Shown in pieces: positions 1 through 64,000 of a stretch of 64,000 bases of DNA. Numbering within the stretch: position 1 is the stretch's first letter; the number at the start of each line of letters is the position of its first letter. A model generated the notes under the pieces. That model saw only the letters and a list, made by a program, of their open reading frames with translations. It ran no database searches and was not told the DNA's origin. Origin of the DNA: Pseudonocardiaceae bacterium (GTDB taxonomy: Bacteria; Actinomycetota; Actinomycetes; Mycobacteriales; Pseudonocardiaceae); NCBI GenBank assembly GCA_009379845.1, contig WHSZ01000009.1, forward strand, positions 1 through 64,000, written 5' to 3'. A program made the position numbers and the translations under genes.

Positions 1-25
1 GAACGGCGTCTGCGGGTGCGTTCAT
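1..25 (-). CDS. Start of a leftward gene cut by the window edge
   Basis: An ATG on the minus strand at 25 opens a reading frame of eight codons (MNAPADAV) that runs off the window. Its upstream sequence, AATCAAACACATGAACG, resembles the sequence directly before the 13E12-type HNH gene near 46.59 kb (AATCAAAGGTATGAACG), each with a TAGAAT or TATAAT-like box just ahead. This could be a second member of that DUF222/HNH family. Eight codons are too few to identify a product, so this rests on the shared 5' flank only. Confidence 0.25.
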
Positions 26-275
26 GTGTTTGATTCTATCCACCCGACCGACACTTTTCGAACACCTCATCGAGAACCCGACATTCGGGTGAACGAAGTT
101 CAGCTCAACAAACCCGCCGCCCCCGCTACCGCCGGCTCCCAGGACCAGGACGCAGCGACCACCGGCTGGGGTGTCTCGTCCGACGGTGATCACGTGGCGG
201 GATCGGGTTCGCCGCGGATGGGATCGCCGGCCTGGATGACCAGCCGCGTAGCGGCCCGCTTACCGCGTCGCTGGC
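26..275. other. Intergenic segment, no gene seen
   Basis: No reading frame here has a convincing start, ribosome-binding site or recognisable product. It holds the leader of the partial gene at the left edge and the 3' flank of the hydrolase gene that ends at 276. Confidence 0.5.
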
Positions 276-1301
276 TCAGTGCCCTCGGTAGCACTCGGCT
301 AGAGCGGTGAACGCGGCTTTGGGTTCCCACGACATCTCGGGGTAGGCCTCGCCGAAGCCGTTGTCGAGAACCTTCACGATGCCGTAGCTGGCCAGGTCCA
401 GGTCGTCACTGAGATCGCCGCCGGGGCGGTGCACGTGGTCGTAGAGCGCGAAGAGGAACACGAAGGCACTGTCGACACCCTCGGCGCCGAAGACCTCTAG
501 CAGCTCGCGCAGGTACGCCGCCTGCCCGGCCTCGTCGCGCAGGTACTCCCCGTTCAACCGAACCGGCTCGCCGGTGTGCCTGTCGTACTCGACGATCTCC
601 AGACCGCGGGCGCCCTTGTCGCCCGCGCCGCGGTAGCTGGCGGCGCCGAACTCGGTGATCGCGACCGGCTTTCCCCGCGCGACGACGCCGCGGACACCCT
701 CGGTGAATTGGTCGGCCATCTCGGCCGATCGGTAGAGATCAAGGGACACGACGTCGAAGGGTGTCCAGTCGACGCGCTCCAGCGGCACGGCGGCATAGGT
801 GATCTTGCCGCCGAATCGCTCGCGGACGAGGGCTGCGGCCGTGCCAAGGAAGTCGTTGACACGGGCGCTGATCTCGGCGATCTGTTCGCGCATGCGATCC
901 GGCCTGCGCAGCAGCTCTACCCGCTCGTCGACGGTGTCGCCGGGCACGAACCCCTTATTCATCAGGCTCAGCTCGGCGCCGGTGACGAACACGACCTCGC
1001 AGCCCCATTGCCGGAGCCGCTCGGCCCGCACCGCGCAGTCGGCGAACAGCGACAGCATCTCGTCGGTGGTCAGCTCGAGAGGGTACGGCGAGAACCAGAC
1101 CTCCAGGCCCAGATCGGCGGCGATCGTCGCAGCGACTTCCAACCGCTCGGGATCGCCACCGGTGACGCGGACCGCGTTGCAGTGCAAGTCGTCACGGATG
1201 ATGCGCAGCTCGCGTTTGACCACTTCAGGGTCGAAACGCTGCCGAGAGCGGGCTCCTTCGCGGACGAAGCCCGTGTCGTAGGTGATGCCCTTGGCACGCA
1301 T
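276..1301 (-). CDS. Clan GH-A-like TIM-barrel hydrolase (uncharacterised)
   Basis: A 341-residue protein without signal peptide or membrane segment. Two acidic positions fit the acid/base and nucleophile of clan GH-A glycosidases: Glu110 in VFVTGAELS, at the end of a beta strand, and Glu217 in VAITEFGA, about 107 residues later. The text between (KITYAAVPLERVDW, VVSLDLYRS) reads as alternating barrel strands. Homologues in actinomycetes are usually left as hypothetical or misnamed abortive-infection proteins; the substrate is unknown. The ATG at 1301 is chosen because GGGAGGG lies seven bases upstream; longer frames lack such a site. It is divergent from a TetR gene and shares with it a promoter region carrying two palindromes, so it is a likely target of that regulator. 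Confidence 0.75.
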   Translation of the reverse strand: MRAKGITYDTGFVREGARSRQRFDPEVVKRELRIIRDDLHCNAVRVTGGDPERLEVAATIAADLGLEVWFSPYPLELTTDEMLSLFADCAVRAERLRQWGCEVVFVTGAELSLMNKGFVPGDTVDERVELLRRPDRMREQIAEISARVNDFLGTAAALVRERFGGKITYAAVPLERVDWTPFDVVSLDLYRSAEMADQFTEGVRGVVARGKPVAITEFGAASYRGAGDKGARGLEIVEYDRHTGEPVRLNGEYLRDEAGQAAYLRELLEVFGAEGVDSAFVFLFALYDHVHRPGGDLSDDLDLASYGIVKVLDNGFGEAYPEMSWEPKAAFTALAECYRGH

Positions 1302-1322
1302 CGGTAGCCCTCCCTCGACTTT

Positions 1323-1339
1323 AGGTACTAAAAGTACCT
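1323..1339. promoter_or_regulatory. Palindromic operator candidate AGGTACT-N3-AGTACCT
   Basis: Perfect 7-bp inverted repeat with a 3-bp spacer in the 109-bp divergent region between the GH-like gene and tetR. Its position just upstream of the hydrolase ribosome-binding site fits an operator for the neighbouring TetR protein. The core GGTAC recurs at 1388-1393 next to the tetR start. Confidence 0.55.
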
Positions 1340-1364
1340 TATTTGCCCTTTCTTGCGTGTCAAG

Positions 1365-1378
1365 TTCCAATATTGGAA
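1365..1378. promoter_or_regulatory. Perfect 14-bp palindrome TTCCAATATTGGAA
   Basis: A gapless palindrome, AT-rich against its surroundings, 33 bp before the tetR start codon. It may be a second operator or overlap the tetR promoter. No known motif is recognised. Confidence 0.45.
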
Positions 1379-1410
1379 GGAACGATAGGTACCGATTCCG
1401 GAAGAGGATC

Positions 1411-2031
1411 ATGGCGGACGAGCCGACGAAGCAGCCAGGCGCTGGACAGACGCGACGACGTGGCGCCGCACTGGAGGAGGCGATCCTGCGCGCCGCGGTC
1501 GACGAACTGACCGAATCCGGATACGCCGGGCTGACCATGGACCGGGTCGCCAAACGCGCTGGCACCAACAAGAACGCGATCTACCGCCGCTGGCCGAACC
1601 GCCTCGCGCTCGGCATCGCCGCCTATCGGCAACTGACTACGTCGGTCCAGCCCCCGGACACCGGCGATCTGCGCGACGACGTTCTCGAGCTGCTACGCCG
1701 GGCGAACCGCCACTGGAGCTCGCCCCTCGGCGCGACGCTGCGCGAACTGCTGTCCGCGGCCGGCGGCGCATCGGAACTCCTGGCGCAGCTGCCAGAACAG
1801 TCCACCGACACGGTAGCCGCCACCTGGCTGACGATTCTGGGCCGCGCGGTCGCCCGCGGTGAGGCCTCTCCCGAAGCACTCCACCCACGGGTTGCGACCG
1901 TGGCGATCGTCTTGCTCCGGAACGAATTCGTCGTGCGCGGCGTCCCCACCGCACCCGATTCGGTTCTCGTCGAGATCGTCGACGAAGTGTATCTGCCGCT
2001 GGTGCGGCAACGCGGCGCGGCAGCTAGCTGA
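1411..2031 (+). CDS. TetR family transcriptional regulator
   Basis: A 206-residue cytoplasmic repressor. The N-terminal helix-turn-helix lies at about residues 20-66 (LEEAILRAAVDELTESG, then LTMDRVAKRAGTNKNAIYRRW), a textbook TetR_N domain ending in the YRRWPNR recognition segment. The remaining 140 residues form the helical ligand-binding domain, which is not diagnostic of ligand. The ATG at 1411 has GAGG eight bases upstream. Divergent orientation and the two palindromes in the 109-bp gap suggest that it controls itself and the GH-like hydrolase. Confidence 0.9.
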   Translation: MADEPTKQPGAGQTRRRGAALEEAILRAAVDELTESGYAGLTMDRVAKRAGTNKNAIYRRWPNRLALGIAAYRQLTTSVQPPDTGDLRDDVLELLRRANRHWSSPLGATLRELLSAAGGASELLAQLPEQSTDTVAATWLTILGRAVARGEASPEALHPRVATVAIVLLRNEFVVRGVPTAPDSVLVEIVDEVYLPLVRQRGAAAS

Positions 2032-2051
2032 TCCGCCGCGGGCAAGCGGCG

Positions 2052-2795
2052 CTAGCGCGCTCCCGCAAGCCACTCGTCGAACGTGGTCGGTGCGATGCGG
2101 GCTCCTTCGCCGGGCATCAGCACGTCGCCGGCCATAGACGGGCCGAACATCGCCGCCCACGTTGGCACCAGCTTTACCGTCCGACCGCGCGCCTGGTTGG
2201 TGCGCCGGGCCATGTCGACGAGGTCCTGCGGTTCGGGGCCGGCGAGATCGACGTAGCGGCCCCGCGGCTCGCCCGTCACGATCTCGGCGAGGACATCGGC
2301 CACGTCCGCGGGTGCGATCGGTTGCACGAGCAGTGGCGCGATCGTGGCAACACCGTCCTGCTCTGTCCAACTCGCCACCATGGCGGCGAAGTCGTGGAAC
2401 TGGGTGGCCGGGACGATCGTCCACGGCACCGGACCGTCGGCCACCAGGCGCTCCTGCTCCCGCTTGGCGTCGTAGTGCGCGTTGCCCTCCACCCCGTGGA
2501 TCCCGACGATCGAGAGCAGCACGTGGTGACGGACGCCGGCCCGCTGCTCGGCGGCGACCAGGTTCCGCGTAGCGGTGCCGAAGTACTCCACCATCTCCGC
2601 TCGGCCGGTCGCCGGCGCGTTGGTCACGTCTACGACCGCCTCGACACCGGCAAGGGCGCCCTCGAGCCCGTCACCGGTCAGAAGGTTCACGCCGACCGAG
2701 CGACTGATGCGCACGACATCGTGCCCATCCTGTTCAAGGGCGGCGACGGTGAGCGACCCGATGTTCCCGGTCGCGCCCGCTACTGCGATCCGCAT
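2052..2795 (-). CDS. NmrA/atypical SDR NAD(P)-binding oxidoreductase
   Basis: A 247-residue protein opening with the Rossmann signature GATGNIG at residues 7-13 and the NmrA-type continuation VTNAP and VRHHVLLSIVGIHGVEGN. Such proteins are atypical short-chain dehydrogenases that act as NAD(P)H-sensing factors or quinone and flavin reductases. A Ser/Tyr/Lys active site is not complete (HYDAKREQE replaces YxxxK), so a reductase reaction is not assured. Start ATG 2795 follows GGAGAGGAAAG. It converges on tetR, leaving only 20 bp. A palindrome 39 bp upstream may control it. Confidence 0.85.
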   Translation of the reverse strand: MRIAVAGATGNIGSLTVAALEQDGHDVVRISRSVGVNLLTGDGLEGALAGVEAVVDVTNAPATGRAEMVEYFGTATRNLVAAEQRAGVRHHVLLSIVGIHGVEGNAHYDAKREQERLVADGPVPWTIVPATQFHDFAAMVASWTEQDGVATIAPLLVQPIAPADVADVLAEIVTGEPRGRYVDLAGPEPQDLVDMARRTNQARGRTVKLVPTWAAMFGPSMAGDVLMPGEGARIAPTTFDEWLAGAR

Positions 2796-2833
2796 GACGA
2801 TCTTTCCTCTCCCCGTATCCCGAGCACCTTATC

Positions 2834-2850
2834 CCGGACCAAATAGGTCC
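2834..2850. promoter_or_regulatory. Inverted repeat CGGACC-N5-GGTCCG
   Basis: Perfect 6-bp arms around an AT-rich spacer, about 40 bp upstream of the NmrA-type gene on its coding strand. Its placement fits an operator in that promoter. The controlling protein is unknown. Confidence 0.4.
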
Positions 2851-3108
2851 GTCGGCGGCTGTTCCGCATCGCCGCGTCGATCATCCGCACCAGCGGCGTA
2901 CCTGAGGGACCGACGCCGGCCGGTCCACATGGCACGCGGATGTAACGCGGTTCTCCGTTCCGTGGCCTAGCAGGCGTAACGGTGGCCGGCCGAGACATCG
3001 AGCCCGCTGTGCTGTTGACATACCCGTTGCGACCGGCCATAGTTTCCTCTCGATAAACGCCGTTGCCCCATAGAAATCAGCCGATCGCCCGCTCCAGGAG
3101 ATGAGCTG
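2851..3108. other. Intergenic leader of the symporter gene, no gene seen
   Basis: Together with the preceding operator region this makes 313 bp without a supported gene. A short leftward frame through here has arginine-rich, low-information content and no ribosome-binding site. AGGAG at 3096-3100 serves the symporter. Confidence 0.4.
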
Positions 3109-4773
3109 ATGGCCGGAGAAGATCTGTTCCAAGTCTCCACTCCGACGATGATCGTTATCCTGGTCGCCTTCTACGGCGCCATGCTGGTGATCACCAGCTG
3201 GATCGCCCGACGTCGGGAGAGCGTGGACGCCTACATGGTTTCCACCCGCCGGGTCGGCTTCGGGATCGCCGCCGCGAGTATGACCGCGACGTGGATCTGG
3301 GCGGCGTCGTACTACGGCGCCGCCACCGCGGGCTATACCTACGGGCTGTCCGGACCGGTGCACTACGGCCTGTGGGGCGCCCTGATGCTGCTGTTCATCT
3401 ACCCGTTCGGGCAGCGCTTCCGGCAACTCGCGCCGAACGCGCACACTCTCGCGGAAATCATGTGGGCCCGCCACGGCGCCGCGAGCGAGCTCGCCCTGGT
3501 GGTATCCAACTTCCTCGGCAGCGGCCTCAGCTTGATCGTGAACGTGACCGCAGCCGGAGCACTGGTATCCGTGCTCTCACCACTGACCTTCTTTCAAGGT
3601 GTGGTCGTCACGGCCGTCGGCATTCTCGCCTACACGGTCTGGTCCGGTTTCCGAGCGTCACTCATCACCGACTTCGTCCAAGTCAGCGCCCTGATGCTGG
3701 TGACGATCGTGGTCATCCCGATAATTCTGTTCACCATCGGCGGTCCAGCTGAGTTGGCCGCGAACACCGGAAACCTGACCGCGGAGCAAGCGAACCCGTT
3801 CTCGATGGAGGCGATCCTGCATCAGGGCGCACCGTTCTTCGCGGCCGTGCTGTCCTACGCGATCGGCAACCAGACGATCTCCCAGCGAATCTTCGCGGTA
3901 CGCCCGGACCGCATCAAGGCAACGTTCGTCACGGCGACGTTCGGGTACGGCGCGATCGTCATCGGTCTCGGCACGCTGGGGTTGATCGCGCTGATCGTCG
4001 GGATCAAGCCGATCGGCGACGACCCCAACAACATCCTGCCCCAGATGGCCGGGACCTACCTGCCGACGGTACTCGTGCTGGCCTTCGCACTACTCGTCAT
4101 CGCGTCGCTGTCCTCGACAGCCGACTCGGACCTCGCGGCACTGTCCTCTGTGGTCATGACCGACGTGTACGCCAAGAACCTCGCCAGGGGACGAATCCAC
4201 ACCGGACGAATGCTACTGCTCGGCCGCCTCACGATGATCGTTTCTATGGCTCTTGCCGTGTGGGTGGCGAGTCTCGGCCTCGACATCCTGGTACTGCTTG
4301 TCATCGCAGGCGGTTTGTGGGGCGCGATCGTGTTTCCCGTGATCGCCAGTGTCTACTGGGCGAAGGTGACGAACGCGGCGTTCGCCACCTCGGTACTCAT
4401 CGCTCTCGCCGGGTTCTTCGTCGCCCGGTTCAACCTGTTCCCGGTGCCCGATGCCGTTCTCTACTTCATGGAAGCCTTCTCGATCATCGGCGGCGGCGTG
4501 ATCATCGGGCTGATGACCTTCGCGTTCCTCGGGCGCCGCGCGGGCGTCGGTGCCGGGATCGTCGTTGCGATCGCACTCGCACCGTTCTTCTGGGGATTCG
4601 TCCGCGACTACGCGGAACTGTTCGCGGTGACCCTCGCCTACGGGGTCAGCACCGTACTCTGCGCCGGCATGTCGTACCTGAGCAAGCAGAACTTCGACTT
4701 CACGACCATCAAGGACCGTGTCCACGCGTTCCACATCGAAACGGAAGCGGGGCAGGAAACGACCAGCCCATGA
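3109..4773 (+). CDS. Sodium/solute symporter (SSS family)
   Basis: A 554-residue inner-membrane transporter with about 13 to 15 hydrophobic helices and the early SSS pattern (SWIARRR, then YMVSTRRVGFGIAAASMTAT). The text GNQTISQRIFA and SSTADSDLAALSSV corresponds to the conserved TM6 and TM8 sodium-site regions of the family. Substrates of this branch include urea, pantothenate, proline and carboxylates; nothing here decides among them. ATG 3109 follows AGGAG by eight bases. A 43-residue membrane peptide is encoded 20 bp downstream, as seen for other SSS transporters with small subunits, so the two probably act together. Confidence 0.9.
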   Translation: MAGEDLFQVSTPTMIVILVAFYGAMLVITSWIARRRESVDAYMVSTRRVGFGIAAASMTATWIWAASYYGAATAGYTYGLSGPVHYGLWGALMLLFIYPFGQRFRQLAPNAHTLAEIMWARHGAASELALVVSNFLGSGLSLIVNVTAAGALVSVLSPLTFFQGVVVTAVGILAYTVWSGFRASLITDFVQVSALMLVTIVVIPIILFTIGGPAELAANTGNLTAEQANPFSMEAILHQGAPFFAAVLSYAIGNQTISQRIFAVRPDRIKATFVTATFGYGAIVIGLGTLGLIALIVGIKPIGDDPNNILPQMAGTYLPTVLVLAFALLVIASLSSTADSDLAALSSVVMTDVYAKNLARGRIHTGRMLLLGRLTMIVSMALAVWVASLGLDILVLLVIAGGLWGAIVFPVIASVYWAKVTNAAFATSVLIALAGFFVARFNLFPVPDAVLYFMEAFSIIGGGVIIGLMTFAFLGRRAGVGAGIVVAIALAPFFWGFVRDYAELFAVTLAYGVSTVLCAGMSYLSKQNFDFTTIKDRVHAFHIETEAGQETTSP

Positions 4774-4793
4774 ACGCCCGGAGGTGAGAAACG

Positions 4794-4925
4794 GTGGCAG
4801 AACTCGGTTTCGCCGTCTATATCTTGATGTTTCCGGTGATCGCCGCGGCAGTGCTCGGCCTTCTCTGGGTCGCCTCGTACCGCGAATTCCGAGCCGCACG
4901 GCGCGGCGACGAAGACATCGTCTAG
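4794..4925 (+). CDS. Small single-span membrane protein paired with the symporter
   Basis: A 43-residue peptide starting at GTG 4794 behind a strong GGAGGTGAG site: an N-terminal hydrophobic helix (residues 5-28, from FAVYILMFPVIAAAVLG to LLWVASY) then a basic and acidic tail ending in RRGDEDIV. It lies 20 bp after the symporter stop on the same strand. Small accessory subunits of this shape are known for SSS/NSS-type transporters such as the MetPS methionine/alanine importer of Corynebacterium. Assignment as a transporter subunit is inference from size, topology and position. Confidence 0.65.
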   Translation: MAELGFAVYILMFPVIAAAVLGLLWVASYREFRAARRGDEDIV

Positions 4926-4972
4926 GAACCGGCGCGGAGGTTGAGCTCAGGTGCTCAGCGTAAACTCGATCC

Positions 4973-5575
4973 ATGAGTTTCGTGGTCCGGCCGGCAACCT
5001 CCTTCGCCGATGTCTCCACGATCATCGGACCAAAGAATCCGCGGTCCTCGGTGTGCTGGTGCCTGAGCCACCGTGTCGACGCGAAGACGAACAAATCGCT
5101 GGTTGGGCCACAACGCGGTGAATACGTCAGAAAGCTGACACGCCGCGAAATCGCACCGGGCGTTCTGGCCTATGACGGCGACGAGGTCGTGGGGTGGGCG
5201 GCCGTGGCACCACGGGAGGAGCTACCGTTCGCGCGGTCACGCAAGATACCGCACGTCGACGACTTACCGGTCTGGTCGGTGTGGTGTTTCCGGGTCCGCC
5301 CCGGGCACCGCGGACGCGGCATCGCGCACGCTCTACTCGAGGGTGCCGTCACTTTCGCTCAGCACAACGGCGCGCCAGCTGTTGAAGGCTACCCGGTCGA
5401 CAACAGAGGCGAGAAGGTCGACGTGGTGATGGCATACGTCGGAACTCGCGCACTCTTCGAAGCGACCGGATTCACGCTCGCGAGCAAGACCAGCGCGATA
5501 TCCGGCGGGATCCCGCGCGTGATCATGCGCAGAACCCTGTCAGCAACGGCTTCGACGGCGACGCCCTCCGGATGA
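4973..5575 (+). CDS. GNAT family N-acetyltransferase
   Basis: A 200-residue soluble enzyme. The acetyl-CoA pyrophosphate loop is visible as RPGHRGRGIAHALLEGA (about residues 109-125), preceded by the beta-4 strand VWSVWCFRV and followed by the typical YVGTRALFEATGF helix-strand. The N-terminal part (SSVCWCLSHR) is characteristic of a Streptomyces/Amycolatopsis subfamily of unknown substrate. ATG 4973 is chosen as the first start after the preceding stop; the gap to the symporter companion is 47 bp. A TTA leucine codon lies at 5264-5266. Confidence 0.85.
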   Translation: MSFVVRPATSFADVSTIIGPKNPRSSVCWCLSHRVDAKTNKSLVGPQRGEYVRKLTRREIAPGVLAYDGDEVVGWAAVAPREELPFARSRKIPHVDDLPVWSVWCFRVRPGHRGRGIAHALLEGAVTFAQHNGAPAVEGYPVDNRGEKVDVVMAYVGTRALFEATGFTLASKTSAISGGIPRVIMRRTLSATASTATPSG

Positions 5576-5639
5576 CCGCGGCCGTCGACGTCGTCGACCA
5601 CCTCGGTCCACCGGGGTTTCGGCGTGTCATGCTCGATGG

Positions 5640-5667
5640 TGTCCTGATTGGCGGGGCCCGTTCGTAG
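5640..5667 (+). promoter_or_regulatory. Candidate ECF-type promoter for the DGPF/sigma pair
   Basis: TGTCCT at 5640-5645 and CGTTCGTAG at 5659-5667 resemble the TGTC / CG-TCGTA layout expected for ECF42-dependent autoregulated promoters upstream of DGPF genes. It lies about 47 bp before the DGPF start. This is pattern resemblance only. Confidence 0.3.
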
Positions 5668-5713
5668 GGAGGGTGAACGCGGGGATCGACCCGCACTGGG
5701 CAAGGGAGAGCTC

Positions 5714-6079
5714 ATGAGTCAGTACCTGCTGTCCGTTCACACCGTTCAGGGCGACGCTGCCCGCCCACCGATGTCCGCTGAGGAGATGGGGGCCATGATG
5801 GAGCGCGTCCAGGCGCTCGAAACGGAGATGAAGTCCTCGGGCACCTTCCTGTTCGGCGGCCGCCTGCACGACCCCGAGACGGCCACCGTGGTCCGCCGAG
5901 GCGCACCCGAACTCGTGATGACCGATGGGCCGTTCGTCGAGTCGAAGGAGCACATCGGCGGCTTCTACATCATCGATGCCGCCGACCTCGACGACGCCGT
6001 GGCGTGGGCAGGCAAGGTGGTCGAAGCGATCGGCGCGCCGATCGAAGTGCGGCCGTTCTACGACGTGTCCGGCTCTTGA
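5714..6079 (+). CDS. DGPF/YCII domain protein
   Basis: A 121-residue soluble protein with the hallmark TDGPFVESKEHIGGFYI (about residues 75-91), the DGPF[AV]E[ST]KE motif of the YCII/DGPF family. Members are small dimeric alpha/beta-barrel-like proteins of unknown biochemical role, almost always encoded next to ECF42 sigma factors, as here where the sigma gene starts four bases after this stop. ATG 5714 follows AAGGGAGAG. Co-transcription with the sigma factor is near certain; a sensing role is inference. Confidence 0.9.
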   Translation: MSQYLLSVHTVQGDAARPPMSAEEMGAMMERVQALETEMKSSGTFLFGGRLHDPETATVVRRGAPELVMTDGPFVESKEHIGGFYIIDAADLDDAVAWAGKVVEAIGAPIEVRPFYDVSGS

Positions 6080-6083
6080 CCAC

Positions 6084-7304
6084 ATGACGGCCGACGCGGA
6101 CGCGGTGGAGCTGGTCTTCCGGACGGAGTATCCCCAGGTCGTGGCCGCACTGGTGCGCGTCTTCGGCGACATCACCGTGGCCGAAGACGCGGTCCAGGAC
6201 GCGTTCGTGGTGGCGAGTGAACGGTGGCGCCGTGATGGCGTCCCGCCGAACCCCGCCGGGTGGATCGTCACGACTGCCCGCCGGCGCGGGATCGACGGCC
6301 GACGGCGGGCCACCCGCGAGCGGGAACTCGGCGAGCTGGTCGAGGCAACCGAGCGCGGGACCGACGACGGCTTCGAGAAGGACCACGGCCCAGTGACCGA
6401 TGACCAACTACGCCTGATCTTCACGTGCTGCCACCCTGCGCTGCGTACCGAACACCAGGTCGCGCTGACGCTGCGGCTGCTCGGCGGCCTGTCGGTCGAG
6501 GAGGTCGCCCGTTCGTTCCTCATCGGCGAGGCCGCCATGGCGAAGCGCATGGTGCGCGCGAAACACAAGATCAAAGCCGCCAAGATCCCGTACCGGGTCC
6601 CCAACGAAGCGGATCTCCCCGACCGGTTGCACGCCGTCCTCGCCGTGGTCTACCTGATCTACAACACCGGTGCCGATGACCCGGACCGGGCGGGGCTCCG
6701 GCGCGAGGCGATCCGCCTAGCACGTGCGCTCCTCGCGTTGCTGCCCGACGAACCCGAGACGACCGGCTTACTGGCGCTGCTGCTACTCGTCGAATCCCGA
6801 GCCTCGGCCCGGTGGGCCGCCGGGGAGCTGGTGTTGCTCGCCGATCAGGACCGGACTCGCTGGGACCGGACGCTGATCGCGGAGGGCCACGAGCTCGTAC
6901 GTACCTGCATCCGTCGCGACCGCCCAGGACCGTTCCAGCTCCAAGCAGCCATCCAAGCCGTGCACGCCGACGCCAAGTCCGTGGAAGCCACCGACTGGGC
7001 CCAGATCGTCACCCTCTACGACCATCTCCACGAGCTCGCACCGACGCCGGTCGCCGCGCTCAACCGGGCGATCGCCATCGGCGAGGTCGACGGCCCTGGC
7101 CGGGCTCTCGAAGAGCTTGACCGGCTCGCCGGCGAGCTCGACAGCTATTACCTCTGGCACGCGGCACGGGGAGCCGCCCTGCGACGTCTCGGCGACGCCA
7201 CGGCGGGCGACGAGTATCGGCGAGCCGCCCAGCTCGCCCCGACCGGTCGCGATCGGCGGTTCCTCCTGCGTCGAGCGAACGCCGCGGTTCTCGACGACAA
7301 CTAA
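6084..7304 (+). CDS. ECF42-like RNA polymerase sigma factor with long C-terminal extension
   Basis: A 406-residue protein, about twice the usual ECF length. Sigma region 2 lies near residues 10-75 (AEDAVQDAFVVASERW, then PAGWIVTTARRRGID), region 4 near 110-165 (RLIFTCCHPALRTEHQ, then LRLLGGLSVEEVARSF). The rest is a helical, TPR-like extension (YNTGADDPDRAGLRREAIRL; LYDHLHELAPTPVAALNRA) typical of the ECF42 group, in which it is needed for activity in place of an anti-sigma factor. No anti-sigma gene is nearby. The DGPF gene precedes it by four bases. A TTA codon occurs at 6768-6770. Confidence 0.92.
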   Translation: MTADADAVELVFRTEYPQVVAALVRVFGDITVAEDAVQDAFVVASERWRRDGVPPNPAGWIVTTARRRGIDGRRRATRERELGELVEATERGTDDGFEKDHGPVTDDQLRLIFTCCHPALRTEHQVALTLRLLGGLSVEEVARSFLIGEAAMAKRMVRAKHKIKAAKIPYRVPNEADLPDRLHAVLAVVYLIYNTGADDPDRAGLRREAIRLARALLALLPDEPETTGLLALLLLVESRASARWAAGELVLLADQDRTRWDRTLIAEGHELVRTCIRRDRPGPFQLQAAIQAVHADAKSVEATDWAQIVTLYDHLHELAPTPVAALNRAIAIGEVDGPGRALEELDRLAGELDSYYLWHAARGAALRRLGDATAGDEYRRAAQLAPTGRDRRFLLRRANAAVLDDN

Positions 7305-7342
7305 CATCACGTAACGAACAGCGTGAATGTTATTCTCTATCG

Positions 7343-7354
7343 TGACGACCGTCA
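7343..7354. promoter_or_regulatory. Palindromic operator candidate TGACGACCGTCA (paaX leader)
   Basis: Eleven of twelve bases match the perfect palindrome TGACGATCGTCA at 12275-12286 in the promoter of the SDR operon. A TATTCT box at 7331-7336 lies directly upstream. The shared motif suggests one regulator for both units, most simply the PaaX-type protein encoded 27 bp downstream. Confidence 0.55.
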
Positions 7355-7380
7355 GTGGAATGACCAATAGTGGAGGTCGG

Positions 7381-8271
7381 ATGGACCCCCTGGACACCGG
7401 GCCGGAAGCCGGATCAACCGGAATGCCATGGCAACGGCCGCAGGCGGTGCTGCTCAACTTCTTCGCCATCCACCTGCTTGGCCGCGCCGAGGCCTGCTAT
7501 TCCGGCAGCCTTATCGACGTACTCGCCCGCGTAGGGGTCGGCGAGCACGCGGCCCGCTCGACGCTGTCCAGGATGACCCGCCGCAAGTTGCTTGAGCGGC
7601 ACCGTTCGGGCAAGCGGGTGTATTTCGGCCTCACCGACTACACGGTCAAGGTCCTCGAGGAGGGTGGCCAGCGCGTGCGGCACGCGGTGAACCGCGAGTG
7701 GGACGGTCATTGGACCGTGCTCGGCTTCTCGCTGCCCGAGACGCGCAGGGCCGATCGGCATCTGCTGCGCTCGCGGCTGGCGTGGTCCGGTTTCGGCCCG
7801 CTGCAGAACGGTCTGTGGATCACCCCGCAGGCGATCGACATCGACAAGCTGCTCGACGGGCTGGACGTCACAGAACACGTGAAGGCGTTCCGCGCGACGA
7901 CGCTGCATCCCACTGACATGCAGGAGATGATCGCGGAGACCTGGGACCTGGACGGGCTGGCCGACGGCTACCGCCGGTTCCTGGAACGGTGGGATGTCTC
8001 CGACCCGCTTGACTCCAAGCGGGACGTGCTCTCCCGCCAGCTGCTGATGCACGCCGAGTGGACTTTGCTGCTGCGCAACGACCCGGGCCTGCCGGTGGAG
8101 CACCTGCCACCGGATTGGCCCGCGGTGCGGGCGGAGCACGTGTTCCTGCGGATGCGATCGGCCTTGGCCCCGCACGCCGACCGCGAGGTCGAGTCCCTTG
8201 TGGACCGCATCCCGCTGCCCGACCGCGACAGCACCAAACCCCGTCGCCGGCAAGGTCAGCGCAGCGCGTAG
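7381..8271 (+). CDS. PaaX family transcriptional regulator
   Basis: A 296-residue repressor-type protein. The N-terminal winged helix (about residues 20-100: QAVLLNFFAIHLL; SGSLIDVLARVGVGEHAARSTLSRM; RRKLLERHRSGKRVYF) and the following PaaX domain (WTVLGFSLPETRRADRHLLR; GFGPLQNGLWITP) and C-terminal helical region match the family, whose founding member represses phenylacetate catabolism in response to phenylacetyl-CoA. ATG 7381 follows GGAGG closely; ATG 7360 is an alternative. It converges on the acyl-CoA ligase operon. Ligand is likely an acyl-CoA of that pathway (inference). Confidence 0.9.
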   Translation: MDPLDTGPEAGSTGMPWQRPQAVLLNFFAIHLLGRAEACYSGSLIDVLARVGVGEHAARSTLSRMTRRKLLERHRSGKRVYFGLTDYTVKVLEEGGQRVRHAVNREWDGHWTVLGFSLPETRRADRHLLRSRLAWSGFGPLQNGLWITPQAIDIDKLLDGLDVTEHVKAFRATTLHPTDMQEMIAETWDLDGLADGYRRFLERWDVSDPLDSKRDVLSRQLLMHAEWTLLLRNDPGLPVEHLPPDWPAVRAEHVFLRMRSALAPHADREVESLVDRIPLPDRDSTKPRRRQGQRSA

Positions 8272-8385
8272 CGCAGCGCGCCGTCACGAGACGTCCTGCG
8301 GGCGTGGGAATTTCGAGTCGTGTATGACCTCGACCACTGACCGTCCACTTCGGACCTTCCGCACCATGTCGCGCTGCGCGAAGGC

Positions 8386-8844
8386 TCACAACAGGTTGCG
8401 CAGCACGATCGTCGCCACGCATGCCGGTTTGTCCTGTCCCTCGGCCTCGAACGTGAGGGTCACCCGCATCTGCACGCCACCCTTGATGTCGGTGACCTCG
8501 TCGATGACCGCGCCGCACCGCAGCTTGCTGCCAACCGGGACCGGAGAGGGAAAGCGCACCCGATCGCAGCCGTAGTTGATGCCCATCGAGAAGCCCTGGA
8601 TCTCGATGAGCTGCGGCATGAACACGGGTGTGAGCGACAGTGTCAGGTAGCCGTGCGCGATGGTCCCGCCGAACGGCCCGTCCTTGGCGCGCTCCGGATC
8701 GACGTGAATCCACTGATGGTCGCCGGTCGCGTCGGCGAACTGGTTGACCCGGTCCTGCGTGATCTCCATCCAGTCCGTGTAGCCGAGATCCTCGCCGACG
8801 AGTTCCTTCAGGCCGTCGATTCCGACGGCGACGGTGGCTGCCAT
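8386..8844 (-). CDS. MaoC-like (R)-enoyl-CoA hydratase
   Basis: A 152-residue hot-dog-fold protein with the hydratase-2 motif TGDHQWIHVDPERA; Asp42 and His47 are the expected catalytic pair that adds water across trans-2-enoyl-CoA. The GTIAHGYLTLSL segment and C-terminal acyl-binding strands complete the domain. ATG 8844 follows GAGGGA. The start lies 37 bp inside the upstream acyl-CoA ligase gene, indicating translational coupling as the last gene of the operon. It probably hydrates an enoyl-CoA made from the ligase product. Confidence 0.9.
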   Translation of the reverse strand: MAATVAVGIDGLKELVGEDLGYTDWMEITQDRVNQFADATGDHQWIHVDPERAKDGPFGGTIAHGYLTLSLTPVFMPQLIEIQGFSMGINYGCDRVRFPSPVPVGSKLRCGAVIDEVTDIKGGVQMRVTLTFEAEGQDKPACVATIVLRNLL

Positions 8845-10427
8845 GCTTGTCCCTCTTTCCGTTGGGTTGCCCGAAGCGCGACGGTGCGTGCCCACGCCAG
8901 GTCGGACTTGCCCGTCGGCCTGCGTCTGACCTCGGGCACGAATACGATGTCCCGCGGGCGCTTGTACCCCGCGAGATAGGCGCCGACGTGCTCGCCCAGC
9001 TCGTCGGCCGTCAGCTCGGCTCCGGGACGCACCGCCACCACCGCGGCGATCCGCTCGCCCCAGCGCTCGTCCGGCAGCCCGACGACGTTGACGTCCGCGA
9101 CGGCTGGGTGCTCCCCCACGACTCGCTCCACCTCCTCGGCGAACACCTTCTCGCCCCCGGTGTTGATCACGCGGTTGCCGCGGCCGAGCAACACGAGCGA
9201 GCCATCGGACTGAACCCTGACGAGGTCGCCCGGCACCGCATAACGGGTGCCACCCAAAGTGCGGAATGTCTGCGCGGTCTTCTCCGGATCGTCCAGATAG
9301 GACACATCGTCGGAAACCGGCGCGGCGAGGTAGCCGGTTTGCCCAGACCCCGGCTCGACGTCATGTCCCTCGTCGTCGATCACCCGCGCGCCGGGGGCCA
9401 GCTCGAAGTGCGACGTCGGCTGGTGTTCGCCGCGCTGGGTGACGGCGATCGCGAACGGTCCGCCCTCGGAAGCCGCGAGCACATCGCGCAGCCGCGCATC
9501 GCAGTGCCGCAGGATGCGCTCCTTGACATCCGCGCTCCACACCACGCCGACGCTGAGCATCCGGCGCAAGCTGCGCACGTCGTAGTCACCGCCGTCAAGC
9601 GCGTCGGCGAACGGGCGCGCGAACACATCGCCGACGATGCACAAGTCGGTTGCCCTGTGCCGCTCCACCGTGCGCGCCATCTCTCCGGCGTCGAACGACC
9701 TGCTCGGCAGAAACACCACCGTGCCCGCGCACAGCAAGGTGGACAGCGCGGTGTAGAGCCCGGTGGCGTGCATGAGCGGCGGCGCGATAACCGTCACGAG
9801 GCGATCGGGGCCTTCCAGCAGTTCGCGGGTCGATACGGCCAGCGCGTCGAGGTCGGTGGGAAACGGCTTGCCGAGCAGCGCGTAGCTGTTCGTGTCGGCG
9901 ATGCCCAGCAGGCCGCGGTGCCGGGCCAACACTCCCTTCGGCCTGCCGGTGGTGCCGCCGGTGAACATCAGCCACTCGTCGTCGCCGCTGCGCTCGATGC
10001 GCGGCATCGGCTCCGTCGTGGTCATCACGCGCTCGTAGTCTCCACCGATCTCAACCCGTACCAGCAATTCCGTGCCCACGGCGGCGATCCGGCCGGCAAG
10101 GCCGCTGTCGAACACCAAGCCGGCCATGCCGGAGTCGTGGAACAACTCGCGCAGCTCGGTCTCCCGGTAGCGGTAGTTGACGTTCACCGGCACCGCGCGC
10201 AGCTTCATCGCCGCGAACAGAACCTCCAGGTACTCGGGGCCGTTGTACAGCGCGACACCCACCCGCGAGCCGCGTTCGATACCGTGGTCCGCGAGATGCC
10301 TTGCCAGCCTGGCTGACCGGTCGGCGAAGTCGGCCCAACCGCGCACCAGCTCGCCGTGCAGCACGGCTGGCGTCGAGCCCGCCTCGTCGGCGACGACCTC
10401 AAGCAGGGTCGCGAGGTTCTCGTCCAT
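8808..10427 (-). CDS. AMP-dependent acyl-CoA synthetase
   Basis: A 539-residue member of the ANL superfamily. The P-loop motif MFTGGTTGRPKGV is at about residues 153-165, the A8-type hinge VINTGGEKVFAEEVE near 420, and the C-terminal lysine in RRPTGKSDLAWA near 518. It activates a carboxylic acid as acyl-AMP and transfers it to CoA. The family resembles FadD-type ligases of steroid or medium-chain acid side-chain catabolism, though substrate cannot be read from sequence. Start ATG 10427 is two bases after the amidohydrolase stop; the 3' end overlaps the MaoC gene. Confidence 0.9.
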   Translation of the reverse strand: MDENLATLLEVVADEAGSTPAVLHGELVRGWADFADRSARLARHLADHGIERGSRVGVALYNGPEYLEVLFAAMKLRAVPVNVNYRYRETELRELFHDSGMAGLVFDSGLAGRIAAVGTELLVRVEIGGDYERVMTTTEPMPRIERSGDDEWLMFTGGTTGRPKGVLARHRGLLGIADTNSYALLGKPFPTDLDALAVSTRELLEGPDRLVTVIAPPLMHATGLYTALSTLLCAGTVVFLPSRSFDAGEMARTVERHRATDLCIVGDVFARPFADALDGGDYDVRSLRRMLSVGVVWSADVKERILRHCDARLRDVLAASEGGPFAIAVTQRGEHQPTSHFELAPGARVIDDEGHDVEPGSGQTGYLAAPVSDDVSYLDDPEKTAQTFRTLGGTRYAVPGDLVRVQSDGSLVLLGRGNRVINTGGEKVFAEEVERVVGEHPAVADVNVVGLPDERWGERIAAVVAVRPGAELTADELGEHVGAYLAGYKRPRDIVFVPEVRRRPTGKSDLAWARTVALRATQRKEGQAWQPPSPSESTA

Positions 10428-10429
10428 CG

Positions 10430-11329
10430 CTAGGCCTCGGCAGTGAGGCCGAACAGCCTCGCCGCGTTGTCCTTGAAGATAAGGGGCTTGACCTCGGGCC
10501 GGATCTCGAGCTTGTCGAAGTCGCGCATCCAACGATCCGGGGTTATCACGGGATAGTCGGAGCCGAACAGCATCTTGTGCCGCAGCAGCGTGTTCAGGTG
10601 CTGGATGAGCTGCGGCGGGAAGTACTTCGGCGACCAGCCGGACAGGTCGATGTGGACGGTCGGCTTGTGTAGCGCGACCGAGAGCGCCTCGTCCTGCCAC
10701 GGAAACGACGGGTGCGCGAGGATGATCGGCATATCAGGAAAGTCCACCGCGACATCGTCGACGTAGATCGGGTTGGAGTACTTCAGCCGGATCCCACCGC
10801 CGCCGCGGGTATTCGCCCCGACGCCAGTATGTCCACTGTGGAAAAGCGCGATGCGGCCGTGTTCCGCGATCACCTCGTACAGCGGGTAGGCATCCCGGTC
10901 GTTCGGGTAGAAGCCTTGCGTGTTGGGGTGGAACTTGAAGCCCTTCACCCCGTGGTCGACGATGAGCCGTCGCGCCATCGCGACACCTTCGGCGCCGCGG
11001 GCGGGATCGATGCTGGCGAACGGGATCAGCACGTCGGAGTTCTCGGCCGCCAGCTCGGCGATCTCTTCGTTGCTCGCGCCGTCCTCGTACCCCGCGTCGC
11101 CGGCCACGTCGACGCCGAACACGACCGCGGCCATGTTGCGCTCGCGGTAGTAGCCGGCGATGTCCCTGGTGTTGTTGGGGCGGACGTCGTCGGCGCGGAA
11201 GTACTCGGCCATCTGCTTCATGGTCTCGTCGCCGATCTTCGAGCCGTGGATCGAGGCGTGCACGTGGACGTGGACGTCGATCGCGGTAACGGCGGCGACG
11301 TCGATCGACGGCTCCGTGTAGGGCCTCAT
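10430..11329 (-). CDS. Amidohydrolase 2 family metal-dependent hydrolase/decarboxylase
   Basis: A 299-residue TIM-barrel protein of the ACMSD-like amidohydrolase-2 family. Metal ligands are visible: His20-x-His22 in IDVHVHVH, later KFHPNTQ, LFHSGHTG, LAHPSFPW, and the catalytic Asp in FGSDYPV. Family reactions include non-oxidative decarboxylation of aromatic acids and hydrolysis of ring-cleavage products. Its start overlaps the SDR stop by four bases (ATGA), so it is translated together with it. In this operon it may process a cyclic or aromatic intermediate (inference). Confidence 0.87.
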   Translation of the reverse strand: MRPYTEPSIDVAAVTAIDVHVHVHASIHGSKIGDETMKQMAEYFRADDVRPNNTRDIAGYYRERNMAAVVFGVDVAGDAGYEDGASNEEIAELAAENSDVLIPFASIDPARGAEGVAMARRLIVDHGVKGFKFHPNTQGFYPNDRDAYPLYEVIAEHGRIALFHSGHTGVGANTRGGGGIRLKYSNPIYVDDVAVDFPDMPIILAHPSFPWQDEALSVALHKPTVHIDLSGWSPKYFPPQLIQHLNTLLRHKMLFGSDYPVITPDRWMRDFDKLEIRPEVKPLIFKDNAARLFGLTAEA

Positions 11330-12225
11330 TTCGGCGCTCCCCGCACGGTCGACGTGTAGTCCTGCAGCCTCGATTCCAGCGTCGATGGGAACATCCCGGC
11401 GACGGAATCGGGCGTCCAGCCGCCCTCGCGCACCACGGAGGCGACCTCGGTGGGATGCGACCACAGCGAGATGCGGTCGCCGCCCGCGCCGACGCACTGG
11501 CCGGTGATGCCGGACGCGGCGTCCGAGGCGAGGTAAACGATCACCGGCGCCACGTCGTCCGGGGTGCCGAGCCCGTCGCGGCGCAACTGGTCCGGAACCG
11601 GCTCCCCGGCCTCGACCGCCTCGACGACCTCACCGAGCCCGGGGACCGTGGCCACCATCCGAGTAAGCGCCGTGGGAATGACCGCGTTGACCGTGACACC
11701 GAGCTTCGCGCACTCGACCGCCCAGGTGCGGGTGAGCCCGACGATCGCGGACTTGGCAGCGGAGTAGGCGGTCTGGCCGAAGCTGGCGCGCTGGCCGGCT
11801 GGGGAGCCGACGAGGATCAGCCTGCCGCCGTCGCCCTGCTCGCGGAACCGGTTGACCGCCGCGCGCCCGCAGGTGAACGTGCCCCACACGTGCGTGTGCA
11901 GCACGGCCTCGAAGTCCTCGTCGGTGGTGTTGCGCAGCGTCCGGTCCCGCAACACGCCCGCGTTGGTGCACATGACATCGAGGCGCCCGAACTCGCTCAC
12001 CGCGCGGCCGACGAGCGCGTCTGCCGACTCGGCACTGCCGACCGCACCGATTTCCGCGACGGCCTTGCCGCCGGCAGCGGTGATGGACTCGACGGTGTCC
12101 TTCGCGATCTCGCCGTCCACATCGTTGACCACGACCGAGGCGCCGGTGGCGGCCAGTGCGGACGCGTACGCCCGCCCCAGTCCGCGGCCAGCGCCGGTGA
12201 CGACGGCGACCTTGCCTTCCAGCAT
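11326..12225 (-). CDS. Short-chain dehydrogenase/reductase
   Basis: A 299-residue classical SDR: cofactor motif TGAGRGLG at 10-17, NAG at 88-90, Ser141, Tyr154 and Lys158 in YSAAK. The acidic residue in VVNDVDGE suggests NAD preference. The extended C-terminus (about 50 residues beyond the usual 250) resembles the dehydrogenase part of peroxisomal-type multifunctional beta-oxidation enzymes. As first gene of an operon with amidohydrolase, acyl-CoA ligase and MaoC hydratase, it probably oxidises a hydroxyacyl-CoA. A promoter with an overlapping palindrome lies 34-62 bp upstream. Confidence 0.9.
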   Translation of the reverse strand: MLEGKVAVVTGAGRGLGRAYASALAATGASVVVNDVDGEIAKDTVESITAAGGKAVAEIGAVGSAESADALVGRAVSEFGRLDVMCTNAGVLRDRTLRNTTDEDFEAVLHTHVWGTFTCGRAAVNRFREQGDGGRLILVGSPAGQRASFGQTAYSAAKSAIVGLTRTWAVECAKLGVTVNAVIPTALTRMVATVPGLGEVVEAVEAGEPVPDQLRRDGLGTPDDVAPVIVYLASDAASGITGQCVGAGGDRISLWSHPTEVASVVREGGWTPDSVAGMFPSTLESRLQDYTSTVRGAPK

Positions 12226-12258
12226 GCGTCCTCCCCGTCGAGCCCTTGGATAACTCCG

Positions 12259-12287
12259 AAGTTAGCCATGTTTGTGACGATCGTCAA
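12259..12287 (-). promoter_or_regulatory. Promoter of the SDR operon
   Basis: Read on the minus strand: TTGACG (12287-12282), a 17-base spacer, then TAACTT (12264-12259), a good sigma-70-type match in a GC-rich context. The -35 box lies within the palindrome at 12275-12286, so an operator-bound repressor would block polymerase. Confidence 0.5.
12275..12286. promoter_or_regulatory. Perfect palindrome TGACGATCGTCA (operator candidate)
   Basis: A gapless 12-bp palindrome overlapping the -35 box of the SDR operon. One base differs from the copy in the paaX leader at 7343-7354. Sharing between a regulator gene and the operon it faces is the classic signature of an autoregulated local repressor. 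Confidence 0.6.
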
Positions 12288-12293
12288 CGAAGT

Positions 12294-12339
12294 CTCGTGA
12301 GTCTTTTTAGGTGCTATAACACCGAAAAAGACTCACGAG
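12294..12339. terminator. Long hairpin terminator after the purine permease gene
   Basis: Arms CTCGTGAGTCTTTTT-x-GGTG and CACC-x-AAAAAGACTCACGAG pair over 20 positions with one mismatch around a six-base loop (ctataa). It starts one base beyond the permease stop codon. The T and A runs lie within the stem, so it could terminate transcription in either direction. Confidence 0.7.
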
Positions 12340-12340
12340 C

Positions 12341-13708
12341 TCAGTCGACCAGCCAGATGAAGTAGGCGAGGAACACGAAGAACAGCACGTAGGTAACGGG
12401 GTGCACGTCCCGCCAGCGGCCCTTGAACACCATCATGAGCGGGAAGAGGAAAAGCCCCAGCGCGATGCCGTTGGCGATCGAGTACGTCAGCGGCATCGCG
12501 ATCACCGTCACGAACGCCGGAATCGCATACTCCAGCTCGCGCCACTCGATGTCGCCGAGCGCCCTCGCCATCAGCACCCCGACGATGATCAGCGCGGGTG
12601 CGGTGACCTCGGGGGTCACCACCGACAGCAACGGCGAGAAGAACAGCGAGAGCAGGAACAGCATCGACGTCACAACGGACGTGAGACCCGTGCGGCCGCC
12701 CGCGGCGACACCCGCCGAGGACTCGATGTAGGACGTTGTCGTCGAGGTCCCGAGCACCGCGCCGCCCATGGTGGCGAGCGAGTCCGAGACGAACGCCCGG
12801 TTCGCGCGCGGCAGCTTGCCGTCCACAAGGAACCCGGCCTGGTTCGCGATCGCGATCAGCGCACCCGAGGTGTCGAAGAAGTCCACGAACAGCATGGTGA
12901 ACACCACGACGATCATCTGGGTGCTGAGCAGCTCGGGCAGGTTGGTGATCGCCTCCCCGAACGTCGGCCCGAGGCTCGGTACCGCGCCCACCACGCCGGA
13001 AGGCGGATCGATGTGCCCGGTGATGACGCCCGCGGCGGCGGTGATGATCATCCCGTAGAACACGCCGCCGCGGATGCCGCGCACCAGGAAAACGGCCGTG
13101 ACGACGAGCCCGAAGCCGGCGAGCACCGCCCCCGGTTGGGTCAGCGAACCGAGCGTCACGAGCGTCGACTCGTCGGCCACCACGACGTTCGCGTTCCGCA
13201 GCCCGAGGAACGCGATGAACAGGCCGATCCCCGCGGCGCTCGCCAGCTTGAGCTGCAGCGGGATCGCGTTGATGATCACTTCACGGATCCCGGTGACGGC
13301 AAGCAGGAAGAACAGCACGCCGGAGGCGAACGTGCCGGCGAGCGCGGTCTGCCACGGAACGCCCATGCCGAGCACCACCGTGAACGCGAAGAACGCGTTC
13401 AATCCCATCCCGGGAGCCAGCGCCACCGGGTAGCGCGCCCACAACCCCATGATCAGCGTGCCGAACGCCGCGGCGAGCGCCGTCGCCACGAACAATGCGC
13501 GAGTGTCCATTCCGATCTCGCCGAGCACCGACGGATTCACGAACAGCACATAGGCCATCGCCAGAAACGTCGTGACACCCGCGACCGTTTCGCGGCGGAC
13601 CGTGGTTCCTTCCGCGGACAGCCGGAAGAACCGATCCATGAACCCGGTGGTCGCGGGACGTTCGCCGGATCCGTCGGGCTCGGTAGCGGGCTGGCGTTCA
13701 GCGCTCAT
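12341..13708 (-). CDS. NCS2 family purine permease (AzgA/PbuG type)
   Basis: A 455-residue membrane protein with 12 or more helices. The start FFRLSAEGTTVRRETVAGVTTF and the segments PGMGLNAFFAF and LFVDFFDTSGALIAIA are diagnostic of the AzgA-like branch of nucleobase/cation symporter-2 transporters, which import hypoxanthine, guanine or adenine with protons. ATG 13708 opens the conserved alignment after a short hydrophilic N-terminus. It stands alone, with a strong terminator hairpin right after the stop. I see no purine riboswitch in the 157-bp upstream gap. Confidence 0.92.
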   Translation of the reverse strand: MSAERQPATEPDGSGERPATTGFMDRFFRLSAEGTTVRRETVAGVTTFLAMAYVLFVNPSVLGEIGMDTRALFVATALAAAFGTLIMGLWARYPVALAPGMGLNAFFAFTVVLGMGVPWQTALAGTFASGVLFFLLAVTGIREVIINAIPLQLKLASAAGIGLFIAFLGLRNANVVVADESTLVTLGSLTQPGAVLAGFGLVVTAVFLVRGIRGGVFYGMIITAAAGVITGHIDPPSGVVGAVPSLGPTFGEAITNLPELLSTQMIVVVFTMLFVDFFDTSGALIAIANQAGFLVDGKLPRANRAFVSDSLATMGGAVLGTSTTTSYIESSAGVAAGGRTGLTSVVTSMLFLLSLFFSPLLSVVTPEVTAPALIIVGVLMARALGDIEWRELEYAIPAFVTVIAMPLTYSIANGIALGLFLFPLMMVFKGRWRDVHPVTYVLFFVFLAYFIWLVD

Positions 13709-13865
13709 GGCCTCTTACTCCTTGCGTACGGCTGGTGGGTGTTGGAAACCAACGGCGATGGCGATCTCCCGGGAACGGGAGACGGCAACGTCCACCACGC
13801 CAACGGGCTGGTAGCGAGTGAGCACGCAGCCTACGAGGTAAGCCGTCACCGGTGGAAGGGGAACA

Positions 13866-14390
13866 TCACGGCACATTGCGCAGCGACCAGAGCCGTCCGG
13901 TGGAGCTGTCGATCAGCGCGGCACGCGTGACGCGCGCGGTCAACGGCAGCACGTCGTAGGCCGCCGCGACCAGCCGCGGGAGCTTGTCAGCCTGCGCACG
14001 GGTGGCGAGCGAGATATGCGGTAACCAGCGGTCGACCTCGTAATGCTTGTGCACCCGCGCCCCGACTGCGCGGGCGGCTGCCACCACTGCCTGCTGCCGG
14101 GTGATGAGCTCCGCCGCTATTCCAGGGACCAGTGAGACACGGCCCCGCCGGAACGCCGCCACCGCGTCGAGGGTGAGCTCAAACGGCCCGTGGTCGGCGA
14201 GTTCCTGCACCGCCGCGTGCACCGCGTCCAGCTCCCAATCCAGCAGCACCACATAGGACAGATGGGGGTGGTGCAGGCCATGCGTGTGGGACTGCAGCGT
14301 CGGCACGCCCTGCTTCTCCAGCCGCTGCCACAGGTTTCGCAGCGCGCGCTCCGTCCTGCCGTCGAAGAGCAGGCACACGCCCAAAGCCAC
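13866..14390 (-). CDS. 2H phosphoesterase (2'-5' RNA ligase-like)
   Basis: A 174-residue protein carrying the two His-x-Ser/Thr signatures of the 2H superfamily: His43-Leu-Ser45 in HHPHLSYVV and His125-Ile-Ser127 in LPHISLATR, spaced about 80 residues as expected for the two symmetric lobes. Such enzymes hydrolyse or ligate 2',5' or cyclic phosphodiester bonds in RNA or nucleotides. The true substrate is unknown. It stands alone on the minus strand, divergent from the M20 peptidase operon. Confidence 0.85.
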   Translation of the reverse strand: MALGVCLLFDGRTERALRNLWQRLEKQGVPTLQSHTHGLHHPHLSYVVLLDWELDAVHAAVQELADHGPFELTLDAVAAFRRGRVSLVPGIAAELITRQQAVVAAARAVGARVHKHYEVDRWLPHISLATRAQADKLPRLVAAAYDVLPLTARVTRAALIDSSTGRLWSLRNVP

Positions 14391-14483
14391 GTGGCCGACC
14401 GTAACGTGCCGGCGGCCCGGTCAACGGCCAGACACAGCGGCCAGACACGGCGGCCAGGACACAGCCATCCGGGCACAGCGCCC

Positions 14484-14514
14484 TTGACAGGATCGTCTAA
14501 CGCGGTTCTATGAT
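14484..14514 (+). promoter_or_regulatory. Promoter of the M20 peptidase operon
   Basis: TTGACA (14484-14489) and TATGAT (14509-14514) with a 19-base spacer. The -10 box lies inside the left arm of the large inverted repeat, which would make the promoter repressible. Confidence 0.5.
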
Positions 14515-14545
14515 AATAGATCATACCTAATATCTATTATCATAG
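14508..14545. promoter_or_regulatory. AT-rich 14-bp inverted repeat (operator)
   Basis: Perfect arms CTATGATAATAGAT and ATCTATTATCATAG separated by ten bases. It is strikingly AT-rich for this genome, overlaps the -10 box and ends at the ribosome-binding site. The GntR/FCD regulator encoded downstream in the same cluster (18.1 kb) is the obvious candidate ligand; a 5'-UTR hairpin is the alternative. Confidence 0.65.
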
Positions 14546-14564
14546 GAGGCGAGGTGACCTGGGC

Positions 14565-15908
14565 GTGCTTGCGGAGGTAGAGCTCTCGCAGCCACGGGTG
14601 GCGGAAACCGTGGAGCTGCTGCAGGCATTGATCCGGAATCGGTGCGTGAATACCGGCGAACGCTCGGCGGGCCACGAGGTGCGCAACGCGGATGTGCTCG
14701 CCCAGTTCCTGGGTTCCACAGTGGACACCCAGGTTTACGACGCGGCGCCCGGCCGGCGCTCGCTGGTGGCGAGGATCGAGGGATCCGATCCGGCCGCACC
14801 GTCGCTCGGTCTGCTCGCGCACACCGATGTGGTTCCGGCGGACGATCAGGACTGGTTACGCGATCCGTTCGGTGGCGAGCTGGTTGACGGCGCGGTGTGG
14901 GGGCGCGGGGCCATCGACATGCTGAACATGACCGCGTGCATGGCGGCCGCGATGCGGACGCTTGGCGCGACGGGTTTTCGCCCTCGCGGGGACATCGTGT
15001 TCGTGGCGGCCGCGGACGAGGAGGCTCGGGCCGAGTTCGGAGCGCGGTATCTACTCGAGCGCCACCGCGACGACGTGCTGACCGACTACGTCCTGACCGA
15101 GGGCGGTGGCTGGCCGTTGACGGCCGGTCCGCGACCTAAGTTGTCCTGGGCTACCGCCGACAAGGGCACCGCGTGGTTGCGGTTGCGGGTTCGCGGCAGG
15201 GCGGGACACGCCGCCATGCCTTACGGCGCGGATAACGCACTCGTGAAGGCGGCCGAGGTGGTGCGGCGGCTGCACACGCACCGGGTTTCGCCGGTGATCT
15301 CCGACGTGTGGCGCGGTTGGGTCGCCGGTATGGGCTTCGACGCCGAAGTCGCGGCGGGTTTGCTGGACGAGAGATCGGTGCTGTCCGTGGCACGCGAGCA
15401 AACCGGCGATGTGGCCGCGGCCGCGCACGCGTGCACGCACCTGACGATCACGCCGACCATGGCGCGGGGTGGGGTAGCCATCAACGCGATTCCGGAGTGC
15501 GTCGAGATCGACGTGGACGCGAGAACGTTGCCCGGTCAGACCCGCGGCGAGGTGGCGAGCGAGATCCGCAACGCGCTCGGGGAGCTGGATCCCGAGGTCA
15601 CGATCGAATGGTTGCACGAACTGTCCACCACCCAATCTCCGCTCAGCACACCGGTATTCGACACCGTCAAAGACGTCACGCGGGCGATAGTGCCTGGCAC
15701 CGAGCTGGTGCCCAGCTTGATCACCGCGTCGACCGACGCGGAATACTTCCGCCGCCACGGCGCCAAGGCATACGGATTCTCCATCACCACCGATTACGTA
15801 TCCCCCACCGAATTCGCCGCGATGTTTCACGGACCCAACGAACGTATCGATGTGCGCAGCCTCGCACTGTCAACGACCTTGTGGGAACGACTCGCCCGCT
15901 CCTTCTAG
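14565..15908 (+). CDS. M20 family metallopeptidase/amidohydrolase
   Basis: A 447-residue cytoplasmic di-zinc enzyme (ArgE/DapE/ACY1 type). Ligands are visible: His86-x-Asp88 in LAHTDVV, Asp119 in GRGAIDML, catalytic Glu152-Glu153 in AADEEA, and a later His in AAMFHGPNE. It removes an acyl or aminoacyl group from an amide. GTG 14565 lies behind the AGGAGGCGAGG stretch; spacing is somewhat long. It leads a cluster with a DoeA-like M24 hydrolase and a EutB-like dehydratase, 25 bp before the next gene, so an N-acylated diamino acid is a plausible substrate. A TTA codon is at 14856-14858. Confidence 0.85.
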   Translation: MLAEVELSQPRVAETVELLQALIRNRCVNTGERSAGHEVRNADVLAQFLGSTVDTQVYDAAPGRRSLVARIEGSDPAAPSLGLLAHTDVVPADDQDWLRDPFGGELVDGAVWGRGAIDMLNMTACMAAAMRTLGATGFRPRGDIVFVAAADEEARAEFGARYLLERHRDDVLTDYVLTEGGGWPLTAGPRPKLSWATADKGTAWLRLRVRGRAGHAAMPYGADNALVKAAEVVRRLHTHRVSPVISDVWRGWVAGMGFDAEVAAGLLDERSVLSVAREQTGDVAAAAHACTHLTITPTMARGGVAINAIPECVEIDVDARTLPGQTRGEVASEIRNALGELDPEVTIEWLHELSTTQSPLSTPVFDTVKDVTRAIVPGTELVPSLITASTDAEYFRRHGAKAYGFSITTDYVSPTEFAAMFHGPNERIDVRSLALSTTLWERLARSF

Positions 15909-15933
15909 TTCGCGAACAGGAAGCCCATTTCTT

Positions 15934-17121
15934 ATGACTATCACGGATACCCGGCAATCAGCGTTTCCCGCGGCGGAGTACTCCGAGCGCGTCGAGCGGT
16001 TACGGGTTCGTGCCAGCGCCAAGGGATTCGACGTGCTGGTCGTAACCGATCCGAAGAACATCTTCTATCTCACCGGATACGACGCGTACTCGTACTACGT
16101 GCCGCAATCGATGGTGGTCCCGGTCGCCTCGGACGCCCCCGTGCTGGTGCTGCGTCGCCAAGATGTGCCCGCCGCACTGTGGACGACGCATCTCGACGAG
16201 GATCAGATACTTGGCTACGGCGACGAATACCTGACCGGAAATCTCCACCCCATGGAATACGTCGCGGAGGTGCTGAAAAGCCTGGGTTTCGGCAAGGCCA
16301 CGATCGGTATCGAATTCGACGGCTCGTCGTTCAGTCCGCGTGGCATGCACGTATTGGAACAAGCACTGGCGGACGCGACATTCGCGGACATGAATCGGCT
16401 CGTGGAATGGGTTCGATGTGTGAAATCGGAACGCGAGATCCAGGTGATGCACGAGGCCGGCAGGATCAGTGACCACGCGATGGAAACGGCGTTCGATGCG
16501 ATCAGCCTTGGGATAGCGGAATCGCAGGTGGCTGCCCGCACATACGCCGCGCTGGTTGGCGGCTTGCACGGGATCTACGGGTCGGCGCCCTGGCAGCCCT
16601 ACATGTCCTCAGGGCAGCGAACGAACACACCGCACCTGCGATGGAGCGATGAGCCGTACCGGATGGGGCGCCCGACGATGATCGAGTTGGGCGGGCACCG
16701 GCACAACTACGCCGCCGGCCTGTCGCGCACCATCTTCCTCGGCCGCCCACCCGCGGACTACCGCTCGCTGGAGGGTGCGGTGGTCGAGGGACTGCACGCC
16801 GCACTCCCGAGGCTGCGCGCGGGTAACCGCGCCGAGGACGTCGAGCGAGTCTGGCGCCGCACGATCGAGTCACGGGGGTTCGAAAAGAACTACCGCATCG
16901 GCTATTCCATCGGGATCTCGTTTCCGGACACCGGATGGGTGGAACGCACCATCAGTCTCGCGCCCGGCGACCGCACCGTTTTGAACCCGGGCATGACAAT
17001 CCACCTCATGCTCGCCGTGTGGCTGGACCGGATCGGCTACTCGCTGAGCGAAACGTTCGTCGTTGGCGACGGCCAGCCGGAGCGACTGTCCAGCCTGCCG
17101 TGGGAGCTGATGGTGAAATGA
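15934..17121 (+). CDS. M24 family hydrolase, DoeA (ectoine hydrolase)-like
   Basis: A 395-residue pita-bread protein with a creatinase N-domain (VLVVTDPKNIFYLTGYDAYSYYVPQ) and a C-terminal M24 domain lacking the classic metal-binding Asp pair: the region reads MIELGGHRHNYAAGLSRT. That loss, with HPMEYVAE and HLRWSDEPYRMG, is typical of ectoine hydrolases DoeA/EutD and related non-metal creatinase-like enzymes. The reaction would be ring or amide hydrolysis. ATG 15934 follows AGGAAG. Its stop overlaps the next start (ATGA). Ectoine as substrate is inference. Confidence 0.75.
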   Translation: MTITDTRQSAFPAAEYSERVERLRVRASAKGFDVLVVTDPKNIFYLTGYDAYSYYVPQSMVVPVASDAPVLVLRRQDVPAALWTTHLDEDQILGYGDEYLTGNLHPMEYVAEVLKSLGFGKATIGIEFDGSSFSPRGMHVLEQALADATFADMNRLVEWVRCVKSEREIQVMHEAGRISDHAMETAFDAISLGIAESQVAARTYAALVGGLHGIYGSAPWQPYMSSGQRTNTPHLRWSDEPYRMGRPTMIELGGHRHNYAAGLSRTIFLGRPPADYRSLEGAVVEGLHAALPRLRAGNRAEDVERVWRRTIESRGFEKNYRIGYSIGISFPDTGWVERTISLAPGDRTVLNPGMTIHLMLAVWLDRIGYSLSETFVVGDGQPERLSSLPWELMVK

Positions 17122-18052
17122 CCCCCGAGCCAGGGTTCAACTCGATCACGGCTGCCCGCGCGCGCATCGACGAGTTCATCACGCGCACCCCGCTGCTGCG
17201 CAGCGCGCCGCTCAGCTCGGCGATCGGGGCCGACGTACACCTGAAGCTGGAGAACCGGCAACCCACCGGCAGCTTCAAGGTTCGGGGTGCGGCCAATGCC
17301 ATCCGATCGATGCTGGAGCATGGCCCGCTGCCCGGCGTGACCACCGCATCCACCGGCAATCACGCGCGGGCCGTGAGCCACCTGGCGCGGTGGCACGGCA
17401 TGATGGTGCTCGTCTACGTCTCCCGCGACACGTCCCGGCACCGCATCACCGCATTGGAAGGGGCCGGCGCTGTCGTGGAACGCACCAGCCGCGATCAGAC
17501 CGAGGCGATCGAACGAGCCCGCGAGGCGGCCACCACGCACGGATACGGGTTCATCCCGCCGTTCGACGATCCGGCCGTGATCAGTGGCCAGGGAACGGTC
17601 GCGCTCGAGCTCGTCGAAGCCCTGCCGCACCTCGACACGGTGGTCGTACCGGTATCCGGCGGCGGACTGGCCGCCGGAGTCGGTCTTGCCGTCAGCGCGC
17701 TCCGGCCACCGGCACGCGTGAGGGGTGTATGTGCGGAGCGCGCGCCCGCGATGAAGGCTTCGCTAGATGCCGGCCACCCGGTGACCGTGCCCGAAAGGGA
17801 AACCGTCGCCGAATCGCTGCGCGGCGATCTCGGCGCGGAAACCGGCACACGTTCAGCCTGGTGCGGCGCCATGTCGATGAGATCGCGCTTGTGCCGGACG
17901 AGGCGATCACCGATGCCATGCGGTTCCTACGGCAGCACGAAGACATCCAGGTGGAAGCGGCGGCCGCGGCGCCGATCGCCTACCTGCGAACGAACGCCGA
18001 GCGCTTCACCGGCCGCACCATCGTTGCCGTACTCACCGGTGCCGACGACTAG
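17118..18052 (+). pseudogene. Threonine dehydratase-like (EutB-type) PLP enzyme, frameshifted
   Basis: Residues 1-240 read in one frame: RTPLLRSAPLS, then the PLP lysine motif TGSFKVRGA, the STGNHARAVS loop and the VPVSGGGLAAG phosphate-binding loop. The frame then shifts near 17836-17843 and the rest (HTFSLVRRHVDEIALV to VLTGADD) continues one base earlier. Restoring one G (GCGGGAAACC for GCGGAAACC) gives an intact protein of about 311 residues. The family deaminates hydroxy-amino acids; EutB acts in hydroxyectoine use. The start overlaps the M24 stop. It is either a recent pseudogene or a sequencing error. Confidence 0.75.
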
Positions 18053-18108
18053 CCGCACGGGGCGCGAGAAACATCAGGGAGCATGGGCAGGACGGTTAGC
18101 ATGCAGCC

Positions 18109-18933
18109 ATGGACACGCCCCAGAGTCTGCCGCGCAACTCACCGGTCAAGCTGAGTGATCAGGTCGTCGGCAGGTTGGAAGGCGACATCGTCAGCGGCAA
18201 GTACCGGCCGGGCGATCGACTGCCGACCGAGGCGGAGTTGTGCGACACCCTCGGAGTTTCGCGCAGCGTCGTCCGCGATGCGCTGCGCACGTTGGAATCG
18301 ATGGGGCTGGTACATATCCAACGCCGGCACGGCATTGTCGTCGCGGAACCAAGCGGCGGCCAGATCGCGCACGCGTTGAGCCTGCGGCTGCAGTGGTCGG
18401 ACATGACGATGGCGGACGTGCTCGAGGCTCGCCGGGGGCTGGAACAAGCGCTAGCGGTGGAGGCATCCTGCCGGGGCGGCCCACAAGACTGGCAGCGGAT
18501 GCGCGGGATCCTCGATCAGTTTCGCGACCACGTCGCGGCCGGCAGGCAAACCGAAGCCCACGTCGCGCATCTGGATTTCCATCTCGCGATCTTGAGCGCG
18601 CTGCACCTGCCGGCGTTGGAGATGATGCTGCAGCCGCTCCACGAGATCATCCTGATCAGCTCGATGCCACGGGAACCGGAATCGGTCGAAGGCTGGGACA
18701 TCGACAGCCACGTACCGATCGTGGACGCACTCGAATCCGGATCTCAGACCGCTACCCGCGACGCGGTACGGAACCATTTCACCGAGACGCACGCCGCACA
18801 CACCGACGAGTTCCGTGCCATGCTCTTCAGGGACGCCCGCAACCTGCCCATCTACGAAGAGCTGGCGAAAGGCATTTCCCGGGTACCAGGCGAAAAGCAT
18901 CGCGGAAGCGTGTACCAACCGAAGGCGATCTAG
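18109..18933 (+). CDS. GntR family regulator with FCD domain
   Basis: A 274-residue regulator. The winged helix (about residues 15-85) reads KLSDQVVGRLEGDIVSG, LPTEAELCDTLGVSRSVVRDAL and the wing GLVHIQRRHGIVV. The C-terminal all-helical FCD domain contains the metal and ligand positions DFHLAIL and HVPIVDAL and the final RDAVRNHF helix. It follows the dehydratase gene by 56 bp and probably controls the M20/M24 cluster through the inverted repeat at 14508-14545. Confidence 0.9.
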   Translation: MDTPQSLPRNSPVKLSDQVVGRLEGDIVSGKYRPGDRLPTEAELCDTLGVSRSVVRDALRTLESMGLVHIQRRHGIVVAEPSGGQIAHALSLRLQWSDMTMADVLEARRGLEQALAVEASCRGGPQDWQRMRGILDQFRDHVAAGRQTEAHVAHLDFHLAILSALHLPALEMMLQPLHEIILISSMPREPESVEGWDIDSHVPIVDALESGSQTATRDAVRNHFTETHAAHTDEFRAMLFRDARNLPIYEELAKGISRVPGEKHRGSVYQPKAI

Positions 18934-19020
18934 CGGAGCTCAGCGCGAACCCGCTTGCCGCGGGCCGATCTCGTCGTAGTGGGCAGAGCGCCCGCACCGT
19001 CACACCACTGGCCCGATCCA

Positions 19021-19989
19021 TCACGGCGCTTCGACGTCGCCGGCGGATTTGTCCGCACGCAGCCCGCGCCAGCTGGCATGCCGGAGCCGGTTGTCACTGG
19101 TCAACGTCCGATATTCGACCTCGCCCACCAGGACAGGCTCGACCCACTGGGCATCGCGGGCGTACTCGCGAGGTACCGCCCCGGTGTCGAACGGGTTGTC
19201 GTTTCGCGCCAGTGATCCCAGCCGGTCGAACAGGTCATCGAGCATGCTGTCCGTGAAGCCGGTTCCGACGTGGCCGATATAGCGCAGCGCGCCTCCGCTG
19301 TCATACGCACCGAGCAGCAGCGATCCGATGGTGCCTGCCCGCCGCCCCTGCCCGCGTTTCCAGCCGCAGATCACCACTTCCTGGGTGTCCACCAGCGCCG
19401 TCTTGATCCAGGATGTCGAGCGGCGCCCAGGCGTGTAGCGGGAATCGAGCCGCTTGGCTAAGACCCCCTCCAAGCCGTGGCTTCGCGCGACGTCCAGCAT
19501 CTGCTGCCCGTCGACGTCCGGGTAGCACGGCGGCACTCGTACCCGCCGGGTGATGTCGTCGAGGTCGAGTTCCTCGAGCAGCTCCCTGCGATGCTCGAAC
19601 GGCTCGTCGAGCACCGACTTCCCGTTCAAGACGAGCACATCGAACACGTAGTAGGTCACCGGGACATCGCGCCGCAGCTCCTCGGAAGGCGAGCGCTCGT
19701 GCATCCGATGCTGCAGCTGCCCGAAATTCGGCCGGCCGGCGCGGTCCAGCGCGACGACCTCGCCATCGAGTACGGCATCATGCTCGCCGAGCAGATCGTC
19801 GATTCCCAGCAGCTCGGGATAGCTGAGCGTCACGTCGTTGTCATTGCGACTGAGCAACTGGACCGAGCCCGATCTGCGGTAGGTGACGGCGCGAACCCCG
19901 TCCCACTTGAACTCGAAGGCCCAGCCGGAGCCGCTGGGCACCTGGCCGGTAGTGGCGAGCATCGGCCGGATCACTCGGTCCCACACCAT
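19021..19989 (-). CDS. Stand-alone ATP-dependent DNA ligase (LigD ligase-domain type)
   Basis: A 322-residue enzyme. Motif I is EFKWDGVR with the AMP-accepting Lys28; DGEVVALD is motif III; the segment GLEGVLAKRLDSRY is motif IV; WIKTALVDTQEVVICGW is motif V leading into an OB-fold. No polymerase or nuclease domain is attached, so it matches the stand-alone LigC/LigD-ligase proteins of actinomycetes used in Ku-dependent end joining or base-excision repair. No ku gene is near. ATG 19989 is the first start; ATG at codon 10 is an alternative. Confidence 0.9.
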   Translation of the reverse strand: MVWDRVIRPMLATTGQVPSGSGWAFEFKWDGVRAVTYRRSGSVQLLSRNDNDVTLSYPELLGIDDLLGEHDAVLDGEVVALDRAGRPNFGQLQHRMHERSPSEELRRDVPVTYYVFDVLVLNGKSVLDEPFEHRRELLEELDLDDITRRVRVPPCYPDVDGQQMLDVARSHGLEGVLAKRLDSRYTPGRRSTSWIKTALVDTQEVVICGWKRGQGRRAGTIGSLLLGAYDSGGALRYIGHVGTGFTDSMLDDLFDRLGSLARNDNPFDTGAVPREYARDAQWVEPVLVGEVEYRTLTSDNRLRHASWRGLRADKSAGDVEAP

Positions 19990-20310
19990 GAACGACCACC
20001 TCTCGCCTGAGCGCCGACGCTATTGTGGCCGAACTTCCCGCCCCCTCGCAGGCCGGCGACTGTCCGAAACGGACCTACCGGCTCTGCCCCTGGAAACTCA
20101 GGAGCGCGCCTTCAGGATCGACTTGAGGCGTTCCAGATCCTTCCGGTTCGCGCGGCGACCGAAATACAGCGCTGTCGCATCAGCCTCTGGTCGATTCACC
20201 GATAGCTCGTGGCTCGCTGGGCACGCAACCGCTGAGCTCATACCGAACTACCGTTCCCGCTCAGTGAACCGCCGGCGGCAGCAACGCGGGCGGCGCGGCG
20301 GCACTCTTCC

Positions 20311-20349
20311 CACCAGCGCCCCTTCCACCAGCGCCCCTTCCACCAGCGC
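20311..20349. repeat. 15-bp tandem repeat, 2.6 copies
   Basis: The unit CACCAGCGCCCCTTC occurs at 20311-20325 and 20326-20340, with a partial third copy to 20349. It looks like a simple slippage duplication in non-coding DNA. Confidence 0.7.
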
Positions 20350-20400
20350 ATCGCCACGCACACGCGCTGATCACGGCTGGACTCAATCGATTCACGCCCC

Positions 20401-20428
20401 GTGTGTGACCCCCGCGCGTGTCACACAC
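20401..20428. promoter_or_regulatory. Inverted repeat GTGTGTGAC-N10-GTCACACAC
   Basis: Perfect 9-bp arms about 77 bp upstream of the ATPase gene. It could be an operator or an RNA hairpin in the leader. No regulator is adjacent. Confidence 0.4.
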
Positions 20429-20505
20429 CTCGTTGAGGTTGGCAAGATCTGCCGTTCGCGAGAGGATCGCACCTCGCGTTGACCGTGGACGAAGGAAGGA
20501 TCTAG

Positions 20506-21021
20506 GTGAACGCCCGGACCGCACAGGTCGACGACCTGCGACTCGTCGCGTTGCCCAGCGCTGTGAACTGCACCGATCTGTTCGTACGATTCACGCTCGC
20601 CGAGTGGTCCTTGCAGTCGATGATGGACGACACCATGCACGCGGCACGCCAGTTGGTGATGGCCGCCGTCGGCCCTGGCGACTCTGCCTCGCCAGCCATC
20701 CTTACCGTGCGCCTGCGGGTGCGCGGCGACTGCCTCTCCGTCGAGGTCGAGGACGACCGGCCGCAACAGCTGGCCGTCGTGCCGTCCGAACTCTCCGACC
20801 GGCCGAGCGGGGTCGTGTCCCTCGAACGCGGTGGCACGCTCGTGTGGTGCGAGCTGCCGCTGCCAAGCGGCATGACCGCGGCGGAGGTGCGACTGCCGCA
20901 ACGCGGCCCGAAGAAATCGTCGTACAGCGAGCAGGTATCGGAAGAGGCCGATATGGACCCACAGGTCATGCAGCGGATCCTGACGGCGCTGAGTCAGCCG
21001 CGCCACGGTCGCGCCGACTAG
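20506..21021 (+). CDS. Histidine kinase-like ATPase (anti-sigma/RsbW-like), degenerate
   Basis: A 171-residue protein starting at GTG 20506 behind GGAAGGA. The layout (helix with RFTLAEWSLQSMMDDTMHAA, strand LTVRLRVRGDCLSVEVEDDRP, later strand GGTLVWCELPLP) fits the HATPase_c fold of serine-kinase anti-sigma factors, but the catalytic N-box Glu/Asn and the glycine-rich lid are poorly preserved. A similar degenerate group is common in Streptomyces and Amycolatopsis. Function is not established; ATP binding is uncertain. A short acidic C-terminal tail ends RHGRAD. Confidence 0.6.
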   Translation: MNARTAQVDDLRLVALPSAVNCTDLFVRFTLAEWSLQSMMDDTMHAARQLVMAAVGPGDSASPAILTVRLRVRGDCLSVEVEDDRPQQLAVVPSELSDRPSGVVSLERGGTLVWCELPLPSGMTAAEVRLPQRGPKKSSYSEQVSEEADMDPQVMQRILTALSQPRHGRAD

Positions 21022-21034
21022 TCGTACGCCGTCA

Positions 21035-21055
21035 CGAGAGGCAGCACGCCTCTCG
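21035..21055 (+). terminator. Hairpin after the ATPase-like gene
   Basis: CGAGAGGC and GCCTCTCG form a perfect 8-bp stem with a five-base loop, 13 bp past the stop. No U-tract follows, as is usual in actinomycetes. Confidence 0.5.
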
Positions 21056-21292
21056 CCAGCCACCGAGCACCGCATCCGGTGGTCAGCTCGTCGATTTCGC
21101 CAGCGGCTACCTTGCCGCCGCGAGCGGCATGGCGCTCGCCGGGACCTTGATCATCCTCTTCAAGGCAGGCACCGACCGGTCGCCGAGCACCCAACCCTGA
21201 CGCGCACCTGATCGAAGGTAGGGGTAGCCCCAGGGCGGAATCGGGAGTGTTCCGGATGGTCTTTAACGTCCGGCCCGGCCACCGTTGTAACC

Positions 21293-21979
21293 GTGGCAAA
21301 CCTCGCACTGGCTCCGGCTCGACCACCGGTTCTCGGCCCTGACACTTCCACGCCGCAGCAGCGGACCGGCGTGGCGATGGGCTTCGTCGGCCTCACGCTC
21401 TCCGTCGTGTTCATGGCCTACCTGCACGTCGTCGCGAGTGGACAGCTCAGCCCGGTGGACACCACGATGTCGGATTACGTGTTCGCGGACGTGATCGGGT
21501 GGATGTTCGGCGCCAGCGTGCTGAGCATGGCCGTCGGCGCGTTCGGTGCGTTTCGTGGCCTCGCGGCGATGGGATTGCTCGCCAGGCCGTTGCCACGATT
21601 GGCGCTGTCGCTGGTGATGCTGGGTGCGGTGCTGGTCGCGCTGTTCCCGACCGATCAGGGCGAGACGCTCGAAGCGCTCTCACTACCCGCCGAGATCCAT
21701 CGCTACGCGGCGGGTGTGGTGTTTTTCAGCCTCCCGATCGCGGCGTTGCTGGTCTCCTCCCGGCTGGGCGCTCTTCCCCGTTACCGAAAATGGCTGCGCG
21801 GCACGGTTTTCGTCACGACCGTGGCACTGGTCGTGTTTCTCACCAGCCACTTCGGGATGATGCCGGAAGCGATCCAGGATCTGCGTGGCGTGGCACAGCG
21901 GCTGCTGTTTGTGCTGGAGCTGGAGGTGCTCGGGCAGCTGATCTACCTCCCGATGCGGTACGCGGCGATCAACCGATGA
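21293..21979 (+). CDS. DUF998 family membrane protein
   Basis: A 228-residue integral membrane protein with about six helices after a short cytosolic N-terminus; the pattern MSDYVFADVIGWMFGASVLSM and the PTDQGETLEALSLPAEIHRYAA loop are typical of DUF998. Biochemical role is unknown. GTG 21293 is the first in-frame start. It overlaps the next gene by four bases (ATGA), and is cotranscribed with a DMT-type transporter and a glycosyltransferase. Confidence 0.8.
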   Translation: MANLALAPARPPVLGPDTSTPQQRTGVAMGFVGLTLSVVFMAYLHVVASGQLSPVDTTMSDYVFADVIGWMFGASVLSMAVGAFGAFRGLAAMGLLARPLPRLALSLVMLGAVLVALFPTDQGETLEALSLPAEIHRYAAGVVFFSLPIAALLVSSRLGALPRYRKWLRGTVFVTTVALVVFLTSHFGMMPEAIQDLRGVAQRLLFVLELEVLGQLIYLPMRYAAINR

Positions 21980-22896
21980 TCGCTCTCGGGATCGCGCTGG
22001 CGACGTTGGGCGCGCTGTGCTTCGTGGCGGCCGCGGAACTGCAGCACGACGCGGTGCGCTCGGTCGCCGGCAGCGGGCTGCGCTTGCGGTCCGCGAAGGA
22101 GCTGGCCCGAAACCGCCGCTGGCTACTGGGTTTGCTCGCGCTGGGTGGCGGCGCCGGCCTGCACACCGTGGCGCTCGCCGTTGCCCCGTTGGCTGTGGTG
22201 CAGCCGATCGGGGTGCTCGCGCTGCTCGGCTCGACATTGCTGGCTGTGCGGAGGGATCGGCGCAGAATCCGCTCCGGTGAGCTGGTCGCGCTGGGGTTGA
22301 CGATCGCTGGCGTTGTCGGCTTCGTGCTGCTGGCGATTCCCGCGGTGCGCGAGAACCCAGTTCTGGACGGGGCTGCCGCGCTCCGCGCGGCCGGGATGAT
22401 CGCCGTACTGGCCGCCGGCCTGGTGCTGTTCGGCGTGCTGCGCGGCGCGACCGGCCGCTGCGTCGGATTCGCCGGCGCGGCCGCGGCGTGCTACGCCCTC
22501 GTCTCGGTGCTGACCAGGATCGCCACCGTCACGCTGCGGACCTCGGGTTGGTCGCCGACCGTGCTCGCCGTGCTCGCCGGAATTCCGGTGGCCGCCGCTC
22601 TCGGCGGCTGGTTGATCCAGCACGCCTACGCCAGCGGCTCGCCGGATCTGGTGCTTGCCTGGCTGACCGTGGGCGATCCGATCGTCGCGGTGGGAGTCGG
22701 CGCCGCCGTGCTCGGCGAACCGATCGCAACGAGCCTGCCGTCCTCGGCCGTGCAGCTGAGCTGCGCGGCGATCGCCATTGCTGGAATCACCGTGCTGGCA
22801 ACACATCGCTCCAGCACGACTGTCCACAGCGGACATCGTATTGACCGTCGGTTCGGAGAAGCCGAGCCGATTTCAGTGGGTTCGAAACAGGGGTGA
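21976..22896 (+). CDS. DMT superfamily (EamA-like) membrane transporter
   Basis: A 306-residue protein with about nine or ten hydrophobic helices in two similar halves, as in drug/metabolite transporters; the first half reads ALGIALATLGALCFVAAAELQHD and the second AGIPVAAALGGWLIQHAYASG with the conserved AVLGEPI segment. The C-terminal tail is soluble. ATG 21976 overlaps the DUF998 stop. Its place between DUF998 and a GT4 enzyme hints at export or flipping of a glycosylated envelope component (inference). Confidence 0.8.
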   Translation: MIALGIALATLGALCFVAAAELQHDAVRSVAGSGLRLRSAKELARNRRWLLGLLALGGGAGLHTVALAVAPLAVVQPIGVLALLGSTLLAVRRDRRRIRSGELVALGLTIAGVVGFVLLAIPAVRENPVLDGAAALRAAGMIAVLAAGLVLFGVLRGATGRCVGFAGAAAACYALVSVLTRIATVTLRTSGWSPTVLAVLAGIPVAAALGGWLIQHAYASGSPDLVLAWLTVGDPIVAVGVGAAVLGEPIATSLPSSAVQLSCAAIAIAGITVLATHRSSTTVHSGHRIDRRFGEAEPISVGSKQG

Positions 22897-22899
22897 ACG

Positions 22900-24114
22900 A
22901 TGACCATCGCTCTCGCACAGGAAGTCCCCGCGTACGGGCGCTACCGTATCCTGCTCGGCGCCGACACGTTCGCGCCGGATGTCAACGGCGCCGCACGTTT
23001 CGCCGAACGGTTGGCGGCCGGCCTCGCGGAGAGGGGGCACGAGGTGCACGTGGTGTGCCCGAGCACGGATGCCGTATCTCGTGAGGAACAGTTCCGCGGC
23101 GTGACGGTGCACCGGGTGGCTTCGCATCGCACCCCGGTGCACCCGAGCTTCCGGATCTGCCTGCCGTGGCAGGCAAGGCGGGCCGTTTCCCGGGTGATCG
23201 ACGAGATCCGTCCCGATGTGGTGCACCCTCAGGCGCATTTCCTGGTCGGCAGGGCGCTGGTCCGTGCCGCCGGGGCCCGCCGGATTCCGATCGTGGCCAC
23301 CAATCACTTCATGCCGGAGAACCTGCTCGGCTACGTTCCCCTCCCCCGCGCCTTCGCCGCTAAGGCGGTGCGGTGGGCGTGGCGCGATCTCGGCAACATC
23401 TACGGCAAAGCGGATGTGCTGACCGCGCCCACGCCACTCGCGGTAAAACTGTTGCAGGACAACGGGTTGGGCTACCGGGCAAGGGCGGTATCCTGCGGCA
23501 TCGACGCGGGCCGCTACGCCGGAAACGGTGCGACCGTACCGGGCACCATCCTGTTCGTCGGCAGGCTGGACGCGGAGAAGCGGGTCAACGAGATACTCGA
23601 AGCGGCGGCCAAGCTGGTCAACGTGCTGCCGGTGCGCGTGGAGATCGTCGGCGACGGGTCATGCCGTGCCGAGCTGACCGAACTGGCCCGGACGTTGGGG
23701 ATCGCGGACAGTGTGACCTTCCACGGGTTCGTTTCCGAGACCGAGCTGCTCGCCGCCTACGCCCGTGCGGAGGTCTTCTGCATGCCGGGAGTGGCCGAAT
23801 TGCAGAGCCTGGCCACAATGGAAGCGATGGCCGCGGGTAAGCCGGTCGTGGCCGCCGACGCGGTGGCGTTGCCACATCTGGTCCGCGAGGGGCAGAACGG
23901 CTGGCTCTTTCCACCCGGTGACGTGGATACGCTCGCCGCGCGGTTGCGGATGGTGCTTGGCGGTCCGGGTGTCAGCACGAAGTTCGGCGCCGAAAGCACC
24001 CGGCTGATCGCCGGGCATGCGCTCACCGCGACGCTCGAGCGGTTCGAGGATATCTACGCCGAGGTGACGGGCGCCCGCGTGGCACGGCCACACCTGGCGC
24101 GGGCAGCCGCTTGA
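22900..24114 (+). CDS. GT4 family glycosyltransferase
   Basis: A 404-residue GT-B enzyme. The N-domain opens with ILLGADTFAPDVNGAARFAERLA, the acceptor-side signature of diacylglycerol/phosphatidylinositol-type GT4 enzymes; the C-domain has ILFVGRLDAEKRVNEILEA and the catalytic E-x7-E-like segment PGVAELQSLATMEAMAAGKPVVA. It probably uses a nucleotide sugar to glycosylate a lipid or polyprenol acceptor at the membrane, like MgtA or PimB. It starts three bases after the DMT gene stop, completing a three-gene operon. Confidence 0.88.
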   Translation: MTIALAQEVPAYGRYRILLGADTFAPDVNGAARFAERLAAGLAERGHEVHVVCPSTDAVSREEQFRGVTVHRVASHRTPVHPSFRICLPWQARRAVSRVIDEIRPDVVHPQAHFLVGRALVRAAGARRIPIVATNHFMPENLLGYVPLPRAFAAKAVRWAWRDLGNIYGKADVLTAPTPLAVKLLQDNGLGYRARAVSCGIDAGRYAGNGATVPGTILFVGRLDAEKRVNEILEAAAKLVNVLPVRVEIVGDGSCRAELTELARTLGIADSVTFHGFVSETELLAAYARAEVFCMPGVAELQSLATMEAMAAGKPVVAADAVALPHLVREGQNGWLFPPGDVDTLAARLRMVLGGPGVSTKFGAESTRLIAGHALTATLERFEDIYAEVTGARVARPHLARAAA

Positions 24115-24179
24115 CGGATGAGTACTTTGGATCGCTACAACCACCCGAAGTACTCACCGGTGCGGAAAGGGCTGAGCCC

Positions 24180-25577
24180 GTGTACTTCAACGATGCCGTC
24201 ACGCTGGCGGAGGCGATCCGGCGTAAAGAAGTGTCCTGCCGGGAAATCCTCACCATCCACTTGGAACGGATCGAGCAGGCGAACCCGGAGATCAACGCTA
24301 TCGTCACGCTGGTTGCCGACCAGGCGATGGACGCCGCGGCCGTCGCCGACGAGCGGCTCGCCGCAGGCGAGGACGTCAGGCCGCTGCACGGTCTGCCGAT
24401 CGCGCACAAGGACCTTGTCCCCACGGCGGGAATACGGACCACGTACGGCTCCCCCATCTTCGCCGACCACGTACCCGATCGCGACCACCTGGTCGTCGAG
24501 CGGCTCGCGGCGGCGGGCGCGATAACCGTTGGCAAGACCAACACCCCGGAATTCGGCCTCGGATCGCACACCTTCAACCCCGTCTTCGGCGCCACCCGCA
24601 ATCCCTACAATCAGGCGAAAAGCGCGGGTGGCAGCAGCGGCGGCGGCACGGCGGCGCTCGCGACCGGGATGGTTCCGCTCGCCTGCGGCACCGATATCGG
24701 CGGCTCGCTGCGCAATCCGGCTTCGTTCTGCAACGTCGTTGGGCTGCGCCCCTCGCCGGGCAGGGTGCCGTCCTGGCCCGATGCGGCGCCATGGGCGCAG
24801 CTGCCGGTGCACGGCCCGCTCGGGCGTACCGTCGCGGACACCGCGTTGCTGCTCTCCGCCATGGCCGGGCCCGATCCGCGCAGCCCCCAGGCGCTGGAGG
24901 CGCCGGGCGCGAGCTTCGCACCGCCGCTCGAGGTCGATCCGCGCGGGCTTCGCGTGGCGTGGGCTCCGGACCTTGGCGGCACGATCCCGGTGGACGCCGC
25001 GGTCAGCGACGCGCTGGCACCCGCGGTACGGGTCTTCGCGGACCTGGGTTGCACGGTCGAGGAAGCCTGTCCGGACCTCTCAGGGGCGGACGAGGTGTTC
25101 CGGGTGCTGCGCGCCTGGCAGCTCGAGATGACCTACGGGCCGCTGCTCGACCGGCACCGCGAGCTGCTGAAGGCGGACGCCGTGTGGAACATCGAGCAGG
25201 GCCGGGCACTCACCGGCCCGGACATCGGCAGGGCGGAAACCCTGCACGCCGAGCTGTACCACCGGGTCCGCGAGTTCTTCGATCGCTTCGATGTACTGCT
25301 GGCCCCGGTCAGCCAGGTCGCGCCGTTCGATGTGGAACTCACCTACCCGACCTCGGTCGCCGGCGTCGAGATGGGCGATTACCTGGACTGGATGGCCTCG
25401 GCGTACCTGATCTCGGTGACCGGTTGCCCCGCGCTGTCCGTACCAGCCGCGTTCACGCCGGAAGGGCTGCCCGTCGGCCTGCAGATCGTCGGGCCGCACC
25501 GCCACGACCTCGCGGTACTGCGCGCCGGCCACGCCTTCGAGCAGGCTACCCAACTCGGCTGCCGCCACCCGAGCTAG
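24180..25577 (+). CDS. Amidase signature family enzyme
   Basis: A 465-residue serine amidase with the complete Ser-cisSer-Lys triad: Lys77 in IAHKDLVP, Ser152 in GGSSGGGT and Ser176 in TDIGGSLRNP; the 24-residue spacing of the serines equals that in characterised amidases. It hydrolyses an amide to acid and ammonia; substrate unknown. GTG 24180 is preferred because the conserved family start (DAVTLAEAIRRKEVS) begins there; an upstream TTG at 24111 would overlap the glycosyltransferase. Its stop lies in a 16-bp tandem duplication shared with the convergent ceramidase gene. Confidence 0.9.
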   Translation: MYFNDAVTLAEAIRRKEVSCREILTIHLERIEQANPEINAIVTLVADQAMDAAAVADERLAAGEDVRPLHGLPIAHKDLVPTAGIRTTYGSPIFADHVPDRDHLVVERLAAAGAITVGKTNTPEFGLGSHTFNPVFGATRNPYNQAKSAGGSSGGGTAALATGMVPLACGTDIGGSLRNPASFCNVVGLRPSPGRVPSWPDAAPWAQLPVHGPLGRTVADTALLLSAMAGPDPRSPQALEAPGASFAPPLEVDPRGLRVAWAPDLGGTIPVDAAVSDALAPAVRVFADLGCTVEEACPDLSGADEVFRVLRAWQLEMTYGPLLDRHRELLKADAVWNIEQGRALTGPDIGRAETLHAELYHRVREFFDRFDVLLAPVSQVAPFDVELTYPTSVAGVEMGDYLDWMASAYLISVTGCPALSVPAAFTPEGLPVGLQIVGPHRHDLAVLRAGHAFEQATQLGCRHPS

Positions 25578-25598
25578 CCGGCACCCGAGCTAGCCGGC
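25567..25598. repeat. 16-bp tandem duplication carrying both convergent stop codons
   Basis: ACCCGAGCTAGCCGGC is repeated exactly twice. The amidase stop (TAG, 25575-25577) is in copy one; the ceramidase stop (CTA on the plus strand, 25590-25592) is in copy two. The self-complementary CTAG supplies a stop on both strands. Confidence 0.85.
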
Positions 25599-27613
25599 AC
25601 CGGTGACCGCGAAGGTGTTCGACGTGCCGGTGAACGACCTGATCATGCCGAGCGCCTCTTTCGCCTCGCCGCGGTACCTGATCCGGTAGCTGCCCTTGGT
25701 TGCCTCGGCCGGCACCTGCCAGCCGATCGTGATCTTCGATGCGGCGATACCGTCCCTGGCCCAGCGGAACGTCGTGGACCAGTCGCCGTCATCCGCGACC
25801 GTTTCCCATGAATCGCCGTTCCGGCGCTGTACCTCGAGGTAGCTGCCACCACGATGCCGGTCGTTGCCCGGATGCGCACCCGCGAAGGTGGTAAGCACCG
25901 ACTCGCCACGGGTATACGACGCGCGCGGTTGCTTGAGCACATCCCCGAACTTCCGGCCGAGCTGCGGGTGGTCCAGCAAGACCGGTGGCTGCACGGAAAG
26001 TTGCCGCCCGGACAGATCCGGAGGCCTCGGACCGAGTGGAGGCGAGCTTCCGTCCCGCATGGCGGTGGCCAGCTCCGCGGATACCTGCCGCAGCGCGGGA
26101 AGTTGCCAGCGACCGAACAGCGTGCTGCCACCCTCGTAGTGCTGCGCGTCGTACTCCTCTGGCGTGGTGACGTAGTGCAGGTACGAGTTGCTGTACCCGG
26201 TGACGAGCACGTCGCGCAGGTCGGCGTCGACGATGTCCGCGACGGTGCGCCGCAACCGCAACCCCGCTGCGACGGTGACCTCGCCTGGGATGCCGATCAG
26301 GTACAGCTGTCCCACCCGGACAAGCTGTACCGGAACCTTCTCCTGCACCCATGGACAGATCGGGTTCATCTCGCCGATCGGTACCACGATGCCCTTGGGC
26401 GCCTGGCACTCCTTCAACTCGGGCGACGCCTCGTACAGCACCGAGTCGGACACTTTGTCCCACAGTGGGTTGGCGCCCTCCGCGAAGGTAGGGAAGGCAG
26501 GGCCGTCCTCGGTGCTGCCGGCAGCCATCGCGGCTCCGATCGCGGGCTCGCAGGTGCGATGATGCGCACCGTCGCCAGTGAACTCCGGCCGCACGTCTAC
26601 AGTGGACATGTCGACGTACACCAGCCGGGCATCCACACCGCCGGTGACCCGGCTACCCGGCTGGCTGAGCTGCCGCGCGGCCGCTTCATACTGCCGCAGC
26701 CCGTTTTCCTGGTTTCGGCGAAGTCCTCCGGTGTGGTGGGCGGTGTGAGATCGAGACTCGGCGACATGTCGCCCGCGTTGGTCTGCGCGAAAGCGGACAC
26801 GAAGCCGGGGTCGGCGCCGGCGCGGTAGTTGACGCCCTCGACGTCGCGTTCCCAGTGGTAGGCGGCGTAGCCCTTGTTGTCCCCGCTGATCAGCCGGTTG
26901 TCGCCGGACATGCTGGTGCCGTGGGTGGCGAACCAGTTGATCGCCCCGACCGGGCGGCCAGCACGTTCGACGCGCAGTAGCGAGGTCTGCGGATCGATGC
27001 CGTTCGGGAAGAATTCCTTGTCAGCACGCGGATTTCGGTCGAAGGCCGCTTTGGAGCGGTTCACGCTGGCGTCAAGCAACTCGCCGTGGGTCAGGGTGAG
27101 GCCCGCCGGTTCCGCGTCGGAATGTGCCCGCTGCACCGATTCCACGATCCCGTTGGCGATCGCGTCGAAGGTCTTGCGGTGGAAGCCAAGCGTTGTCAGG
27201 TTGTAGAGCAGGTGGTGCGAGTAGCCGCCGGGCCCCGCATGCGTATGCGTGCCGGTGATCAGCACGTTCTGCTCGGTGTAGAGAGCGCCGTACCGTTCGG
27301 CGAGCCGGCGCAGCACCTCGCGGCGCACGCTATCGAAGATCATCGGCGAGTCGACGACGACAAGCAGCACCCGCGAACCGCTGGCCCGATCCGCGATCAC
27401 GAACGACCGGGCCCGCAACCGGTTGTGCAGCCCGTCGGCCTGCTGGTCGGCGCGGCCGTAGCCCATCATCCCGACCTCGGCCACCTCCCCGGTGGCGTCC
27501 GCGATGCCACGGCCGACCAGGTACCCGGCCTCCGGGCTCACGCGCACCTCCGCGGGGGCGCTGACCGACCCGAGCGCGACGAGAGCGGCGGCAGCCAGCG
27601 CCGTGGCTTTCAC
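25590..27613 (-). pseudogene. Secreted neutral/alkaline ceramidase, frameshifted
   Basis: Read leftward from GTG 27613. A signal peptide (MKATALAAAALVALGSVSAPA) precedes the ceramidase domain: TGTHTHAGPGGYSH carries zinc ligands and AFAQTNAGDMSPSLD holds the nucleophilic Ser. After EDFAETRKTG, at the CCC run 26700-26702, the frame breaks; the other frame continues at once with LRQYEAAARQLSQPGSR and runs through NPICPW and VTGYSNSYLHY to the C-terminal beta domain. Adding one C gives an intact protein of about 674 residues that would cleave ceramide to sphingosine and fatty acid. It overlaps the beta-propeller gene by four bases. Confidence 0.82.
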
Positions 27614-28818
27614 GACTCGAGCGCGTCGACGGGAACGGCGTAGCCGCGGACGCGCTGCGGGTGGTCGCCAACCGGGATCCGGGCGAGTTCCCGTGGACTG
27701 TCGAAGGACACCACGGAGATGTCGTCACTGTCGCTATTGGACACGAAGCAGCGGTTCCCGTCCGGGCTCGCGGCCGCCCAGTATGGCTGGTCACCCGTCG
27801 GTACGATCTCGTCGACCGTCAAGGCGGGGACGGACAGGATCGCCGCATAGTCGGAAATGGTGCCCGCGTCACAGATCTTGGTGCCATCGTCGTTCATCGC
27901 CAAACCGTGGTGGGCTGAGTCAAGCGGGTAGTCCTCTCGCTTCATGCTCTTCGCCTCGTCGGACAGCGGCAGGTGCACCGTGCGGGTGGTGCGCTCCTCG
28001 GCGAGATCGTATTCGACGAAGCCATTGTGAAAGGACAGCTGCGCGTACATGGTGCGTCCGTCCGGCATGACGATGAACGGCCGGATGCCGACGCCGAAAT
28101 CGATCACCTTCTTGATCCGCAAGGTCCGCGCATCCGCGATCGTCAGCCAGCGGTTGCCCTTCCCCGCGTCCAGCAGTGGATCGTCCGGCGCGATCACCCT
28201 GCCGATGGTGGCGTTATAGATCGTGCTGCCGTCCGCGGAGTACTGGTTCTCGTGCGGGAAATCGCCGGTGGCGAACTTCCCGGTGCTCCGGCCCGTCGCG
28301 GTGTCCAGCACGTTGACCGCGTTCGCTGTGGTCGCGGAGACCAGCAGCTTGCCGCCGTCCGGCGAGATCGCCATGTGGTCGGAGCGGTACCCGTCCACTC
28401 GGGTGAACCACAGCTGCTTGCCGGTGGCGACGTCGAATGCGGACACGTCACCGAGACTCGGCCGGGAGACGTACATGGTGCGGCCGTCCGGGGCGGCCAT
28501 GATGTCGTCCACCAGCTGGTGGTGCCCCTCACCGGCGGTCTGCTTGATCACCTCCATGGCGACTCGCCTGTCCGGCGTCATCTCGGCCTTGCGCTGCTCG
28601 AGATCGGGAACCACGTTCAGCCGCTGGTATTTCTCGAAAGTCGTCGCGTCGAGCAGGTCTACCGTGCCGTCCCAGTTGTTGCCGACGAACATCACGTCCC
28701 GGCTCGCCGGATCGCTCCGCGACGAAGTGGCCTGGAAAGCCCGCGCGGCGGGAACCACCGCCAGCGTCAGCACCACCGCCGCACCCAGCGAGCCCAGCCG
28801 GACGAATCGCATCCTCAT
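27610..28818 (-). CDS. Secreted YVTN-type beta-propeller protein
   Basis: A 402-residue protein. A basic start MRMRFVRLGSL is followed by a hydrophobic core ending AARA, a signal peptide; the rest is a seven-bladed propeller, with blade repeats such as MAAPDGRTMYVSRPSLG, AISPDGGKLLVSATTA and AASPDGNRCFVSNSDSD. Such proteins bind ligands or scaffold surface complexes; no catalytic residues are recognisable. ATG 28818 is chosen for the GAGG seven bases upstream. It is the first gene of a two-gene operon with the ceramidase and faces a decayed tetR across a 19-bp palindrome. Confidence 0.8.
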   Translation of the reverse strand: MRMRFVRLGSLGAAVVLTLAVVPAARAFQATSSRSDPASRDVMFVGNNWDGTVDLLDATTFEKYQRLNVVPDLEQRKAEMTPDRRVAMEVIKQTAGEGHHQLVDDIMAAPDGRTMYVSRPSLGDVSAFDVATGKQLWFTRVDGYRSDHMAISPDGGKLLVSATTANAVNVLDTATGRSTGKFATGDFPHENQYSADGSTIYNATIGRVIAPDDPLLDAGKGNRWLTIADARTLRIKKVIDFGVGIRPFIVMPDGRTMYAQLSFHNGFVEYDLAEERTTRTVHLPLSDEAKSMKREDYPLDSAHHGLAMNDDGTKICDAGTISDYAAILSVPALTVDEIVPTGDQPYWAAASPDGNRCFVSNSDSDDISVVSFDSPRELARIPVGDHPQRVRGYAVPVDALES

Positions 28819-28858
28819 CGAGTACCTCGCCATTTCGACTACCCAGCAGTAGACATGA

Positions 28859-28877
28859 ACGCGAATCGGATTCGCGT
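28859..28877. promoter_or_regulatory. 19-bp palindrome, operator candidate
   Basis: ACGCGAATCGGATTCGCGT: perfect 9-bp arms around one G, between the propeller/ceramidase operon and the tetR remnant. This is the expected place for the operator of a divergently encoded TetR repressor, which is now broken. Confidence 0.65.
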
Positions 28878-28894
28878 ATTTGTACACTGGTCGC

Positions 28895-29249
28895 ATGTCA
28901 GCCGCAAGGCCCGACAGCTCCCGCGCAGAGCCGGAGAGCCCGGCACAGCGGCGTAGCCGGGCACGCGCCGGGTTGATCCTCGACGCGGCGGTAGCCGCCC
29001 CCGCCGACGGCGTGGAACGGTTCAGCGTCCGCACCCTCGTCGAGGTGAGCATGCACACCTTCGTCGCGATGCATCAGCACCGGCCGGCCGTGGCGACCCG
29101 CTGGTGGCCGAACTAGCGGTAGAAATCGGTGCTCGCGTCTTCGAACTCGCCTTCGAACACGACCTGTGCGGCAACCAGCGCGTGGTCATCGAAGGCATCG
29201 ACGCGGTTACCGGCTACCTGGAGCGCCACGCCCCACCGGTACTCACGGG
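28895..29249 (+). pseudogene. Decayed TetR regulator gene
   Basis: ATG 28895 opens with an N-terminal TetR segment (RRSRARAGLILDAAVAA, then GVERFSVRTLVE), but the recognition helix and most of the ligand domain are missing. The frame then jumps to HTFVAMHQHRPAVA and, after another shift near 29095, to LVAELAVEIGARVFELAF and VVIEGIDAVTGYLERHA, a plausible TetR C-terminus. The tail runs into the end of the MFS gene. At least one internal deletion and one frameshift make this non-functional. Confidence 0.7.
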
Positions 29250-30572
29250 TCAGTTGGACGTGGCCGCTCGGCGGGCGAGCATCGAGATGGAGACGAGTGC
29301 CAGCACGGCGAGCACGATAATGTAGCCGGCCACGGACATCGACGTACCCGTCGCCTCGAGCAGTAGCACCATGAGGAACGGCGCCAGCCCGCCACCGAGT
29401 ACCGCGCTGATCTGGTATCCCATTGACGCACCCGTGTAGCGCATTTCGGGAGTGAACAGCTCCGCGAACAGGGCGGCCTGCGGCCCGTACATGACACTGA
29501 GGAACGTGCTTGCCACCAACGAAGCCACGATCAACCCTGGGTAGGTCGCGGTGTCGATGAGCAGGAACATCGGGATCGCCCAGATCAGCAGCCCGACCGC
29601 ACCCGCGCGATAGACCCGCACCCTGCCGATCCGATCGGACAACCGAGCGGCGGCAGGCAGCGCGACCAGCTGGGTCAGGCTGACCAGAATGATCACAGTC
29701 AGCACCGGGCCGTGCGGCATCCCGAGATCACGCGTCGTATAGTCCAGCGTGCCGGTAATCAAAATGTAGAACGTCGCGGTGTTGACCGCGAACGAACCGC
29801 CGGCAAGCAGCACGGTGCCAAGATGCTGGCGCAGGATCTGCCGGATCGGCGAGCGCGCTCGGCCATGCTCCTCGGCGGCAAGCTTGGCCTCCGCCTCGCG
29901 GAACTCCGGCGTCTCCTCGATCCTCGTGTGGATGAACCAGGCGAGCACCAGCACGAAGAGGCCGAGCAGGAACGGGATTCGCCATCCCCAGCTGCCGAAG
30001 GCCTCCTCCGGCACGACGGTCTGGACTACCAGGAACACGGTATTCGCCAGTACCACGCCGATCGGCACACCCATCTGGACGAAGCTGCCGTAGAAGCCGC
30101 GCTTGCCGGTCGGCGCGTACTCGGTGGCCATCAGCATCGCGCCACCCCACTGCGCCCCGACCGCGATGCCTTGCAGCACACGGAGAAGTACCAGTGTGAT
30201 CGGGGCGAGTACACCGATCGCCGAGAAAGGCGGGAGCAGCCCGATCAGTGTGGTGGACGCACCCATGATGACCAGCGCGATGACCAGCATCGGCTTACGA
30301 CCGTGCTTGTCACCGAGATGTCCTGCGAGGATGCCGCCGAACGGGCGCGCCGCGAAGCCCACGGCGAACGTGGCGAACGAAGCGAGAACGCCGGCGACCG
30401 GACTGGCAGCCGGAAAGAACTGGTCACCGAAGACCAGCGCGGCGGCGATACCGAATAGGAAATAGTCGTACCACTCGAATGCGGATGCCATCGCCGCGGC
30501 GGTGGCTCCCCGGCGCTGGCCGGTGGACGTCGAGGTGACTCCGGCCGTGCCGGAGCCGTAAGAGGTGTCCAA
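29250..30572 (-). CDS. MFS transporter, metabolite:H+ symporter (MHS) type
   Basis: A 440-residue permease with 12 hydrophobic helices. AMASAFEWYDYFLFG opens TM1 as in the MHS family (KgtP, ShiA, ProP), and GILAGHLGDKHGRKP is the loop 2-3 MFS signature; LPAAARLSDRIGRVRV is its repeat in the second half. It imports an organic acid, betaine or similar solute with protons. TTG 30572 is chosen because GGAGGG lies six bases before it; no ATG fits the start of TM1. Its promoter region is shared with the carboxyltransferase gene and contains a TetR-type site. Confidence 0.88.
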   Translation of the reverse strand: MDTSYGSGTAGVTSTSTGQRRGATAAAMASAFEWYDYFLFGIAAALVFGDQFFPAASPVAGVLASFATFAVGFAARPFGGILAGHLGDKHGRKPMLVIALVIMGASTTLIGLLPPFSAIGVLAPITLVLLRVLQGIAVGAQWGGAMLMATEYAPTGKRGFYGSFVQMGVPIGVVLANTVFLVVQTVVPEEAFGSWGWRIPFLLGLFVLVLAWFIHTRIEETPEFREAEAKLAAEEHGRARSPIRQILRQHLGTVLLAGGSFAVNTATFYILITGTLDYTTRDLGMPHGPVLTVIILVSLTQLVALPAAARLSDRIGRVRVYRAGAVGLLIWAIPMFLLIDTATYPGLIVASLVASTFLSVMYGPQAALFAELFTPEMRYTGASMGYQISAVLGGGLAPFLMVLLLEATGTSMSVAGYIIVLAVLALVSISMLARRAATSN

Positions 30573-30682
30573 TTTCGCCCTCCACGAAGTGGGGTACTGC
30601 TTCGGGCATCGTCTGCCGGCGCTAGCTGGGCGTGCGCCGGAAATTACCAACCGCTTACTGCGGCCGTCAACGATCGGTTCCG

Positions 30683-30698
30683 TACCGACCAGTTGGTA
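30683..30698. promoter_or_regulatory. TetR-type operator candidate, site 1
   Basis: TACCGACCAGTTGGTA is an imperfect 16-bp palindrome closely related to the perfect site at 34957-34974. It lies between the divergent MFS and carboxyltransferase genes. Confidence 0.5.
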
Positions 30699-30796
30699 TT
30701 CCTCTGCCGCACCGTTGTGGCGCGCATGGACGTCGACAGTGGACATTCCCGCGGCGGACACTGGTATGGGATCGCTCTACGCCGAAAGGAGCAGCG

Positions 30797-32371
30797 GTGA
30801 CCGACGAGACGAGCACGGCAGGCGAATGGCAACCAGAAGTCGATGAGATACAGCGACGGCGGCAGCTGGCCGACCGGATGGGCGGTGAGCAGAAGGTCGC
30901 TCGCCAGCACGCCGCTGGCCGGCTCACCGTGCGGGAGCGCATCGAAGCACTCGTCGACGGGGGGAGCTTCGACGAGATCGGCGCGCTCGCGGGTTTCGCC
31001 GAATATCACCAGGACGGCGAGCTCGCCGGTTTCACGCCGGCCAACTTCGTCGTCGGTACCGCCCGGGTGCGCGGCAAGCGTGTGGCCATCGGCGGAGACG
31101 ACTTCACGGTACGGGGCGGCGCGGCCGATGCCGCCGTGCTGGAGAAGCAGGTTTACTCCGAGCGCCTGGCGAACGAGCTCGGTATCCCGCTTGTGCGGCT
31201 GATCGAGGGAACCGGTGGCGGTGGCAGCGTGAAGATGCTTGAGCAGCACGGCTTCACGTACGTGCCAGCCAACCCGGCGTGGGATCTGGTTGTGGACAAC
31301 CTCTCCACCGTGCCGGTGGTGTCCGCTTGCCTCGGACCGGTTGCCGGCCTGGGAGCCGCCAGGGCGGTGATGTCGCACCTTTGCGTGCTGGTTGAGGAGC
31401 TTGCTCAGCTGTTCGTCGCCGGCCCACCCGTGGTCCGGCACGCCACCGGCGAGGATCTGAGCAAGGAGGAACTCGGCGGCTCGGCCGTGCAGCGCAAGAG
31501 CGGCGCGGTCGACCGGGTGGTGCGAACCGAGCAGGAGGCCTTCGACGTCATCCGGGATTTCCTGACCTACCTTCCGTCCAATGTGGATGAACTGCCACGG
31601 TCGGTTGAATCGCTCGATGCGCCGGAACGTCGTGAGGAGAACCTGCTCTCCGCGATACCGCGGGATCGTCGCAAGCCATACCGGTTGCGCCCCATCCTGG
31701 ATGCGGTCTTCGATACCGGATCGATATTCGACTACGCGTGCTACGGCGGTGCGGCGTACACCGGTCTGGCGCGGCTGGCTGGTCATCCGGTCGGGGTGGT
31801 AGCGACGGACCCGTACCGTGGCGCGGCGCTGACCGCCGAGGGAGCCGACGCCATCACGCGGCTAGTGGACCTGTGCGAGACCTTCCACCTGCCGCTGGTG
31901 AGCCTGACCGACCAGGCTGGCATGGTTATCGGGCTCGCCGCGGAACGCCGCGGCACCATCCGGCACGGCGCACGTGCCGTCACCGCGATCTACCAGGCAA
32001 CCGTGCCGATGGCGGAGATCATCGTGCGCCGGGTGTTTGGCGTCGGTGGCGCCGGTATGACCAACCGCCACCGGCTCGTTCGCCGCTGGGCGTGGCCGTC
32101 CGGCGATTGGGGCTCACTCCCGGTTGAAGGCGGTATCGAGGCCGGCTATCGCGGCGAGATCGAGGCCGCCCCCGATCCCGACGAGCGCATCGCGGAGATC
32201 CGCGCCCGGTTGGATCGGGTGCGCTCGCCGTTTCGTACCGCAGAACGCTTTGGCGTGGAAGACATCATCGACCCGCGGGAGTCCCGGCCCCGGCTTTGCG
32301 GCTGGGTACAGGACGCCTACCGGCTGCTGCCGAAGACACTTGGCCGCCCCACGTTCGGCACCCGGCCGTGA
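30797..32371 (+). CDS. Acyl-CoA carboxylase carboxyltransferase (beta) subunit
   Basis: A 524-residue crotonase-fold carboxyltransferase: N-terminal half with KVARQHAAGRLTVRERIEAL and LIEGTGGGGSVKMLEQ, C-terminal half with YGGAAYTGLARLAGHPVGVV and the DQAGMVIGLAAERRG biotin/acyl-CoA binding region. It transfers carboxylate from biotin to an acyl-CoA such as propionyl- or methylcrotonyl-CoA, working with a biotin-carrying alpha subunit not encoded here. GTG 30797 follows AAAGGAGC. It starts the TetR-controlled acyl-CoA module and is 88 bp before the synthetase gene. Confidence 0.88.
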   Translation: MTDETSTAGEWQPEVDEIQRRRQLADRMGGEQKVARQHAAGRLTVRERIEALVDGGSFDEIGALAGFAEYHQDGELAGFTPANFVVGTARVRGKRVAIGGDDFTVRGGAADAAVLEKQVYSERLANELGIPLVRLIEGTGGGGSVKMLEQHGFTYVPANPAWDLVVDNLSTVPVVSACLGPVAGLGAARAVMSHLCVLVEELAQLFVAGPPVVRHATGEDLSKEELGGSAVQRKSGAVDRVVRTEQEAFDVIRDFLTYLPSNVDELPRSVESLDAPERREENLLSAIPRDRRKPYRLRPILDAVFDTGSIFDYACYGGAAYTGLARLAGHPVGVVATDPYRGAALTAEGADAITRLVDLCETFHLPLVSLTDQAGMVIGLAAERRGTIRHGARAVTAIYQATVPMAEIIVRRVFGVGGAGMTNRHRLVRRWAWPSGDWGSLPVEGGIEAGYRGEIEAAPDPDERIAEIRARLDRVRSPFRTAERFGVEDIIDPRESRPRLCGWVQDAYRLLPKTLGRPTFGTRP

Positions 32372-32412
32372 TCCGGGGTTGACCGACCGCCGGGGCCAGC
32401 CTAGCTTCGACA

Positions 32413-32428
32413 TACCGACCGGTCGGTG
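32413..32428. promoter_or_regulatory. TetR-type operator candidate, site 2
   Basis: TACCGACCGGTCGGTG contains a perfect 14-bp palindrome (ACCGACCGGTCGGT, 32414-32427), 32 bp upstream of the acyl-CoA synthetase start. Half-sites match sites 1 and 3. Confidence 0.6.
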
Positions 32429-32459
32429 CTCGAATCGTGCAGGCCAACGGAGGTCCGTC

Positions 32460-34124
32460 ATGAGCTCGTATGCAGCCAAGCCGTGGCTAGCGCTCTACGA
32501 CGACGCGATGCTGGCGACCAGCCAGGCCACGCCGGCGAGCACCCTGCAGGCCTTCCGCAGGGCGGTCGAGCGGGCACCCGAGGTCACCGCGCTCGGCTAC
32601 TTCGATGCTCGGCTGAGCTACCGCGACGTCGACGACCTCTCGAACGGCGTCGCCAACCACTTGCGGTCACGGGGTTTCGGTCGCGGTGACCGGCTCGCGA
32701 TCATGCTCCAGAACATCCCCCAGTTCGTCCTCGCGCTACTCGGCGCTTGGAAACTCGGTGCAGTTGCGGTGCCGGTCAATCCTATGTACCGGGAGCGCGA
32801 GCTGAGCCACGTACTCGCCGACGCGAGCGTGAGCGCGATAGTGTGCTCGGAAACGGCCTGGCACGATTTCGTCGGCGCCGCGGTCACCGCGAGTTCGGTG
32901 GGTATCCGGTTGACCACCAGCGAGTTGGAGTTCCAGCACCGCAACGATCCGCGGGTACTGAAGCAGGTGGAGCGGCAACTGCCGAAGGATGCCGATGATC
33001 TACTCGACGCCGCGCGGCTGGCCGGTGTCGCGGCACCTGCCGATCCGCGACTCGAGCCCGACGATCTCGCGCTGATCAGCTACACGTCCGGGACGAGTGG
33101 CGAGCCGAAAGGCGCCATCAATACGCACGGCAATATCGCGATCAACGCGGCGACGCTCGGCAACTTCAGCGGTTTGCCGCACGGCTGCGTGATCTTCGGG
33201 CTGGCTCCGCTTTTCCACATCACCGGGATGGTCTGCCAGATCGCGTCCGCCATCGACATCGAGGGCACCCTGGCGCTCGCCTACCGGTTCGATCCCGGTG
33301 TGGTGCTGGACGCACTGATGGAGTACCGGCCCGCGTACATGGTCGGGCCGTCCACCGCGTACATGGCGCTGATGGCGCAGCCCGACGTCTCGCCCGAACA
33401 CTTCTCGTCATTCCAGCTGCTGTACTCCGGCGGCGCGCCGTTGCCACCGGCCGTGGTGGACACCTTCCGGGAACGGTTCGGGCACTACATCCGGAACGGC
33501 TACGGTCTGACCGAAACCACCGCGGGCTGCATCGTGGTCCCCGCGAGCATGCAAGCCCCAATCGATCCGGAATCCGGCACGATCTCGATCGGCATTCCGG
33601 TGCCGGACACCACCGTGTGGATCCTCGATGACAACGGCAACGAGGTGCCCTTCGGCGAGCCAGGTGAGATCGTGGTGGACGGTCCGATGGTGGTTCCCGG
33701 CTACTGGAACAAACCCGCCGAAACCGAGGCCGCACTTCCCGGAAACCGGATGCACACCGGCGATATCGGCTTCATGGACGCCGAAGGCTGGGTTTATGTT
33801 GTCGACCGCAAGAAGGACATGATCAACGCCTCCGGCTTCAAGGTCTGGCCGCGCGAGGTCGAAGACGTGCTCTACACCCATCCCGCGGTGCGGGAGGCGG
33901 CCGTCGTCGGGGTTCCGGACAGCTACCGTGGTGAGACCGTCAAGGCGTACGTGAGCCTGCGGCCAGGTGAACCCGCCGCCGCGAAGGAACTGATCACCTA
34001 CTGCCGGCAACGGCTCGCGGCCTACAAATACCCACGCGAGGTCGAATTGCTTGATGAGCTCCCGAAGACCGTCACCGGCAAGATACTGCGCCGGGAGCTG
34101 CGAAGCCGCGCGGAGCAGCCGTGA
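32460..34124 (+). CDS. AMP-dependent acyl-CoA synthetase
   Basis: A 554-residue ANL ligase. The P-loop motif ISYTSGTSGEPKGA is at about residues 204-217, YGLTETTAG near 344, TGDIGFMDAEGW near 435, and the hinge/C-terminal elements KDMINASGFKVWPREVED and TVTGKILRRELR close the protein; the last lysine is the adenylation residue. It activates a fatty or short-chain acid. ATG 32460 follows GGAGG. It lies in an operon-like array with the carboxyltransferase upstream and TetR and acyl-CoA dehydrogenase downstream. Confidence 0.92.
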   Translation: MSSYAAKPWLALYDDAMLATSQATPASTLQAFRRAVERAPEVTALGYFDARLSYRDVDDLSNGVANHLRSRGFGRGDRLAIMLQNIPQFVLALLGAWKLGAVAVPVNPMYRERELSHVLADASVSAIVCSETAWHDFVGAAVTASSVGIRLTTSELEFQHRNDPRVLKQVERQLPKDADDLLDAARLAGVAAPADPRLEPDDLALISYTSGTSGEPKGAINTHGNIAINAATLGNFSGLPHGCVIFGLAPLFHITGMVCQIASAIDIEGTLALAYRFDPGVVLDALMEYRPAYMVGPSTAYMALMAQPDVSPEHFSSFQLLYSGGAPLPPAVVDTFRERFGHYIRNGYGLTETTAGCIVVPASMQAPIDPESGTISIGIPVPDTTVWILDDNGNEVPFGEPGEIVVDGPMVVPGYWNKPAETEAALPGNRMHTGDIGFMDAEGWVYVVDRKKDMINASGFKVWPREVEDVLYTHPAVREAAVVGVPDSYRGETVKAYVSLRPGEPAAAKELITYCRQRLAAYKYPREVELLDELPKTVTGKILRRELRSRAEQP

Positions 34125-34230
34125 TGTCCACAGTAGATACCGGGAGCGTGGCGTTACCGAGGAGCTGATCACCACGACGCTGGTGGACAACCCGCGTCGA
34201 TTCTTCGAATACCAAGACACTAGGCAGTGC
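34124..34230 (+). pseudogene. Deletion scar of a phosphotriesterase-like gene
   Basis: An ATG overlapping the synthetase stop (TGATG) begins MSTVDT, a typical start of actinomycete phosphotriesterase-family genes. Directly after it, in another frame, comes YRERGVTEELITTTLVDN and PRRFFEY, which reads as the C-terminal end of the same family. The whole catalytic barrel is absent. The best reading is an internal deletion of about 0.9 kb in a former operon member. The family match is from pattern memory. Confidence 0.5.
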
Positions 34231-34237
34231 CAACGCA

Positions 34238-34249
34238 TACCGTCCGGTA
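34238..34249. promoter_or_regulatory. Partial TetR-type site upstream of tetR
   Basis: TACCGTCCGGTA is palindromic except for its central two bases and shares the TACCG half-site of sites 1 to 3; it lies 47 bp before the tetR start. A weak autoregulatory site is possible. Confidence 0.3.
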
Positions 34250-34296
34250 CGCTTCCGGTGCGGGATCACACAGGTCGACGCGGGAGGGTTGAACCG

Positions 34297-34914
34297 ATGG
34301 CTCGAGCGACGTCTCGGCTGAGCGCAGCCGAAGGCAGGCAGGGCACGGTGCCGAAGCGGCTGCTGTCCGTCGCGACTCGCTTGTTCGCCAAAAAGGGTTT
34401 CGACCGCACTTCCGTGCAGGAGATCGTGGAAACCGCCGGTGTCACCAAGGGCGCGATGTACCACTACTTCGATTCGAAGGAGGATCTGCTCTCCGAGATC
34501 TACGGCCGGGTACTGCGGGAGCAGATGGAACGGTTGGAGAAGTTCGCCGCGGCGGAAGCTCCGGTTTCCGAACGATTGCACTCCGCAGCCTCGGACGTCG
34601 TGGTCACCACCATCGCGAACCTGGACGACAGCAAGATCTTCTTCCGTTCCATGCACCAGCTGACTCCGGAGAAGCAGCGCGCTGTGCGCAATGAGCGACG
34701 GCGCTACCACGAGCGGTTCCGAGCCCTCGTGGACGAGGGGCAGGCGTCCGGGGAATTCCGCACCGACGTGCCGGCCGATCTGATCGTGGACTTCTTCTTC
34801 GGCTCCGTGCACCACCTTGGCATGTGGTATCGCCGCAACGGCCCCCTCTCCGCCGAGCAGGTCGCCGAACACTACGCGAACCTGCTACTCGGTTCGCTCA
34901 GCCCGGACTCCTGA
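34297..34914 (+). CDS. TetR family regulator of the acyl-CoA module
   Basis: A 205-residue protein. The DNA-binding domain (about residues 15-65) reads VPKRLLSVATRLFAKKGF, SVQEIVETAGVTKGAMYHYF and SKEDLLSEIYGR; the C-terminal domain resembles TetR_C_17/KstR-like regulators of fatty-acid and steroid catabolism that sense acyl-CoA. ATG 34297 follows GGGAGGG. It sits between the synthetase and dehydrogenase genes, whose leaders carry palindromes of one type (TACCGAC..GTCGGTA), the probable operators. Confidence 0.92.
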   Translation: MARATSRLSAAEGRQGTVPKRLLSVATRLFAKKGFDRTSVQEIVETAGVTKGAMYHYFDSKEDLLSEIYGRVLREQMERLEKFAAAEAPVSERLHSAASDVVVTTIANLDDSKIFFRSMHQLTPEKQRAVRNERRRYHERFRALVDEGQASGEFRTDVPADLIVDFFFGSVHHLGMWYRRNGPLSAEQVAEHYANLLLGSLSPDS

Positions 34915-34956
34915 TTCTGCTCCACAGCAAGAGTTCACCAGAATTCCATCCAAGAC

Positions 34957-34974
34957 ATACCGACTAGTCGGTAT
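34957..34974. promoter_or_regulatory. TetR-type operator, site 3 (perfect 18-bp palindrome)
   Basis: ATACCGACTAGTCGGTAT is a gapless perfect palindrome 35 bp upstream of the acyl-CoA dehydrogenase start. It is the strongest of the related sites in this module. Confidence 0.7.
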
Positions 34975-35008
34975 ACTCGACCGCATCGCGGCTGGTGAGG
35001 AGGACCAA

Positions 35009-36223
35009 ATGGAGTTCGCATTCGACAAGCACACCGAACAATTACGCGAGCGGCTGCTGGCGTTCATGGGCGAACACATCTACCCCGCGGAACCGGTTTT
35101 CGCCGAGCAGTTGGGAGAGCGCGACGATCCGTGGGCGAGCGTGCCGATCGTCGAGGAGCTCAAGGCGGAAGCCCGCAAGCGCGGGCTGTGGAACTTCTTC
35201 CTACCGGGCGAGCACGGCGCGGGGCTGACCAACCTGCAATACGCCCCGCTAGCCGAGATCACCGGGCACAGCCCGAACCTCGCACCCGTGGCATTGAATT
35301 GCGCCGCACCGGACACCGGGAACATGGAGCTTCTCGCCATGTTCGGCACCGAGCAGCAGCAGAAGGAATGGCTGCACCCGTTGCTGGACGGCGAGATCAG
35401 GTCCGCGTTCGCGATGACCGAACCGGATGTGGCCTCTTCCGACGCAGGCAACGTGGCCACCCGCATCGAGCGAGACGGCGACGACTACGTCATCAACGGG
35501 CGCAAATGGTTCATCTCCGGTGCACTGAACCCGAAATGCCAGATCCTCATCGTGATGGGCAAGACCGATCCGAACGGTGAACCGCACCGGCAGCAGAGCA
35601 TGATCGTGATACCCCGAGACACGCCGGGGATGCACATCAAGCGGGGCATGCACGTGTTCGGCTACACCGACGGCGCGATGGGCGGGCATGCCGAAGTCGT
35701 CTTCTCCGACGTGCGGGTACCGGCCGAGAACCTGCTGGACGCCGAGGGCAGCGGGTTCGCCATCGCCCAGGCCCGGCTCGGGCCAGGCCGGATCCATCAC
35801 TGCATGCGGCTGATCGGGATGGCCGAGCGCGCGATGCGGCTGATGTGCCGGCGCACCCTGGACCGCACCACGTTCGGCAAGCCGATCGCCGAGCAGGGCG
35901 TGATCCAGGACTGGATCGCCGAATCACGCGTGCGCATCGAGCAACTCCGCCTGCTGGTACTGAAAACCGCGTGGCTGATGGACACCGTAGGCAATCGCGG
36001 CGCGCATACCGAGATCCAGGCGATCAAGATCGCGACCCCGAAAGCCGTTGAGGAGATCCTGGATAGGGCGATCCAGGCGCACGGTGCCGGTGGCGTGAGC
36101 CAGGATTTCCCGCTCGCCGAGTTGTGGGCAGCCGCGCGAGCTTTGCGGCTTGTTGATGGTCCGGACGAGGTGCACAAGCGTTCCCTCGCCCATCGCGAAC
36201 TGAAGAAGCACCACGCGGTGTAG
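35009..36223 (+). CDS. Acyl-CoA dehydrogenase (ACAD10/11-like)
   Basis: A 404-residue flavoprotein. FAMTEPDVASSDAGN and the strand IERDGDDYVINGRKWFISG form the FAD and substrate-binding middle domain; RRTLDRTTFGKPIAEQG and AIQAHGAGGVSQDFPLA are the C-terminal signatures of the ACAD10/11-type branch. It introduces a 2,3-double bond in an acyl-CoA and passes electrons to ETF. ATG 35009 follows GAGGAGG. It is the last gene of the module and ends at a hairpin cluster. Confidence 0.92.
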   Translation: MEFAFDKHTEQLRERLLAFMGEHIYPAEPVFAEQLGERDDPWASVPIVEELKAEARKRGLWNFFLPGEHGAGLTNLQYAPLAEITGHSPNLAPVALNCAAPDTGNMELLAMFGTEQQQKEWLHPLLDGEIRSAFAMTEPDVASSDAGNVATRIERDGDDYVINGRKWFISGALNPKCQILIVMGKTDPNGEPHRQQSMIVIPRDTPGMHIKRGMHVFGYTDGAMGGHAEVVFSDVRVPAENLLDAEGSGFAIAQARLGPGRIHHCMRLIGMAERAMRLMCRRTLDRTTFGKPIAEQGVIQDWIAESRVRIEQLRLLVLKTAWLMDTVGNRGAHTEIQAIKIATPKAVEEILDRAIQAHGAGGVSQDFPLAELWAAARALRLVDGPDEVHKRSLAHRELKKHHAV

Positions 36224-36288
36224 CCCGTACCGCGATGCGCGGTATAGCGCGGTGCGGGCTACGCCGAGTGGTTGCCGCGCTATACCGC
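36222..36288. terminator. Overlapping hairpins between convergent genes
   Basis: Hairpin A: AGCCCG-x-ACCGCG (36222-36234) pairs with CGCGGT-x-CGGGCT (36248-36260). Hairpin B: GCGGTATAGCGCGG (36239-36252) pairs perfectly with CCGCGCTATACCGC (36275-36288). They share bases and are mutually exclusive. The position between two converging stops marks a bidirectional terminator. Confidence 0.65.
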
Positions 36289-36292
36289 CGCG

Positions 36293-37387
36293 TTAGGGGC
36301 GCGGGAGGCGGTCCGCGGAGAACGGTGCGGCCAGTGGGGTGACCTCGCCGGTGAGGATTTCCTCGGTCAGCGCGTCGGCGATGGCCGGTGCCAGGGTCGC
36401 TCCGCTGTGCGTGACGGCTTCGTAGTACCCGGGCAGGGAGCTCAACCGCCCGATGCTGGGCAACCCGTCTGCGGGCATCGGCCGCACGCCGACCCTCGTG
36501 TCGATGACCGCCCTGCCCCGGAGAGTGGGCAGGACCCGGTGGGTCCGCTCAACCAGCTCCGCCGCCAGCGCTTGCTCCGGCTCGCCGTGCCACATCCGCT
36601 CGTCGACGGAATCGTGGTGCAGCAGGATGTTGTCGGGCCCGTCCGGGCGCAGGTTCACGCCGGGGGCATGCACGACTCGCCCGAGCGTGGTGCCTTCGGC
36701 ACTCAGGCGAACGAGTAGACCGCTTGTCGGCGCGAGCGGTAGCGACGTGCCGGCGAGCGCGGCGACCTCATCGGCACTGGCACCGGCCGCGTTGACCACG
36801 GCGTCCACCCGTACCGGGTCCGCGTCGCCGATGCGCACGGCGGTAAGGCGCTCGCTGCGGGATATCTCGGTGACGGCAACACCGAACTCGCAGCGCGCTC
36901 CCCGCCCGGCCGCCAGGTCGGCGAAATGCCGCGCGAACGCAACGGCATCGATCCACCCTTCTTCGGGGAAGTAAGCGATGTGCGAGTTCCCGTTCGGCAA
37001 CGACAGTTCGGGCTCCAGGCGCGCGTTGACCTGCTCCGCTGTCATCCATTGGACGTCATAGCCCCAGGACCGCAACCGCTCGACGCGATCGGCAAGGCAC
37101 TGCCGCGTTTCCGCGTCCCCCGCCCACTCCAGGTTCCCTCCCGAATGCAACCATGGGGTCCGCTCGAATTCCTCGCGCAACCGCAGATGGGCGCGCAGTC
37201 CCGCGAGGTTCAGCTCGTAGTATTCGCGTGGGCGTTTCTCGTTGCTGTTGAGCCAGGAGAACGTCTTGCCGCTGGTTCCGGCTCCCGGTTCGGCGCGATC
37301 GATCAAGATCACCTCGACATCGTGGCAGGCCAGCCGGTAGGCGATCAACGCTCCGATCACCCCGGCGCCCACTACAGCTACCCGCAT
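36293..37387 (-). CDS. FAD-dependent amine oxidoreductase (DAO family)
   Basis: A 364-residue flavoenzyme. VVGAGVIGALIAYRL (GxGxxG) is the FAD Rossmann motif at residues 5-19, RAEPGAGTSGKTFSW follows the usual GAGTS pattern, and GVRPMPADGLPSIGR near the C-terminus is the second FAD contact of glycine/D-amino-acid oxidase-like proteins. It oxidises a secondary or primary amine of an amino acid. It is the last gene of a four-gene minus-strand set with symporter, MTOX-like oxidase and HutC regulator; nine bases separate it from the symporter. Confidence 0.87.
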   Translation of the reverse strand: MRVAVVGAGVIGALIAYRLACHDVEVILIDRAEPGAGTSGKTFSWLNSNEKRPREYYELNLAGLRAHLRLREEFERTPWLHSGGNLEWAGDAETRQCLADRVERLRSWGYDVQWMTAEQVNARLEPELSLPNGNSHIAYFPEEGWIDAVAFARHFADLAAGRGARCEFGVAVTEISRSERLTAVRIGDADPVRVDAVVNAAGASADEVAALAGTSLPLAPTSGLLVRLSAEGTTLGRVVHAPGVNLRPDGPDNILLHHDSVDERMWHGEPEQALAAELVERTHRVLPTLRGRAVIDTRVGVRPMPADGLPSIGRLSSLPGYYEAVTHSGATLAPAIADALTEEILTGEVTPLAAPFSADRLPRP

Positions 37388-37396
37388 CCCAACCCC

Positions 37397-38839
37397 TCAC
37401 TTTTCCTCTACCAGCGCCGTTTCCGGCTCGGGCACACGTCGCGGCCGCACCGCCACGGTGATCAACATACCGACGATCGAGACACCCATCCCGTACACGA
37501 CGTACGGAACCTCGGTGTCCATGATTTGCGCTATCGCGCAGCCGAGTAGCCCACCGACCATCGCGGTCAGCGCCGAACTCGGCCGCAACTGCCACCGGTT
37601 GCGCAGCGCGTAGCCGAGGAAGATCGGCGCGGCCAGCGCGGACGCCGAGTAGGCGTAGGTGGCCACCAGCCAGTCCAGCGCCGTCGGGTACAGCGCGGCG
37701 AGCAGTGCACCAACGGCGGTGACCACGACGGTCAGTAGCTTGGACAGGTTCAGCAGCCCGCGTTCGCTCCGATCACCGCCTGCCAGGCCCTGATAGAGAT
37801 CACGGACGAAGTTCGTGACCACGGAATGCAGGGCACTGCCCGTGGTGGACACGATCGTTGCCATCAGGAAGGCGGCGTAGATCGCCAGCAACCAGGTCGG
37901 CAGCTGCGCGAGGAACCATCCGGCCGCGGCTTCACTGTTCTCCTCCCCCAACGTCGGATTGGCGGCCCGCACCCCGATACCCACGCAGAACGCGTACACC
38001 CCGGCGACGAGCGTGGCCAGCGCCGCGAGCACCAGGCCGCGATTGACCTGGCGGACTTCCTTCGCGGCATAGATGCGTTGGTAGTAAAGCTGATTGGTCA
38101 ACGTGCCCGGCACGATCGCGAACAACCACAGCAAGATTGTGCTGCCGCCAGCCGCGGTCAGGCCGTCCGGCAGCCGCCACAAGTCTTCCGGCACCGCGGC
38201 GGTGATCCCGCTCCAGCCGCCCGCCATGTTGATCGCGTACACCGCGACGGCAATGGACATCACGAACATGAACACACCGAACAGGAAGTCCGTCCAGGCA
38301 ACGGAAAGCAGCCCGCCTGGCAACACGAGCAGCAGCGAAACCGCAGCCACGATCACGATCAGCACCGTGACCGACAGCCCGGTAATCTGCGAGAAAAGCT
38401 TGCCGAACGCGACGAATTGCGTTACCAGCCATCCGAACGGCACGATGATCGTGCATGCCGCCGCGATCGACTTGATCGCCCTGTGCCCGCCGAACAACGT
38501 GTCCAAAATCTCGGGTACGGTGGAGAACTTCTTGCGCCGCAACCATTTTGCCACGAAAATCAGCAAAACTAGGCCGAGCGCGGCGAAGATCTCGTAGATG
38601 AACACCGACCAGCCGGCTGCGTAGGCGATGCCGACGTGCGCGACGAGCACACCGCCGCCCGTCGCCGTCGCGAACTGCGTGAACACGACGACGTAAAGCG
38701 GTAAGGACCGGCCCGCGACGATCCAGCTGTCCGAATCCCGCGTCTTTCTTCCGAGGTAAATCGCGACCGAACTACCGACGCCGATAACGATCACAGCTGC
38801 CAGCAATGCGATTATGGTGCTACTCGTGTTCTGCAGCAT
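37397..38839 (-). CDS. Sodium/solute symporter (SSS family)
   Basis: A 480-residue transporter with about 13 helices. DSDSWIVAGRSLPLYVVVFTQFATATGGG is present in two parts (DSWIVAGRSLPLY; FTQFATATGGG) and matches SSS TM1-TM2; SVAWTDFLFGVFMFVM and TLTNQLYYQRIYAAK match the TM6 and sodium-site regions. ATG 38839 is taken because upstream residues are hydrophilic and lack conservation. Located between two amine oxidase genes, it likely imports their substrate, such as a methylated or betaine-type amino acid (inference). It is not a close copy of the symporter at 3.1 kb. Confidence 0.88.
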   Translation of the reverse strand: MLQNTSSTIIALLAAVIVIGVGSSVAIYLGRKTRDSDSWIVAGRSLPLYVVVFTQFATATGGGVLVAHVGIAYAAGWSVFIYEIFAALGLVLLIFVAKWLRRKKFSTVPEILDTLFGGHRAIKSIAAACTIIVPFGWLVTQFVAFGKLFSQITGLSVTVLIVIVAAVSLLLVLPGGLLSVAWTDFLFGVFMFVMSIAVAVYAINMAGGWSGITAAVPEDLWRLPDGLTAAGGSTILLWLFAIVPGTLTNQLYYQRIYAAKEVRQVNRGLVLAALATLVAGVYAFCVGIGVRAANPTLGEENSEAAAGWFLAQLPTWLLAIYAAFLMATIVSTTGSALHSVVTNFVRDLYQGLAGGDRSERGLLNLSKLLTVVVTAVGALLAALYPTALDWLVATYAYSASALAAPIFLGYALRNRWQLRPSSALTAMVGGLLGCAIAQIMDTEVPYVVYGMGVSIVGMLITVAVRPRRVPEPETALVEEK

Positions 38840-38893
38840 GGTTTCACCATCCGAGAGCTGCCCCCTGCGTTGAGTAACCCCGAAAAACATCGC

Positions 38894-40009
38894 TCACGCG
38901 AAACGGCGTGGATCGAGATGAGCGATGTCGTGCTTGGTCGTGCCTTCCGTGACGAGCTCACTCGCGATCTCACCGAAGACCGGGGCAAGCTTGAATCCGT
39001 GCCCGGAAAAACCCGTCATGATCGTCACCGTGTCGTGACCGGGTAGCGGCCCCACCACGGCGTGGTCATCCGGTGCGAAGCAGTCCGTGTACACACCGAT
39101 CCGAATGGGGTCGGGATGCAGTCCCGGAAGGTGCTCAGCCACCATCTCGCGGGTTTTGGCGACGGAGTCCACGTCCGCGGTGCGCGGCAACTCTGCCGGA
39201 TCATCTATCTCCGGAAAACCGAGTCGTGGCAGCACTTTGGCGCCCGGCTCATCCAGCGAAGGCACGCAGGAGAAACTCGAGTCACCGACCCGCATGGCAA
39301 CAGGCACGTCCTCGGGACGAAAGTCACGAGGGTCCCTGGCTGGGAACCAGTAGATACCGAGCCATCTCGCCCGCGGGCCGAACCCGGTGAGCAGATCGAG
39401 CTGCCCGGCCCACGGGCCAGGGGCGAGCACCACGTGATCGAATTCCTCAACCGCTCCGTCCACATGCAACCGGACGCCGCTCGCTGCCGGCTCAACCGCA
39501 TCGACGGGGGCGTAGCGGCGGATCGTCGCGCCGAGCTGCTCGGCACGCCCGGCCGCGATGGCGACACCGACCTCGGGGCGTAGAAACCCGGCTTGCCGAT
39601 CGAGCACCGCGATCTCGTCACTGCCGCGCGGGTATTGCGGGAACCGCTCGTTCCCGATCAGCTCGTGGTCCAACTCGTACGCCCGAGCCGATTCCAGCAC
39701 CGCGCGCACATCAGGGTGTTCGGCCGGCCCGATGGTCAGCGCGCCACTGAGGGTCAGAAGCCGGCGGTCGCTTTCCATCTCCAGCTCCCGCCACAGTGCC
39801 TGGGCGCGCTGCAGCAGCGGTACATACTCCGCGCCCTCGCGGTACGCGGTGCGGAAGATCCTGGTTTGCCCGCCGGCGGCGCCGCGATCGTGTCCGGGAG
39901 CGAACCGATCGAATCCCACGGCGGGAACACCGCGCCTGGCGAGTTGCCACAGTGTCATCGCACCGATCGTTCCGGTGCCGACCACCGCGACCCGAGGCCG
40001 CACGTTCAT
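38894..40009 (-). CDS. N-methyltryptophan oxidase/monomeric sarcosine oxidase-like flavoenzyme
   Basis: A 371-residue MSOX/MTOX-type oxidase: VVGTGTIGAMTLWQLARRG for FAD binding, DRGAAGGQTRIFRTAYREG as the substrate/flavin segment, and the C-terminal CFAPDDHAVVGPLPG and TGFSGHGFKLAP motifs, in which the family's covalent-FAD cysteine context is CYTD/CF-like (here TDCFAPDD). It demethylates N-methyl amino acids to formaldehyde, amino acid and hydrogen peroxide. Its ATG overlaps the regulator stop by four bases (ATGA). Confidence 0.87.
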   Translation of the reverse strand: MNVRPRVAVVGTGTIGAMTLWQLARRGVPAVGFDRFAPGHDRGAAGGQTRIFRTAYREGAEYVPLLQRAQALWRELEMESDRRLLTLSGALTIGPAEHPDVRAVLESARAYELDHELIGNERFPQYPRGSDEIAVLDRQAGFLRPEVGVAIAAGRAEQLGATIRRYAPVDAVEPAASGVRLHVDGAVEEFDHVVLAPGPWAGQLDLLTGFGPRARWLGIYWFPARDPRDFRPEDVPVAMRVGDSSFSCVPSLDEPGAKVLPRLGFPEIDDPAELPRTADVDSVAKTREMVAEHLPGLHPDPIRIGVYTDCFAPDDHAVVGPLPGHDTVTIMTGFSGHGFKLAPVFGEIASELVTEGTTKHDIAHLDPRRFA

Positions 40010-40731
40010 CGGTTATCTCCCCTCCGCGGTGGATAGGTCTGTTCCACGTAGAAATGGGTGTCCTCGGCGAGTACGAAGGACGCCATTTCGGCCAGCGCCC
40101 CGGAATCCAGCCACAGCACGCGCCGGAACCGGAACACCGCCGCACCTGGCTGCCGGTCGAACAGCGCGGCGAGTTCCGGGGTGAGCGCGATCGGATCGAC
40201 GTACATCCGTGCCCTGGCAATGGGAATGTCGTTGCGCCGGTAGTAGGTGAGCGTGACGAGATCTTCCAGCGGTTCGTCCAGCAGATGCGGGGCAACGTGA
40301 AACGGCACGTAGTGCGTTTCGGTGGCGACCGGGCGGTCCTGCTTGTCGAGCTTGACGCGTTCCAGCCGGATGATCGGGCTGTCCTTGTCGATCTCGGCCA
40401 GCTCGACGTCGGCGTCCCGCGCCGCGATCACGCGTGCGTCGACAACCCGGTGCGGACCCCGATGGTCCTCTCCCTCGGCGAGCAGGTTGACCGACCGCAG
40501 CAGGTTCTCCTCACCCGCGCCGGGGGCGACGAACGTTCCCCTGCGCCGGAAACGCCGGACCATCCCGGCGTTGACCAGGTCACGCAGTGCGCGCTGCACC
40601 GTCACCCTGCTGACCCCGTGCGCGCGCTGCAACTCGGCCTCGGTGGGCAACCGGGTGCCCGGCGGCCACTCCCCGGAACGGATCCTGGCCTCCAGGTCCG
40701 CCCGGATCTGAGCATGCAGTGCGCGCGGCAT
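40006..40731 (-). CDS. GntR/HutC family regulator with UTRA domain
   Basis: A 241-residue repressor: winged helix at residues 3-68 (LHAQIRADLEARIRSGEW; LPTEAELQRAHGVSRVTVQRAL; MVRRFRRRGTFV) and a UTRA ligand domain with IIRLERVKLDKQDRPVATETH and the typical YPPRRGDNR end. ATG 40731 begins the domain; a TTG 15 bases upstream is possible. It is first in the operon and overlaps the MTOX gene, so it probably controls uptake and oxidation of an N-methylated or cyclic amino acid. Confidence 0.9.
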   Translation of the reverse strand: MPRALHAQIRADLEARIRSGEWPPGTRLPTEAELQRAHGVSRVTVQRALRDLVNAGMVRRFRRRGTFVAPGAGEENLLRSVNLLAEGEDHRGPHRVVDARVIAARDADVELAEIDKDSPIIRLERVKLDKQDRPVATETHYVPFHVAPHLLDEPLEDLVTLTYYRRNDIPIARARMYVDPIALTPELAALFDRQPGAAVFRFRRVLWLDSGALAEMASFVLAEDTHFYVEQTYPPRRGDNR

Positions 40732-40741
40732 GATTTGAGTT

Positions 40742-40772
40742 AACAATATGCCATTTGATAGGTCAATAGTTT
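40742..40772 (-). promoter_or_regulatory. Promoter of the HutC-oxidase-symporter operon
   Basis: On the minus strand TTGACC is followed after 17 bases by TTAACT, ending about 11 bp before the chosen ATG. The region is AT-rich compared with its surroundings. Transcription would start close to the start codon. Confidence 0.35.
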
Positions 40773-40815
40773 CGGAACGCGCGAAACCTACCGGTAACGC
40801 CGCACATCAGGGTTG

Positions 40816-42147
40816 CTAGCTGGGCAGCGAGGGCAGCGTGAACTCGTCGAGCCACGCCGCGAAGAGCCCGCGCAGCTCCCGCTCGGCGTGCCGCTCGGCC
40901 AACTCGATGAACTCCTCGGTGCTAACCGTGCCGTGCCGGTGCTGGCCGGTCCAGGCCCGCAGCAGCGCGAAGAACGCCACATCCCCGATGCGGCGGCGCA
41001 ACGCGTGCAATGTCAGCGCTCCCCGCTTGTACACCCGCTGGTCGAACATCAGCGCCACGCCGGGATCACCGATCCGGATGTCGGTGGGGCCGGCCGCCAC
41101 CCGCGCGTGCCAGGCACGCGCCTGTGCCTGCGCGGACGGCCCTCCGGACGCCTCCGACCACAGCCACTCGGCGTACGTCGCGAATCCCTCGTTCAGCCAG
41201 ATGTGCCGCCAGTCAGCGATCGTGAGGCTGTTGCCGAACCACTGGTGAGCCAGCTCGTGCACGGCCAGGCGTTCGTGCGTGCGCGCACCGTCGATGTGGT
41301 TCGCCCCGAACACCGACATGCCCTGTGCCTCGATCGGATCGTCCAGCTCGTCGTCCGTCACCACCACGACGTACTCGCTGAACGGGTACGGCCCGAAGAA
41401 CCGCTCGAGCACGCTCATGATCTCGGCATGGTTGCCGAAGTCCGCGGTGAAGTCCCGGCGCAGTCTCGCGGGTATCGCGGCTCGCTGCGGCACCGGCTCG
41501 ATAGCGAGCCGCACCTCGTCGTAGAGTCCTATCTGGACACTCATCAGGTACGTCGAGGTGGGCTCCGGCCGTTCATAGACCCACGTCGTGGTGCTCGCGG
41601 CACGACGGCGTGCCACCAGGTTCCCGGTCACCAGCACGGTGTATGCCGAAGCCGTGGTGAGCGTGATCCGGTAGCCGGCCTTGTCGGCCGGGTGGTCGTT
41701 GCACGGAAACCAGGACGGTGCGCCGATGGGCTGGCTTGCGACGAGCGAGCCGTCGGTCAGCTCGTCCCAGCCGATGTCTCCCCAAAGCCCGGAAACCGGC
41801 TGCGGGTTGCCGACATACCGGACTTCCACGCGGAACTCGGCACCCTGCGCGATCGACTGTGCCGGTTTGACACGGAGCTTGTGCTGGCTGTGCGTGTACC
41901 TCGCGGGGCGGCCGTCCACAGTCACGCGCTGCACCCGGAAGTCGACCAGATCCAGCGTGAACCGGGACAGCGTGTGGGTGGCCACCGCGATGATCGTCGC
42001 GTTTCCGGTGAGCCGGTTCGGTCCGACCCGGTAGTCCAGTTCCAGGTCGTAGTGGCGGACCCGGTACCCGCCGTTGCCGTGCCCTGGGAGGTACGAGTCA
42101 CCGGAGTTGTCCGCACCCGGAGCCGCTGGTGTTGCCGGCGGGTTCAC
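40816..42147 (-). CDS. M1 family zinc aminopeptidase, Pld-like
   Basis: A 443-residue metallopeptidase. The zinc motif is HELAHQW (His297-Glu298-His301) with the third ligand Glu320 in WLNEGFATY. The exopeptidase GAMEN motif is replaced by AQGMSVFG, as in short actinobacterial M1 enzymes. The C-terminal domain is much reduced. GTG 42147 is preferred: AGGAGG lies nine bases upstream and it overlaps the synthetase stop as GTGA; GTG 42183 is alternative. M1-type Pld enzymes degrade epsilon-poly-lysine in producing Streptomyces, so coupling to a Pls-like gene suggests product degradation or self-protection (inference). No signal peptide is evident. Confidence 0.85.
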   Translation of the reverse strand: MNPPATPAAPGADNSGDSYLPGHGNGGYRVRHYDLELDYRVGPNRLTGNATIIAVATHTLSRFTLDLVDFRVQRVTVDGRPARYTHSQHKLRVKPAQSIAQGAEFRVEVRYVGNPQPVSGLWGDIGWDELTDGSLVASQPIGAPSWFPCNDHPADKAGYRITLTTASAYTVLVTGNLVARRRAASTTTWVYERPEPTSTYLMSVQIGLYDEVRLAIEPVPQRAAIPARLRRDFTADFGNHAEIMSVLERFFGPYPFSEYVVVVTDDELDDPIEAQGMSVFGANHIDGARTHERLAVHELAHQWFGNSLTIADWRHIWLNEGFATYAEWLWSEASGGPSAQAQARAWHARVAAGPTDIRIGDPGVALMFDQRVYKRGALTLHALRRRIGDVAFFALLRAWTGQHRHGTVSTEEFIELAERHAERELRGLFAAWLDEFTLPSLPS

Positions 42148-45100
42148 CCTCGGCGTCCTCCTGCGAGCGATCCCTTGGTCCACGCCGAGATCGGATTTCC
42201 GAGCCAGCGCGAGTCGGCGGGCACCGCGTCCCCTCGGGTGATCAGCGATCCTGGCCCGACCGTGGTGCGGGCGCCGATGCTGGCTCCAGGCAACACGATC
42301 CCGTGCGGGCCGAGGGTCGCACCCGCTTCCAGCGCCACCTCGTCCATGCTCATCACCCGATCATGGAACAGGTGGGTCTGCACAACGCAACCCCGGTTGA
42401 TCGTCGCGCCGTCCCCGACCCGCACCAGGTCCGACTCCGGCAGCCAGTAGGTCTCCATCCACGCACCGCGGCCGATCTTCGCGCCCATGGTGCGCAGCCA
42501 CACCGGCAGCAACGGCGTGCCGCCGGCGCCGCCGATCAGCCAGGGCACCGCGAGTACCTCGACGAACGTGTCAGCCAGCTCGGCCCGCCACACGAATGAG
42601 CTCCACAGTGGATGGTCGACGACCCGGAATCGCCCTACCAGCATCCACTTGGCCAGCGTCGTCACGGCGCTGGCCACAATGCCGGCGACGAGCAGCAACA
42701 CGCCGGACGCCAGCGCGGCCGGCCACAAACCCATCGCGGCGTACATCGCTTGCAACGCGGCGAGCGTCAGCACGGCGAGGGCGGCACCGCAGATCACCGG
42801 AACGATCCTGCACAGTTCGACAGCCGCGCGGGCGGCCTTCAGCCGGCGTGGTGGCCGGAAAGTCCGGCTGGCATCCGCTTCCTCGGCCGAGCGGCGCAGC
42901 GGCATCGGCGGCATGCCCAAATAGGACGAACCCTTCTTGGCCTTCGGTGGCGCGGAGGAAAGCACGCCGACCAGGCCGCGTTTCGGTACCGAGCGGCCGG
43001 CCGCCGTCATCCCGGAGTTGCCGAGAAACGCCTGCTTGCCGATCCGTGCCGGCGCGACGTGCAGCCAGCCGTTACTCAGCTCGTAGGTGGCCACCATGGT
43101 GTCGTCGGCGAGGAACGCTCCATCGACCACCTTGGTCATCGTGGGCAGCGCGAGAACGGTGGATGCCTCCACGTCGCGACCAACCCTTGCGCCGAGCAGG
43201 CGCAGCCACACGGGGGTGAACAGGCTGGCGTACAACGGAAACAGTCCGATCCTCGCCATGTCCATCAGCCGCTCCGTCGCCCACACCTGCCATGCGACCT
43301 TGCCGTGCACCGGGTGGAACCCCTCGTGCAGGCCGATGCTGAGCGCGCGAACCGCCACCAGCACCAGCATCGCGAAAGCGGCGAAGTACACCACGGTCGC
43401 CACCGGTACCGCCAGCAGTGCGGCGCCGAGTACCGCACCGAGCGTGCCGCCACTCGGGATCGCCATACCCAGTACCGCGATGCCCGGTACCGCTGCCACC
43501 GCGGGCAGCAGCCCGAGCAGGACCGAGGTGATTCCGTAGACGGTGGACCAGAGCCGGGAACGCGGCGGGCGGCTGGCCGGCCACTTGAGCGCATCCTTGC
43601 CGGCACGGGCCGCCGGCGCGCCAGCCCATCGTTGCCCGGCTGGCACCGCGCCGCGCACCGTGGAGCCTGGCACGATCTCGGCGCCCTTGCCGATCCTGGT
43701 GCCAGGAAACAGGGTGCAGCGGGCACCGACCCGCGCTCCGGCGCCGATGCGAATCTTGCCGATGTGTACGAGGTTGCCGTCCACCCAGTACCCGGAAAGG
43801 TCCGCTTCGGGTTCCACCGCCGCTCCCCTGCTCAGTTTGAGCATCCCGGTCACCGGCGGGGGTGAATGCAGGTCGACGTCGCTGCCTACCTTGGCGCCCA
43901 ACGCCTTTGCGTAGCGCGTCATCCAGGAAGCGCTGGAGACGCCGCCCGCGCCACTGAACTCGGCCAGCTGCTGGGCAGCCCAGAGTCGCATATGGACGTT
44001 CCCACCGCGCGGGTAGCTACCCGGCCGGACGCCGCGTAGCAGCCACCGCGCACCTCCCGCTGAGATCGCGATGCGGCCGGCGGGGCTGAACAGCACCAGC
44101 CAGGCAAGCGCGATCCACCACCAGGACACCGTCGGTGTCCAGGTGTACGAACCGAACCACGCCAGCACGTTGGACAATCCCGCCGCGATCGTGGTCCAGC
44201 GCAGCCCGACCAGGGTCAGCATCGGCAGCATCAACAGTGCCTGCAGCGCACCGGTGCGCCTCGGGATCGGCTCGACGTCGGCCCGTTCGGTCTCGGCGCC
44301 TTCCAGTTCGTCGAGCAACGAGGCCAGCGAGCCGAGTTTCGGGTTCTGGTAGATGTCGGTGACCGACACCTGCGGGTGCCGGGTGCGGATCCGGGCGATC
44401 AGCTGCGCGGCGGTGAGGCTGCCGCCGCCGTGCGCGAAGAAATCCGCCTTCGAGTCCGATACCTGGACGCCAAGGATTTCCGCCCACCCTTCGGCCAGCC
44501 ACGCTTCGGTCTCGGACAGTCCGGCCGCTGTGCCTATGGTGGACAGTGGCCAGGGCAGGGCGTTGCGGTCCACCTTGCCCGAGGTACGGGTCGGCAGGTC
44601 GTCGACGACCGCGAGCAGCGGTACCAGCGCGGAGGGTAGCTGGTCGCGCAGCGTTGCCGTGGCGCCGTCCTTGTCGAAGGTAACCCCCTCGGCCGGGACC
44701 AGGTAGCCGACGAGAATCTGATTGCCCGCCTTGGTTTCGCGGATCGCGGCGGCCGCCCCCGCGACGTCCGGCAGGGCCTGCAGCGCGGCATCCACCTCGC
44801 CGAGTTCGATCCGGCGGCCACCGAGCTTCACCTGCTCGTCGGCGCGACCGACGAACACCAGCCCCTCGGGGTCCGCGCGCACGATGTCGCCGCTGCGATA
44901 GGCGCGGCGCCAGCCGAGCGGGGCGAGCGCGGTGAACTTCTCGGCGTCCTTGGCCTCGTCGAGGTAGCGGGCAAGACCGACGCCACCGATGACCAGCTCT
45001 CCGGTCTCGCCCATCAGCACCGGTTCGCCGTGCTCGTCGACAACGGCCAGCTGCCAGCCGGCCAGCGGAAGGCCGATCCGTACCGGGCCGTCGCCGGTCA

Positions 45101-46055
45101 GCTGCGCGGCGCAGGCCACCACGGTGGTCTCGGTCGGCCCGTAGGTGTTCCAGACTTCCCTGCCCTCGACAGCGACACGTTCGGCAAGCTCCGCGGGGCA
45201 AGCCTCGCCGCCGAAGATCAGCAGCCGGACGTCTTCCAGCGCGTCCGGCGGCCACAATGCCGCGAGCGTCGGCACGGTGGACACCACGGTGATCCGGCGG
45301 GCCACCAACCACGGGCCGAGGTCCAGGCCGGTGCGTACCAGCGATCGGGGCGCCGGTACCAGACAGGCGCCGTACCGCCAGGCGAGCCACATTTCCTCGC
45401 AGGAGGCGTCGAACGCCACCGAGAGTCCGGCCAGCACGCGGTCACCGGGTCCCAGCGGTTCCTCGGTGAGGAACAGCTGCGCCTCGGCGTCCACGAAGGC
45501 CGCGGCCGAGGCGTGGCTCACCGCGACACCCTTCGGTTTGCCGGTCGAGCCCGAGGTGAAGATGATCCACGCGTCGTCGCTGGGGGCGGGCCGGCCGTGA
45601 CGCTCGGATGGGGCGACGAGCACGGTGAGTGCTCCCGCGTCCTCGAGAATCGCGGATACCTCCGCCTCAGCGAACACCAGTTCGGCCCGCTCGTCGGGAT
45701 CGTCCGCGTCCACCGGGACGTATGCGGCGCCGACGGAGAGCACGGCCAGGATCGCGATGTAGAGGTCCGTGGTTCCGGAGGAGATCCGGACGCCGACGCG
45801 GTCGCCGAGTCCTATGCCGGTGACCGCCAATCGCCGGCTCAGCGCATCGACGTCCTCAGCCAGCCGGCGATAGCTGAGCACCCTGGTGCCGTCGTCGATG
45901 GCGGCGGCACCGGGATACCGCCGGGCCGTCTCCCGAAAGATGTCCACGAGAGTGCGCTCGCTCGCGGCGAGACCGGACCAGTAGAGGGCGCGGGTGCCGG
46001 ATGCGACCGGTGCGGCCAGTCCTGGCAGCGCCGGTCGATCGGCGGTCAGCGTCAC
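42144..46055 (-). CDS. Pls/PosA-type single-module peptide synthetase (poly-amino-acid synthetase-like)
   Basis: A 1303-residue membrane NRPS. Adenylation domain 30-505: TSGSTGKPKG (167-176), FDASCEEMW (215-223), NTYGPTE (303-309), YRSGD (386-390), Lys494 in TSGKVDRNAL. Carrier domain with phosphopantetheine Ser546 in HGGGS. Then three pairs of membrane helices (about 615-680, 835-905, 1085-1155) separate three soluble domains with hexapeptide-like turns (VHIGKIRIGAGARVGA; GATINRGCVVQ). No condensation or thioesterase domain. This is the architecture and size of Pls, which polymerises lysine through isopeptide bonds. Glu220/221 near pocket position 239 suggests a basic amino acid substrate. 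GTG 46055 is the start. Confidence 0.9.
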   Translation of the reverse strand: MTLTADRPALPGLAAPVASGTRALYWSGLAASERTLVDIFRETARRYPGAAAIDDGTRVLSYRRLAEDVDALSRRLAVTGIGLGDRVGVRISSGTTDLYIAILAVLSVGAAYVPVDADDPDERAELVFAEAEVSAILEDAGALTVLVAPSERHGRPAPSDDAWIIFTSGSTGKPKGVAVSHASAAAFVDAEAQLFLTEEPLGPGDRVLAGLSVAFDASCEEMWLAWRYGACLVPAPRSLVRTGLDLGPWLVARRITVVSTVPTLAALWPPDALEDVRLLIFGGEACPAELAERVAVEGREVWNTYGPTETTVVACAAQLTGDGPVRIGLPLAGWQLAVVDEHGEPVLMGETGELVIGGVGLARYLDEAKDAEKFTALAPLGWRRAYRSGDIVRADPEGLVFVGRADEQVKLGGRRIELGEVDAALQALPDVAGAAAAIRETKAGNQILVGYLVPAEGVTFDKDGATATLRDQLPSALVPLLAVVDDLPTRTSGKVDRNALPWPLSTIGTAAGLSETEAWLAEGWAEILGVQVSDSKADFFAHGGGSLTAAQLIARIRTRHPQVSVTDIYQNPKLGSLASLLDELEGAETERADVEPIPRRTGALQALLMLPMLTLVGLRWTTIAAGLSNVLAWFGSYTWTPTVSWWWIALAWLVLFSPAGRIAISAGGARWLLRGVRPGSYPRGGNVHMRLWAAQQLAEFSGAGGVSSASWMTRYAKALGAKVGSDVDLHSPPPVTGMLKLSRGAAVEPEADLSGYWVDGNLVHIGKIRIGAGARVGARCTLFPGTRIGKGAEIVPGSTVRGAVPAGQRWAGAPAARAGKDALKWPASRPPRSRLWSTVYGITSVLLGLLPAVAAVPGIAVLGMAIPSGGTLGAVLGAALLAVPVATVVYFAAFAMLVLVAVRALSIGLHEGFHPVHGKVAWQVWATERLMDMARIGLFPLYASLFTPVWLRLLGARVGRDVEASTVLALPTMTKVVDGAFLADDTMVATYELSNGWLHVAPARIGKQAFLGNSGMTAAGRSVPKRGLVGVLSSAPPKAKKGSSYLGMPPMPLRRSAEEADASRTFRPPRRLKAARAAVELCRIVPVICGAALAVLTLAALQAMYAAMGLWPAALASGVLLLVAGIVASAVTTLAKWMLVGRFRVVDHPLWSSFVWRAELADTFVEVLAVPWLIGGAGGTPLLPVWLRTMGAKIGRGAWMETYWLPESDLVRVGDGATINRGCVVQTHLFHDRVMSMDEVALEAGATLGPHGIVLPGASIGARTTVGPGSLITRGDAVPADSRWLGNPISAWTKGSLAGGRRG

Positions 46056-46594
46056 CGCGCGTGTCTCCAGGTCGGAGCGTCCATCTCGTACCTTTCGTCG
46101 GCGGCACGGGGCGCGCTCGGTGATCGCGACCCGACACGGCCGCCCAGCATATCCCGAGATAACCGATAGATGTCCGGCGAGTCTCGTTTAGGTGTCGGCG
46201 GTCACGTGACGGGGGTTCGGGGTGTTGCGGGACGGTTGTAGGCCTGACCGCTTTAACTGCACACCCTTCATCCGGTCACGTTCCTCGTGGGGGTTCGGAG
46301 CGGCTCTGGCTGTGCGGTGGTGTGGGGTGCGCGGATTTTATGGTGTCGCTTCTCGGGATTCCAGGACGCCTTTCGGCGTCGCTGCGCGACGGACCGCCTC
46401 GGGCGGTCCGTCCTGGATTCCCGAGCCTCTGCGACACCATGCGGGCTCGTTTGCGGGCAGGCGCAGGGGCCTGCCCGCTTTAACCCGCGCACCCCACACT
46501 CGGCGTTGCTTTTCGGGCGTGTGGGGCGCTTTGCTTTTGCGATGATTTCCTTAGTAACTCGAACGTGTTGTCGATTATTGGTATAATCAAAGGT
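46056..46594. other. Intergenic 539 bp with nested palindromes
   Basis: No protein gene is supported. The right part is dominated by inverted repeats, described separately. A gapless GTCACGTGAC palindrome lies at 46201-46210. A TGGTATAAT box (46580-46588 region) stands just before the HNH gene. Confidence 0.6.
46240..46499. repeat. Structured palindromic element next to the HNH gene
   Basis: Outer arms TGTGGGGTGCGCGG (46321-46334) and CCGCGCACCCCACA (46486-46499). Next ATGGTGTCGC (46340-46349) with GCGACACCAT (46431-46440), and CTCGGGATTCCAGGACG with its complement at 46409-46425 bearing one mismatch. Innermost GACGGACCGCC-tcg-GGCGGTCCGTC, plus a side stem GCGGGCAGGC / GCCTGCCCGC (46453-46478). 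A direct repeat GGCCTG-x-CCGCTTTAAC occurs at 46241-46258 and 46469-46486. The whole can fold as one branched structure. Confidence 0.75.
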
Positions 46595-47898
46595 ATGAAC
46601 GATACTGGGGTAATTTGCGAGGCCAGTGGGCCGGACGATCCGTTTCTCGACCCGGACGAGTTGATCGAAGACGACGCCCGATTCAACACCGACGACGCGC
46701 CCTACGACGATGTGCCGATCGGTGAGATGAACGCCGGGCAGCTGCTCGACCTGCTGCAGCGGGCGCGGCGGGTCACCGCCCGGTGGGAGGCCACCATCGT
46801 CGCCGCCACCGCCTGCTTCGCCGAGTTCCGGGAACGCCAAGGCGAGATGCTGGCCGAGTTCGCCGCCGACGAACTCGCCGTCACCCTGGTGCAAACACCG
46901 GTGGAGGCCAGTAACCGGATGCACCACGCGCAGGACCTCGTCACCCGCCTGCCGGCGACGATGGCCCGCTTCTCCCAGGGTGATCTTGATGCGCGGCAAG
47001 CCGAAGCCATTCGCGAGGTGACCGCGCCGCTGTCGGTGGAGAAGGCGCGTGAGGTGGAGGCCCGCATCTTGGAGAAGGCGCCGCATCTGACGGTGGGGCG
47101 GTTGCGGCAACGTCTGCGGTACCACGTCGCCAAAGTCGATCCGGACGGGGCGGCGGAACGCCGCCGGCGACGCCAACGCGAGCGGACCGTCGAATTGAAT
47201 CCGAAAGACGACGGGATGGCCTCCCTGTACGCCCTCCTACCCGCCGAACACGCCCAAGCCGCGTTCCACCGCATCTGCGGCCTCGCCGCCAAGGCCAAAA
47301 CCCGGGGGATGAACGCACGACCGAGCAGCGGCGCGCGGACGTGCTCACCGACCTGCTGCTGGGCACCAACCAGCACCACATGCGGGCAGAGATCCAAGTC
47401 TTGGTGCCCGCCACCGTCCTCGCCGGAACCTCGAACGAACCCGGAGAACTCGCCGGCTACGGACCCCTCGACGCCGACACCGTCCGCCACCTCGCCGGCA
47501 ACGCCACCTGGCGCCGCATCCTCACCGACCCCCTGAGCGGCACCGTGCTCGACGTGGGACGGAAGCGATACCCGTCGCCCGGACTGGCCGAACACATACG
47601 GATACGCGATCGCACCTGCCGATTCCCCGGCTGCCCCCGACCCGCCACCAGCTGCGAACTCGACCACTCCATCGCGCACTCGAAGGGCGGGGAAACCAGC
47701 GACGGGAACCTCGGACCCATGTGCCCCCACCACCATCACGCCAAAGACCACGGACCCTGGAAACTCGAACAACCGAAGCCGGGGCACTTCATCTGGACCA
47801 GCCCCACCGGCGACACCTACGAAGTCGCCCCCGAACCACTCCACGAACCCCAACCCGCGCCACCAGCGCCCGACAACGACGACCCACCACGATTCTGA
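46595..47898 (+). pseudogene. 13E12-type DUF222/HNH endonuclease, frameshifted
   Basis: ATG 46595 opens the DUF222 part (LLDLLQRARRVTARWEATIV; AEFAADELAVTL; RQAEAIREVT) through GLAAKAKTRG. At the G run 47304-47308 the frame breaks; one frame over the protein goes on as DERTTEQRRADVLTDLLLG and ends with the HNH domain CRFPGCPRPATSCELDH, then HSKGGETSDGNLGPMCPHHH. One added G would give an intact protein of about 434 residues. This family is repeated in mycobacterial and related genomes and behaves as a mobile or recombining repeat. Base composition and the flanking palindromes set it apart. Confidence 0.85.
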
Positions 47899-47914
47899 GT
47901 CTCGACAGTCACGA

Positions 47915-47952
47915 TCATCTGGTAACGGCCCGCCCGGCCGTTACCGTGATGA
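47915..47952. promoter_or_regulatory. Hairpin overlapping the gamma-CA start
   Basis: GGTAACGGCC (47921-47930) and GGCCGTTACC (47936-47945) pair perfectly around CGCCC; outer TCATC (47915-47919) pairs with GATGA (47948-47952), which includes the ATG at 47949. It may terminate the HNH transcript or hide the next gene's start. Confidence 0.55.
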
Positions 47953-48479
47953 CCATGCCACTGTTCTCCTTCGAGGGCGTCAGCCCGACCGTGCACCCGG
48001 ACGCCTGGATCGCCCCGACCGCCACCCTCATCGGTGACGTGACCGTTGAAGCGAACGCGTCCGTCTGGTATGGAGCTGTACTTCGCGCCGACTTCGGCCC
48101 CATCGTCATCCGGGAGGGTGCCAACGTGCCGGACAACTCGGTGATCCACGCCGGCGAGGACGGCTGCGAGATCGGCAGGGACGCCACGATCGGGCATTCC
48201 TGCGTCGTGCACGACTGCACGATCGGCGAGCAAGCCTTGATCGGCAACAGCGCCACCATCCAGGACAGGGCGGAGGTTGGCGCGCGCACGCTGGTCGCGG
48301 CCGGTGCGCTGGTCGCCCCCAAGACGGCCGTGCCGGCCGAAGTACTGGCGATCGGCACGCCGGCGAAGAAGTTCGTCCCGCTCACCGACTCCGCACGCGG
48401 CTGGGTGGAGCACAACCCCTCGATCTACGCCGAACTGGCCCGCCGGCACCGGGCGAGCGTCACCCCGGTCAACGAGTGA
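47949..48479 (+). CDS. Gamma-carbonic anhydrase family hexapeptide protein
   Basis: A 176-residue left-handed beta-helix protein. The zinc ligands of the gamma-carbonic anhydrase fold are conserved: His67 in SVIHAGED, His83 and His88 in GHSCVVHDC. Hexapeptide turns (IAPTATLIGDV; ALIGNSATIQDRAEVGA; LVAAGALVAPKTAV) surround them and a C-terminal helix follows (WVEHNPSIYAELARRHR). Members such as PaaY and YrdA include carbonic anhydrases and thioesterases; which applies here is open. ATG 47949 or 47955 are the possible starts, both within a hairpin. Confidence 0.87.
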   Translation: MTMPLFSFEGVSPTVHPDAWIAPTATLIGDVTVEANASVWYGAVLRADFGPIVIREGANVPDNSVIHAGEDGCEIGRDATIGHSCVVHDCTIGEQALIGNSATIQDRAEVGARTLVAAGALVAPKTAVPAEVLAIGTPAKKFVPLTDSARGWVEHNPSIYAELARRHRASVTPVNE

Positions 48480-48513
48480 GCACCGCGCACCCACCACATG
48501 GAAAGGTCCCCGG

Positions 48514-48945
48514 ATGCCCGGCCGACTCAAGGCCTTGAGACGCAAGATATTCGCGCGCCACTCCAGCCCATGGAGCGCCTGGACACGCCTGCTCAGCGCA
48601 CCGCTGGTGCTGGTACCCGTGTGGACCCGCCGATGGAGTCACGCCGCCGGCGTGGCCGCCTGGATGCTTGCCAACCCGGTGATATTCCCACCGCCCGCTG
48701 ACGACCGTTCCTTTGCCACGAAAGCGATCCTCGGCGAGGAGATGTGGATCGAGCGGCGCCCGAAGGACACCGCCATGGCCGTCAACATGGCCGCTTCGGC
48801 CGCAGGAGTCGCCGCAGCCATCGCCGCACGCAAACGCCGAGCGCTGCCAGCCACAGCCGCCACCGCGACACAGATCGCGCTACTTCTCGTCTACTGGCGG
48901 ATGATGAACGAGTACTACGAGAAACACCGCGATTCGGCCGATTAG
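48514..48945 (+). CDS. Small uncharacterised membrane-associated protein (DUF6653-like)
   Basis: A 143-residue protein with a basic N-terminus, two or three modest hydrophobic stretches (LLSAPLVLVPVW; AAGVAAWMLANPVIFPPP; ATATQIALLLVYW) and the motif NPVIFPPPADDRSFATKAILGE seen in DUF6653 proteins. No enzyme motif is recognised. ATG 48514 follows GGAAAGG at a longer than ideal distance. It lies 34 bp after the gamma-CA gene on the same strand. Confidence 0.7.
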   Translation: MPGRLKALRRKIFARHSSPWSAWTRLLSAPLVLVPVWTRRWSHAAGVAAWMLANPVIFPPPADDRSFATKAILGEEMWIERRPKDTAMAVNMAASAAGVAAAIAARKRRALPATAATATQIALLLVYWRMMNEYYEKHRDSAD

Positions 48946-49007
48946 CGCCCCAACGCGACGGCCGATTTCCGCCAGTACGCGTACCGGCGCGTTGCTAGCC
49001 TCGCCGG

Positions 49008-49631
49008 GTGACGTGGGGCAGTTACGGCGCATATCTGGCATTCGCACTGGTCGTTGTCGTCCTTCCCGGCCAGGATTTCGCGCTGACGGTCCGGAACTCT
49101 CTCGGCGGTGGCTTCCGATCCGGCGTTCTGACGAGCGCTGGGATCGCCACCAGCAACGTCGTGCAGGGCAGCGCGGCGGCACTCGGTCTCGGCGCGGTGA
49201 TCGCGCACTCGCAGGTCGCGTTCAACGCCATCCGTTGGGCCGGAGTCGCCTACCTGTGTTGGCTCGGCCTACAGGCGCTGCGTTCCGCGGTGAAAGGAAA
49301 CTACGCCACGCTCACGCATCCCGGCGAGCACGGCCACCAGGTGGCGAGCTTCCGGCAGGGATTCCTGTCCAACATCACCAACCCCAAAGTCCTGACGTTG
49401 TACCTGTCGGTACTGCCGCAGTTTCTCGGCCACGCCTCGGTCGTGGGCGCCCTCACGCTGGCCTACACCCACGTGGTGCTGGGATTGGCATGGTCACTCA
49501 CGCTCGTGTTGTTCCTCCACCAGCTCCGGCTCTGGCTGCAGCGCCGCCCGATCCGGCGCGCCCTCGACGCACTCACCGGATGCGCGCTGCTTGCGTTCGG
49601 CGCGAAGCTGGCCGCGGAAAGCCAGCGATGA
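49008..49631 (+). CDS. LysE/RhtB family exporter
   Basis: A 207-residue membrane protein with six helices. YLAFALVVVVLPGQDFALTV and the GGFRSGVLTSAGIATSN segment are the LysE/RhtB N-terminal pattern, and GFLSNITNPKVLTLYLSVLPQF is the conserved central loop. It exports an amino acid or related metabolite by proton exchange. GTG 49008 is the start. Its stop overlaps the LRR gene (ATGA). Confidence 0.9.
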   Translation: MTWGSYGAYLAFALVVVVLPGQDFALTVRNSLGGGFRSGVLTSAGIATSNVVQGSAAALGLGAVIAHSQVAFNAIRWAGVAYLCWLGLQALRSAVKGNYATLTHPGEHGHQVASFRQGFLSNITNPKVLTLYLSVLPQFLGHASVVGALTLAYTHVVLGLAWSLTLVLFLHQLRLWLQRRPIRRALDALTGCALLAFGAKLAAESQR

Positions 49632-50485
49632 AAGCGATGAAGCTGAACTTCGTCGGCCAGAACCGGAACACCGTGCCGGACCTGCCCGTCGGCGACACGA
49701 AGGTCCGCGGCCTCGACTTGATGCGCAACAGGATCACGGCCATCCCCGAAACGCTGTGGCGGCTAGCGGAACTCGAGGTGCTCAATCTCGGTGACAACCT
49801 CATCGACACGATCGATCCGGGCATCGGCCGGCTCGCCAACCTGACCGAGCTGTACCTGCACGGCAACCAGCTCACGACACTGCCCGACGCGCTGGGTGAG
49901 CTGCCCGCACTGCGTGTCCTCGACCTCGGCCACAACCGGCTGCGCGCGCTGCCGCCAGCCATCGGCAAGCTCACGAACCTGCGATTCTTGTACGCCAGCG
50001 ACGGGCACCTGACCGAACTCCCCGAAGAGCTCGGCGCGCTCGCGAACCTGCGCTACCTGAACGCGACCGACAACGCACTGCCCGCCCTGCCGCGCGGAAT
50101 CGGCGCGCTCTCCCAGCTTGTCGAGCTGCGGCTGTACAACAACGTCATCACCGAACTCCCGGATACCGTCGGTGCCCTCTCCTCCCTTCGCGAGCTACAC
50201 CTCGACGGCAACCGGATTGCCGAACTACCGCCGAGTTTCGGGGAGTTGCGCGAACTGCGGGTGATCAGCCTGCGCGGCAACAAACTCCGGGAAATGCCGA
50301 CGTTCCTCGCCGAGCTGCCACTGTTGCGCCATCTCGACCTGCGCGCCAACGAACTGCGCGGCCTGCCGGACACGGTCGCGGCCACACCAAGGCTGGAAAA
50401 GCTGGACCTGCGGTGGAACCCGCTCAAACACGAACCGGCCTGGCTGACACAACTGGAAGCCGGCGGCTGCCTGGTGTATCGCTAG
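49628..50485 (+). CDS. Leucine-rich repeat protein
   Basis: A 285-residue cytoplasmic protein built almost wholly of about ten LRRs of 23 residues: examples LEVLNLGDNLIDTIDPGIGR, LTELYLHGNQLTTLPDALGE, LRVLDLGHNRLRALPPAIGK and LRELHLDGNRIAELPPSFGE. This is the plant/bacterial short LRR class (LxxLxLxxNxLxxLP) and implies protein binding. There is no signal peptide, kinase or effector domain. The ATG overlaps the exporter stop, and its own stop shares CTAG with the convergent small gene. Confidence 0.87.
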   Translation: MKAMKLNFVGQNRNTVPDLPVGDTKVRGLDLMRNRITAIPETLWRLAELEVLNLGDNLIDTIDPGIGRLANLTELYLHGNQLTTLPDALGELPALRVLDLGHNRLRALPPAIGKLTNLRFLYASDGHLTELPEELGALANLRYLNATDNALPALPRGIGALSQLVELRLYNNVITELPDTVGALSSLRELHLDGNRIAELPPSFGELRELRVISLRGNKLREMPTFLAELPLLRHLDLRANELRGLPDTVAATPRLEKLDLRWNPLKHEPAWLTQLEAGGCLVYR

Positions 50486-50757
50486 CCACCAACCAGCTGA
50501 CTGGCGTAGCAGGTGGTACACACCAGCGCGCCCCCGCCCGCCGCGACCATTGTTGATTCGTGACGTTGTCCGCAACACCCGCAGTCGAATTCGACCGGCA
50601 CGGCCAGGCTGCACAGGGTCAACCCCTGGTGTTCCGGATAGCAGACGAGGACGCCGACGACGGCTCCGTCATCGGCGACGATTCCTGGTGCAGGGCGGTG
50701 ATCGACGGGGGTCGAGCCGGCTGAAACGTGCCTCGGTTCAGGTATCGTCATCTGCAT
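50482..50757 (-). CDS. Small zinc-ribbon-like protein
   Basis: A 91-residue hypothetical protein with two cysteine pairs, CGCC in FDCGCCGQRHE and CTTC in LVCTTCYASQ, spaced 21 to 23 residues, as in a zinc ribbon. The middle part (VLVCYPEHQGLTLCSLAVPVEF) is weakly hydrophobic. It is likely real because the cysteine pattern is orderly and a structured leader precedes it, but no family is recognised. The stop overlaps the LRR stop at CTAG. Confidence 0.5.
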   Translation of the reverse strand: MQMTIPEPRHVSAGSTPVDHRPAPGIVADDGAVVGVLVCYPEHQGLTLCSLAVPVEFDCGCCGQRHESTMVAAGGGALVCTTCYASQLVGG

Positions 50758-50794
50758 TGTGTCCCCATTCCGCTCGCCCCGGTTCGGGATGTCA

Positions 50795-50864
50795 GGTAAG
50801 CCTGCCCCTCGAGTTACTGGGGCCCCGACCGCTCCAGTACCCCGAGCGCGCGGACAGGCTTACC
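50795..50864. promoter_or_regulatory. Large stem-loop upstream of the zinc-ribbon gene
   Basis: Perfect 10-bp arms GGTAAGCCTG (50795-50804) and CAGGCTTACC (50855-50864) enclose a second imperfect stem (CTCGAGTTACTGG with CCAGTACCCCGAG). It ends 37 bp before the minus-strand start codon, so it would fold in that leader; it could be an attenuator, a small RNA or an operator. Confidence 0.55.
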
Positions 50865-51034
50865 CTCCGCTGAGTACCTCAAGTTTTCGCGGAAAAACGC
50901 GAATTGTCGAAATCTCGATGAGATTCCACTTGTGAGGGATAATTACGGCACGGAAATTCAGACTTGCCCGCACACACGGAATTGTTATTACGGTAACCAA
51001 GCGGGGAATGAGTAATTGCCACGGGTTGAACGGC
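50865..51034. other. AT-richer spacer, no gene seen
   Basis: A stretch with markedly lower GC than its neighbours and no supported frame. It holds the 3' flank of the cyclase gene and perhaps upstream promoter sequence for the zinc-ribbon gene. Confidence 0.4.
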
Positions 51035-51886
51035 TCAGTCGGTTCCGAAGCCCGGCACGAACGCGATGGCCCGCCCCGGCGCACCACTACCACCGTCGAC
51101 CTTGATCGGCAGGAACACGAAGTAGGCACCGTCCACGGGCAACGAACCCAGATTCCCCAGTGCTTCGATGAACACCATCCCGCTGCTGAGCCCGAGTACG
51201 TGCACCGGTTGCCCGTTATGCGCGGACCCCATGCTGGCTCCATCCGTTCCGGCACAACCGATCCCTCGACTCAGCAGTAACGAGATGCAGTCGGTGTCCG
51301 GGGCCGGCCAGCCGGGCGCCGTCTTGGTCACCAGCACGTCGTGGGTGTACGCGCTACCCGCGTGTCCCGCCTGGTACTTCTCATCCCAGCCGGTCCGGAA
51401 CAGCACGATGTGGTCGCTGGTCAGCGTTCCGTTCTCGGCTTCCCACCCGGCGACGACGTCCGGCCCGAACTCGTAGCTCTCCCCGACCGGCACCTCGTCG
51501 AACCCCCGCCGGTACGGCACATCGATCACCGCGGCCTTACCCATGAACTGCCGCACCGGAACGTGGCTCGCGGTCACCGCGCCGGGGGACCCGCTGTGTG
51601 GCAGGTCAGAGCCGGGTGGCGGCACGAAATGGCTCGGCGCGTCGAAATGCGTTCCGGTGTGCTCGTCAAGCAACAACCAGCGCGTGTAGTACGGCCCACA
51701 GCGGGAGAACAGGTGACCGTCCCTGGTCTCCTCCCGGTCGAACCAGTTGTAGATCTTCGCTTGGAACGGCATGTGCGTCGCCCAGTGCGCGGGCAGCTCT
51801 TCGGACAACGGCAGGGAAAGATCGTGCACGACGTGACTGGACAGCAGGCCGTGTACCGAATCGGCGAGCTTGCTCACTTCCGGCAA
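51035..51886 (-). CDS. Cyclase family protein (kynurenine formamidase-like metal hydrolase)
   Basis: A 283-residue member of the cyclase superfamily with the metal-binding motif HTGTHFDAPSHF (H-x-G-T-H-x-D-x-P-x-H) and the LSLPLSEELPAHWATH start. Members hydrolyse formamides, lactones or isatin. TTG 51886 is preferred over GTG 51877 because GAGGAG stands seven bases before it. It is the last gene of the otnK-pdxA-deoR operon, 34 bp after deoR, so it may open a lactone or other cyclic precursor of a four-carbon sugar acid (inference). Confidence 0.85.
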   Translation of the reverse strand: MPEVSKLADSVHGLLSSHVVHDLSLPLSEELPAHWATHMPFQAKIYNWFDREETRDGHLFSRCGPYYTRWLLLDEHTGTHFDAPSHFVPPPGSDLPHSGSPGAVTASHVPVRQFMGKAAVIDVPYRRGFDEVPVGESYEFGPDVVAGWEAENGTLTSDHIVLFRTGWDEKYQAGHAGSAYTHDVLVTKTAPGWPAPDTDCISLLLSRGIGCAGTDGASMGSAHNGQPVHVLGLSSGMVFIEALGNLGSLPVDGAYFVFLPIKVDGGSGAPGRAIAFVPGFGTD

Positions 51887-51920
51887 TGTTGATCTCCTCA
51901 CTGAAATCTGGCGACCGGCA

Positions 51921-52697
51921 TCAGCCCGGCTGCGCCGCCTTGACAACCTCGATGCCGCGATCGGTGAACGGCCGCAGTCCCGCGCGGCCAGCCCGATCGT
52001 CGATGATCAGCGTTCCGACGCGGTCCAGTGGCGCCCAGTACGCGAACGGCGCGGCGTCGAGCTTCGAATGGTCCGCGAGCACCCAGCATTCCCGCCCGGC
52101 CTGGGACATCGCGTACTTCAACTGGGCCTGCTCGAGCGATGGGCAGCACAGCCCGCGGTCCGCGCTGAGCCCGTCCGCACCGAGGAAAACCCGGTCAGGG
52201 GCGATGTGCCGGAGCTGATCGTGCACGCTCTCGCCGACGATCGCCTCGTTCGGATGCCGCAGCCGCCCGCCGAGCACGATCAGGTCGATCTCCGGGTTGT
52301 CGGCGAGCGCCAGCACCACCGGCAACCCGTTGGTGACCACGGTCAACTCGCGGCGGTGCGCGAGGTGCCGCGCCAGCCGGCCGGTCGTGGTGCCGGCGTC
52401 CAGCAGCACGATCTCGCCGTCCGCGATCAGCGCGGCCGCGGTACGCGCGATGGCGTCCTTCTCCACCGTGTTGCTGGCGTCCTTCTCCCGGAGGTTGCGC
52501 TCCACGCCATGCGCGCTGTCCAGCGCCCCGCCGTAGGTACGCACCACATGACCTTCCCGCGCCAGGTCGGCCAAGTCCCTGCGAATCGTCGAGGCGGACA
52601 CGCCGAATCGGTCGGCGAGTTGCTGGATGTTGCCGTCACCACCCTGAACCGCACCGAGCAGCGACGCCCGCCGCTGGCGGGTGGTCGGACGTGACAT
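51921..52697 (-). CDS. DeoR family transcriptional regulator
   Basis: A 258-residue repressor: N-terminal HTH (about residues 7-60: RRASLLGAVQGGDGNIQQLADRF; VSASTIRRDLADL; GHVVRTYGGA) and a sugar-phosphate-sensing DeoRC domain with LLDAGTTTGRLARHL and DRVFLGADGLSADRGL. It lies between pdxA and the cyclase gene in the same operon; the effector is probably a phosphorylated four-carbon acid or DHAP-like compound. Confidence 0.92.
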   Translation of the reverse strand: MSRPTTRQRRASLLGAVQGGDGNIQQLADRFGVSASTIRRDLADLAREGHVVRTYGGALDSAHGVERNLREKDASNTVEKDAIARTAAALIADGEIVLLDAGTTTGRLARHLAHRRELTVVTNGLPVVLALADNPEIDLIVLGGRLRHPNEAIVGESVHDQLRHIAPDRVFLGADGLSADRGLCCPSLEQAQLKYAMSQAGRECWVLADHSKLDAAPFAYWAPLDRVGTLIIDDRAGRAGLRPFTDRGIEVVKAAQPG

Positions 52698-52741
52698 GGG
52701 GACTCCCGCGGTTCCTCGATATGCGGTGAATCGGCGAGCAC

Positions 52742-53785
52742 TTATCGCGCCGGTGGATACGCTTCCCGGAGCCGTGGCGCGTATGGAGCCAGCTCGGCCG
52801 CGGCCCGGAATGCCGCGCGCATGGTTCCGGCCGAAGCCGTGCCGGTGCCCGCGATGTCGAAGGCCGTGCCGTGATCGACCGAGGTCCGCAAGATCGGCAG
52901 CCCCACGGTCACGGACACCGTCCCGTCGAAATCGACGGTCTTCGACGCGATGTGCCCCTGGTCGTGGTAGAGCGAGAGCACCCCGTCGTAGCGGCCCTGC
53001 AACCCCTGGTGGAACACCGAATCCGCCGGGACCGGCCCGAACACGTTCAGCTCGTCAGCCAGCGCCCGCTGCACGGCAGGCCGGATCGCGGTGATCTCCT
53101 CGTCACCGAACTTGCCGTTCTCCCCGCCGTGCGGGTTCAACGCGGCCACCGCGAGCCGTGGCTCGTCGGTGCCGAACACCCGCAACGCGGTGTAGGCCTC
53201 CCGGATGGCGTGCTCGATGTTGTCCACCGTCATCGCGTCCAGCGCGGCACGCAACGACATATGCCTTGTGGCGAAGAAAATCCGCAGGCCACGGACCCAG
53301 AACATGGTGTTGAACCGGTCCGATCCGGTCAGCTCGCCGAGCATCTCGGTGTGCCCCAAGTGTTTCGAGCCGGCCGCCCAGATCGCCTCCTTGTTGATCG
53401 GCGAGGTGACAACCGCGTCCACCTCGCCGGCGAGCGCGGCCCTGGTGGCCACCTCGATCGCCTCCACCGAGGCACGTCCAGCTGCCGGATCGACCTTGCC
53501 CCACGGCAAGTCCATGGTGACGATGCCCAGGTCGAGCACGTCGAGGATGCCGGGGGTGAACGTCGCGTCGGCGACCGAGGAGATCGCGTTGACCTCGACG
53601 TCGAGTCCGAGCACGTCGACCGCCCTGCGCAACACCGGCGCATCGCCGACGGCGAGGCCCCTGGCGAGCCCCGCGGACTCGGCTTCGGCGAGCACCGCCG
53701 CGGTGATCTCCGGGCCGATGCCGACCGGGTCGCCGAGTGTCACAGCCAGCACCGGCTTCCGCTCGTTCGTACCCTCACCGGTCAT
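52742..53785 (-). CDS. PdxA2-type 4-phospho-erythronate/threonate dehydrogenase
   Basis: A 347-residue PdxA-family enzyme: VTLGDPVGIGPEI at the start, SPINKEAIWAAG, LGHTEMLGELTGSDRFNTMF with metal His, AALNPHGGENGKFGDEE and YHDQGHIASKTVDF. In catabolic operons with a DUF1537 kinase, PdxA2 oxidises and decarboxylates 4-phosphothreonate or 4-phosphoerythronate to dihydroxyacetone phosphate, rather than making pyridoxal phosphate. ATG 53785 follows AAAGGA; a GTG eight codons upstream is possible. It overlaps the kinase gene by 11 bp. Confidence 0.88.
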   Translation of the reverse strand: MTGEGTNERKPVLAVTLGDPVGIGPEITAAVLAEAESAGLARGLAVGDAPVLRRAVDVLGLDVEVNAISSVADATFTPGILDVLDLGIVTMDLPWGKVDPAAGRASVEAIEVATRAALAGEVDAVVTSPINKEAIWAAGSKHLGHTEMLGELTGSDRFNTMFWVRGLRIFFATRHMSLRAALDAMTVDNIEHAIREAYTALRVFGTDEPRLAVAALNPHGGENGKFGDEEITAIRPAVQRALADELNVFGPVPADSVFHQGLQGRYDGVLSLYHDQGHIASKTVDFDGTVSVTVGLPILRTSVDHGTAFDIAGTGTASAGTMRAAFRAAAELAPYAPRLREAYPPAR

Positions 53786-55082
53786 TGCCTGCCATCCTTT
53801 CTCCTGCACGGCCTTGCTGCCGTACGGCTTTCTGCTGCCGGGCGATGGCCGAGCCGAGGTGCTTGATGCAGTCGACCGCCGCGGAGCGGGAGCCGATCAG
53901 GCCGCCCTTGGTGGCGAACGGCATCCCGGTGAACGGCCCGCCGACCAGGTGACCGGCCACCGCGAGCGGCAATACCTCGGTGTCAATCTCGAAGCCTTCG
54001 GTGTCCAGCCCCCTGGTGAGCGCGGCGGCGATATCCCCACCGGTGGCGTACAGCCCGCCGATCCGGTGCTCGGTCAGCACCAGCCGGGTGACGTCGGTGA
54101 GCAGTCCGGGGATCAGGTCGGCGACCGCGTGATCGGGCACCGCCGGCTGATCCGGTTGGCGGGTACGCACGCCAACCACGCGATGCCCGGCTTTGACGAG
54201 CTCGCCCACCCGCTCGGCGATCGGCTCCGGGGCCGGGTTGTCGAGTGGAACGTCCACGTACCGCGCGGAGAGCACCTGCTCGGTTTCCAGTACCTGATCA
54301 CGGGTCAGCTCGGTGATGCTGCCGACCACCGCCAGCACGGGCGGGATGTCCCGGTCGCCAGGCGCGATACCCAGTGCGGCGGCCAACCGCACCCCGAACG
54401 GGCCGGAATCCACCGAAACCCAGTCGGTGCCGTCCCGTGTGGACAACCTGGCCGCCGCGTCCGCGATCGTGGTCAGATGGGCGTTCGTCATGGCGTCGCA
54501 CACGACCATCTCCGGAAGATGCCCGGCGCCGTCGGTGGCGGCGAGTGCCGAGGCGACGCCGTCAACTCCGGATTCGACGACATCCAGCGGCAACTCGCCG
54601 ATCGAGCTTCCGGTTCCGGCCCGCAACACGGTGGTCACCCGGGACGACGAGACCGGGGTCATCGGATCCCGCGCCGCCGGTGTCTCGGCAAGCGGCACGC
54701 CGTCAACAAGGTGCAAGCCGCCTACGGTGACCCGTCCGGCATCCGGAAACGCGGGCACCACGAGCGCCCTCGCTCCGGGCTGGCGGGTGCGCAGCGCCTC
54801 GTCCGCCTCCGCCCCGACGTGCCCGCGCAGCGTGGTGTCCACCCGTTTCACCAGCAGCCCGACCTGGCCGATCGTGGTGACCGCGGCGCGCAGCCGCGCC
54901 CTGGCTTGCTCGGCCGTCGCGTGCCGGGTGCCGAGGTTGACGACAAGGGCGTCGGCCAGCAGGTTCGGCGGGCCGTCCAGCGGCGCGCTGGTGGACATCG
55001 TCCGCATGCCGAACCGGGCGAACAACGCTCCCGTGGCGTTGCTGCCGGTCAGGTCGTCGCCGACGACGAGTACCCGCGGCAT
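53775..55082 (-). CDS. Four-carbon acid sugar kinase (OtnK/DtnK family)
   Basis: A 435-residue DUF1537 kinase: VVGDDLTGSNATG at residues 6-18, VKRVDTTLRGHVGAEADEAL, and the C-terminal ATP-binding domain with LYATGGDIAAAL, GPFTGMPFATKGGLIG. It phosphorylates D-erythronate, L-threonate or similar at the 4-hydroxyl, giving the PdxA2 substrate. ATG 55082 follows GGGAGG by six bases. It is the first gene of the operon; the dehydrogenase that normally supplies the 2-keto acid or its reduction is not present here. Confidence 0.9.
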   Translation of the reverse strand: MPRVLVVGDDLTGSNATGALFARFGMRTMSTSAPLDGPPNLLADALVVNLGTRHATAEQARARLRAAVTTIGQVGLLVKRVDTTLRGHVGAEADEALRTRQPGARALVVPAFPDAGRVTVGGLHLVDGVPLAETPAARDPMTPVSSSRVTTVLRAGTGSSIGELPLDVVESGVDGVASALAATDGAGHLPEMVVCDAMTNAHLTTIADAAARLSTRDGTDWVSVDSGPFGVRLAAALGIAPGDRDIPPVLAVVGSITELTRDQVLETEQVLSARYVDVPLDNPAPEPIAERVGELVKAGHRVVGVRTRQPDQPAVPDHAVADLIPGLLTDVTRLVLTEHRIGGLYATGGDIAAALTRGLDTEGFEIDTEVLPLAVAGHLVGGPFTGMPFATKGGLIGSRSAAVDCIKHLGSAIARQQKAVRQQGRAGERMAGNDR

Positions 55083-55245
55083 GCCGGCCTCCCACGCTCT
55101 TGCGAGGTTCGCGCACAAAATATGACCAAATCGCGCAACTACCCGAGCCAGTGTAGTGCGCGTGTACCGGCGATCGGCAACGTCCGAGGCGTTGGAGATA
55201 ACTGGGGTCGGAGCCCACGGGCCCCCTTGCTTCGAGGAGAAGTCG

Positions 55246-55743
55246 ATGCGAACCAAGAAGTTCTTGCGAGCGATCACGGTCGCCGCCGCCTTACTGATCG
55301 GCGGTGGCCTCGCCACGGCACCGGCGACCGCGGCACCGGCGACCGCGGCACCCGCACCCGCCGGCGGCACCGTTGTTTCGCAGGCGCCCGATGTCGGCAT
55401 CGCGCGGACCGCGGACGGCGCGATCAAGTGGTTCAAGAATCGGAACGGCAGCACCGCCTACGAGGGGTACTGCGAGAGGGCGGTCCGGCTCGCGTGGGAT
55501 CGCGACACCCGGCACGCGAGCGCGATCGACCACTGGAACTCGTCAGACGGTAAGAAGCACACCACCGGCACACCGCCGAAGGGCGCGTTCGTGTTCTGGA
55601 ACATCAGCGAGTACGGGCACGTCGGGATCGCCGACGGCAACGGTGGCTTCTGGGCGACGAACGTGAACAACAAGATCGGTCACGCCAAGTCGCTGAAATA
55701 CTTCAGCAACTACCTCGGGTGGAAGAAGGGCAACAGCAACTGA
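55246..55743 (+). CDS. Secreted CHAP-like protein
   Basis: A 165-residue protein with a Sec signal peptide (KKFLRAITVAAALLIGGG, cleavage near ATA-AP), a short Ala-Thr-Pro repeat, and a compact domain with Cys76 in EGYCERAVRLAW and His125 in SEYGHVGIADG, the order and spacing of a CHAP/NlpC-type Cys-His amidase. The catalytic set appears present but the family is divergent, so peptidoglycan cleavage is inference. ATG 55246 follows GAGGAG. It converges on the SARP regulator with only one base between stops. Confidence 0.7.
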   Translation: MRTKKFLRAITVAAALLIGGGLATAPATAAPATAAPAPAGGTVVSQAPDVGIARTADGAIKWFKNRNGSTAYEGYCERAVRLAWDRDTRHASAIDHWNSSDGKKHTTGTPPKGAFVFWNISEYGHVGIADGNGGFWATNVNNKIGHAKSLKYFSNYLGWKKGNSN

Positions 55744-55744
55744 G

Positions 55745-58636
55745 CTAGCCGGGGTCGCCGGCCGCGTCGTTTCCCTGGCGCGGCCGGCGCTCCGCTCGGT
55801 GCGCCTGCCTCAGCAACGCGAGCCCGGTGGCCTCCTCCCGCCGGTTGCCGGTCCGCCGGAACACCTCGAGCGCCCGGTCGCCCACCGCGTAGGCCTGCGC
55901 GGGTTCGCCGGCCGCGAGCAGCGTCTGGCCGAGGCCGAGCAATGCGTACGCGGTGCAGCGTTCGTCCCTTAACGCTTCCAGCATCCCAAGCGCCCTGCGC
56001 AGGCAGTCGAGGGACTCGTGAGGGTGACCGGTTTCGCGATGCATCGTGCCGAGTTCGGTCAGCACCCGCGCCTCGCGGTGCGCGTCGCCGAGCTCTCGTG
56101 CACTGGCAAGCGCGCTGTCCAGCCACTGTGCCGCGGCGGCGTAGTCCCCCAACGTCACGTTGGTCGCGCCGATCGCGTTGCGCAGTTGCGCCTGCTCGCC
56201 CCGATCCCCCACGGCGCGCAGCGCGGTCAGCGCCTTACGGTAGTACGCGAGGGCATCCGCGGGCCGGTCTCGCACCCTGGCTACAGTGCCGAGCCCGGCG
56301 ATCGCGAGCGCGGTGCCGTGCTCGGCACCGACCTCGGCGTAGCGGTCCGCCGCCACGGACATATTCCGCTCGGCCTCGTCGTACTCATCTCGATAGAGGT
56401 GCACCTGCCCAAGCCCGCGGTGCAGCGCGGCCTGGCCGAACCGGTTTCCCGACTCACGGACCGCGGCCAGCGCAAGCCGGTGGCTGCGCTGCCAATCCTC
56501 GTATAGACCACGCAGATCGAAGAACGGCACCGCCGCGCTGGCAAGTTGCCAACCCAGCTCGTCCAGCCCGTGCGCGGTGGCCAGCTCGACGCCGGCGAGC
56601 AAGGCGGCACGTTCCGCGGTGAACCAGCCGAGCGGATCGGCGAGCAACCGCTCGGCAAGGCGTGCTTCGAGCCGCCAGCCGGCTCGCGGCGGGGCGATGG
56701 CGCCGAACGCCCTCGGCAACCCGGCCGCGGCCCGCTGGGCGAGCGACAGCTGGGCATCGAGCAGCCTGATCAGGGCGTCCCGGCGCTCGTGCTCCGGGAT
56801 CGCGTCAAGCACTTCGGCCGCGTAGCACCGCAGTAGATCGTGAATCCGGTACCGCGGCCAGTCGCTCGCCCGCGCACCGGCAGGCGCGATCAGGTTCGCG
56901 TCCACCAGCATGTCCAGCACGTCGTCGGTGCCCCGCCTTTCGAGCAGCGGGTCCACCACCCAGCCGGGAAAGTCGCGCGCGCCGAGCATGGCGAGCAGTC
57001 CGAACGCGCGCACCGCTGGCGCAGGGAGCTGGCGCAGGCTCAGCTCGAAACTGGAGCGCACCCCGATGTCGCCGACCCGCAGCTCCGTCAACCGGTCGGA
57101 CTCGCCCTCCAGCCGGTCACGCAGCGCCCGCAGGCTCCACGCCTGCCGCCCGGCCAGCCGCGCGCCCGCGACCCGGATGGCGAGCGGGAAGTACCCACAG
57201 AAGCGCACGATCTCCGCGGCTTCGACGGGTTCGGCCGCGATCCGATCCGCCCCGGCGATCGCGGCGAGTAGCTGTTCGGCTTCGTCCGCTCCGAGCGGGG
57301 ATACGTCGAACTGCCGGGCGCCTGCCAGCTCGGGCATCCTGCCCCGGCTGGTGATGAGCACCGCGCAAACGCTTTCGGCCGGCAGCAGCGGGCGAACCTG
57401 CTGCGCGGCCGCGGCATCGTCGAGCAGGAGCAGCACGTGCCGCCCGGCGAGCCGGGAGCGGAACATCGCGGCGCGGGCGTCCAGCCCGGATGGCAGCGCG
57501 GCCCCGGTTACCCCCAGTGCGTGGAGGAAATCCGCGAGCACGTCGGCGGGCTCGCGGGGTGAGCTGCCGGTTGCCGTCAGGTCGGCATACAGCTGGCCGT
57601 CCGGGAACCGCTCCCGCACCCGGTGCGCGAGGTGCAGCGCCAGCGCGGATTTTCCGGTGCCAGGAGCTCCGGAGAGCACCACGACAACGGGTGCGCCGGC
57701 GCCAACCGGCGCGGTGAGCGCCGCCTCCAGGTCCGGGAGGTAACCGGTGCGCCCGGTGAAATCCGCGACGTCGGCAGGGAGCTGCCGCAGCGGGAACGGC
57801 GCGGTCTCGCCGGCGTGCGCGATTTCCCCTGCCGGATCCCCGCCGGTTGCGGCATCCTCACCCCGCAGGATCGCGGCCTGCGCCTCGCGCAGCGCCGGAC
57901 CCGGTTCCACGCCGAGGTCGGCAACCAACCGGTCGCGCGCGGTGCTGTACGCCCGCAGCGCGTCCGCCCGCCTGCCGGCACCGGCGAGTGCCAGCATGTA
58001 CTGCTGCCAGAGCTGCTCGCGGTACGGGTGCTCGGTAAGCAGGCCGGCCAGCTCGGCCGCGGCCTGCTCGTGCTGCCCGAGCCGCACCTGCAGGGCGAGC
58101 CGGTCCTCCCGCACCGCGAGCCTGCTCTCCAGCAACCGCCCGACGTCCACCTCCCAGCCAGGCACGCTCGGCAGATCCTCGAGCGGATCACCGCGCCACA
58201 GCGACTCGGCCTGCTGCAGCAGGCGCAGCGCCTGCTCCGCGTCGCCCGCCCTGCGGGCCCGCGCCGCCGCTTCGGCCAGCTCACGAAAGGTGTGCGCGTC
58301 GACGGTCTCGGGCGGCACCAGCAACGCGTAGCTCGTGCCGTGCGTCACGAGCCCCTGCCCGTCCGGAAACTTCGGGAGCCGGCCGCGCAGCCGCCACACG
58401 TAGGTCTGCAGGTTGGCGGCGGCCGACCGCGGTGGGTCCCGTACCCACACCGACTCGATCAGCTGATCAGCAGGGACCGGCTTGTTGACGTTGAGCACCA
58501 GATGGGCGAGCAACACGCGCTGCTTGGTGCCGCCGAGCGGAAGACTGCGCTCGCCAAGCAGCACCTCGAGCGGCCCGAGCAGACGGAACCGCGGCACCGC
58601 CCGCGCTGCCTGATCCGCTTCCCCGTCCGCTGCCAT
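55745..58636 (-). CDS. AfsR/SARP-type regulator with NB-ARC and TPR domains
   Basis: A 963-residue regulator. Residues 16-105 form an OmpR-like winged helix (FRLLGPLEVLLGERSLPLGG; QRVLLAHLVLNVNKPVP), 112-260 the bacterial transcriptional activation domain (ADALRAYSTARDRLVADLGVE), then an NB-ARC ATPase with Walker A GAPGTGKSA near 323-331 and HVLLLLDDAAAAQQV as Walker B, followed by TPR repeats (GLGQVHLYRDEYDEAERNM; AQLRNAIGATNVTLGDYAAA). It couples ATP or a protein signal to promoter activation, often of antibiotic clusters. No biosynthetic cluster is adjacent apart from the synthetase 10 kb away. Confidence 0.92.
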   Translation of the reverse strand: MAADGEADQAARAVPRFRLLGPLEVLLGERSLPLGGTKQRVLLAHLVLNVNKPVPADQLIESVWVRDPPRSAAANLQTYVWRLRGRLPKFPDGQGLVTHGTSYALLVPPETVDAHTFRELAEAAARARRAGDAEQALRLLQQAESLWRGDPLEDLPSVPGWEVDVGRLLESRLAVREDRLALQVRLGQHEQAAAELAGLLTEHPYREQLWQQYMLALAGAGRRADALRAYSTARDRLVADLGVEPGPALREAQAAILRGEDAATGGDPAGEIAHAGETAPFPLRQLPADVADFTGRTGYLPDLEAALTAPVGAGAPVVVVLSGAPGTGKSALALHLAHRVRERFPDGQLYADLTATGSSPREPADVLADFLHALGVTGAALPSGLDARAAMFRSRLAGRHVLLLLDDAAAAQQVRPLLPAESVCAVLITSRGRMPELAGARQFDVSPLGADEAEQLLAAIAGADRIAAEPVEAAEIVRFCGYFPLAIRVAGARLAGRQAWSLRALRDRLEGESDRLTELRVGDIGVRSSFELSLRQLPAPAVRAFGLLAMLGARDFPGWVVDPLLERRGTDDVLDMLVDANLIAPAGARASDWPRYRIHDLLRCYAAEVLDAIPEHERRDALIRLLDAQLSLAQRAAAGLPRAFGAIAPPRAGWRLEARLAERLLADPLGWFTAERAALLAGVELATAHGLDELGWQLASAAVPFFDLRGLYEDWQRSHRLALAAVRESGNRFGQAALHRGLGQVHLYRDEYDEAERNMSVAADRYAEVGAEHGTALAIAGLGTVARVRDRPADALAYYRKALTALRAVGDRGEQAQLRNAIGATNVTLGDYAAAAQWLDSALASARELGDAHREARVLTELGTMHRETGHPHESLDCLRRALGMLEALRDERCTAYALLGLGQTLLAAGEPAQAYAVGDRALEVFRRTGNRREEATGLALLRQAHRAERRPRQGNDAAGDPG

Positions 58637-58700
58637 GGCCGCAGACTAAACGGCACCGCCGGGGCCACGAGGCTTTTCGTTGCCATAGCAACCAAAATGC

Positions 58701-61532
58701 TCAGGTGCGCGAGGCGAGCAACTCCGCGAGATGCACTCCGCGACGGTCGATCAGGTCGTCCAGCTGCGTGCGGCAGGAGAAGCCGTCCGCAAGCACCGTC
58801 GCGTCCTCGCTCGCGGCCCGCACCGCCGGCAGCAGTGCGGTTTCGGCCACCGCGGTTGACACCTCGTAGTGGCCCCGCTCGAAGCCGAAGTTGCCAGCCA
58901 GCCCACAGCACCCGCCGACCGCGTTCAGGGTCGCCCCGGCGCCGCGCAGCAGCTCCCTGTCCTTCTGCCAGCCGAGCACCGCGTGATGGTGGCAATGCGG
59001 CTGAGCCACGATCTCCAGCCCGGTCAGGTCCGGCGGGCTCCAGCCGTCCCGCCGGGAAAGCAGTTCGGCCAGCGTGTGGGTACCGTCCGCAACGGCGGCC
59101 GCGGCGGCGTCCCTCGGGCCGAGCAGCTCTTGCGCGTCGCTGCGCAGCGCCGCGGTGCAGGACGGTTCGAGCCCCACGATCGGAACATCGGTACCGCCTT
59201 CGGCGGCAAGGGAATCCACCGAGCGGCGCAGGATCCGCCTGGCCGCGTCCAGCTGCCCGGTGGAGATCCAGGTCAGCCCGCAGCACAGCCGGCGCCGCGG
59301 AATCCGGACCCGGTACCCGGCGCCCTCGAGTACCCGCACCGCCGCGATGCCCACCTCAGGGGAGAAGTGGTTGGTGAACGTGTCCACCCATAGCAGCACC
59401 GGATCGCCGTCCGGTGCGGTCGGCCGATGGTCGGCGAACCACTGCCGGAACGTCCTCGTCGCGAACGCGGGAAGCGAGCGGCGCGTGTCGACCCCGCCCA
59501 GCCGCATCGCCAGCTTGGACAGCGAGGTACTGGCCAGCACCCGGTTGGTCAGCTTCGGGGCCACCGAGGCCGCGCGAGCCAGCCGGGGCAGCCACCCGAG
59601 GCTGTAATGCGTCGCGGGGCGCAGCCGGCGGCGGTAGGTCTGGTGCAATGCCTCGGCCTTGTACGTGGCCATGTCGATCCCAGTTGGACAGTCGGACGCG
59701 CATCCCTTGCAGGACAAGCACAAGTCCAGCACTTCGTGAACCTCCGGTGAGCGCCACCCGCCCCGCACAAGCGAGCCGTTCACCATCTCCTGCAACACCC
59801 TGGCACGGCCGCGGGTGGAGTCCTTCTCGTCCCTTGTCGCCAGATACGAAGGGCACATCACGCCGCCGGACGCGGTGGTGTCCGCCCGGCACTTGCCGAC
59901 ACCGGTACAGCGATGCACCGCCATGGACAGGTCGCCACGATCGTCCGCATAGTGGAAGCCGAGCCCGCGCGTCACGCTCGGTGCCTCCGCGACCCGGACA
60001 TCCGCGTCCACCGGGCGCGGGCGCACGATGATCCCCGGGTTGAGCAGATCGTCCGGGTCGAAGATCGCCTTGAACGCCGCGAACGTGCTCATCGCGTCGG
60101 ACGAGTACATCAGCGGCAGCAGCTCACCCCGCGCCCTGCCGTCGCCGTGCTCGCCGGACATCGACCCGCCGTACGAGGCGACCAGCTTCGCCGCCTCGGT
60201 GAGGAACTCCCGGAACCGCCTGCGACCGTCCGAGACCTCCAGCGGGAAATCGATCCTGATGTGCACGCAGCCGTCCCCGAAATGGCCGTACGGCACACCC
60301 GTGAACCCGTAGGAATCCAGCAGTGCCTCGAACTCGCGCAGGTAGCCGCCCAGCTTGTCGGGCGGCACGGCGGCGTCCTCCCAGCCGGCGTGCGCGGGCG
60401 CGCCGGCGACCGAACGGGCGGACAGCCCGGCGCCGTCCTCGCGGATCCGCCACAGCACGGCGGCCTGCGCCGGATCGGTGACGACGCGGCTGTCCAGCGC
60501 CGAGGAATCGCGCACCACGGCCGCCGCGGCTGCCTCCAGCCCGGCGGCGTCCGCTCCGCCGAGCTCGACGAACAGCCACCCCGACCCGTCCGGCAAGTCG
60601 GGCACCGCGGAAGGGCCACGCCGGCGCCGCACCACGTCGGTGATCCGCGCGTCCAGTCCCTCAACGGCGACCGGTCCGTGCTCGAGCATCGCCGGCACAT
60701 GGTCCGCCGCCGCGGCCATATCGGGATAGCCGAGCACCACAAGCGCCGACGCGGCTGGCGCCCGCACCAGGCGCACGGTCGCGCTGAGCAATACCGCGCA
60801 GCTGCCCTCGGTGCCGACCAATGCCTTGGCCAGATCGGATCCGCGCTCCGGCAACAGGTGCTCGAGTGAGTAGCCGGAAACCTGGCGGCCGAACCGCCCC
60901 AACTCGGTGCGCACGACGGACAGCGAGGAGCCGATCAGATCGTGCACGGCCGCGGCGGTCGCCGAGGAATCGCGATCAAGGCCGGCGCCGGCCCGCAGTC
61001 GCTCGCCGGTTCCGGTCAGCACGTCCAGCTCCACCACGTTGTCGGCGGTGCGGCCGTAACCGAGCGCGCGCGACCCGCACGCGTTGTTTCCGATCATGCC
61101 GCCGACCGTGCAACGGTTGTGCGTCGAAGGGTCGGGACCGAACCGCAACCCGTGCGGCGCCGCGGCGCGTTGCAGGTCGGCCAGCACCACGCCCGGGTCC
61201 ACCACCGCGGTGCGGTTCTCCGGGTCGACGGAGTGCACCCGGTTCAGGTGTTGCGCGAAGTCCAGCACCACGCCCGGCCCCACCGCGTTGCCCGCGATGG
61301 AGGTTCCGGCTCCGCGCGAAGTGAGCGGCACGCCGAGCTCGCGGCACACCCGCAACGCCGCCCGCACCTCGTCGGTCGATCGCGGGAAGACCACCGCGAG
61401 CGGTGGAACGCGGTACAGCGATGCGTCCGCGGAATACTCGCCGCGCCGGCGGGTGGAGACGTCCACTTCGGCGATTCCCGCCTCGCTCAACGCCACGCGC
61501 AGCTGTTCGGGAGAGGCCTGGCTTACGTTCAT
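58701..61532 (-). CDS. FAD-linked oxidoreductase fused to Fe-S subunit (GlcD-GlcF/D-lactate dehydrogenase type)
   Basis: A 943-residue fusion. N-terminal FAD_binding_4 domain: PLTSRGAGTSIAGNAVGPGVV and GNNACGSRALGYGRTADN; FAD-oxidase C domain with YGHFGDGCVHIRIDFPL and SGEHGDGRARGELL. C-terminal part: HRCTGVGKCRAD, CLSCKGCASDCPTG (two 4Fe-4S sites) and two CCG domains (RLCCGLTWISTG; GGCCGLAGNFG). It oxidises a 2-hydroxy acid such as D-lactate or 2-hydroxyglutarate at the membrane. It is divergent from a GntR gene and tripartite transporter, which probably supply and regulate its substrate. Confidence 0.9.
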   Translation of the reverse strand: MNVSQASPEQLRVALSEAGIAEVDVSTRRRGEYSADASLYRVPPLAVVFPRSTDEVRAALRVCRELGVPLTSRGAGTSIAGNAVGPGVVLDFAQHLNRVHSVDPENRTAVVDPGVVLADLQRAAAPHGLRFGPDPSTHNRCTVGGMIGNNACGSRALGYGRTADNVVELDVLTGTGERLRAGAGLDRDSSATAAAVHDLIGSSLSVVRTELGRFGRQVSGYSLEHLLPERGSDLAKALVGTEGSCAVLLSATVRLVRAPAASALVVLGYPDMAAAADHVPAMLEHGPVAVEGLDARITDVVRRRRGPSAVPDLPDGSGWLFVELGGADAAGLEAAAAAVVRDSSALDSRVVTDPAQAAVLWRIREDGAGLSARSVAGAPAHAGWEDAAVPPDKLGGYLREFEALLDSYGFTGVPYGHFGDGCVHIRIDFPLEVSDGRRRFREFLTEAAKLVASYGGSMSGEHGDGRARGELLPLMYSSDAMSTFAAFKAIFDPDDLLNPGIIVRPRPVDADVRVAEAPSVTRGLGFHYADDRGDLSMAVHRCTGVGKCRADTTASGGVMCPSYLATRDEKDSTRGRARVLQEMVNGSLVRGGWRSPEVHEVLDLCLSCKGCASDCPTGIDMATYKAEALHQTYRRRLRPATHYSLGWLPRLARAASVAPKLTNRVLASTSLSKLAMRLGGVDTRRSLPAFATRTFRQWFADHRPTAPDGDPVLLWVDTFTNHFSPEVGIAAVRVLEGAGYRVRIPRRRLCCGLTWISTGQLDAARRILRRSVDSLAAEGGTDVPIVGLEPSCTAALRSDAQELLGPRDAAAAAVADGTHTLAELLSRRDGWSPPDLTGLEIVAQPHCHHHAVLGWQKDRELLRGAGATLNAVGGCCGLAGNFGFERGHYEVSTAVAETALLPAVRAASEDATVLADGFSCRTQLDDLIDRRGVHLAELLASRT

Positions 61533-61703
61533 GACCAACTTTCTTCGGTAGTAGCTCGGGTTTTCCGACCTTACCTGGCGGGTGTACGCACCAGCTTCGC
61601 CGCGCGACGCCCGACCGGCGGCCGTCCGGTCGAACGTGCTCCGGTCCGGGCGCCCGGACACCTGTGACGTGTCGCACAACGTCCTGTCGGCGGCATGTGG
61701 CAT

Positions 61704-61715
61704 GCGGTATACCAC
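61704..61715. promoter_or_regulatory. FCD-type GntR operator candidate
   Basis: GCGGTATACCAC, centred on the palindrome GGTATACC, fits the TGGT-N-ACCA pattern of FadR/FCD regulators. It lies in the divergent promoter five bases before the chosen gntR start, so it would allow autorepression. Confidence 0.55.
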
Positions 61716-61719
61716 CCGC

Positions 61720-62421
61720 ATGGCCACACCGGACCCGCTGGCAGCGCTGCCTCAGATCGAGGCGTTGACCAGGTCCGAGCGGGCCTACGACGCGCTGGAG
61801 AGCGCGATCGTGCACTGCCAGCTACCGCCCGGAACGGCACTGAGTGATCGGCAGCTGTCCGAGGCGCTCGGGGTGAGCCGAACCCCGATCCGGGAAGCCA
61901 TGCACAGCCTCGAGGCGGCCGGGCTCGTGGTGCGCCGCGGCGGACGTTTCGTCGTCGCCGGGTTCACCACGCGCGACGCACGCGAACTGTTCGAGTTGCG
62001 CAGGCGCCTCGAACCGGCCGGGCTCGAGCATCTCGCGGAGAGCTGGGATCCGGCCGGCGTGCACGAGCTGTCCACGTTTTTCGACGAGTTCCCGAAACAC
62101 CTACCCGACGGTCCCTACGACGAATACCTGAAACGCGATCACCAGTTCCACAAGCTCATCGTGGAATGGAGCGACAACTCTCGGCTCGTACAGTTCTACG
62201 AAATCGTAGAAAAGCAGATAAACCGAATTCGCCACTATCTCGCTCCCGGCTATCGCGGCCGGATGGAACAGGTCGTTCACGAACACCAAGAGATTTGTGA
62301 CGCGATAGCCAGAAAGGATGTCGAATCCGCCCGTGCGGCACTGCTCAGCCATCTACGGAAAGGCGAGCAGGCGATGATCGAGTATCTGGCGTCCCAACGG
62401 AACACCGAGCAGAGCAGCTAA
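61720..62421 (+). CDS. GntR family regulator with FCD domain
   Basis: A 233-residue regulator: winged helix at residues 12-80 (SERAYDALESAIVHCQLPPG; LSDRQLSEALGVSRTPIREAM; GLVVRRGGRFVV) and FCD domain with RRRLEPAGLEHL, DHQFHKLIVEW and EHQEICDAIARKD, whose His and Asp positions bind metal and carboxylate ligands. ATG 61720 is preferred to 61702 because the operator lies between them. It likely controls the divergent hydroxy-acid dehydrogenase and the downstream TTT transporter. Confidence 0.9.
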   Translation: MATPDPLAALPQIEALTRSERAYDALESAIVHCQLPPGTALSDRQLSEALGVSRTPIREAMHSLEAAGLVVRRGGRFVVAGFTTRDARELFELRRRLEPAGLEHLAESWDPAGVHELSTFFDEFPKHLPDGPYDEYLKRDHQFHKLIVEWSDNSRLVQFYEIVEKQINRIRHYLAPGYRGRMEQVVHEHQEICDAIARKDVESARAALLSHLRKGEQAMIEYLASQRNTEQSS

Positions 62422-62508
62422 CAACCGCCAACAGCGCACTCGTGGACGGGTGTATTCCGCCTGCCCGCGGGACGGTCGTCTTTAACTCGACGGGGAGTTG
62501 AGGCACAT

Positions 62509-63522
62509 ATGCACAGCACACGGCTCACCCGGCGCAGCGCGCTTCGGTACGGCGCCGGGCTCGCCTCCGGCGTTCTCGGGCCTACCCTTCTCACCGGGTG
62601 CGGCAGCTCCGCGAGCGCCGACGCGTTCCCGGACCGCCCCATCCAGGTCATCATCGCCTACGCGGCCGGTGGCGGCACCGACGTGGGCGCCCGAATCCTT
62701 CAGCCCTACGTCGAAGCCGAACTCGGCGTGCCGATCGAGGTGGTGAACAGGCCGGGCGGCGGCGGCTGGTCCGGCTGGAACGAGATCGTCACCGCCGAAC
62801 CGACCGGATATGTCATCGGATTCATCAATACCCCGAATTTCATGACCGGGTATCTCGATCCGCGTCTCGGCAGAACCGAGATCAGCTACGAGAACTTCAC
62901 CCCGCTCGGCAATCAGGTCACCGACTTCAGCGCCGTCGCGATACATCCGGACGACGACCGGTTCGACGACCTGCCAGGGGTGATCAACCACGCCCGCGGG
63001 CAGGCACTGACCGTGACCTCAACCGGGGTCGGCAGCGATGACCACTACGCCTCCCTCGGCCTTTCCGACCGGTACGGAACCCAATTCGACGTGCTGCACG
63101 GCGAGGGCGCCTCGGACGGCATCACGGCGCTGCTGGGACGTCACGTGGATCTCGCCTTCGCGAACGTCGGCGAGCTCAAGTCGCTGCACGACGACGGCGA
63201 GCTGAAGGTCGTCGGCGTCATGGCGGACGGGCGCCAGCGCTCACCGCACCTGCCCGACGTACCCACCTTCGAAGAGGAAGGGTTCGGCGGCTTCTCCTCG
63301 TGGTCCTCGCGTGGTCTCGCCGGCCCGGCGAACATCGACCCGCGAGTCGTGGACAAGCTCGCCGGGGCGATCAAACGTGGCATCCAGAATCGTGAACACA
63401 TCGGGCAGCTCGCCGAGCAGGGACTCGCGGTCGACTACCGCAGCCCCTCGGAACACAAGAAAATGCTCATCCGGGACGAGCGGACCACCCGCCAGCTCGG
63501 CACGAAATACATCTGGGGCTGA
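62509..63522 (+). CDS. Tripartite tricarboxylate transporter substrate-binding lipoprotein (TctC/Bug)
   Basis: A 337-residue extracytoplasmic receptor. A twin-arginine-like signal TRRSALRYGAGLASG ends in the lipobox LLTGC with Cys31 as lipidated residue. The mature part shows the Bug fold: FPDRPIQVIIAYAAGGGTDV, VVNRPGGGGWSGWNE, SRGLAGPANIDPRVVDKL. It binds a carboxylate and delivers it to the TctAB membrane subunits. ATG 62509 follows GAGG. It is 87 bp after gntR and precedes the small membrane subunit. Confidence 0.92.
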   Translation: MHSTRLTRRSALRYGAGLASGVLGPTLLTGCGSSASADAFPDRPIQVIIAYAAGGGTDVGARILQPYVEAELGVPIEVVNRPGGGGWSGWNEIVTAEPTGYVIGFINTPNFMTGYLDPRLGRTEISYENFTPLGNQVTDFSAVAIHPDDDRFDDLPGVINHARGQALTVTSTGVGSDDHYASLGLSDRYGTQFDVLHGEGASDGITALLGRHVDLAFANVGELKSLHDDGELKVVGVMADGRQRSPHLPDVPTFEEEGFGGFSSWSSRGLAGPANIDPRVVDKLAGAIKRGIQNREHIGQLAEQGLAVDYRSPSEHKKMLIRDERTTRQLGTKYIWG

Positions 63523-63570
63523 GCACACCCTGGCCCGAAGCTCCGCCGTCACCAGTGAGGATGGTAGTTC

Positions 63571-64000
63571 GTGATATCCACAAAGTCGTCGATATCCAAG
63601 CAATCCCGGTACCGGAACGCGGATGGTATCGCCGGTTCGGCGATCGTCGCGTTCGCCATCATCATGTTCGCCTTCAGCTTCGAATTCACCGGCGAAGCCG
63701 CGATATGGCCCCGCGCCGTACTGGTGTTATTGCTCGTGCTCGGCATCGTGCTCGTCGTCCGTGCCGGCCGGGATCCGAAACCGTCCCAGCGAACCGACGG
63801 CACCCCGCAACACGACGACCAGCACAACATCGATGGTGAGTCGCTCAGCCGCACGGTCGTGGCCGCGCCGATGGCCGTGCTTCTCATGGTCATCGGTTAC
63901 GCCGCGCTGCTGGAGATCATCGGTTTCTTCCCGTCCACTGTGGCATTCCTCGCCGGAATCCTCTGGTACCAGCGGGTAAGGAACATCGTGGCGGCGCTCG
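63571..64000 (+). CDS. TctB-like small membrane subunit, truncated by the window end
   Basis: At least 143 residues from GTG 63571, with helices IAGSAIVAFAIIMFAFSF, AIWPRAVLVLLLVLGIVLVV, VVAAPMAVLLMVIGYAALL and IGFFPSTVAFLAGILWY: the four-helix topology of TctB (DUF1468). The hydrophilic linker between helices 2 and 3 is rich in Asp, Gln and Thr. The reading frame continues past the window edge. A tctA gene is expected downstream. Confidence 0.85.
   Translation, partial: MISTKSSISKQSRYRNADGIAGSAIVAFAIIMFAFSFEFTGEAAIWPRAVLVLLLVLGIVLVVRAGRDPKPSQRTDGTPQHDDQHNIDGESLSRTVVAAPMAVLLMVIGYAALLEIIGFFPSTVAFLAGILWYQRVRNIVAAL

Follow-up and report, generated by a model that had tools for sequence, protein, structure and literature searches.

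The neutral ceramidase of Pseudomonas aeruginosa (PDB 2zws; profile NF041649) is a described counterpart of the ceramidase sequences presented here, whose two halves taken together align with it along nearly the whole length. In P. aeruginosa, the ceramidase gene cerN is controlled by a dedicated regulator, SphR (PMC5150637). Three relatives of the operon studied here (L165, L167, and L183) are reminiscent of the SphR-cerN arrangement in that a divergent AraC-type gene stands beside the gene of a beta-propeller protein. The analyzed DNA, referred to as the window, is a stretch of 64,000 nt (positions 1 to 64,000 of contig WHSZ01000009.1, assembly GCA_009379845.1) from a Pseudonocardiaceae bacterium, a soil-type actinomycete. 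Unlike the three relatives, the window has no match to their AraC-type protein when searched with it.

Within Pseudonocardiaceae, two further kinds of loci resemble parts of the window. Loci composed of a tetR gene and a flavin amine oxidase gene (L128, L129, L130, and L184) share with it tetR and the putative operator site and, in the case of L128, the promoter stretch as well, but the partner of tetR in the window is a propeller-ceramidase operon, and tetR itself is wrecked. The operons of Prauserella and Saccharomonospora (L022, L023, L038, and L042) have the same gene order and adjacency of genes as the window, and the same kind of leader with an inverted motif YTAC-N6-GTAR (dyad B). They differ from it in that no tetR was found, the ceramidase is encoded in a single frame, and the promoter has an inverted motif, GAAT-N3-ATTC (dyad A), which is imperfect in some of them. 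Among the top matches in the literature on bacterial ceramidases, propeller/YVTN operons, and tetR, no title or abstract start describes the locus. A fragment of a divergent regulator accompanied by a palindrome does not prove that a repressor was lost, and the comparison presented below points instead to the control region of another gene pair.

Organization of the operon and its relatives

The operon is transcribed from the minus strand and has the following parts:

27610-28833, minus strand: propeller gene, intact, 407 aa, YVTN-type, first gene of the operon (profiles TIGR02276 and PF10282)
26597-27613, minus strand: N half of the ceramidase (Ceramidase_alk profile positions 1-260 of 509; NF041649 positions 3-279 of 636)
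26696-26720, minus strand: zone of frame loss between the ceramidase halves, which are read in different frames
25590-26636, minus strand: C half of the ceramidase (Ceramidase_alk positions 324-508 and Ceramidse_alk_C; NF041649 positions 300-635; L022 residues 302-674)

The propeller protein scores 53.3 bits with the YVTN repeat profile TIGR02276 (NCBIfam, cut-off 27.85), which assigns it to the YVTN type, and in a Pfam search it is also above the cut-off of the lactonase profile PF10282. The end of its gene (27610) overlaps the ceramidase start (27613, minus strand). N-termini of both proteins, judged by eye, resemble signal peptides. In the original prediction, a secreted propeller and a secreted ceramidase were described as an overlapping operon; the intact propeller, the overlap, and the signal-peptide-like starts agree with this description, but the ceramidase is split between two frames. 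As far as sequence comparison can tell, the operon is a propeller-ceramidase pair of a kind common to several Pseudonocardiaceae.

Propellers at least 66% identical to that of the window were found in 22 other genomes out of 390 belonging to the family. The ceramidase gene is adjacent to the propeller gene in 10 of these 22 relatives, and in two further ones (G400 and G219) the propeller stands at the very end of the contig. Four of the 22 (L176 in addition to the three loci named above) have a gene of AraC type in the vicinity of the propeller, and the encoded protein carries an AraC_binding domain. Upstream regions of up to 2.5 kb (only about 1 kb for L176) were scanned with a home-made profile of the TetR_N type, built from 35 sequences, and no TetR-type domain was detected upstream of the propeller in any of the 22 relatives; the tetR remnant of the window is detected by the same profile (E 4.4e-5). 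The scan also disclosed TetR-type genes upstream of the ceramidase at eight of 66 loci from other taxa, two of the 66 having less than 500 nt of upstream sequence available. One of the eight is only a weak match (L049), and four are divergent (L050, L066, L078, and L079).

Ceramidase matches at E 1e-80 are present in 164 of the 390 family genomes, and the contact with a host or another eukaryote, previously suggested on the grounds of sphingolipid breakdown, does not follow from the presence of this gene.

Split reading frame of the ceramidase

In the N-half frame, homology stops near 26696, and the remainder down to 26597 is an out-of-frame reading. Homology of the C half begins near 26720, that is, upstream of the listed GTG. 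The full-length ceramidase of L022, which is 100% identical to the ceramidase of G107, aligns with the window in two pieces, comprising residues 2-309 and 302-674, which meet at 26696-26720. Apart from the two halves, the genome from which the window derives (92% complete) gives no ceramidase match at E 0.001. Both profile halves of a neutral ceramidase (NF041649; PF04734 and PF17048) are present; however, they are matched in two frames, with 394.8 and 433.7 bits, and no single frame attains the curated NF041649 cut-off of 1200 bits. In contrast, the alignment is in one frame and in one piece in all 10 relatives that have the ceramidase adjacent to the propeller. In a wider set of 71 ceramidase loci, both parts, where found, are mostly in the same frame, with exceptions that include L070, L081, and some partial matches.

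The alignment to the P. aeruginosa enzyme is preserved in each half taken singly. Residues that we take to form the active site are contributed by both halves, and both are presumably needed. Because the reading frame is split, these parts of the active site would reside on different products, unlike in the P. aeruginosa enzyme. Provided that the sequence is correct, the ceramidase is truncated and no active enzyme is expected, and because of this frame loss the earlier suggestion of a derepressed ceramidase loses much of its ground.

Constraint on the gene was assessed by pairwise pN/pS against five relatives, for the whole ceramidase gene and for each half. Values for the N half are 0.19-0.37, compared with 0.12-0.37 among the relatives themselves, and those for the C half are 0.31-0.45, compared with 0.18-0.48. 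Relaxed selection on the ceramidase was not seen, either in the whole gene or in its halves, whose pN/pS resembles that of the relatives. Since constraint is not relaxed in either half, the frame loss would be very recent or would represent a sequencing error; in other words, the ceramidase is most likely newly dead, or else misread by sequencing.

If the frame loss is an error of sequencing or assembly, the operon would be fully active. This is quite possible, although we would not count on it. The arguments in its favor, namely a single frame loss in about 670 codons with no relaxed constraint on either side of it, and short homopolymer runs nearby, are countered by the decay of the neighboring tetR and by a limited check of ten other frames in the window (including four adjoining same-strand pairs), which match different families and reveal no profile spanning a pair. 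Programmed ribosomal frameshifting is very improbable as the way in which the ceramidase is made, because the gene occupies one frame in the ten relatives that carry the pair, and inspection by eye revealed no correctly phased canonical slippery heptamer. In its favor are the constraint on both halves and the lack of stop codons in the downstream frame ahead of the break, within the translated stretch.

The tetR remnant and its orthologues

Opposite the operon, the remnant of tetR consists of three pieces:

28895-29011, plus strand: piece 1, start of the protein (alignment to the L128 orthologue and the home-made TetR_N profile; limits by eye)
29012-29107, plus strand: piece 2, corresponding to orthologue residues ~92-125, in the frame of piece 1 (alignment; limits by eye)
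29104-29232, plus strand: piece 3, C-terminal part, in another frame (alignment; end of the G018 TetR)

The three pieces are collinear with the TetR of L128, which itself matches TetR_N and TetR_C_15, and show descent of the remnant from a TetR gene. Piece 3 shares 67% identity over 43 residues with the end of the G018 TetR. The alignments support the interpretation of the remnant as a decayed TetR. It had been noticed before as a head and a tail fragment, and its position opposite the operon is correct, but the middle piece has to be added. A helix-turn-helix was not found: the head of the remnant has no Pfam match, and the stretch which, from the general anatomy of TetR proteins, we take to hold the recognition helix is missing in the orthologue alignment.

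Searched alone, the tetR head matches 10 of 200 family genomes, counting the genome of the window, and the tail matches 26 of 200; most matches of either are weak. Genomes G018, G073, and G126 were matched by both head and tail, and a search with the full protein added G325; all four carry close orthologues. In the comparison of the full G018 TetR with 390 family genomes, G018 itself was followed by G325 (67% identity), G073 (57%), and G126 (56%), the next best TetR being only 36% identical. A flavin amine oxidase is located near tetR in all four. It lies directly beside tetR in L128, in divergent orientation, and in L184, in convergent orientation, and one reading frame is inserted between the two genes in L129 and L130; in L130, this intervening frame matches flavin monooxygenase-like families. 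A search with the G018 amine oxidase, run without a positive control, gave no match at E 1e-20 in the 92% complete genome of the window.

Palindrome and promoter region

In the region from the start of the tetR remnant to the propeller gene, the following elements were located:

28879-28907, minus strand: predicted operon promoter of the sigma70 type, with TTGCGG, 17 nt, TACAAA (consensus match only)
28859-28877, no strand: perfect 19-bp palindrome holding the dyad A core GAAT-N3-ATTC, at the operator site of tetR orthologues
28839-28852, no strand: dyad B, YTAC-N6-GTAR, CTACCCAGCAGTAG, conserved near propeller starts

The presence of a perfect 19-bp palindrome between tetR and the operon, as originally reported, was confirmed. 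Its core, CGAATCNGATTCG, has a single occurrence in the genome. The 64 kb contain three perfect palindromes of this build (9-bp arms, 1-nt center), so the type is not rare, and the interest of this one is in its place and not in its rarity. Close orthologues of tetR have a dyad just before the gene, where the window has the palindrome. In the orientation of tetR, this site reads GAACGCGAATCGGATTC in the window, GAACCCGAGTCAGGTTC in G018, GAACCTGAGTCAGGTTC in G325, and GAACATGAGTCATGTTT in both G126 and G073. Inspection by eye indicates that the window retains six of eight pairs on the old axis of the orthologues, and that the axis of its palindrome is 3 bp off. The assignment of the palindrome as the tetR operator is consistent with its place, but the dyad is not on the axis of the orthologues, and the core corresponds to dyad A of the propeller relatives, with the same spacing.

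The inferred promoter lies inside the part homologous to the start of tetR. Its -35 to -10 spacing equals that of 13 propeller promoters, which were picked by their form, out of 22, for alignment. These 13 are composed of TTGCG[CT], 17 nt, and CA[CG]A[AC]T, followed by dyad A and then by CTAC-N6-GTAG shortly before the start. Dyad A is thus present in 13 of the 22 relatives, at about the place of the window palindrome, in the exact form GAAT-N3-ATTC in nine of them and in an imperfect one in G065, G107, G129, and G401. The operons L168 and L169 have dyad B only, with no dyad A in that form, and seven of the 22 (L095, L175, L177, L178, and L180-L182) have neither dyad in that form.

Aligned in operon orientation, the window and G018 show no gaps from the start of tetR through the palindrome to GTTCA, a segment that covers both -35 and -10. 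From TTCAT onward, 15-19 of 24 positions are identical between the window and the 13 propeller promoters, and 12 of 24 between the window and G018. The value of 15, at the low end for propeller promoters, is not far above the 12 of G018. Because the ungapped similarity to G018 extends to GTTCA and is replaced from TTCAT by a closer similarity to propeller promoters, the window promoter looks like a hybrid of a tetR-region part and a propeller-leader part. Just after -10, a 10-nt word, ACGCGAATCC, is common to the window and the G020 propeller promoter. Given that the palindrome core is spaced like dyad A and that this word is shared with G020, either the imported site was remodelled or a native one contributed to it.

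It is unlikely that the window promoter is a native propeller promoter altered by a small insertion, with only the upstream tetR gene being foreign. The 10-nt match to G020, the same spacing of -35 and -10, and the GAAT-N3-ATTC core would be expected in that case, but the ungapped alignment with G018, running from the start of tetR and including -35 and -10, argues against it.

According to the original prediction, tetR was the operon's own local repressor that bound the palindrome, and its loss left the operon derepressed or under another regulator. Such a role would be in accord with the divergent orientation of tetR and its start next to the promoter, with the dyad in the same place in its orthologues, and with TetR-type genes divergent from the ceramidase at four of 66 other loci. 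It appears quite improbable in view of the 22 propeller loci, 10 with the ceramidase and 13 with a related dyad, at which the scan detected no TetR-type domain upstream, and in view of the close tetR orthologues, which stand near a flavin amine oxidase. The shifted axis of the palindrome and the broken ceramidase frame also speak against it.

Dyad B was searched from 200 nt before to 60 nt after the inferred start. Of 36 propeller loci (identity down to 41%, the window being one of them), 23 have it, versus 0.4% of shuffled regions in which base composition, but not dinucleotides, was kept. At distant propeller loci, with propellers 41-53% identical, it was found in seven of 13. Near ceramidase starts it is present at only one of 66 loci, which associates dyad B with the propeller; where the propeller precedes the ceramidase, the region before the ceramidase start falls inside the propeller gene. 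Genome-wide, a loose pattern of dyad B gave 31 sites and the reversed-pattern control 36, showing no enrichment. Neither this second dyad (28839-28852) nor the frame loss in the ceramidase had been noted originally.

Proposed origin of the locus

We consider it rather probable that a foreign tetR arrived by promoter fusion and has decayed since then, that the operon keeps its own control element, and that its ceramidase was recently broken or is misread. Through a rearrangement, the 5' leader native to the operon would have been fused, around the shared TTCA, with a control region taken from a tetR/flavoprotein gene pair. The imported segment would comprise a sigma70-like promoter and the tetR gene with its operator site. 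With its partner gone, the imported tetR would then have decayed through at least two deletions. Dyad B (YTAC-N6-GTAR) would have been kept as a part of the operon's own leader, and is probably bound by a regulator encoded elsewhere. The 19-bp palindrome would derive from the operator site of tetR and have come, by drift or selection, to resemble the original dyad A of the operon; owing to this resemblance, the operon's former regulator may recognize it. Production and secretion of the propeller probably continue, and the ceramidase would be truncated by the recent frame loss. In this account, the frame loss in the sequence, the pieces of tetR, the conserved dyads, and the gene neighborhoods are observations, and the fusion, the sequence of steps, the regulators, and the expression are deduced from them. 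Overall, the locus would represent mostly ordinary decay.

Some observations do not favor the fusion. Only four close orthologues of tetR exist in the sample, and of these G018 alone gives a close, ungapped alignment over the operator region. The word ACGCGAATCC shared with G020 would also be in keeping with an ancestral propeller promoter that received a short insertion, and TetR-type genes occur upstream of eight of 66 ceramidase loci in other taxa. The order of events is a guess, since an intermediate, in which an intact tetR stands beside an intact operon, was not seen in any genome examined.

In a more elaborate form of the fusion, which we regard as doubtful, the promoter was swapped and the imported operator was remodelled into GAAT-N3-ATTC, upon which the old trans-regulator took over and tetR became dispensable, with dyad B as the mark of an undescribed putative regulator throughout the family. 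The conserved leader dyad of this family of secreted propellers could lead to its regulator, and may deserve follow-up.

Dyad B and divergent regulator genes

The YTAC-N6-GTAR dyad (dyad B, 28839-28852 in the window) is conserved close to the starts of propeller genes across the family, in 23 of the 36 propeller loci, the window's own included. Elsewhere in the same genome, at G000:C30:11618-11656, a dyad-B-like word occurs twice in the form of two close copies, TTACTCGCAGGTAA and TTACCGGCGAGTAA, with 25 bp between their starts.

Three relatives (L165, L167 and L183) carry a divergent AraC-type gene beside the propeller, an arrangement reminiscent of the control of Pseudomonas ceramidase by SphR (PMC5150637). 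Divergent TetR-type genes accompany the ceramidase genes of four loci from other taxa, namely a Frankiales MAG (L050), a Rhodoferax MAG (L066) and two Nocardia records (L078 and L079).

Other genes

Two further genes of the window are considered here:
29250-30761, minus strand, MFS transporter (Sugar_tr/MFS_1 match)
42144-46055, 1303-aa frame encoding AMP-binding, carrier and hexapeptide repeat domains

The MFS transporter gene ends 18 nt beyond the point where the alignment of the tetR remnant stops, and a search for this transporter in the four tetR orthologue loci gave no match. The 1303-aa frame presumably resembles synthetases of the epsilon-poly-lysine type.
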